This document shows, one piece after another, positions 1 through 64,000 of a stretch of 64,000 bases of DNA. Source of the DNA: Brachyhypopomus gauderio (lineage: Eukaryota > Chordata > Actinopteri > Gymnotiformes > Hypopomidae); assembly GCF_052324685.1 (NCBI RefSeq), contig NC_135213.1, positions 37,191,707-37,255,706 on the forward strand. The letters run 5' to 3'. Positions within the stretch are counted from its first letter, which is position 1. Each line of letters begins with the position of its first letter. Both the position numbers and the translations under genes were made by a program. The notes under the pieces were generated by a model that worked only from the letters and a program-made list of their open reading frames with translations, did no database searches and was not told the DNA's origin.

Positions 1-335
1 AACTCTCCCCAAACAGCCTAGGAAGGAGAAGAGAAGGTGAAGAAACACCTCCCCAAGAGCCTCCACCCGCTCGGAGACGTTTACAGACAAGCCACAGGTC
101 AAACAGTCTTTTTTTCCCCCAGTCAAAGGGGCATCCAAATTTTGATTAGGGCAATTAATACTTAATATTTCTCTTATAATTAATGTTGTTTATTCTAATT
201 GGGTATTTTTACATTGTTTGTGCCTTATGAGGACTACTACTACTACTACTACCAAAAACAGTAAACATAAACACAGTGGATGAATACAAAGTGCTTCCTG
301 AAGACTAGTCAACTGGTGGTTTAAACATACTGGGG

Positions 336-441
336 TGGGTTTCCCGAAACGTTCGTAGCGCTAAGTACTTCGTAACCTCGTATGAAACGTATGAGGTTAA
401 GAAGTACTTAGCGCTAAGAACGTTTCGGGAAACTCACCCCT
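336..441. mobile_element. Palindromic foldback MITE
   Basis: Two arms of about 50 bp are near-perfect inverted complements: left arm begins GGGTGGGTTTCCCGAAACG, right arm ends CGTTTCGGGAAACTCACCCC, and both include the CGCTAAGTACTT core. The loop is only a few bases. This is a foldback repeat of a type common in fish introns; no coding capacity. Confidence 0.85.
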
Positions 442-683
442 GGCTGGTATAATAAAAAAAAAAAAAGAAGAAAAAAAACCATAATAACACTTTATATTAA
501 GTGTTTACTTACCAACGTGAAGTAATGCATTAGTTCACATGAACAACACGTGAAGTAACACATTAACAATAATTAACTAACGTTAAGTAAACATGAAAAT
601 GAAATGTGCCATATTTTGTCAATTGTGATTTTTATACCCCAATCGAAATTTTTCCTCTGCTTTTAACCCATCTGTGCAGTCAG

Positions 684-684
<1 letters not shown>

Positions 685-740
<56 letters not shown>
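685..740. repeat. (CA)n microsatellite
   Basis: 28 or so uninterrupted CA units within the nested element region of the left-edge msh3 intron. Confidence 0.97.
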
Positions 741-744
<4 letters not shown>

Positions 745-752
745 GATTACTA

Positions 753-932
753 GGGGGCTGTGGATCACACGTGCCCAGAGCGGTGGGTAGCCCTAGCCCG
801 GCGCCCGGGGAGCAGTTGGGGTTAGGTGCCTTGCTCAAGGGCACCTCAGTCATGGCCTGTCTGGGAATCGAACCCACAACCCTCCGGTCACAAGACCAGT
901 TCCCTAACCGCCAGGCCATGACTGCCCAAAAA
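753..932 (-). mobile_element. tRNA-derived SINE fragment
   Basis: On the minus strand the sequence begins GGGCAGTCATGGCCTGGCGG (A-box-like, TGGCCTGGCGGTTAGGGAA) followed by GGGTTCGATTCCC (B box), i.e. a tRNA-related RNA polymerase III head, followed by a SINE body. A related copy lies at 7827-8041 in the other orientation. Confidence 0.8.
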
Positions 933-1068
933 TATCAGGGGAGAGCGCAAACGCAGTCCCCCATTACCAGAAATTATGCAGTCGAGATTCCCGCATTTGG
1001 GGAATTCGCAAGGGTCAGCACAGCCTGAGTGCAATGGCTGAGCCTCACCTTGGGCGAACCAACTTCCT

Positions 1069-1154
1069 GATCATGGTCTCACCCCTGCCAGATCATGGTC
1101 TCACCCCTGCCAGATCATGGTCTCACCCCTGCCAGATCATGGTCTCACCCCTGT
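1069..1154. repeat. 22-bp tandem repeat, about 4 copies
   Basis: Unit GATCATGGTCTCACCCCTGCCA repeated nearly perfectly. Its right edge abuts an inverted-repeat element. Confidence 0.9.
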
Positions 1155-1368
1155 TTTGGCTCTTTGTTGCTCGCACCTTTTTTGGTGCGACCTTAAAGGA
1201 ATATATTACATTGTACTGATTTACCTACATAAAGTAATGGGTAACTTGGAAAAATCCAGAATCTATCAGCATAGGAACTGAAGTGTGTCCACACTGATTC
1301 TTTAGTCCCTTTTGCTCCAAACACTAAAGCTCTAAAAGGGTGCGAGCAACAAAGAGCCAAAACAGGAG
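1151..1368. mobile_element. Short inverted-repeat element (218 bp)
   Basis: The left end CCTGTTTTGGCTCTTTGTTG... through GCTCGCACC is inverted at the right end as GGTGCGAGCAACAAAGAGCC...AACAGG, about 33 bp at near identity. No ORF inside. A target duplication could not be recognised. Confidence 0.7.
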
Positions 1369-1610
1369 TCACAACTGTTACATGTTTATTTAATGTTAGT
1401 TAATTATTGTTAATGTGTTACGTCATGTGTTGTTCATGTTAACTAATGCATTAATTAACGTTAGTTAGTCAACAATGTAAAGTGTTACCAAAAACATTAT
1501 ATCCTGGCAGGCAACAAGCAGCAAAAAGCCCAGTGAAGCGTCAGAATTAAGGACCTTCTATTATTGGCATGCAGGACAAGCTGTTCCTAAAGGCTTCGTC
1601 CGGACGGTTT

Positions 1611-1925
1611 TCACGATGTACGCACCGATGGAAGTTCACGATGTACGCACCGATGGAAGTTCACGATGTACGCACCGATGGAAGTTCACAATGTACATAC
1701 CAAAGGAAGTTCACGATGTACATACCAAAGGAAGTTCACGATGTACATACCAAAGGAAGTTCACGATGTACGTACCAAAGGAAGTTCACGATGTACGTAC
1801 CAAAGGAAGTTCACGATGTACGTACCAAAGGAAGTTCACGATGTACGTACCAAAGGAAGTTCACGATGTACGTACCAAAGGAAGTTCATGATGTACGTAC
1901 CAAAGGAAGTTCACGATGTACGTAC

Positions 1926-1935
<10 letters not shown>
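1611..1935. repeat. 25-bp minisatellite, 13 copies, made of an msh3 exon/intron junction
   Basis: Plus-strand unit is TCACGATGTACGTACCAAAG plus GAAGT; 13 units start every 25 bp from 1611. The three leftmost units carry CGCACCGATG variants, the next three CATACCAAAG. On the minus strand each unit reads ACTTCCTTTG|GTACGTACAT..., which is the last 10 bases of msh3 exon 17 plus the 5' splice site; the last unit (1911-1935) overlaps the real junction at 1926/1925. Confidence 0.95.
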
Positions 1936-18698
<16,763 letters not shown>

Positions 18699-19919
18699 TT
18701 TACAGCACACAATAATAGTTTAAAAGTATCCGCACCGCTCGCTGCTTATGCAGTAGTAAACCATAACAGTCCACTAAGATAATTTTAAAAACATAATTTT
18801 AGCACGGAACTACAGTCGTGTTGGCGCGTATATGACGATTACACGTCCTCACGCGTGAAGACACCGGCGTGTTCAAGAGCGCGAACAACGCGTAGGGGAT
18901 GCGCAGTCGCATCGACGTTAATGCGTTGGCGATGCGCAGTCGCCTCAATGTTTACGTAAATCCAGTGGAAGAGATCCATATTCGTGTATATTAGGCCTAG
19001 ATCTAAGGATACAATTAACTTCTCAAATGGAATATAGTAGATACGTTTCCTTTCTGAGGTTTTAGGCATATAAAGGACTGGGTTATGTGTAAAGGACAGA
19101 CTAATCAGGTGACCTGAATAGGTAGGGATCATGTAAGTGCTTTATAGGGTGTACGTTGGAAGACAACATGGAACAACCCATGTGGTTGAATATGTTTTGT
19201 TCTAGAAGCACAAAGACTGAGATACGGTGCAGAGAAAGACAAATCAAATCATGTCACAATCATTCTCACACCCTTTATTCTTGTTTTGGGTTAGAGTAAG
19301 TGCAGAATATGTGGGGTGGATACTCTGGAGATCAGGTGAGAGATGTGGTGATGATCCTCGTGTACCAGGTGCTTTCAGATCTTAAGGAACAGGACAATTT
19401 TTGGCTTTCCAAGCAATCATCAGGGCTTTAAATCTGATGTGTGACCACAGGAAGGCAGAGGAGAGAATGCAGCAATTGTGTGATGTGTATGAACTAGGGA
19501 AACGGGAGTCGTGTAGGTGTGTTCTGGATCATCTGCAAAGATCTAGCGGCGTGTGCAGAAGCTAGCCAAGTCCTTCTTACACACATTCCCCTCCTACAGT
19601 AGCGCAGTTCTATGGTTAGGGTCAGTTCTAAGGTCAGGGTTATGACGAGACGAGAGGGTCCGAGATGGCGAGACACACAGTAAAGTGGCTTCTCTGGAAA
19701 GAAAAGGCTACACCCTCCTTTTTAACGACCTAATCAGGAGTATACTATAAACCAGTTACTATTTCAGTGTGTCATAGTAGCAAAAGATGTTACTGATTTC
19801 ATATTAAAGTAAGGGGGAAATTCAACATGAATGAATATTTCTGAATGAAAATTCACAACATTGCAAATGAGCAAAACTGTAGGCATCTTTTAAAAACACG
19901 ACATCATACATTTCAAACT
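18699..19919. promoter_or_regulatory. Intergenic region with probable msh3 promoter
   Basis: Bases 18800-18960 are relatively CpG-rich, with a repeated GATGCGCAGTCGC motif at about 18899 and 18931 directly upstream of msh3 exon 1, consistent with a TATA-less housekeeping promoter. The remainder to 19.9 kb shows no exon. In mammals DHFR is divergently transcribed from this promoter; no dhfr coding sequence is visible here. Confidence 0.4.
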
Positions 19920-22703
19920 TTTTTTATTTTCAATAATACAAAAACAAGGCTTCCCACTTCTAGACAGGTGAAGAGTGAACACACTGATGGGAAAAAAATT
20001 AATTCACATCATGTGAGACCGTGAGTGTTAACAGAGAACAGAAATCCTCCCTGTGTGTGTGAAATTCCACATCAGTATCTGTGACGTGATCACTGGATAG
20101 AACATACACTCCCTCACTGGGAACCAGTTTTTCAGTAAACTACTTTCAACATGGTAAAACTTCGAAACCCAAAGTGACACTGCTTTAGTCAACAACAGCA
20201 TTTGAAATAAATAAGAATAAATGATAAATGCTTGATCATGCCAGAAGCACCACTAATGCTGGACAGAAGTGTCACATTCCCTTATCAGACTCCATAAGAT
20301 CAAAATACATGATCTATTTTTTTGTGATGATTGCTGAAAACTCTTCTGGCAACACGAGAGAGGAGTATTGCATAACCCTAGTACTGATGAGTCTACAAAA
20401 ACGACTTGCATCTCCGAACTTGGAGTAAACAGACAGACACACCTATATTGCTTATACTCTGCAGCAGCGGTTTTTAAACACCGAGTGCTGTGTGTAAAAC
20501 ACCACAGCTCAAATAATCCCAAAGCCACGTTTAAACTGAAGGAGGGAGATGTGTGATTTGACCATGTGGAGTGATCTGAACTGCATTAGCGTGGCCCTAG
20601 CTTAATAACAGTAGTTTCTCTTAAATGTGTAGTGTGAATGAGAGGTGTTCTGCTGATAGCCTCACAGACTGTATTTGGCTTAGGAATAAGTTAATTAAGA
20701 GAATTACTTGTTAATTAATTACTGTTATCTTGCTAAGCTTATGTCTCCAACATTATGCACATTAAATATAGTTCAGACTATTGCAACAGTAGAATTTTGC
20801 TCTGTGGTGCATCTAGAAACCCCTGAGCATACACATCAAAACCACTGTAAATACTTAAAAGATGCTGACGAGGGAAACAGGACACAAAAGGTCAACATAC
20901 ATATGACTGCCAAAATAAAAGTCTGATCACTTTGGTATAAGGATTCCAAGGTAACAGGTCTGATAATGAGGAAACGTCCAGGTCAAAGACAACTATTTCC
21001 ATTTTAGATCAAACTTTCCACCCGAGTCCCATGAACACTCACCTAGTAGACAAGTGCATTTCACTCATTACACAACTTTGTCAGAAGGGAAGTCAAAAAT
21101 GAACCCATCACACAACACTTAGGTACATACTTTGCAAAGTGCCTATTAATACCGAACATGTCAATTTGGACAGAGTTAAAGCCAGTCTGGCCCAGAGGAT
21201 TCGTTGTAGATTGTGATGGAGTTTTTGTGTGCATGTGCGCACATGTATCATCTACTGTAATAACAGACACACGTGCCCTGAATCAAACCAAAATGAGATG
21301 TGACAAGGCATTCAAAGCACAACATATGTTTGTCATTCTTGACAGACTTTATAAAGTGTGCCAAGAAATACTGGTATATAGATATACCAATTTATAAACC
21401 CAGATATTTGTATTTGGAGTGGATCAAAAAGCGATGCTGTGTTTGTGGTTGGTACGTGGCGTGACCCAGGAACCCCAGGAACACAGTCAGGGTCAACAAT
21501 CAGGCTTTCTGTAGCCAGCCAACACCCTCCCGTTCACGTACATATACATACATGAAGACCCATACATGTAGACCCATAGCAAAATGGAATCAAATCCATG
21601 TTTTAAAAGGGGATGGGCACATCAAGAGGGCCCTGGTGTGAATTTCCGGGTAAGAACATCCTGTGGAAAAACAGGGATGTGCATATTCAAAACACAAGTC
21701 ACTCTCTTCTAAATAATCAAACGACTGAGCCACTGCTATAAGAGACTGACTGCGTTTTCTCTGTTCAGTTTCATAAAGACATTAACCTACATCCATCGCC
21801 CAAATCATGACAACCGAGAACAGGAGAAACCATCCTCAAAAAAAAAAAACCCAAACGTAAAACCACCAGCACTAAGCCATAAGCCATACATGTCAACTTC
21901 ACAAATGCCTACGACATATGGAAAAGGAACTGAAAATATACATTGTATTCTATGTCATGGCACAAGACCACATAGGGATTGTACAGTGTTTATGAAGTGT
22001 TCAGACAATGTAACTGGTTAGGGTCTTCAAAAGAAACATGACAAAGCCATTTATGCCTGCTTTTCAGAAGCTGGTTCATGTGTTACAGCAGAAAGAACAA
22101 GAGACCATAGTTTCAGACTGATCTCTCAACCAGCGTAAAGCTGAGAAAGTTATTCATCTCTTAAGCTACTTAGTAACATTCACTTTGATGAGATGGTACT
22201 ACTGAAAATGTCTAATAACTTCTTAGATTGTTGCTTAAACATCACGAAATATACAAAACTATTTTTTTTTTAAGTGTAAACATTTTTTAATCTGGATGCC
22301 CGATGTTAATTACATAAGGAGAAAGTATATAAATAAAATATGAACTATAATATAATTAGATTATTAAAAACAGGTTTTTATTAAAAAATAAAATAATAAT
22401 GAAGCTAGCATTCATCAGTTGTTATTAAGTTACTGTTTACATTTGCTTTTTTACAAGTGTCCTGTTGAATTATAAATATCTATAGATATGCAGAAATATT
22501 TTTCCTGTCCTGTTTTAATGTTACATTCACTTCCTGTGTTTCTTTAACAACATAGACCATACCAAACACAGACACAAACGGAGACAGAGACAAACACAGA
22601 GAGACAAACAGACACAGAGACAGAGAGACACACTTCCCTTCTAACCGAATAACCTTTGTCAGCTTTGCAGTGGCTCTAGCAGGGATGAGGTGTGAGGTGT
22701 TCT
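19920..22703 (-). other. Probable long 3'UTR of ubac1
   Basis: Downstream of the ubac1 stop there are about 2.8 kb with no convincing exon on either strand. The minus strand carries an AATAAA-type signal near 19922-19930 (TTTTTTATTTT on plus), which would be a fitting end of the transcript. This is inference from signal position and absence of other genes; shorter transcripts are possible. The stretch is AT-rich with only short simple repeats (GACAGAGA-like at about 22565-22630). Confidence 0.4.
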
Positions 22704-25700
22704 CTACGTGCGATTGAGTGTCTGGAAGATTCTGGAGATTTGGAGCATCACTGGTCCGGTCTCGGGATCATTCATCCACTGGGTGCTGTTCAGAGGATTC
22801 TCAAGCATGTCCTCAAACGCTGCAGGCCCAATGCAAACACATGACAGAGGCAATAAACGTCACATGACACGGGCATTCAACTAAAGCCACAAACGAATAT
22901 TCATACCCCACTAAAACCTAGTGACAACAGCTATTAAAGTCTTGAGTTCACACCACATGGTGGATTAAAGTGAGAGAGACTTGTTATTTCACTTTAGGCT
23001 TTCTCACTATAATCACAACACATGCATAAAAGTGGCACAGTCCTCCCACATTTAAGAGCACAAAAAATCAGGAATAAAAGCCGATACCACTCTGATCGTG
23101 TGGATGTAAGTGGAAACATCAGGGCACAGACTCACCCAGGAGTGTTTTAGGGTTCGTAAGTCCCAGCTGTACCACAGGGTTCTCCAGTATGGCCTGAAAG
23201 AGGGGACTGTTGGTATCGATACCCTTATCTAGATCTTCAGGAGACGGCTTTCTGTCTCCCAACAACCACTCACACTGCATAAAAACAGACCCACAAATAA
23301 AACCATGCTCCGTTTGTTTTTCTTATTATTTAAGCAGATGTTTAGTCTGGAATATCTAGAATATAGAATATAGAATGATCTTGTTTTTAGAGACGTGAGG
23401 GCAGAAGTTTTATTCTTATTACCGATACAAACTAAAACTAATCCTGGACTTGAACAGGACTTACAGCAGCATCCTGTTGATTGTTATTGACGCGTAACGC
23501 ATCGATCACTTCCTTCTCATCAAAGCCCATCTCCATGAGCGCGATCACGGCCTGCACACAACCACAGGCAACGCCCAAGTATACGTCGAGAAATAAAAAC
23601 TGATATTAAGAATAAGAAATACAATAATACGTGCAATGTTTAGCCTTCCTTTTACATCCCAAAGTAAAAACAGTTCACTTGTAATTGTGGGTAATAAAAT
23701 GCTTTGTTCTATAGTTGTGTTTTTCGTTTGCACAGAGCACAACCACAGGGGAAATTAAGATTCTCCAGCTGTGACAAAGCCTTTCATGGCGCACGTGGGA
23801 AACACGCATGACTCTGACCCGCGAGTCCGGCCTGAACTCCCTTTTCCTGCGGATCCTTTTGAAGATCTCCGTCAGTTCGTCCTGCCTGGTCTCCTCCGTG
23901 CCGGCCTGGGGCGGAGCGCGTGCCAGAGCCCCCAGGGCAGACGAGCCGGCTGCTGCAGACGCACCGGCCGCAGCGCCTCCTCCCTGAGCGTCCTGGCCTG
24001 ACGGGGGCACGTCGACTGCGGGGTCATCCACGTGCTCAATCAGCCACTCCATAGCCTGCGTCACGGACATACTGCGAGGGGAGCAGCTCCGATTAGTGCG
24101 TTCAACAGCAGGGGCTCTGCTGATGACAGCGGTCCAATGGAGTTAGTTCATATCATGTAAGGCTAGTGTAAGGCAAGCCGGAACACCTCTGGAGCTGCTA
24201 CGAGTTATCTGCTTTTCAGCCAAAACGATTAAGGGGTTAACGCCATCATTTTGTTCCAATTTGTGCACACACTGACTAGCAACAAAGGCTGCCTGTGGGC
24301 CAGCACACACAGGTGGTCAGACTCCCGGGAAGGTGCGAGCGTTCTCACTGGTTTAAACGCAGCGCCTTGGTCGCACGGCTCTCTGGGAAGCCCATCTCAG
24401 TGAGCTGCTGCAGGGCGGTCTCATCCACCCGCTCCTCCTCGTCCTCGTCCAGCATAGCTTCAACAACGAGAGAGTGGGACAGAGAGAGGGAGGAGGCCTT
24501 AATACTTTATAAAGGAGGCGGGGGCAGCGAAAGCATTCTACCTGCAGCATGTTTGATGAGCGTGCCGACCTGGGACATACCATTGGCCTTTTTGAAGAGC
24601 TCGACGGCATCTGGATTCAAGGCGAGGAGTTTCTGTGCTACCTCAATCAGCGATACCAGTATTTTCCTCAGTTCTGTTTGGAACTAGTTCAAACAGAAAG
24701 AGAAATATTAATTCAAAACACAAAACGATGTCTTGCACTACAGTGGAATAAACTGCGATTTTCGTAATCATCTTTCTTCACGCCGTTCAGTGCATACGAG
24801 ACGCCGTTGCACCGTCTCGTCCAGTCGGTGTGTGGTGCGCGTCATTCCGGCGGTCAACACTCACGTCTCTGATGTTGTGTTGAGTCACGGTGCGGTCAGA
24901 GTGTTGAGTGGAGAGGTTTGCTGTGGCTTTCAAGATGGCGTCCTTATCAGGAGCCTTACTCTCCTGCTTCTGTTGAACGTCAAGGGCGATTAAACCAATC
25001 GGGCTCAATCAACCTAGCATGTTGAACAACATTCGCTACGTGCAGGTTACCCAGAATGCATGAGAAATGTCAGGCAATCGCGAGGAGTTACGGTACCTTC
25101 TCTTCTGCAGATATGTCGGTCACTTTGGGACGTGTTGGGGGTGGCCTCTTCTTTATCAACAGCAAGCAATCTTTAAAAAAATGAAAAATTCAAATTTTAT
25201 CACTTCTAAAGCTTTGTGGAGAAAAAGTCAGTGAAACGGCTAATGTATCTAAAGAGAAAACATGATGAGTCTATTCCATACCTTTATCTTTAAGGTTTTC
25301 TTCTGCAACAGTCCTGGCCTCATTGAGAACCCTCTCTGTAGCTGCATGGATTAGTTTGTGGTGCGTTAAGGTCTTTGGGTCTTCTAGACTCCCATGTACA
25401 CACTGCCAGTGAAAGGCAAATTTTGAATAAAATTTTAGAATGGTATAAAAAATACAATATTACATTTCTGCACCATTTTGGCCAAGACAGTAAACAGTGA
25501 ACAGCAATCTACTAAATTTTATGAACGACTCAAAGTCGAAATCTCAATTTAATTTCTTGACTTTTATGTTTTGTTTAGTACTCCTGAAACGAGTACATAA
25601 ATCTAATATTTCCCTTCACGTTTATTCCTTCAAGCTGTTTCTGGAGAGCCCAACACATTAGTAGACTGAAAATTGGACATCAGTGCCATTTTTTCCAAGT

Positions 25701-26005
25701 CCCATAAATGCAGTTTGAAGCCTGTTGCTACCCAGTGAGCTGCAGCAGGTGAACGAGGCTCTTCATTATAAATAGCTCCGTGTGCTCGTCTACTCTCTAA
25801 AAATACTCGGACACGGCGGGCCTGCTGCAGGCGGCCACGGAGCGCCCGGTGCGCCCGGTCAACCTACGTGCTTCAAGCATTTCTCCTTCAGCTTCTCCAC
25901 GGTGGTGTCGTCCGTTACCTCCTCCAGCCACTCGGCGCCCTCCATGGTGCAGACGTGCACCTTCAACACCTTCCCCGCAAAGATCTTCTCCTCCTGCACG
26001 AACAT
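22704..26005 (-). CDS. ubac1: Ubiquitin-associated domain-containing protein 1 (KPC2), complete
   Basis: Non-catalytic subunit of the KPC ubiquitin ligase (with RNF123), which binds polyubiquitin and proteasome (family knowledge). Exons: 25868-26005, 25282-25402, 25097-25170, 24865-24969, 24581-24683, 24349-24457, 23819-24071, 23465-23551, 23136-23274, 22704-22819. Together they give 414 residues against about 405 in human, with every phase compatible. Start is [19 protein letters not shown] in a GC-rich island. The N-terminus is ubiquitin-like; UBA domain 1 contains [23 protein letters not shown] domain 2 contains [20 protein letters not shown], and the STI1-like end is [19 protein letters not shown], finishing FQTLNRT. 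Between the UBA domains is an Ala/Gly/Pro-rich linker somewhat longer than in mammals. Divergent from entr1 (1.27 kb between starts). Confidence 0.96.
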
Positions 26006-26350
26006 GGTGCTGGTGCTGGCGCGCGCGGACGGGCGAGACGCTCGCGGGGAGACGAGTGCGCGAGCGCCGCTTCACGCGCAGGGCCGGCCGCGCGAGCTCG
26101 CCTGTTTGACGGGGGCGGGCGGAGACGAGTTGTTGTTGTTGTTGTTGTCTTTGTTCTTGTTATTCGATCATTTTTGTTTGTTTCAGAGCTGTCGGGTCGT
26201 GTCGTGGCGGCGCGTTCAGTGCTGGACGGAGCCCGGCCGCCTCGTGTAACACGGAGACCCGCTTTGTTGACACCTGTGATGCAGGCGGCAACCACACACG
26301 GAAAAACAGAGCGACTGCGCATGCGCTTGCGTGCCTGGGATAGGGCTTTG
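25790..26350. promoter_or_regulatory. GC-rich island at the ubac1 start
   Basis: The region surrounding ubac1 exon 1 is markedly richer in G+C and CpG than its flanks (for example GCGCGCGGACGGGCGAGACG near 26021). It includes a GTT repeat at about 26130-26150. It looks like the ubac1 promoter. ORFs on both strands here are by-products of the composition. Confidence 0.6.
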
Positions 26351-26391
26351 TGATTGGCGGATTAGGAACATGCAGAAACCTCATAGATCTT

Positions 26392-26437
<46 letters not shown>

Positions 26438-26438
26438 G
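26392..26438. repeat. (AAT)n microsatellite
   Basis: About 15 copies of a TAA/AAT trinucleotide lie in the ubac1-entr1 intergenic region. Confidence 0.95.
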
Positions 26439-27278
26439 TGATTATGATTGTAATATCTCCTTTAAAATCAAGGACTATTTCAATTTCAGATTCTCAAATT
26501 TATTTCTCTCAACCTCCCAAATCTGTAACTCAGTTGCACACCTGCTTGATTTAAAGCCCCGTATCAAAATTCATAGTCCAAACGCGTCCAGGTTCAGTAT
26601 GTTTTAACATTGATTTACTATTCTTCTATCAATTTTTTCTCAAAAATGTTTACACAAAATTAACCCCACACTAATCTGTATAGTAATCTGCCTCCTGGTA
26701 CATGTCTAATGGCACCTACTCTGAAAAAAACAGTTAGCAACACCTGTTCAAAGTAATAGATTAATAGAACAGTATAGATTGTTACGATCTCACTATCAGC
26801 TTCACAGTAAAAGATGATCAACATGTTTTGGTCCCTTTACAATGTCTATTCAAGAGTTCAGAGGTGCTGTAGTGACTTTCCCCGTGTGATTTAGAATCAT
26901 CTCACGACAGTAAGATGGAAGATACCAAGTAGATGGAAAAGTGGGCGCTTGCCTTTGTGATAAATGTCTTTAGTGTCTCTCTTTTCTGACCTCCAGGGGG
27001 CGGTATGTACCCACGCACCCTAACAAGTTTCACTGTTAAAACACAAAAGAAGACCAGGCTACTTAAAAAAAGAAACATTAAAAGATCAGGCAAAGTTTCG
27101 GTCAAATATTATAAAATATTTCAGACATTATTTTTTTTATAAATGGTCGCAGTAGGTGTATCTACGTAAGGGTAAAACTGACAGAGGCCTGTTTTTCACG
27201 GGTTTATTTCGCTTGACAAACTAAGTTTGAGCACTAAAGTCGTGGCTAGCTAACGGCTACAACACTAGCTGGTTAGTT

Positions 27279-29470
27279 ATGGCGCTAGTAAACTCTGGTG
27301 TAAGTCCAGCAGCAGAAATGTGAATGTAAATGTGTTAAATGTAAATGTGTTAAATGTACTAGTAAGATCGCACCTAGTATTGGACTCTGTAACGGCTTTC
27401 CAAACAAAAAAAAATGTCAAAACACAAAACAACCAAGAAAAAGCTCATTATTGAAGATGGTGGGCGTTTCTTCCCTCTTTTCATTCTTTTCAAAACATGA
27501 ACTTTTTCTTATTGATTTTATGAGTCTCAATAGGGCTCTAGAATAACTTCTTACCTTTTTTAGATGAACGAAATGATGGTGAAGATGGATTAAACCCATT
27601 CTCTTTCAAAGAATTCATCAGGAGCAAAACTCAAGTTTCAAGCACTGCTGATATTCTTCAGGTGAGACACTGTCCTGTTGAAGCCTGTACTGTCTGCTTG
27701 TTTTGCACACAGGTGTCCTTCAACAATTTACATTGTTTTCCTTCACAAAATGTTTTAATTGATAAAAAATGCATGGTCATATTGATTCATACATTATGAA
27801 TAATGAATTTGTTTTTCCCGAGGGACGTCTCCGGTGTTGTAATATCTATTTGTATGCCTGCAGAAAACTTCCAGTGGTGCCTCTCAAGTGGAGGATAAAT
27901 ATAATTACCCCAGAGGCTTTGATCGTAGCCATAAAGGACACTTCTTCACAGATCCTTCCGTGCTTGGCCAGACCTCTGACAATGAACCTGACTGTGAATG
28001 GACTGAAATCTACCAGCCTTCAGCCGTTGAAGAGGCTCATGACTTGGGACTGTGCGGGAGTTTGGAAGGAAAACCCTTCTTACTGCCTCATTCCTTACTG
28101 TACAACGAAGAGAGGGATGAGACAGCAGACGAGTGGGAAGAGACTCACTTTCCTAGAAAAAGCACCGGCAGCTATGAAGGAGACGAGGAGACATCAGTCA
28201 TTGACATTTCATTTCACGCTAAGAAGAGCAGTGCTGAGAATGGCATCAGGGACCAGCAAAAGGTGACAAGTTAGTTTTATAATTTCCTTACAACTTTGGT
28301 ATATTTTTGATGCATGTTTTGATAAAGTTTATATGTTTTTCTTTTTCTAGCTAAGAGAAGAAAATGCTCAGCTGAGAAGTCATATCAAAGAACTTTTAAA
28401 GAAGTCCGAGGCAGACTCCAGAATGTAAGACATACAAGATCAAAGACACTTATTTATAAGTATGGATATAATCAGCATTGACATAATTGCATGGGCATTG
28501 GTTTGGAGTGATCTTTGTATGTCTGATCAGATTACCTGTCTGTGTAATGTAGGATCAGACAACTCGCAGATGAACTGCACAACCGAAAGATACAAGAGGA
28601 GAAGGAAGCTAAAGCCCTGGAGACGATGGTGCAGTCTGTGGAACAAAACCTTCAGTTAATGACGGTATGCAGCTATCAGACGTCTTTATGTTGACGCTAC
28701 CTGGCTTTTCCCAGACCCACAGTTTAACCTTGATGTCTGGCATTAAACAGTGTTGACATATTTTATACACGTGAAATTCAAATGAATCATTTATTTCTAA
28801 TACAGAAACGGGCAGTTAAAGCTGAAAACAGTTTATCTAAATTACGACAAGAGATCCAGCAACTCCAGGTTAGATTTTTTGGTGATGTTTTAAATTGTTG
28901 TGTGCTACTCTACATTATTGTGAGCCTATTACATTACCTGATTTTCATTTTGAAACATTATTTATTATTATTAATATTATTAATATTATAATGAATAACT
29001 TCTTTTCCCAGAGCGAGCTAGAGAACTACAAATGTGAAAATGATCAACTTCGTGCAGGAGAGACTGCAGCTTTAACTACAATGAGACACAATGCACAAGT
29101 GGCATCAGAATACCTTAACAAAACAGCCAAAGATGCTGAGACTTCCATCAGGTATGTTAAAAAAACAAAAACACCTGATTAAAATGTTTCAAGTCTTCAG
29201 AAAATGTACAGTACATAGTAAAATTGTACTTACTATATTAGATTTGTTAAAAATCCACTAGAATCTGATATCTATGTGAAGTGTAAACATATGTAATACC
29301 CGGTATCAGATAAAACCACATTACATTTGATACACTCAGTGATTTACCTATGCATTTAACTATTAGCTGTGTGTTTTGTCAACAGGCAGTTGCTGACAGG
29401 AAGAGAGACGCTCTGTCTTGTGTCACAGTTACTTAGTTCCATTGACAAGATTTCTGAGATTCAAAAATGA
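27279..29470 (+). CDS. entr1: Endosome-associated-trafficking regulator 1 (Sdccag3)
   Basis: Coiled-coil protein of endosomes and the centrosome/cilium, involved in receptor sorting and cytokinesis (family knowledge). Exons: 27279-27297 (tentative), 27564-27661, 27864-28262, 28351-28424, 28553-28664, 28806-28868, 29012-29151, 29386-29470; about 329 residues, shorter than the roughly 435 of human. Conserved landmarks are NPFSFKEFI near the N-terminus, QSVEQNLQLMTKRAVKAEN, and the C-terminal heptad-rich coil ending SSIDKISEIQK. The first coding exon (MALVNS plus a split codon, donor GTGTAAG at 27298) is chosen because exon 2 has no usable in-frame ATG; it is the least certain part. The variable central acidic region is one 133-codon exon. 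The gene sits directly upstream of snapc4 in the same orientation. Confidence 0.9.
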
Positions 29471-30356
29471 TCATTTGTTTTCATTCAGTATTTCATATAT
29501 AATATATGTATAATATATTGAACACATAACCTTGGTGTTGATTGCACCTTGCTCTGTACATTACTATACAATATATCAAATATTGACTGCATTATAAAAA
29601 TAGAATTATGCATACTGGACCGGTTTTTTCTACCTGAATTAAGAATGACAAATTTGATTAACTAGCCTTTCTGATTTGATGCATACAGTGCTAGAGAGTC
29701 TGAAACTGGACATACTGAATTTGATGGAAAGAAAATCTGTTGCACTACTTTTTGATGTGCTATGATTTTATGTTATCCTCATTCATCCCATACAAATATT
29801 TTATCTACCTTTCTTGTATATTGATTGAAATATATTGTATTCATTTAATGGTAAAAATTAATATGTATTTTATTACTAAATTTGGGAGATTGTTGTTACT
29901 TCCCAATTAAAAACTGTTTTAACAAAAAAAAATGTGGATATCGTTTCAGTGTCATCATTTACATTGATTTTCTTGATATCATTTAACACATAACCAAACC
30001 AAGATTAATCCATCTGAAGGCTGTCTGACCGGTCCCGTACGGAAAACGGCTTTTATTTTGAAATGTGTTTGCGTTTCTGCAAAATGTGCCTATTGTCGCG
30101 CGCTTCACTTGTACTACAACAACGTTTAATGTACGCAGCGTTATCTCCGCTTCAGCATATTAGCTTAACTAGCTAATAAGGTCCGCGTTTTGAGTTTATT
30201 TCTGCGTTTTTGCCTCCCTAAGCTGGGGCTGGAAGAAGAAATAGTTTTAATTTGCGCATGGATGGGGAACTTTTGAGCTCGGCAGTTGCACTCCGGGTAA
30301 TATTTGTCTGTCTGCTGCCTGCATGCACTAACTGGAGTTTGAGGTTCATTTGAAAG

Positions 30357-30393
<37 letters not shown>

Positions 30394-30809
30394 CCTGGCA
30401 CCCTTAGATATGAGATGAACTTGAGGACGGAGTGTAGCAATAGTTACATTTACATTTTCTCTACCTAAATGTATGTTGTGTTTATGTGCTCAGTCTAACG
30501 ATACTTGCATCTCAGTCCTAGACTGGTCTGTGGGTTGTTAACTGGCATTGGCCTGCTCTACAATATTAATACATCAGTAAATGAGATGTCTGTCTTTATC
30601 TAACGAATAAATACCCTTTTCGTGACATGATGGCTATTTTAGGTTTAATCTGAGTAATATTGCTTGATGACACTTTAGCCAACTTGGTTGTGATGTGAAC
30701 ATGTGTGATTCACGTTGTAGATGTGAATGTACCTACTGTATGGATGACCAGTCGGGGACTTTTATGTCCACGGCTTCAAATGTCATGTGCAGGTGTTGGT
30801 GGGGTAAAC
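29471..30809 (+). other. entr1 3'UTR and snapc4 5' region
   Basis: A polyadenylation-like ATTAAA lies near 29906, suggesting the entr1 transcript end. From about 30.0 to 30.8 kb lies the snapc4 upstream region with a (GT)n tract at 30358-30388; a likely 5'UTR exon begins after the acceptor at 30790-30792. No other gene is seen. Confidence 0.5.
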
Positions 30810-33800
30810 ATGGCGCAAGACGACCTTCTGGCTGAGAGGAACAAGATCCAGCGTCAGATCGAGGCGCTCCAGACGAGTCTGGGTGCTGATGGAGACATCG
30901 CAGACCTGCTGTCATCGCAGAGCGACAGTGGTGAGGCAAACACTGCGTGTTCTGACTAAAACGTGGCGTCCTGCCCCAAGTGTTTTGACCTTTTTGCCAT
31001 ACACGTCCGTTTTCTTTTTGATAACAGATGACACGTCTGATGACTGTGACAGTGGACATGCCAGAGGACACGTGGTAGGATTATGCCCCAAAACGTGCCT
31101 CGGTACACAATCATTTTTGTGGTGGTTTACTGTTCGGTACTTTACCACCGTCTCCCGCAGGCGCAGGACATTCTGGAGGCAGAGCGACAACAAGTACTGC
31201 AAGAGATTAAGGAATTGGAGCAAACGCTCGGGCCAAACGCAGCACTGGTTGATGCCCTGACAGGTAGAGTTTTGCAGTCTTAGTTTTGCCGTGCCTCGCA
31301 AAATGAGAAACTATCACACATGATTAAATCTTTCTTGCCCAATCTTTCTTCAGATTGTAAAACGGCTTGTACTTACGTTCTTATGTATTTGTTCAGACAG
31401 CGAACATGGCAGTGGCAGTCAAATGGATTCTGTGAGTATCCACTGTACAGCCTGACCCACAATTTACGTTTATACCATCCATTCTCATGACTGAGCCCGT
31501 TACGGTCTCAGCAGGAACCCACACTGGTCTCTTAGTAGATTTGTCTTCTAAATAATTAAAGAGTGATGAGGACAGTGACGATGAGGAGCTGTATCTTCCT
31601 CAAGACATGGAGACCTGCCTGCAGATTAATTTGGTCTATCAAGAGGTGTTGAAAGAGAAACTATCAGATTTGGAGCGCCTGCTCAATGAGAATCGCCAAC
31701 AGCAGGTTGGTCCCAGCCGTGTACAAACATGGGTCTTTTATTTTGACACAATCACCAGGTTCTCAGTGGTGCTTGGGTAGAGTTGGATAAAAATGGCTTC
31801 TCTGTCTCTCACAGGAACAGATTGAAGCCCATCTTTCTGGCCCATCTTCTTCAAAGCAGCCTAACCCAAAGCTATTTCTTGGCAATTTTATGAAACCATA
31901 TTTTAAGGACAAACTCACTGGTCTGGTAGGACTTTGTCACTGAATGTTTTGCAGTTTCAAAGACACAGCAACTTTTAAGAATAAGTTTGAAAAACATTTC
32001 AAATGGTTGTATCCTACTGTAACACTTGTTGCGGTATTACGTGAGTTCCTGAGTCTGTCTGTGTTTCTTTTTTCCTGTGTAGGGCCCTCCTTCAAACGAA
32101 GAAACCAGAGAAAGGCTTAGTCATGGAAAAAAGCCATGTGAAGAGATGAATATTAGAAGATGTATGTTTCAGGTTTTTTAGGCAGTTAATTTTACCACCT
32201 CACAGACATAACTTATGGTCTACTCACTAACTGACCTGTTTAAAAAAAAAGATTTAAATTCTCCATAAGGGGGAGCTGTAAGCATTCAAGTAACTCGTGT
32301 ATAAATTAAAGCAGGGTGCTGAGATCTGGTCCTTGATGGCTGGAGTGCAGCAACATAACTTAATCCGAAAGAGTGGTCTGGTGATTGAGCTGTTTAAATG
32401 CACTTCATTCAGCTCCTCAATCAATTGCCAGGTGTAGGTGTCTGAGCAGGACAATCACCAAACCTTGCTGGACTCCTGCAATCCACGACCAGACGTCTGG
32501 TTTAAAGGGTGAAAATTGATGGTCCTTTGCATTAATGTATAAAGTCCTTTATTCTACAAGTTCACTTTGAGTGGTGTTATTCTTTCAGGGAATGGATGGC
32601 ATAAAACCTTGCTGGTTGACTCGGTCGTCAAAGACACTATGAAACGTATGCTGCAGCCCAAGATGTCCAAGTACGTTTTGAAGAAAAAAAGCAGACTGTG
32701 TCAAAATAAGAGTTCCCTTATGGTTTTGTTTTATGCTCATGGCTTGGTTTTTGTCTGCTTGTTTGTTTTTTTTTTTTTTTTAGGGTGGAATACTTAACTG
32801 GAAAGTTATCTAAAGCAGAGGATCAGGAAAAAGAAGAACTAAAAAGACAAATTGCTCTTCTACAGAAGGACATCAAAGAAATAAGGTTGTTATTCTTATT
32901 TATATATACACACGCAGTTAAAAATGATAGACACAGACTCCACCTTCACTTTGGTGTTGCACAGTGAGCATATGTTGGCATAGGTGTGGACAGAATTTGA
33001 ATGCCAGCTGTGATGGGCACCTCTGCTGTAAAAGTTGAATGGTGATCTCAATGAGCTGTTTAGAGTTAAACTCACTAAGCTGTGATGATTCTCTTGATTA
33101 TTGCCTTCAATGTGGCCACAAATGACTTTTCATGTGATTTTCTTTTAATTTTGTAGCTCAAAGAAGGAAGACCAGCTGTATGGGACTCGCAGGGATGATC
33201 ACGACTGGGAGAAGATATCCAATATCGATGTATGTTTTTTTTTAATTCTTGAAATCATACGATTAATTTTTACTTGGTGGCTATCGGCCATTCTGTGGTC
33301 AAAATCTGTGAGTGTGTTTACAGTTTGAGGGCCTTCGACACTCTGACGATTTGATGAGGTTCTGGCAAAATTACCTGCATCCTTCCATTAACAAATCAGC
33401 ATGGACTCAGGATGAAATTGAGAAGCTTGGGGAGATTGCGGCACAGCACAAATGCTGCCACTGGGATCAGATTGCGGAAGCACTTGGGGTAAGTTTAACA
33501 TCGAAGTCATCCCGTCTGCCCCGCTGTACTGCTCCAAATTCTGCAGGATTAGCAGTGAGGATGTTTTTTATTGCATGTGCCTACACAGAAATTAAACTCT
33601 TGAAATTTACACTCAGAAATCTTGTTTGATTGTTTGCTTTCATCTTTGTTCTTTTAGACCAATAGGTCAGCCTTCATGTGCTTCCAGACATACCAGCGCT
33701 ACGTCTCCAAAAGCTTCAGAAAGAAATATTGGACTAAAGAGGAGGATCAGGTCCTTCGAGACCTTGTGGAGAAGATGAGAATCGGAAACTTCATACCATA

Positions 33801-36800
33801 CACACAGAGTAATGTGACTGTGGTGTTTACAAGTCACAGACAATGTTCTCGGTTGTATTGACCCTTGCTTTTGCATTATTTGTGCAAATATTTGCATAAT
33901 TGTAATTGTGCCTGTTTTTATTTGTAATACAGTGTCCTATTTTATGGAGGGCCGTGATCATGCCCAGCTCATGTACCGCTGGACAGCTGTGCTTGACCCC
34001 TCAATAAAGAGGGGCCCATGGTCAAAAGAGGAGGACCAGGTATGTGTGTTCCATTTTAACCTCTTCTTCTCCATGGCTGATCGATTGAAATCTTAAAGAG
34101 GCCAAATCAAGAATTTCTGGCTGATTTTGAGTGCCAGAATAGAAAATGCTTTAGACCCTCTTTCCCAAAAAACCTTTAGCAAAAATAGCAGTGAACACGG
34201 ATTTACCTCTGCTTGCCCAATAAGGGCAATAACTGCAACTGTTCTTGTTTCAGTTATTGTTAAAAGCTGTGGAGAAGTTTGGGTGTAAGGACTGGTACAA
34301 AATCAGACTGGAGGTTCCGGGCAGGACAGACAATGCGTGTCGGGACAGGTGTGTCAGTCCTGCTGCAGTTTGCACAAACATGAGTGTGTCACCAGTGTAC
34401 CTCGGTTCTGAGAACAGTTGAGATCTACCTCACCATTTTCTTCATTCTGTCCTTTGCTTTTATGTGTTGCGTCTCAGGTATTTGGATAGCCTACGAGAGG
34501 ATGTGAAGAAAGGCATTTGGAGTAACGAAGAAGTGAAATTGTTGAAATCATTGGTTGAGAAATATGGTGTTGGTGAGTGACGACCTCAAGACTCGAGTCT
34601 TCACGGAGCCTGGCCGTCAAATGATTTAAAACAAAAGTGTCTGTGAACTCACGAAGAATGAATAGTTTTCCAACAGCTGTCTTAGTTTCTGTAGACTGGC
34701 TGTTTAATGGTCATAATTGTGCAATGTCATCAGGTAAATGGTCCAAAATAGCCGCTGAAATTCCAAACCGGGTCGACGCTCAGTGTTTGAACAAGTGGAG
34801 AACACTGACTGGGGTAAGTTGGATGCCGGTTTTTAATAGAACTGGTTCCGCATGCTGTGTGTGTGTAAAACACTCTTGTTTTATCACGTGTAGAAAGCAC
34901 AGAAGAAAAGAAGGGTAAGGAGTCACAGTCGAGGTTCCAGGCGAAAGAGGAGGAAAGTGATGAGGAGTTATGATGAAGACACAACCGACTCCACCTCTGA
35001 AGATGAAAATGTAAAAGTGGAATTCCTGGACAGTGATGAAGAACAGACCAGAGACGAAAAGTTAGACGTCCTCTCGGAAGAGGAGATGGACCGTAGAGAA
35101 GAATACATCCAGCCTGACATGAAGGAATGGATTCCTGCAGGTGGAAATGCATGTTCACGTCCCGCAGGGACCGTGAGAACCATGCTGGTACGACTGCCAA
35201 GTGAGGAGGAGGAGCAGGACTGTGGCACAGGCCACATGGTCACCGGCAGCACACTGACTTCGTCTGATGTGAATCGCCCAATACCTGTACAAAACACTGT
35301 GCTGGATTACTTGGGGAACCCTGTTAAGACTTATATAGGTATAGATCCACCTGATTTGCCAATGTGGGTAAGTATATATGTTTTTGTTTTCTGTCCGCAG
35401 ATGAGTTCTCAGTCACAAACGAGTCAGATATTCTCAGATATTTGTTGTTACATGTGAGATGTTTTCATGGTGCTCCTGGTCTATGGAGTGATTTTTGTGT
35501 CAAGTTCCACAGAAGCAAAAGTAAATCTGCAGGCAAAATTCTTAGCATCAAGAGCAGAAAGTATATGTTGTGAATGCAAAACAGAAAAAAATTATTGCAA
35601 ATGTACACTGTGTAATAACTACATTAAGCATGACTGTTAATATTTAGCACACTTCACGAGCGTGAGCTTTAAAAAATTTTTGTGAACTGGATTGAGAGAA
35701 AACACTGATGTGTGGAAGAAATATGAGTATTTGCATTATTTTCAATATCTACAGACTAGGGATGCAAATTATCGATTAATTCATTAATCGTTAGTTGATT
35801 GATCTTATCGATCGACTTTCGATTAATCGATAAGCGGCGTTTTCCACCTGAATTTCATTGTTTCAATAGGGCTTTTAAAAATATTAGCTAAATATACTGC
35901 TCAAAAAAATTAAGGGAACACTAAAATAACACATCCTAGATCTCAATTAATAAAAATCTTTGAAATCAGTTGAAAATCTTTCATTTCTACCCGTTGTCTG
36001 TTCCATTTGCACAAGAGCAGTTGAAATTGATTCACAATCAGTGTTGTTTCCTATCTGAACACGAAGTGTGGATGACTTGGAGTTACATTGTGTTGTTTAA
36101 GTGTTCCCTTTATTTTTTTGAGCAGTGTAGTTAAAACACTTTGGTCAAAAAGTATATATTATATTATGATAATTATATTGTATTATATGATATATTGCTC
36201 AAGTAATTATGCATTAGGAATTTTTTATGGTATAACAAAATACATTCTTTCATTTAAAAAAGGAATAAATTAAGGACTGGCTCCGTTCTTGCATTTGAAA
36301 CATTAGACATTTTTAAAAATGTAAAAAAAAAATTTAAAGAAGAAATTAAATAGAGAGCCAAACAGAATATTATTGAGCCTATGCTTGGACAATGTTTCTA
36401 GCGTTGTCGTGAACACACGCTGTAACGCGACCGGAGAGTGCCCAAGTCTCCACAACATCATTGAGCTTGTCAGCTAAATTGTCAGCGGTGTGTCTGTCCG
36501 ACATGTTCGTCGTAATCAGCACTGCAGATTTTAGCTGCCAGTTCTCGTCAGTGTAGTGGCACGTCACGGTAATGTAACTTTATGTTGTTAGAGTCGTCCA
36601 ACAATCTGTTGTAAGGGCTACAGCAGTAGTGGTAGCTAGCTTTGTTTTAGCTCACTCTTCATTTTTCATAGCGAGCTTCGAAAACGCTCGCCTTCCCAGT
36701 GTAGCTGTGATTTTAGCTTGACCAGGTGCACTGGTGATATGCAGGACAGCTGCATGCACGGTGTTCAAATCATAATTGAGTGAGCTAGTGGAACTGTTGT

Positions 36801-37996
36801 ACTTCAATACCGCATTACACAGAGAACATTTGACTTCTTAGCCTAAATTAACAATGTTAAAATTGTAGCGACTACTACTCCTCGCAGCGAATTCCCTAAC
36901 AGATAGGCACTTGGCCCTTTAAGTGACACTGGGGGAGCGGCGCCTGCGCGCGCCAGGGGAGGGGGAGAGAACAGTGCTGTTGTTTGAGTTGCGTGGAAAA
37001 TAAAGTTTCCCTCCTCGGGATTTTCTAGATTACGCAGTTTCTGCCTCGTTTCCCGAACCCGCTTCAAAATAGTCCCACACCGCACATCTTTTCGCCCGCT
37101 TCATTTTGTTTTCCACTCTGGTCTTTCGCGACACGTGTTCACCTCTCGTTCTTACACTCTGTTCAAGTTACTACAGGAGCGCTCTCTAACGATTAATCGT
37201 GATTAATACATTTTGATCGAGTAACGTCTTAATCGACAATTAATCGAAAGTCGATTAATCATTTGCATCCCTACTACAGACCATTTAGCAATTAATTATA
37301 ACCTTTGTATAAACTTTAATGGTAAAACTCAGTTTACCTGCTGCTGTGAAATAGAACCCCCGCGTTCCGCCATGTTTGAAAACGCTGGGAAGCTGGTGGG
37401 GTGGGCGGGTCCCAGAAGTGGTTTCAGAGCTCTGTGTCAGTTCGGAATCAGTGACCAATGGAGATTGCAGAGGAACGCCTTCATCTAAGACCCTCCCACA
37501 CGTGAAATGTGTTCCAAAACTCAGAAGCACAAAAAACGAAGCAGAAGCAAAGAGAGATTCCAGAAGCAAAAGCCCTTACTGGGAAAATCCAAAAAAACAA
37601 AAACAATGGAACCAAATACCGTCAAAATGCAGTAACCAATTGTATTTTAAATATATACTTTTGATATATTTTTTTCGGTTTTGCATACACAACATATACT
37701 GCTCTTGATGCTAAGAATTAACTTTTGCTTCTGTGGAACTTTAGACACAAAAATCACACCATACTTTGTCATGTTATCTATCTGCCTGTCTTCATCGGGG
37801 GTGCCGTCAAAATATTCTGATGTGAAATAAAAAACTATAGTTTTAAAAATTGAAGTTATTATACGCTTTAAAAATCATAAAAATTTATTTCATATGACCA
37901 GATCTCTCAAGTTTGGTGGGCGTGAGCTTTTTTTCAGGCGGGGGGGGGGGGGGGGGGGGGGGGGGGATTGGAATCTGTCGCGATGGTTAGTGTAGC

Positions 37997-38074
<78 letters not shown>

Positions 38075-41000
38075 TTGGGCAGCGGGCTGGCTAAAGTCTA
38101 CCAAGCAACAGCGCGATCTATATTCTGATTGGTTCAACCTGTTATAATATACAACCGATGGATTGGCTGAATATGCTGTGGTGTGCGGCGATTAGATTAT
38201 TTAAAAAATAAATAAATAAATAATATTCAAGCATGAGAAATTCCATGTGTGGCGTGAGAGCGTGTGAAATCGCTAAAATGCGTGAGTCTCACGCTCAATG
38301 CGTGCATATGACCGGCATATGACCCTTACCAAGGTCAGCACGTGATTACGCAGGTTTCCCACTGACTGTAAGTCACATTTATGTGCTCTCTAGTTTTTTC
38401 TAAAATGTATTACTCAAGTACTGAAAGTAAAAAGTACAAGTATTGTGTTTTGATTTAGTTAAAGAAAGCCGTCAAGGTTTGATTATCAATTGTTTTTATA
38501 TATATCTTGCAAATCAAAGATGTCAAAGACCACAAACACTGTATGTTCTGTACAAACAAGTAGCAACTTAAAAAACTGGACTTAACACTTCGTACACAAA
38601 AAACAGATAACCTATGTCCCGCGTAGGTTTGAAGCAGAAGTACAAGTTCGACTTAATTTAGCTGAGAAAACGAGTTGTATTTTGGACGTAAAATCCGTTC
38701 GTCGGATTCAGAGGATGAGCCTACTGCCCTGCGTTTATCCCCAATAAATGCCCTTACCCTATAAAACACTATAAAAATGGGCACATGATTAGTCAGCATG
38801 AAAAGAGACATGGCTTACTGTTGCTAAAAACACAACATCGCCGACTGCCAGCTAATGTTAAGTGAATACTGCAGCACGTCATGAACATAATTAGGTTAGT
38901 TAGCGAAGATATATTCTGTGCGTTATATTTATAACTTGCATTGATGTGTTTCTTCAAGTTCAAAGGAATTTACTTTCACTCCAGCAAACGCAAACACTGT
39001 CTCTAGGTAGAGCCAGGGTGGTCTCCTTCCTCACCCTCACCGCCACGATCACTCGATGTTGAAGGTGTGGAAGGTGCCAATATATGTACATTAAAACACC
39101 AACAAGCTTATTATGCAGCACTTATGCTGCTCTTCTGCTGTTACCAAACACTGTACCATCTCTTTTAATGAGATAAAAAGCGAATTATTTGGAATAATGT
39201 CGAGTATGTGTATTTGTATAAATATGTAAATTAAGCTGAAGGTGCTGGTAAATACTGAAATTAACCTTCAAAGTGCCCGCACAAAAATCAAGAGGTGCAC
39301 GACCTCGCGACGTGACCGCGCGCGTGGCCAACGCGCATGGGCGGAGCCACCGCAATTGCGTCTTTTTGCCGCGCGGACCCTTGTGGCAGTCACGACGTGT
39401 CAAGTGAACCTAGATTACGAAGCTCAAGTGTTCAGTGAAGGCAGCAACAGAGTAAACGAGACGCGACCGGAGCATGCGCAGTTTACTCATAAGCCTGATC
39501 GCTTGACCCGGTGACAGCGCCAGCTAACATGTTTATAATTGTAAGGAGTAACTATACAGCACGTAAAAAATGTATCGGAGTAAAAGTATTAAACTGATGG
39601 AAAATATGTAGTGAAGTAAAAGTGGAAGTAGGAGAAAAAAATAATACTCCAGTAAAGTACAGATACAGCATTTTAGTACTTAAGTACAGTAGTGTCGCCC
39701 TTGGCTTGCTCACTGGGGGCTAGGACTCGGCACTTGTAAAGGTGCTTTGTGACAACAACTGTTGTAAAAAGCGCTATATGAATAAAATTTGCTTGATTAA
39801 TTGATTGAAGTAGTTCTACTTCGTTACTATACAACTCTGTCTGGCGCCAACCACTGGCGATCGATAGATCGCGATATAACACTTAATTTGTGTCCATTTT
39901 ACGTTCGCCTCCCCCCCCCTCGTCAACACTTTACACTTGCCACCTCCTCCAGGTTCAAATCTCGCTCCAAGCGATCTTCAAAAGTTGGCAAGCCTGTGTT
40001 TTTAGGGCATTGTAAACTGGGGTCCCTTAAAATTTTGCATGCATATAAAGGGTGCCACAACTGAAAAAAGGTTGAGAAACACTGATCTATATATCTCATT
40101 GTCCATACACTGAGATGTGTGTCCTTGGACTTGCAGGAACGCTGCAATGAAAACGCCATGGAGAAAGTGCCTGTCGGTGATATTCAAAATTTGCTCATTT
40201 GGATCCATAAGAATCATAAGAGGAAACCAGTAAGAATCTTCATAATTAATTATCTATTAATGTTGATAGTTTTTGCAGTCAAGATTACTTCTGTATAGCA
40301 GATTACCATAGAGCAAGGATTACTACAGACACCCTGTATAGCAGATTACCATAGAGCAAGGATTACTACAGACACCCTGCATCCTTTGCCATACTGCAGT
40401 ACTTTTAAGATTCTGTTGTCTCTTTGGTTGAAGCCCACCAACTATACCTTTTTTTCCCCCCAGATAATGCGCAGGAAAAAAACCAAAATGTCTTCAGATA
40501 AGGGACAAAAGCATGCAAAAAAGTGTAGACAGGACACCATTAGAAAGAGGAGCAATCTGTGTGGTATAGATGGCGTAGAGACGAAAGTCACCAATGCACG
40601 CAAAAGCCTCGTCTATGGTCTCCTGATTGCTGTTGTTCCATGGGTCGGCAATATGATGATGCCCCTGCCTTTCAGCGAAAAGAGAGTTTGTGAAGGTATG
40701 ATGCAGTCTGAACGTGTCTTCTTCCTCTGCCTGTGCTGATGGGGGCATTGGTTTCTTTGAAAGGGCTGAAGTTTTTTTTTTTTTTTTTTTTGTCTCGACA
40801 GCTGATATCGTCCGACAAAGAGCAGCTGTTGTCAATCTCCAAAAAACATCAGTTTTCTTGTTCTTTCTGAAGGTGAGACGTAAGACTTCTTCACTGATTT
40901 CCGCTTTTCCAGCAGACTCTATGAAGGGTGTGGTTTAAGCTTTGTTGTGCTGAAACAGGTTCTTCACGTTGATGCTGAAGGGTGTAAGAAGGTCATCGAG

Positions 41001-43850
41001 GCTCGCAAGGCATCCGAAAGACAAGTACGCGCAATCATGCACACTCACGTGTCCAACTCCAGCATACAAACTACACAAACGCTATTGGATAACAGAATCT
41101 TGATGTGTGTGATGTCACAAAAAGACCAAAGTGTCTGTTTTAATAAGGCAGTTAAGGTTATGTTTCTATGTTCATAAAAAAAAATTGCACCCCGTCTTGG
41201 CTAAATTCGAATGCGTCCAGTAGAGCAATGAGGGTTCTGATGTTTTTACTCCACTATTTATCCGTTTTCTCCTCAGTCACTAAGACCCCAGCCTGAGTCA
41301 GGACCCCAAAGAGGTACTGAAATCTGAAATTGAAATGGTTTCAAATAAAAAAATACACCTGTTAAGTTTTAACATTTACATTCTCTTTCAGCCGTGCGAC
41401 ATAATACATACTCCGATTCTCCTTTGACCGTGGCTCAAATTCTTGCTCTGAGAGCTCTGCAGGTAAACAGTCCTAAGCCAGCCAATATCGAACAGCCTCC
41501 ACCACCCCCACAACCAACCAAGCAGCCACAGCAGGTTTTGCAGACTGCTACCCAGATCATGGGGCCTACACTGGTGGTCCCTCAGACTTGTATTACCCAG
41601 TCAACGCATCTACAGCCTGTTGGACAGGGAATTGTACCTTTTCTACAATCACAGAACACTTTAGAAGTTTGTCAGCCAGTACTGCAGTTGGCCGTACCAG
41701 TAGAACCTCAAACCACCGTACCTCTTACAACAAGCTCGGCAGAAGTGGAGACACCCAAAATAGCCCCATCTACATCAACATCTACCCCATCTACTACTGT
41801 ACCTCCTGTAACAATCTCAGGAGAAGGCAGGACCTCAAAACGCATCCGCAGGACCACAAAGAAGGCCCAAGCTTTGATGGAGAATTCTAAAAGCAAGGCT
41901 TCCAAGCAGAAGAATGTTGAAGATTGCAAGGGTCATAGTGAGGCGCCAACGTCTACATTACCACAAACTACAGCTTGGATTCTAACTCCTGCAGGTCTGA
42001 TGCCTCTGGCTGGAATTCAAATAACACCTTCTGGTACCCTTGGTAATCAGAACCAAGTGATGCCTAACATTGTTCCTCAAGTGCCAGTCATAGTGAACCA
42101 AAATAGTTCCTTCGCATTTGTCAATACTATGCAACCGAGCAATCCATCTACTGTCTTCCCAGCTCCTGTTGCACCTGTAACTACTGTTATGTCTCCATCA
42201 GCTAAAACAAATGTTGGTCAGAACCTTTTCGTTTCCACCGCCTCAAACCAGCCCAGGGCTTCCTCACTTCCCTCGATCAATAAAGACCCCAACGTCTCAA
42301 CCGCCATCACAAATACCCATAGTGCTCCTGTGGATACTAAAGTACCCACCTTTCTTAGTAGCTCTGCCGTTCGGTCTAAAATCTCATGTAGTCAAGGTCA
42401 ACCCCTCTTGAGTGTTGTCCCTCAACTGACAATTCAGTCACCTATCATAGTGAACCAGAATGGATCCCTCACTCTTCTCTGTGACGCTGTACCCACAGTT
42501 CCTTTAAATTCCCCTGTGACTCCTGCCACATCCATCCCCATCGGATCAAGTCAAAGATCTGTACTGTCATCAGGTTTGCACACCACCAAAAGCTTTTCGC
42601 TACCTTCAGTCAGTAACCTCAATAATCCTTCAGTTCTACCAGTCTCTCCTAGTGTTTTGACCATTCCTAGTCCTGTAATTCAGAGGCCTTGTCCTTCTTT
42701 GCCAAGCGGTCAGAATCAAATAATTGCATACCCTCAGGTGGTATTTCAGCAGCCAGTCGTAGCAAAACAGAGTATCTCCATGGCACTCAATGTTGTAGAC
42801 CCAAATATAACCTCTAAACCTTCACCCAGCTCTGCAGCACCCAGTAAAAACCCTCCACCATCTGCCACAGAGTTCCCCAAGGACTTAACTGCGTCCTCTG
42901 TTAATAATGCACTTATTGAATCTCCAAGTTATGTAATAAAACCACCCAGTGTCCCTTCAGTCCCATCTTCTGTGGCTCTAAGTAAAATTTCTATAGCTAC
43001 ATCACATGCTACGCAAAAGAAGAATTCTGGCTCCCAGGGCTCAGTCCCCGTCCAACACGGCTTACCAGTCAATGTAAGAAGGCTGCCCAAGAGCCAGGTG
43101 TGTGCTAATAAATTCGTTGGACACACTACATCTAGTTGCCAAACTTTGCTTAAAACACAAGCCCCTCAAGTTAAAAAGCAACCCCTTCAACCAGCAGCAG
43201 CCACGTCTAACCCTAGTCCTAAACCTCATCCTCCACATTTTGATCCAAACCTGATGTTCCTTGAGCATCCCGATCAAGTGCAGCACTGGATTAAAGGGAC
43301 CGGTGGGATCTCGCTGCCTTTTCTGGAGGACAAAATGCCTTATCTTCCCCCTTTTGTCAGCAACGTCTGTGCACTTGCCTCTTTACTCCAAGCCAAGGAG
43401 ACTTTGCTAAACAGAGCAGCGCAGCTTCTACCCGAAGAACACCGTAGTGGGAGTGGAGAGGACGACAAGATGGCGGCTGTCCGTAAACTGGTGTCCGACA
43501 GGTTCAAAACCAACCCGGCGTACTTGCTTCTGAAGGCACGCTTCTTGTCATGTTTCACCTTGCCTGCCCTTCTGGCCACCATACATCCGTGCAAGCAGTC
43601 GCAGGGTGATGACGTAAGCGAAGATGACTGCAAGGACCACGTCAGGCTCAAGATTGCAGTGAGTTCTGTATGGTGCTTGTATTGTTGCAAAAACAACGTA
43701 GCATGAATGTGTTTTAATGGATCGATTGGATTTTCACATTTTCTTTTGCAGGGATCTCTGCTCTGCAAAAGTGAGCGAGAAGAGTCAGAAGAACAGTTTA
43801 CTGGGTTCAGCGGAGGAGTGCAAAATGGCCATCATGCATTGCAGAGATAG
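30810..43850 (+). CDS. snapc4: snRNA-activating protein complex subunit 4 (SNAP190), complete
   Basis: Largest SNAPc subunit; binds the proximal sequence element of snRNA promoters for RNA polymerases II and III. Exons: 30810-30930, 31028-31074, 31161-31263, 31397-31431, 31562-31705, 31815-31925, 32083-32161, 32589-32670, 32784-32885, 33157-33229, 33324-33488, 33658-33808, 33933-34039, 34254-34348, 34478-34572, 34734-34813, 34894-35367, 40137-40229, 40464-40695, 40802-40872, 40959-41024, 41277-41313, 41392-43658, 43752-43850. All phases join, giving about 1642 residues (human 1469). Myb half/repeats are obvious: KSAWTQDEIEKLGEIA, KKYWTKEEDQVLRDLVEK, KRGPWSKEEDQ, KKGIWSNEEVKLLKSLVEKY, with tryptophan spacing typical of Myb. 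A basic/acidic tract follows (KKRRVRSHSRGSRRKRRK). Exon 23 (755 codons) encodes a Ser/Thr/Pro/Val-rich low-complexity region. Intron 17 (4.8 kb) hosts transposons. Confidence 0.95.
32300..32515. mobile_element. Probable old interspersed repeat
   Basis: Segments such as AATTGCCAGGTGTAGGTGTC and CTTGCTGGACTCCTGCAATC resemble a common non-autonomous fish repeat. Located in snapc4 intron 7. Recognition is from memory and boundaries are not defined. Confidence 0.35.
35488..35592. repeat. Left arm of a ~100-bp inverted repeat around the hAT element
   Basis: Contains AAGTTCCACAGAAGCAAAAG and ATTCTTAGCATCAAGAGCAG. The same sequence, inverted and highly similar with an 11-bp gap, is at 37668-37757. 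Confidence 0.9.
35757..37273 (-). mobile_element. hAT transposon relic, 1517 bp, with 8-bp target duplication
   Basis: Terminal inverted repeat TAGGGATGCAAAT at 35757 and ATTTGCATCCCTA at 37261-37273; flanked on both sides by CTACAGAC (35749-35756 and 37274-37281), the 8-bp duplication diagnostic of hAT. Subterminal regions are rich in CGATTAATCG motifs on both ends. On the minus strand a broken BED-finger region (about 36660-36850) and a transposase core fragment (36379-36567: CHYTDENWQLKSAVL, VHDNARNIV) remain, separated by stops and deletions, so it is a non-autonomous ZBED-type relic. Inserted in snapc4 intron 17. Confidence 0.92.
35893..36129. mobile_element. MITE nested in the hAT relic (237 bp)
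   Basis: Ends are inverted copies: TACTGCTCAAAAAAATTAAG GGAACAC at left and GTGTTCCCTTTATTTTTTTG AGCAGTGTA at right, with TA at each edge, consistent with a Tc1/mariner-type TA insertion. No coding capacity. Confidence 0.85.
37668..37757. repeat. Right arm of the ~100-bp inverted repeat
   Basis: Inverse complement of 35488-35592; CTGCTCTTGATGCTAAGAAT and CTTTTGCTTCTGTGGAACTT are the shared cores. Confidence 0.9.
37940..38073. repeat. Poly-G (27) followed by (GT)37 microsatellite
   Basis: An uninterrupted run of 27 G at 37940-37966 and, 32 bases later, about 37 GT units at 37999-38073, in snapc4 intron 17. Confidence 0.97.
38390..39680. mobile_element. Possible DNA element with ACTCAAGTA/TACTTAAGTA ends
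   Basis: Sequence TACTCAAGTACTGAAAGTAA AAAGTACAAG near 38410-38443 and AGTAAAGTACAGATAC...AGTACTTAAGTACAGTAG near 39651-39690 look like the two inverted ends of a common non-autonomous fish element. The interior is without recognisable coding. Ends and family are uncertain. Confidence 0.4.
39694..39810 (+). mobile_element. 3' fragment of an interspersed repeat
   Basis: GGTGCTTTGTGACAACAACT followed by GTTGTAAAAAGCGCTATATG AATAAAATTTGCTTGATTAA TTGATTG is a tail I recognise from widespread fish retroposons. Confidence 0.55.
40291..40376. repeat. 43-bp direct duplication
   Basis: Two identical adjacent copies of a 43-base segment beginning CTGTATAGCAGATTACCATA, in snapc4 intron 18 between exons 40137-40229 and 40464-40695. 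Confidence 0.95.
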
Positions 43851-44374
43851 GGACCTTCTAGGTTGTCTCTTTTTGTTTGAGATTGTCATCTTACTAAGTA
43901 TTGCACAGCATTATAGTGGGTCTATAATAATATGTCAAATGTACAAGTGGTTTTGAAAAGTTCAATAGAGTTGTAATTTATTTTTGTTGTATTTATAATT
44001 TTTTTTTATTGTTCAAGAGAAATTCCTTACTTTAAATAAAATTTGTAACTGGACCTTTGTGCTCTTCCTTCTGTTTTTATACCTTAATATACACACCCTT
44101 TCATTGATTAAAAGAAGAACACAGTAATTTTAAAAATGCACAGGAGATCTTGACCATGTGTTTTTCCCTACAGCAGCATTCAATCTTGCTAGATCACGAG
44201 TTAATCATACTGGCACAAGTGATTGGGAAAGAAAGGGAAATGGAGAAACCAAAAAGAAGGAACTACAGTAATGTTTGTCTGAAGAGCTGTATTTCCCTTT
44301 TCTCTCCTGTGTGTGACCTCCAATATCAGTGTGCGTTCAGCTGAGACGGTATAAACATCTATAGTAGGCCATCA

Positions 44375-47300
44375 ATGGCTGACGGCCCAAGTGCTCTAGA
44401 CTTTGAGGAGGATGAGGAGTGTTGGATACGTCTGGAAGATTACAGGATGCTTCTTACCAGGACAATTGAGCCCTCACGAATAATACCGTACTTAAGGCAG
44501 TGCAAGGTGCTAAACGGTGAGGACGAAGAACAGATTTACAACGATCCCAGTCTGATTGTCAGAGGGCGAAAAGTAGGTAAGGAACTTTTAGAAAGTGAGC
44601 ACGTGCCACCACCACCATTTTCTCACATACGTGGTTCATGGTTTAGAAATGGTGTTTTTGGCTAGGTATGATGCTGGATCTTTTACAAAGGACTGGTCTG
44701 AAGGGCTACGTGGCATTCTTAGAGAGTCTGGAGTTGAATTACCCTCAACTCTATCAGAAAATCACAGGGAAGGAGCCTACCCGAGTCTTCTCTGTACTTA
44801 TGGGTTAGTTCACTGTCAGATGTTCACAAATGGATTTGTTGGTCTGTCTATTCATTACAGATTAATAATTTACTTGTAAAGCCCAAATATACAAACCTGT
44901 ATTTCATTTCTTGCCATTCAGATACAGCAGGTGAGTCAGGACTAACTCAGTTCCTCATGAGTGAGGTGACTCGCCTACAGAAAGCTTTTCAGGACGAACG
45001 CAAAGGGAGACTGAAAGCCGCAGCCCGCGCAGCAGAGCAAGTCGACACCATTCGTCAGCTCCAGACACGTGAACGTGAGCTTCACGTGCAGCAAGAGCGT
45101 GTGCAGCACATGAGGGAGGAGCAGGACCAGCTCTGGAATGAAGCACGACACTTGAAGGATGAGAACTACCGGCTGATGCATGACGTGACTCGCCTGAGCG
45201 AAGAGAAAAACTGCGCGCTCATGTGCAATAGAGACTTACAGCTGCAGGTTATACACATTACTCCAATATAATATATAAAAATATATTTTTTTCATGTAAT
45301 TATCTCTAAATATTATATTTGATGTATCATATTTCAAGACCATGTTGGTTTGGTCTTTAAAGGATTCTCTGTATAACTTGTACTACTTATTCCAGTATTC
45401 TTATTGTGCTATAGCAAAATTGAAGTTGGTTTGAAAAAATGTAAGCCTTGACAAAGTATGTCTGCATTCACTGTCAGATTGAAAGACTGAAACACAGTTT
45501 AATGAATGCGGAGAGCGATTCAAAGATTCATCGCAAACGCACAATGACACTGAAAAATGCCATGGAGCAGAGGCCCAGTCAGGAAACCATCTGGCAGCTG
45601 CAGAAGGAAAATGATCTCCTCAGAGCTCAAGTTCAGGAGCTCCAGAGTTCTCAGGTAAACCCAAAAAAAACATTAAAGCTGCGTCCTCACAGCTTGAACG
45701 AAATCTGCATGATGTGTTTTTGTTTTGTTTTTTTTTTCTTCCCCAGCAGGTCCAAATTCCAACCGAGCATGAGAAGATGAGCATTCATTGTCTGGAAGAT
45801 TTCAAAAACCAAAGCCAGGAACATCAGAAGCTGTTGAACAACATATACCGACTACGCAGGGATCTGCACAATGCTGAGGTGTTGCGAGATAAGGTTTGTG
45901 AAAACATTTTTTAAGTGCGATATCGGTCTAGACCCCTTCAGTCACACATTATTCACACACCGCTTCTTACGAGAGCTGTGTTACACTTGCAGACACTGGA
46001 GAAGAAGGAAGAACTGGAGTTGAAGTGTGCAATGTTTAAAAAGGACTCCAGAATGTACTGCCTTCGCATGGAGGACATCTTGACGCAGCTGGATGAGGTC
46101 ATCAAAGAGAGAGACGTGGTGAAGACAGCGAACGACTTCACCTTTGTGTTTTAGCGGCTTACCACTCTGCTGAAATATTCTTGTATTACAGTCTCTGTTA
46201 TTCAGTAAAATACCCCTTTTTTGTTCAAAAGGCCATTTCTTCAAGAGAAGAATGCCATCAGGAGAACTGTAAATATCTCCAAGACAAGGATAGGTACCGG
46301 AAACAGATCCGGAAACTGGGAGAGTGTTATGATGAGCTGCAAGTTCAGCTCTTCCGGACTGAAGCAGAACTCTTCACTCTCCAGGCAAAATTTCGCAAAC
46401 AGAAACACTTACAGGAAACATCAACAGTAAGTGACTCCAGCTTTATTATACCAAGAAATGAGTCTGAGTTGTGATGTGGTGTTTTGGTTCTATGGCTTAG
46501 GCTGATTGCAAGATGTACTGCTGACTTTCATTAACATCGGAATGCATGTGTGATGGATTTATCATTTTTACTTTCATAAACAGATATCTGGTCTATTAAA
46601 TGTTTCACATTTGTTTGAAAAACATTATTAATGTCATATTATCTGAAAAACTCAAATAATTTATGTTCTTTCTTTCTCTCCCAGACCGCAGAAGAAATCT
46701 GCTCAACCGAGGTAAGCGTGGCATGATTTGGGGATTTTTATTTCTTCTTATTATTATTCTTCAAATCAATGGATGTATGCAGCAGTTCCCCCAGAGTTTT
46801 TTGAGGCGAGAGGTTTCGTACCTTGACTCAGTTATAGCCCACTGTTCCCCTTTTATTGCATATTCTTTCTGCTGTAGAACTACTACAGTACATTTAACTT
46901 TTGTGTCTTGTTAGTTAAAAAGCCAGACAAGTGAGGAGGACGCGAAGGACAAGGATGAGAAAGGTGAACTCCCACTGCATATATACTGAAATTCAAACGT
47001 TTAACTCAAACCTTGAGTCTCTTTTTTAGGTTTGGGGGGGGGGGGGGGGGGGGGGGGGTTGTGTCAGACCAACTTGTCTTACAAGCAGATATAATTTTTT
47101 TCACATATTTGTTCTTGTATATTGTCTTTTTTGTTTCCTTCTTTGTTTAAACTTTAGATATAAGCGAGAATTCACAAAGCCCAACTTCAGGGGAGGATAA
47201 TATGTGCATAAGCATTAAAGACCCTTGTCTTTCTGAGCCAAAGGAAGAAGACTTTAGGGTAACAGGAGGCTTAAACTAATTTTTATTGTATACATTTAGG

Positions 47301-47667
47301 GAAACCTGAATCTTTCTTTTTATGTTTTTAATATTACTTGTGTTACAGGAGTGGATGCTCAACGAGGAATTGTCATCTAGTTATAACCCAAGACCACGGT
47401 GCAATTTTTATTACAGAAGGTTGGTGCTTTGCCTTCAAACACAGCACGCCCCCTACTGGTGGAACAATCATGGCTCGTTGACTGGCAGTTGGTGTGACGC
47501 CTTGACAAAGAACATGATACTAAACACTTTATTTACTTGTTTGTTCGCATATCAGGAAACGTGCCTTGAGAACAAAGCCCACTGTCAAAGACTATGCTAA
47601 AGAGCGCTCACAGTCTGTCCTGGACAACACCAGTGGGAGTGACAACACTGACACAGACGGGATGTGA
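44375..47667 (+). CDS. card9: Caspase recruitment domain-containing protein 9, complete
   Basis: Cytosolic adaptor that couples C-type lectin receptor/Syk signalling to BCL10-MALT1 and NF-kB. Exons: 44375-44576, 44666-44803, 44922-45247, 45478-45654, 45747-45893, 45993-46118, 46232-46426, 46685-46711, 46915-46963, 47158-47258, 47349-47419, 47556-47667; 556 residues against 536 in human, phases consistent. The CARD spans about residues 10-100 (ECWIRLEDYRMLLTRTIEPS, IIPYLRQCKVLN, GYVAFLESLELNYPQLY). The long coiled coil follows (SGLTQFLMSEV, KHSLMNAE, AMEQRPSQE, LQLFRTEAELF-type heptads). The C-terminus DNTSGSDNTDTDGM is the conserved CARD9 tail. Exon 5 could start at 45747 or 45750 (tandem CAG acceptor). 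Start ATG lies 525 bp after the snapc4 stop. The order snapc4-card9 is as in human 9q34.3, though there the transcripts run from the other strand. Confidence 0.95.
47034..47058. repeat. Poly-G tract (25) in a card9 intron
   Basis: Run of 25 G on the sense strand of card9 intron 9, between exons 46915-46963 and 47158-47258. Confidence 0.95.
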
Positions 47668-48000
47668 CCTCAACGTCCCCCCCAGCCAGGGAAGAACACA
47701 CTGCCTGATTTGAAAGACTGAAGATGCCATTGTATCACATGTTGATGATCCCCCAAATGATATGCAAAACGTTTCCTAATTAAGTCTGCAATGTTTCACA
47801 AATTAACACAAAATCATATTAAAATGCTTAGTCTTCATTGTGTGTCTCAAAAACGAATTGCATTTTTGTCCCCAACACAGCACACACACTTTCATCTAAC
47901 AGATTGTTAATATGAAAAGTGTTAATTCATGAATAAAGATTACATCAGATGCCACATTAACTAAATAAAAATATTAAAGAGAAAATGCTGGTGTGTTAGA
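47668..48000 (+). other. card9 3'UTR
   Basis: Following the stop at 47665-47667 is an AT-rich stretch with AATAAA-like signals at about 47932 and 47964. It ends at the 33-bp minisatellite. Confidence 0.5.
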
Positions 48001-48011
48001 AAGGAAATTCA

Positions 48012-48720
48012 GGCCCACCTGTTGGAGCTGTATTAGTGTATGTTGTCCCTCCTGTTGGAGCTGTATTAGTGTATGTTGTCCCACCTGTTGGCACTGTATT
48101 AGTGTATGTTGGCCAACCTGTTGGAGCTGTATTAGTGTATGTTGGCCCACCTGTTGGAGCTGTATTAGTGTATGTTGTCCCTCCTGTTGGAGCTGTATTA
48201 GTGTATGTTGTCCCACCTGTTGGAGCTGTATTAGTGTATGTTGGCCCACCTGTTGGAGCTGTATTAGTGTATTCTGTCCCACCTGTTGGCGCTGTATTAG
48301 TGTATGTTGGCCCACCTGTTGGAGCTGTATTAGTGTATGTTGTCCCTCCTGTTGGAGCTGTATTAGTGTATGTTGGCCCACCTGTTGGAGCTGTATTAGT
48401 GTATTCTGTCCCACCTGTTGGAGCTGTATTAGTGTATGTTGTCCCACCTGTTGGAGCTGTATTAGTGTATGTTGTCCCACCTGTTGGAGCTGTATTAGTG
48501 TATGTTGTCCCACCTGTCGGAGCTGTATTAGTGTATGTTGTCCCACCTGTTGGAGCTGTATTAGTGTATGCTGCCCCACCTGTTGGAGCTGTATTAGTGT
48601 ATGTTGTCCCACCTGTTGGAGCTGTATTAGTGTATGTTGTCCCACCTGTTGGAGCTGTATTAGTGTATGTTGTCCCACCTGTTGGAGCTGTATTAGTGTA
48701 TTCTGTCCCACCTACTGGCG
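48012..48720. repeat. 33-bp minisatellite, about 21 copies
   Basis: Unit core is CTGTTGGAGCTGTATTAGTG followed by a variable 13-base part (TATGTTGTCCCAC, TATGTTGGCCCAC or TATTCTGTCCCAC). Because 33 is a multiple of three and the unit lacks stops in several frames, long ORFs open on both strands; these are repeat artefacts. Lies between card9 and ccdc180, ending about 250 bp before the ccdc180 ATG. Confidence 0.97.
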
Positions 48721-48971
48721 GTCCCGGCTGGACTTGTTACTACAGCAACAGGCAAACTCTCGGTAGCTAGCCCAGCAGTTAGCTACCGGTCCACCGGTAT
48801 AAAATAAATTTGCTTTATTTTTTAAAACTTTTATCTAGCTGTTACGTTTTCAAAACATGTCGCACTGTCACTACACGAAGTACAAGGAGTAAGAGTTTCA
48901 CTATCAGTTCAATAAACACGGTGTTTCGGGTCTAAAATGAGGGGTAATGTGGCTAAGCTAGTGCAGTAGCG

Positions 48972-51900
48972 ATGGCGGAGGCCCGGGTGGTTCCGAGCGG
49001 AAAGGTGTACCGACAACTGTTCGATGCCCAGGTAAGGTCACCTCTCATCGGGCAGGTAGCTCGCACAGCAAGACTAAACGGACAACCTGTGTACGGTCGA
49101 GCCTCTATCGAGGTAGTTATCTAGCTGGAGTACAGCTGGTTGGGCCTGCTTCTTCACTGACACCCTGTGAAGTCCACACAGCTGCCCTTGGTGTGTGTTC
49201 ATTTATTTGTGTCTCCTGTAGGTTAATTTGTCGTTGTCTCTTCACGAATCTCGGAGGAGTCGTGTCGCCAATGAAGGCTGTCTCAGCGGTGACGGTCCTG
49301 CGAGCAGGGACACGGACAGCAGTCCTCACCGGGACCGTGTAGGGAGTCACACTCATGTGGCTTCAAGGTGCCAAACCCACACGGGAGCCAAGCGTGTTCT
49401 CGAAACGCTGACTGTAGTTTCGTGCAGGGAAAGAACGCATGCAAACGCTCAGATAACTTTGTTACCCCCTTTTTCGTGTTATTTCTACTTCAAAGATGCC
49501 CAAAGAGCAACCACTTCACAACTTCACTGCTCCAAAAAGATTATAACAGTTAAATACTAATATATATATCACATCACTATTAGTGTTGGAGGTATTTATG
49601 TAATTTTCTGTTAAACATGTTTTATGCTTCTTTTTGTAACTGAAAAATGAATAAAATGTTATTGAACTGAATAGTTAATATTACTGGATATTATATATTT
49701 AAAAGGCTGGTCTCAGGATTTAGCACAGCACTATCATTTGTTGTTGTTTACAGGACTCAGCTATTTTCAGACACTGGGCCAGTTAAAAGTGAGGACTGGA
49801 ATGATTATGAAGAGATCTGTGGACTGCCTGATAACATTGGTTGGTTGTAGTGCATGTAAATGAAAATGTGTTTAAAGTACAATTTGTGCTCCTTGAACAC
49901 TATTTTACAGGCGATTCGCAAATTTTTTTCCTATTAAAATATTGCTTACAGTGTCAGCAAAGAAAGGCTCCGACATCATTGAAAGACTTAAGGAGAAAAA
50001 ACAGAAGGATCACACAGAAGTTCTTTCTCGGCTTCAGGGGGATCTTTCTGCAGTCAGTGTGGTATGTGATGTTACTTTTCATTCTGTAATCACGATGGAT
50101 GTGCACATGTTGCCTATATCATAAAAACATTGTGTGTCATGTCTTATATTGTGGCTGGAATGTTTCTGTAGTTTTCACTCTTGCTTTTGTTCCTCAGGGC
50201 TATGAATCGTTGCTCAGACGGACTGCAGAAGACATGCTTCTTAAACTTTCAGAATATGATGACAATGTGGAGAAACTTCTGCAGAACACAGAAAATGTTG
50301 CAGATTTAGAAGCCTTTAGTTACCAGGTAGGAGACGCAGAAGTCAGAAACATTGGGGGGAAAAAAACAGCTTTTGTCTTTATTTTTTATATTTGCATTAT
50401 ATATTATTTAGTTAGTGCATATTGACGTTCTTTGAGAACAGGAGAATCTTCAGTCGTCATTTGTGTACAGCCAATCTCTCAGCTTTTTGTACAGCAAAGG
50501 GAAGCTTTTCCACCAACTGGGTGTCAGGATGGAGACGAGTCTTGATGTCCTCTTTTTGTATCTTGAGGGGAAAATAACTAATATGACTTGACTATATGAC
50601 TTCTCCTTTAGTTTATGTAAAAAGGTGTTGGAATACTGTTTGCAGATAGTTTTTTATTTTGTAACCGTTAATCTCTTGATATTTATACTCCCCATGCAGG
50701 ATCTGCATGAGATTTGGAACACTTTTAGCCTCGAGTCAACTAGGAGGAGAAAGCACATACAGGAGCTGGATGAGACACTCCTGAAATATGAGAATGAACG
50801 AGCGACAGTGGTAGGCCTGTATCAAGATGCGGTTCAGATCCATCAACGTGCATGTAAACACCACGAGGCTAAGCTAGGTGTTGTTTCTCCGTGTTGTTCA
50901 GATTTCAGCATTACTAAGAAAATACGTGATGAAACTTGAAAAAATCAGTTATGTGATGCCCAGTGACGTCCATCGGCTGATTGACAGTGAAGCTATGGTA
51001 GGATACGCCTTATTAAATAAAGCAGGATTTCATTTAGCTGCATATATTTAATTAGGTATTCTATTAAACGTAAGCTCCCATTTTCAGATGATAAACCAAG
51101 CATTACTGGCAAATAGACGAGCTTTGGCCAAACTGAATTTGAACTTGATGGAGAAGAATCTGCAGAAAGAGATTGTGCATCGGCAGAAATGGGAGACCAA
51201 GCTTCAGGACTGGAAGAGAATCAAAGTTCTTGCTGCAGTCAACCAGTTCAGGTAAGTTAGTTATAAGACAGGGCTTTTGCTTCCTGTATGTGTTTAATGC
51301 ATACAGATTTTACTTGGCATATAATATAGACATGTTATACATGTAGGTAATCAAAGGTTTTATCATCAAATGTAGAGAAATTGAAAAAGGAAGCATCTTA
51401 ATTTGATGATTAATTAACTTGCCACACTCCCTGAGTAGAAATGCCATGAAGAGTCCTGAAATTCAAAGCCCTGAGAGTGTTGAAGAGACTCTGATGACCA
51501 TGAGGACGACACAGCAAGTGTACAGTCAACAGCGCATCCAAATACTTGAACAAATCAGGTATTCACACTTGGTCTGCACGTTTAATATGACTGATTTTAA
51601 AATTTGCATTATTTTGAATTTGCATTTCTATTTAAAGAAATTTGACTCCTCCAAGATGCTCCACGTCATTAGCTGCTGAATGGCACTCTTCCTTGTCTTC
51701 AGTCAATGAGCAAATTGGTAAGAATGTGCTTTTTTTTACATACAGTTTGCAAACATTATTTAATTACAGTTTCATTTGGACCTTTGTTTCTCTTTGTGAG
51801 CTTGTGTTATGCCTTTTCAGATTGCATGCACATTGAAACCATGAAAAAACTACATAAATGTTATGAGAATACCTGGCAGGGCTGTTTGCCTAAAGTTGAA

Positions 51901-54900
51901 CACTTTAAGGTTAGAGGCCTTAGAATTTCCATGGCTTCCATTAGTAGTTTATTTATATTACTGAAAATCAGACTCACCCTGTTTATACACACAGAATGAA
52001 TTATCTACCTATGGATTCACACCAGATGAGATACAGGACCTTGTTAATGCTGAACTGTTGCCTGTAATTGACAAGTTGCAGACAGGAGGAGAGGAGCGTT
52101 TATCAGTAATGGATGTAAGTTCAAGGAAATAACCTTGTGATGGTCTTTTTCACTCTTTGTTTTATAAGTGCAATAAATTGGATTATGCAATAACTGAAGT
52201 TCCTACATATGGAAATAGTTCCCTGCTTCCTCTTTGATGCGGATGACAAAGACTTTGCTTGACACCACATCCTTCTGTAATTAAATCGTTTAAATAATGT
52301 GTTTTTTTTTCACTTTACAGAAGGCCTTTGAGGATTTGGCCAAGACTGCCACAGTTTTGAGTAAGTCGCTGTTTGAGTTTGTGCACGGTGCTGCTCACCT
52401 CTGGGATGTGCACAGAGCCGGGCTCCAGAAACGAGAGCAGCAGTTGCAGGATCAGCTCGAGGAGGTCCGAAGCAGCTTTGAGCTGGACAACCAGGTGGGG
52501 CACTGCTCCTGGTTTTGTTTGTTTTCCTCATGTCCGTAATGGTGAGGTTCCTTGGTAGGTTCTTTGTGTGATAACATGATGATATCCCCTGTGCTACTGG
52601 CCACTGTTTTGTTTGTGACTTTGTTTCCAGAAGAAAGAGGCTCACCTGGATGTGATGATGGACAAACTCAGGCAGGAGAGCACAGAGGAGGCCCTCAAAG
52701 CTGCACTAGAGAAGATCATTACTTTTTTAGAGGAAGTTAAGAATGGGTAATCAGAAACGTATTTCTTCTTTTTGTGTTTGTTTTTGTTGTTTTATTGCAG
52801 TCAACATATTATGTCCTAAAGCAAAGCTAATTTAATTTTCACCTTCTGTAGATATGTCATGCACTATAAGGAGGAAGTTGACACGTTGGAAAGTTATCCT
52901 GCAATGGTTCTGGAAGAACTACACACATACCGCTCAGCAGTCAGCCGTTACTTCGGTATCAAAGAAGTTTCCCTCCAGGTTGATCCCATATGTTGTACTC
53001 CAAAATAAATAAATAATACCTCCCCCACTTGTAAGCATTTCTTTGAGGTTCTTCGGTTAAGCCCACGTCTATGTAAGCATTTCTTTGAGGTTCTTCGGTT
53101 AAGCCCACGTCTATGTAAGCATTTCTTTGAGGTTCTTCGGTTAAGCCCACGTCTATGTAAGCATTTCTTTGAGGTTCTTCGGTTAAGCCCACGTCTATGT
53201 AAGCATTTCTTTGAGGTTCTTTGATTAAGCCCATGTCTATTTTATATTGCAGAGTCTGGAGGAACTTCACGTGCTTTATCCCACGCTTATGCTGGGTGAG
53301 TGAAAATTTCACTTCTCTTGTGGCCTTGTGACCTTTTGATATGCAGTGGCAGTTTATTAGAGATCTCTGTCTTATAGGTACATTTGTAAGTGTTCATTGC
53401 CACACAGTTGGTATGCTCAATTTTGTGAGCTGCCACTGGACACTGATAAGGGATAATGCAAGTTATGTATGTAAACCGAGGCATTGTTTATAATAAAGTG
53501 AGGTTCTTCGTAAAGTGGGTGAGTATTTATATTCTTAGCTTACTGTTCGTGTTTTTTTTCTTCAGACACCAGTCAGATTTCCAATATTAAGAGGAAGAAA
53601 AAAATTGTAAGTCTGGAGAACAAGTGTCCTAATGATTCAGACCTCTCTGAGGTAGGCATTTGTGAATGTTTCTGTCCACCATACCCTATTGTGTCCCTGC
53701 AAGACATATAGACAGTATATTTGTTTTTGTTTACTAGGATGAGCCTGATTATTTCCCACAAGAATCCCGTGACACTCAAACCTGTGAAACTTTCACAACT
53801 GCAAAGGGAAATGTGTTGAGTTTCCAGAGTTTTGCGACACCATGTGATGGAGAAGCTGATTCAAATCTAGAGGAAGTTAAGCTGGCATTATACCCAAAAA
53901 GTCTTGTGGCCGAATTGCAAAAAGTGTAAGAAAATGATGTTTTAGAGCAACAAAATAACATTTGCCACTTGTTATTTCACTCTCTAAGTTGACTTTGTGT
54001 TCTTATGTCAGTGTGAGAGAGGAATTCTTCAGTCACCTGGAAGAGAGATATCACGCAGTTCTAAATAACACAGTGACCATCATGGAAGCCAAGAGGGAGG
54101 AGTTAAAGTCTAAACTAGAGCTCCGCCTCCACCTCCACCAGCCTCGAGCCAAGAGGATTGAGATGGATATTCACAATGTCAGAGCAGGTGTGTTCCTGCT
54201 GAAACTCACTGTACTAACAGTACTAACTTTTACAAGCTTAGACCTCACTTTCAAACTGAAAGAAGTGAAATCTAAGGCCTTAGAGATAGGAGGAGGAGAG
54301 TCATGGAGAATCAGGCACGCAGAGGTGGTGGTGGTGTTGAGAGGGGAAGTTCTAGGAAGTTAGCTAAGGGAACATTCCAGGGGCATCCTTACTCCCATAC
54401 TTGAGTTATTACATAACTCGATTAACTCTAATACTAGCACGTTATTAGAGATGTGAACAAGTTTCTTATAAAATTACAGTAATTAAAATGGATCTGTGTG
54501 TGTGTGTGTGTGCGCATGTGTGTGTGACGTGGCCAGCTGAACTGGTGTTGCATCGAGACCGTGTGGACAGACACTGCAGAGGTATTGTACAGGCCTTAGC
54601 TAAACTTCGCACTGACTTCAGTGAGCTGCAGATCAGACAACACGCAATAACTGAAGACTTTCGCAGTCAAATCCACAGCATGGAGGATACTTTTAACAGT
54701 GCTACCAAATCTGATAAGTAAATACATCCCTGCTTATTCAGTTATGACAACAATGAAAATGTTGACGTACTTGTGCACTGATGAGCTACTGCTAGATCAC
54801 AAGTGTTCATCCACTCTTGTGAACAGGCTTGTGAAACTCAGTGCTTCGCTACAAACCAACTTTGCTGAGCACATGAATGTCATTCAAGAATCACAGAGGC

Positions 54901-57900
54901 ACTTCAGACAAGATGTGGAGGTCAAATGTGAAGGCCTCAGAGAAGCCAATGCAAAATTTATGAAATCTTTCAAGTAAGTGATTTGCATTTCTTTGCATTT
55001 TCCTGTGGACCCAGCACAAAGCAAGGCGCAAACATGCTCCTGTGTTCTTTTTTTGTTGTAAAGGTTGTTTTCTGAAGGAGGAAATTTCACTCCCAAAGAG
55101 ATTGAGGTGTATCAAAAGCGTCTAGAGAAGATGGCCAAACGCATCAACTCGACTGACAAGGCCCTAATGTTGGAGATGGAGGGAACAGAGTCCAGGCGTC
55201 TGGAACAGGTGACCATGAGCAGGAAGGTTTTACTGAGTACCTGTGTTACCCAGGTGACCATGGAATACCTGGGCATTAACACTTTCATGTTTACTTTATC
55301 AGGCAAAAGACATAATCAGCAGGTTTGAAGAGAAGCTTCACTCTCTGACAGTGGATGTAACGTTTCTTGAGAAAATTCAAGGAGTTCTCACAAACACACA
55401 GGTCCAGATTAAAGCAGAGGTATTTAAAACACTTCACTGGGAGGTAGAGGTGATACCCATCTGAAAATTTGCAGTCAACTCTAAAAGCATATATCTGCCT
55501 CCCTGAAGGCCTTCAAGAGTAACATGTGGAAAAAAACTATCAACACTATGATTAGTGAACTGGAAGAAACGATTAATGCCTGTGCCCAACCCAGTCCAGG
55601 CACGAGGGTAAATCTTCCCCTCTTTGACATGATCACAAGCATGCCAACTATGTATGTATGTGTGTGAACTGTGTGCATGTACATAATTAAAATGTAAATG
55701 TACTGCAGGTTGTAACACCAGGTGACCTTTCCAGCTTAACAACTTCTCTGATAGAAGAACTAAGAAAGAGATGCCATTATCTTGACTGTTTTTTGGTATG
55801 TTAGTGTGCCACTACAAGCCAGATATATTCCACCACATCCTATGAGATGATCACTCATCATCATCATGTCTACACTGCAGGACCCTTCTATGGCCATTGC
55901 ACTTCCAGACACTCCCCTGCAGGGGGCGTTTGCCGTGGCTGCTCGTCCACGGTCTCGTAAGGAGAAGGTAGGAAGTGCAGCCAGGGACCCCCTCCTGCAG
56001 CCCAGCCGCATGGGTGTTGCCTTCATAGAAGATGCGGCTGTGGGCGTGATCAAGGCTCTGCTCAGGTAATGAAGTAACGCACCAAGTCATTAAGCGAAGG
56101 GCTGAACAACTTACAAATACTGAAGATTGTAAACTGTGAGGTTTGTGACTACTTGTTTGCTTTAGTCTATACTGAAGATTACTGAATAACACTAGTTACA
56201 GTTCATTTTTAATCCAAGCACTTCATTGGTCATTTAATTTCCATGATTTTACCTTTTCCATTCAGGGACACAAAGTTTATAAATGACATGTTTGCTGTTT
56301 TCACTAACCACCTACATTTCTCCTCTCCACCATTCAGGAGAGACAAACCTGAAGAGACCAGTGCAGTTCTTCCACACAGTAGCCCAGCGTCCTTAACAGG
56401 TGGCGGCCATGTTTCTCACTCATCACCCTGAACGATTAACCTTCAGCTCACCTTCAGTTTAAGTTAACAGTTTTGTAACCTTGTGGTTTGCCTCCTGATG
56501 CTTCAGGCCCTGGTAGACCAACCTCTTCTGTGGGGTCAGGTCAAAGGTCAGGAAACAGTCACAGCCAGTCTGCCCTGGATACCCTGGGCATGAAATCGGC
56601 CGAGTGTGTCAGGTTAGACATCACCTCCCTACAGGTCATTTCACCACATCACAGCTCTGTGGTGGAGATCTATGTCCTCTGAAAGATTGTTTGACATATT
56701 ATATGGTATATTTCATTGCATCTGGTATGGATAGTCATCTTGCATTAAATACCTAAAAAGCACAAGTTTTTTTCTTAGCTGATTTTTAAAAAAGCCCTTT
56801 TTTCTAGGTATCTAGGAATATTTATCTTAAATTCATTATTTTTCAGTGTGAAGAGATTCTCCAAACCTACTCGGCTTGATAAGAGATTCCAAGTGTTTGG
56901 CACTAAACCTGAAGATCAGGAGAACACGTAAATGTTACCAGAGCATCCAAACTATCAGAACTAGTCATCAAGTATTACGTTTTTGTTATGTCTAAGTAAT
57001 CGTGTTCTTGTAGTCTTACGTTTAAAGGTTGCATTGACAACATCCTGTGGGAGGCCAATGATACCCTTCTGCGGGTGGCTGAGGTATCCACACCACTAAT
57101 TACACTCTTAATGCCAACCTCTGCCATGATGCGTGGCATTTGTTCACTCATTTGAGTTCAAAGTCATTTACGTTTAGTCGTTTGACGTCAGGATTTTTAC
57201 AAGAGGAAAGAGCGCCGCCCTGTCAGCCGTCCGCAGTACATACAGGATTCGTTTGAGCAATGCGCAGAAGAGATTAACAAGAGGCTGCTGCTCTACCAGA
57301 GCCAGTCACAGGAGTATCACAGCCGCTGTGTGCAAGGTTAAAGTCTCCCTTTTACATTTCATTCAAATTACAACGTCCTTGACATGCTCGTCAATATCCG
57401 TACCAGTGAATAATGGAACAGCCTTACAAATATAAACATGTTTGGTGTTATCAAAGGTCCAGTAAAGACCCAAACGCCAACAATAAATGCACAGATCAAG
57501 CCATTAGGACATTTATCTTACGCTCAGCTCTCTGTGTAGAGTTCCGACAGCAGTTGAAGGCAATAGAGGAGAAGATCTGTGAGATGCCCGCGGTGGTCCT
57601 CACCAAACTGAGCGCTCGGCATTCGGACGATCTGAATCGGAGCGTGACGTTTGTCCGACGGCAGTTTGAGCAAGCTAACCAACAGTGTGAGCAAAAGAAG
57701 GCAAGCAGAAATGGTCAACCCTGTGGCGTGTTTATGTTGCCCCACACGACTGACGGGACACCGGCTCACGTTGTAATACACTCCTTAGAGCACGCACAGC
57801 AGACAGCTACGTGTGCGTCTCAGCCACCCGGCTTGTGAGGAGCAGCTGAGCAGGCTGGTTCGGGCTGAAGAGAACAGGCAGGAGGAACAGAGACGGACTG

Positions 57901-60164
57901 TTCAAGGCACCAGACTGCAGCTCGAGGTCATGTCTGCCTCGTACCATCATTCCAGCTGTTACAGCTGTTATTGACGAGTTATGACGTGGACTTTTGTTTT
58001 TTCTTGTTTTCTTAAAGGCATGCATTAGAAAACACGCTGACGAGTTTGTGACTGCTCTAGCCGTTTTGTCAGAGAACCTGCTCTTCCAATTGGACAACAT
58101 CCTGACTGTTGATGAGGTCAAAGGTGGATGTAGGTATCTTGTTGCGTAATGGGTTTGAGGAAAGCAGTGATTTGTGTTGAAATTGTGATGCAGACTCGCC
58201 CACCTGACTGGAGCCTTAACTTGAAAAACGTTTTGATCGCAGTGGCTGAACGAAAGCAGGAAAATTTCACAACCCTTGTTCGTCAGAAACAATCTGGTAT
58301 CTCGCAGGAAGAGGAGAAAACCAGAGCTCTAGTAGAGAGAGGCAGGAGGTACAGAACAAATGGAAAATACTTCTTCAGCACATTCTGTCAGTGGTGCATG
58401 GAAATTTGCATAATTAGTTGATTTTCGTGTTACAGGACTTGGCCAGGTGTCCACTACTTTGGAGACACTGAGGGCTCATCTGATAACCAGCAACAGCGAC
58501 ATACAGCCACCATCACTACAGCTAAAACCACAGTGGGGCATCTTAAGACTATTGACGTTCGAAATGCATTACATAAGGTAAGGAAACGCGCTCTTTTTTA
58601 TTTTTATGATTGCTATGTTTTCTCAAATTCTTTTACATTTTTTCAAAACCTTATACCACAAATCCAAAAACTCAGATGCAGATTGTCCTGGTAAAAGCAA
58701 ACCACAAAGCATCTTTTCCAAAGCATCTTTGCCCATAATTCAACTTTGGTTTGAAACACTTTTATCAAGGATGCCAGTGAATTGGTGATAATTCCACCAG
58801 AGAGAAAAATATATAATTGTGCATATATGACAAAATATGAGAAAAAAGTGAATACAGGAGAATGAAGAGTAGAAAAAAGAGCCAATTATCTTCATTGTGA
58901 TTTAATGCCTGACCAACACATTCCAGTAAAGTGACTGAGTGGAATGGCCACATTTGAGAACTACTGTTGAATTATTCATAGAATCGAATTCTGTGGTGAA
59001 AGCTGACACTGACCCAAACGAGAAGGAACGACATTGTGGCTGTTCGCGATTGTCTTGTTCAACCAGACAATCCCAAAGACCGGTGTCATCAGAGATGCTG
59101 TGGTTTGCTTAATTACTCAGGTGCTTTACTGTGTGTTTCCATTTCAAAAGACAGAATAAGCTAATCTGAGGCATAAGTTTTGAAGATAAAAAAACGACAT
59201 ATATCCTACTAGTGTGGGGTGTTTACTAAAAAAACGCACTCAAAAATGTCCTCAGTTGTTATGACGGTGGTGCAAAGCACCAACACGCTGATCCGTGCAC
59301 AGGTGTTGACTGTGAAGGCCATAGATTATTTTTTTATGTGAAAACCATAAAAAGCCTGGGACCACTCCAGAATCAAGGTAGGAATGTCCTCATAGGATAA
59401 AGCCCAACAGGCAGAATGCCTTAGTACTGATTTGCAATCCCCTTCAGGCTTTTTAAGGCGTTCCTGGCTCTCCCAGCTCTGTTGCTTACGTATTGCACTG
59501 CAACATGGCCATTCAATGTCTGTCCCATTCATCTCAATGCAGATCTCACCGTAGTTGCTGTTCCCACTTCAACCCTAGTCTGTTTTGTGACTTTGGCTAT
59601 TTCAAATTCCCATAGATCTTTTCATCTTGCCACATTGGTTCAAAATCAATGTCAACATTGCTCAATATTTTAATACACATTTTTCTGGAGATATAGTCCT
59701 TTATGGTTCTCCACAATATGGTTCTCCACAAAACCATTAGTGTTTAAACTATGACACCCATGTTATTTGCGCTTTACTGTAGTGACTGGAAGTTTTGTGT
59801 TTTGGGTGTTTAGGAGTTAGGAAATGTAAGAAAAGAGTTTAGGAAATTAGCTAATTTTGTGCATCAGGTGAATATGGTCTAAACATTTATTGAAATGTTT
59901 TTAAAATATCAGAAACTGCGTCAGTGACTGCAAGAAATGTTCCAGGCAAATGCATTCCCAGCATGACAACTGAAAGCGTTCTTGTTGTGCTGACAGAATT
60001 CACTACACTGTACTTGTGTTTGGCCCTAGAGCTATAAGCAGAGGGTGACAGAGGAGCTGGAGAGGGTGGAGAAGACCAGCAAAGAGCTGGAGGCAGAGCT
60101 ACTGCACTGGGAGGAGCACTGGAGGAACCAGCTAAAGATCCTCTCCACACTCAACTCAGAATGA
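48972..60164 (+). CDS. ccdc180: Coiled-coil domain-containing protein 180-like (DUF4455/DUF4456)
   Basis: Large coiled-coil protein, probably ciliary/axonemal; function not established. Exons in order: 48972-49031, 49222-49367, 49754-49839, 49952-50061, 50198-50326, 50700-50877, 50909-50997, 51088-51251, 51439-51558, 51638-51717, 51821-51909, 51995-52114, 52321-52494, 52631-52746, 52852-52978, 53253-53295, 53566-53651, 53738-53925, 54012-54187, 54537-54717, 54827-54973, 55064-55208, 55303-55419, 55509-55607, 55709-55795, 55881-56065, 56266-56399, 56507-56612, 56847-56927, 57014-57083, 57192-57336, 57540-about 57700, 57824-57926, 58018-58123, 58243-58348, 58436-58577, 60030-60164; about 1500 residues. 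Phases agree except at the exon 32/33 junction. Start is MAEARVVPSGKVYRQLFDAQ. Family-like blocks: DLHEIWNTFSLESTRRRKHI, then near the C-terminus TAKTTVGH and LLHWEEHWRNQLKIL. Identification rests on overall resemblance to CCDC180 and is less certain than the other genes. Confidence 0.8.
53028..53240. repeat. 42-bp minisatellite, about 5 copies, in ccdc180 intron 15
   Basis: Unit TAAGCATTTCTTTGAGGTTC TTCGGTTAAGCCCACGTCTA TG; copies nearly identical except the last (TTTGATTAAGCCCATG). It ends about 12 bases before exon 16. The minus-strand frame across it (14-residue repeat) is a by-product of the length being divisible by three. Confidence 0.95.
58578..60029. other. Large last intron of ccdc180, no recognised gene
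   Basis: 1.45-kb intron between exons 58436-58577 and 60030-60164. No coding segment was supported on either strand; minus-strand frames such as 59326-59532 have no recognisable features. Composition suggests decayed interspersed repeats, but none could be named. Confidence 0.5.
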
Positions 60165-60730
60165 CCCAGTTCTTCATTTGGGGGGTGAACCTTTCCCGAC
60201 ACAACAGCCTTTCTGAATAAAACAACTTTTATGGGTTGTATTAAAAAAAACCTAATTTATTTCCTGTTTTCAAGTCGTTGGTTAGTGTGCAGCAAGGATT
60301 AGTGAGAACTGGAGACTGCAGCAAAACGTGTTCTCAGTGCTACATTCACACTGTAAGAAATGACACCTTATTAATACTTAATACACAAAAACATCCAGGT
60401 ACAACATTTCTTAGGAAGAAGTTCTATAATAGGTGCATCTTCACCCAAACCTTGATCAGTCTTTCCTTTTCTGTAACTATGACGAGACATTTAGTGTGCA
60501 ATTTCATATCCTGTGTTCTGAACTGAAATAAGTAGCTTCTTAAAAATGCTAAGCACTCTGTAATTTCCTGTCTTCCCGCCATACTGTCCTGCGACACATG
60601 GCTCTGAGCCACACCTGTCCATCATAACACCTAACCATACCTGTCCGTCATAACACCTAACCACTCCCCCGATTCGTCCCAGCTGGGTCAGGTAGTCCTT
60701 GGGAAACATTGTGAAGTTGAACACGGCGGA
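60165..60730. other. Convergent 3' ends of ccdc180 and pomt1
   Basis: AATAAA at about 60217 would end the ccdc180 transcript. The rest is presumably pomt1 3'UTR on the minus strand. A short direct duplication of CCATAACACCTAACCA-like sequence is visible around 60620-60665. Confidence 0.5.
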
Positions 60731-63778
<3,048 letters not shown>

Positions 63779-64000
63779 CTGTGGACCACAAAATGCACCA
63801 CTCTGAATTCATATTAGCCCATTGTCCTTTTAGTGTAGTCACCGTCAATGTCTTCCTCTTGCAAATACACATCAACTGTCTAAACTGTATACATCTGGTA
63901 AAATAAAATTATGATTAATCTTATTTCCTATTAAACAAGAACATTTTAAAACCAGATTTCATATTGTCACGTGACAAAAAACTAACAGCAGAGAACCTTT

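Follow-up and report, generated by a model that had tools for sequence, protein, structure and literature searches.

The question raised by this locus is whether a minisatellite that straddles an exon/intron junction of msh3, and thereby multiplies the 5' splice site of the exon, affects how the gene is spliced or is largely carried along. The window, by which we mean the whole 64,000-nucleotide stretch of Brachyhypopomus gauderio DNA analysed, carries msh3 on its minus strand, and the array occupies positions 1611-1935 on that strand. TRF reports it at 1610-1935 as 13.0 copies of a 25-bp unit with 96% matches, 0 indels, and a score of 547, the highest in the first 18 kb, and its period-25 self-match is 0.967, compared with a maximum of 0.343 among 1000 mononucleotide shuffles; the array and unit described in a sequence-only reading of the window are therefore real features of it. 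Read in the register of msh3, copy 1 begins at 1935 and copy 13 ends at 1611. Copy 1 (1911-1935) consists of the ten bases that end exon 17, ACTTCCTTCG, and 15 bases that begin the intron, GTACGTACATCGTGA, with the GT of the true donor at 1925/1924, and the twelve extra donor-like copies, 2-13, fill 1611-1910, with their GTs starting at 1900, 1875, 1850, 1825, 1800, 1775, 1750, 1725, 1700, 1675, 1650, and 1625. The donor hexamer is GTACGT in copies 1-7, GTATGT in copies 8-10, and GTGCGT in copies 11-13, the last three of which carry ACTTCCATCG, and unit position 9 is T in copies 2-10 and C at both ends of the array. The array is variable at six unit positions, arranged in blocks along its length (copy 1, copies 2-7, 8-10, and 11-13), and all 13 copies retain G at -1, G at +1, T at +2, and G at +5, a usable-looking predicted 5' splice site in each. 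A DNA search of phages gave no match, and the exact 25-bp unit had 0 matches in viral contigs and 0 in genome contigs, from which the window's own genome was possibly excluded.

Copy 1 holds the true donor because the alignment of exon 17 to Msh3 ends where human intron 17 begins. Exon 17 (1926-2042, minus strand, 117 nt) extends from base 3 of codon 773 to base 2 of codon 812 in the numbering of a 1137-residue Msh3 chain, and its acceptor reads CACTCCAG directly before CACC. Positions 2041-1926 translate to 38 residues, the 38 whole codons of the exon, which align gap-free to residues 774-811 of the 1137-residue chain and match residues 558-595 of a 918-residue Msh3 chain (E 8.4e-13 to 1.3e-12 across the chains); we take both chains to be the human protein. 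A longer stretch, 2185-1889, aligns to the same Msh3 site and extends two residues further. The final two bases of exon 17 are bases 1 and 2 of codon 812 (c.2435), and the human MSH3 intron 17/exon 18 boundary is placed at c.2436-1 in an excerpt of PMC10798947, which together bear out the earlier assignment of the unit to the end of exon 17 and the start of its intron.

Upstream of this junction, exon 16 (2194-2258, minus strand, 65 nt) has the donor CAG/GTCTGT at 2193 and, by eye, an acceptor CCCCAAG/TTCCTC, and it joins exon 17 in phase (AAC AG/C ACC) to give Ser-Thr-Lys, the same as in Msh3. Its match to Msh3 is weak (E 0.18), with Msh3 ranked first and the piece collinear, and the matches of exons 14 and 15 have E values of 6.8e-17 and 1.7e-14, respectively; for exons 14, 15, and 17, Msh3 is the sole PDB match with E <0.01. 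Exons 14-16, which were numbered by counting back from exon 17, are open, ordered along Msh3 residues 633-774, and, judged by eye, joined in phase. Further upstream, 8704-8567 and 6564-6160 match MutS_III with E values of 2.8e-13, above Pfam's cut-off, and 2.1e-05, under it. Pfam, searched with E up to 10, returned no family for 4084-4272, 2067-2345, or 1889-2185 and unrelated weak families alone for 3595-3909 (E 0.075 and 0.13), and the msh3 pieces confirmed by search all lie between 8704 and 1889. No exon 18-like piece was seen by eye among the open stretches of 1-1600 that encode pieces of at least 38 aa, and exon 18 is probably located outside the window. Because exons 14-16 are open, collinear, and in phase, with MutS_III matches upstream, msh3 looks intact and functional from its sequence, and it would follow that at least some transcripts should use donor 1.

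How far the other twelve sites might draw splicing away from donor 1 depends in the first place on their strength. Donors were scored in bits with a human matrix, on which the consensus scores 8.63. Donor 1 scores 1.46, copies 2-7 score 1.66, copies 8-10 score 2.03, and copies 11-13 score 1.33; nine of the 12 decoys match or slightly exceed donor 1, and three fall slightly below it. The U1 duplex energies, computed in the same order, come to -6.5, -6.3, -6.7, and -6.4 kcal/mol. All 13 donors are weak and practically equal by score, and the twelve extra donor-like sites counted in the earlier reading are thus present, with strengths close to that of the true one. On both strands of the window, 5.4% of 8129 GTs score at least as high as donor 1, and among the other msh3 donors, the exon 14 site scores higher (5.17) and exons 15 and 16 have donors of comparable weakness (0.02 and 1.62). 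The weakness of donor 1 relative to the consensus would make help useful, and one could imagine the array as a helper, in which clustered weak U1 sites behind donor 1 strengthen the recognition of exon 17, the more readily as positions -1, +1, +2, and +5 are the same in every copy. We do not take the constancy of these donor cores to prove selection, however, as the chance that six variable positions all fall outside those four is 0.31, and the similarly weak donors of exons 15 and 16 have no array in the TRF list. A helper role consequently appears very unlikely.

It is clear from the frame of exon 17 that full Msh3 is obtained only from donor 1, because donor 2 shifts the frame and donors 3-13 pick up a stop. 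The frame computation agrees with the earlier statement that use of the second donor inserts 25 nt and causes a frameshift, and the in-frame TGA that had been placed at 1888-1886 is indeed there, on the minus strand within copy 2, where it is met if the array is kept or if any of donors 3-13, i.e., 11 of the 12 decoys, is used. Reading through the array in the frame of exon 17 meets a TGA in each third copy, four in total, and the stop is therefore a property of the unit and not of copy 2 alone. The stop at 1888-1886 would remove the remainder of Msh3, and in the human protein, according to an excerpt of PMC10798947, loss of what follows exon 17 means loss of the ATPase and dimerization regions. 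The insertion of an in-frame peptide through donors 4, 7, 10, and 13 (+75, +150, +225, and +300 nt) was considered and rejected, since these keep the frame but contain the TGA. A new intron or micro-exon inside the array is likewise ruled out by the count of AG dinucleotides on the msh3 strand of its 325 nt, which is 0; the first AG downstream of exon 17 ends at 1594. Lacking an AG in the array, the decoys can act as splice sites only in competition with donor 1. The earlier idea of copy-number tuning amounts to a rheostat, in which more copies bring more decoy use, more nonsense-mediated decay, and less Msh3, such that array length would set mismatch-repair activity. In its favour, the decoys are near-equal to donor 1, each of the 12 either breaks the frame or introduces a stop, and the human CBS repeat offers an analogue.

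Folding predictions bear on this possibility. The array was folded with 160 nt on each side (645 nt) in a thermodynamic calculation that takes neither proteins nor co-transcriptional order into account. The donor core GTACGTAC is a palindrome, identical to its reverse complement; all 7 of its occurrences in the window fall within the array, and the predicted fold pairs array copies donor to donor. The mean unpaired probability of donor 1 falls from 0.27 at n=1 to 0.11-0.14 for n=2 to 13. Since this drop saturates at two copies, a step is predicted and a graded dial is not favoured; a graded copy-number effect via folding was accordingly rejected, and the single drop followed by a flat course speaks against the rheostat, which we consider unlikely although not negligible.

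A separate possibility is that RNA structure itself matters, with the palindromic GTACGTAC pairing the copies into a long stem that would hide donor 1 together with the decoys. In its favour, besides the restriction of the palindrome to the array, the predicted unpaired probability of donor 1 is 0.13 with the real array and 0.26 (SD, 0.08) with tandem shuffled units in place of the 12 decoys, and 4.4% of 160 such controls reach a value as low. On the other hand, when units were shuffled, 10.8% of 5000 contained an 8-nt palindrome, and the stability of a perfect 13-copy array was equalled or exceeded by 39.7% of 300 shuffled tandem arrays, such that the folded array is not unusually stable; the disregard of proteins and co-transcriptional order by the calculation also counts against this explanation. 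The predicted effect of folding on donor 1 may be taken as a weak lead, and we see only a slim chance that structure accounts for the locus.

The position of the array on a splice donor is unremarkable for a sequence this rich in repeats. Six arrays with at least 3.9 copies and a unit of at least 14 bp cover 1537 of the 64,000 bases (2.4%), in a hand-made list that omitted a qualifying seventh array at 22566-22632 (16 bp x 4.3), with which the coverage becomes 1604 bases (2.5%). Under the rough assumption that the first ~18 kb hold some 17 msh3 donors, ~0.6 of them would be covered by an array by chance, before any selection against overlap. The blockwise variants and the C common to both ends are the ordinary pattern of an expanding minisatellite, which supports a passive reading. 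The ordered blocks, and the precise placement of the array on the true junction, also argue against an assembly artefact or a wrong copy number; assembling a near-perfect 325-bp array from short reads is difficult, but an error of this kind is scarcely credible here.

Taken together, we consider it probable that this is a largely passive minisatellite at the msh3 junction, with some mis-splicing that may slightly lower msh3 output. A 25-bp tandem duplication straddling the exon 17/intron 17 junction would have come first and would then have expanded to 13 copies. With the end of the exon and its true donor still provided by copy 1, the gene could stay intact, and the twelve other copies would act as intronic decoy 5' splice sites that compete for the join of exon 17 to exon 18. 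Most transcripts would presumably use donor 1 and a minority a decoy, and the decoy mRNA, being frameshifted or stop-carrying, would be expected to enter nonsense-mediated decay. This largely passive reading draws on the Msh3 homology that fixes the junction unit, the low surprise of the placement, and the precedent of human CBS. Against it, twelve near-equal decoys could take more than a minority share, and the array is predicted to reduce the accessibility of donor 1. In a study of duplicated strong 5' splice sites, the intron-proximal copy was reportedly favoured, which would cut against donor 1. The locus is in this respect a natural experiment in 5' splice-site choice, with 13 near-identical donors 25 nt apart in an acceptor-free stretch, of which the first alone is productive, and donor usage here would tell whether the exon-proximal or the intron-proximal site wins at equal strength.

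The identity of the gene invites a further, self-referential reading, in which array length would determine exon 17 mis-splicing, mis-splicing the level of MutS-beta, and that level the rate of change of tandem repeats, including this array. If true, repeat instability would be set by a heritable, feedback-coupled dial located within msh3 itself. We regard this as extremely unlikely. The earlier argument that MSH3 itself handles the loops of this array is weak, because the whole 25-nt unit exceeds the loops that MutS-beta is usually described as handling.

Several other repeats and elements were observed in the window. A pure TG repeat of 20.5 copies at 4278-4318, ending in TGTTCTAG, lies directly before the acceptor of minus-strand exon 14. 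At CFTR exon 9, UG repeats before the acceptor bind TDP-43 and promote skipping, and by analogy the exon 14 repeat may be a better candidate than the minisatellite for repeat-length-dependent splicing of msh3. The intron that holds the minisatellite also contains a second array at 1069-1153 (22 bp x 3.9; TRF), which on the msh3 strand repeats GGGGTGAGA four times, with a predicted U1 pairing of -9.3 compared with -6.5 for the true donor, and adjoining it, AAGGTGAGG at 1048 has the top matrix score among the 189 GTs scored in 1-2400. By eye, GTTTTGGCTCTTTGTTGCTCGCACC and its complement form a 25-bp terminal inverted repeat around ~210 bp at 1153-1363 in intron 17, in the manner of a small MITE, and another palindromic element lies at ~334-440. 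Larger minisatellites are found by TRF at 48014-48713 (33 bp x 21.2) and 53030-53240 (42 bp x 5.0), and long open frames run through both because their units are divisible by three. A 777-residue open stretch at 41373-43706 (plus strand) and a UBA-like stretch at 23675-24142 (minus strand) look, by eye, like parts of other genes.

The msh3 array is a further case of a known phenomenon and has the same anatomy as the VNTR of human CBS, which we take to lie at exon 13/intron 13 and at which alternative donor use was reportedly found (Lievers 2001). The CBS repeat is described in excerpts of PMC2630376 as a 31-bp VNTR, c.1444_1467+7(16_21), of 24 exon and 7 intron bases in 16-21 copies, whose units differ by single-base variants, and it is associated with reduced CBS activity according to the title of Lievers 2001 as cited there. 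As far as those excerpts go, its unit, like that of msh3, joins an exon end to the start of its own intron and so multiplies the 5' splice site. The two differ in gene, lineage, and composition of the unit (24 + 7 bases in CBS, 10 + 15 bases in msh3), and whereas the CBS VNTR is polymorphic and, by title, associated with activity (PMC2630376), the msh3 array is known here from one sequence. A second CBS variant, c.844_845ins68, is a duplicated intron 7/exon 8 junction in which one splice-site copy is strongly preferred (PMC2630376, same excerpts). It resembles the msh3 array as a junction duplication within a gene and differs from it as one single 68-bp duplication. The site repeated in c.844_845ins68 is an acceptor, though the passage in PMC2630376 speaks of donors. 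Competing 5' splice sites 11 nt apart, one with a frame-shifted product, are regulated by SRSF1 in DOK7 intron 4 (excerpt of PMC5585400). Close alternative donors and a frame-shifted product are common to DOK7 and msh3, but the DOK7 sites are two, non-identical, and without a tandem array. Human MSH3 itself has a tandem repeat in coding exon 1 that is linked to repeat-expansion disease; it shares with the msh3 array that it is a tandem repeat in MSH3 and differs in sequence and position. Intron gain by tandem genomic duplication also multiplies splice sites (excerpt of PMC4974935). It requires a new acceptor and donor inside the duplicated stretch, and with 0 AG in 325 nt the msh3 array can yield no intron or exon; the intron of msh3, moreover, pre-exists. 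In the literature consulted on repeats over splice donors and on intron gain, the CBS VNTR was the only repeat of this design met. If copy number affected msh3 output, the array would stand with CBS as a second case, this one in a gene on which repeat stability itself depends.
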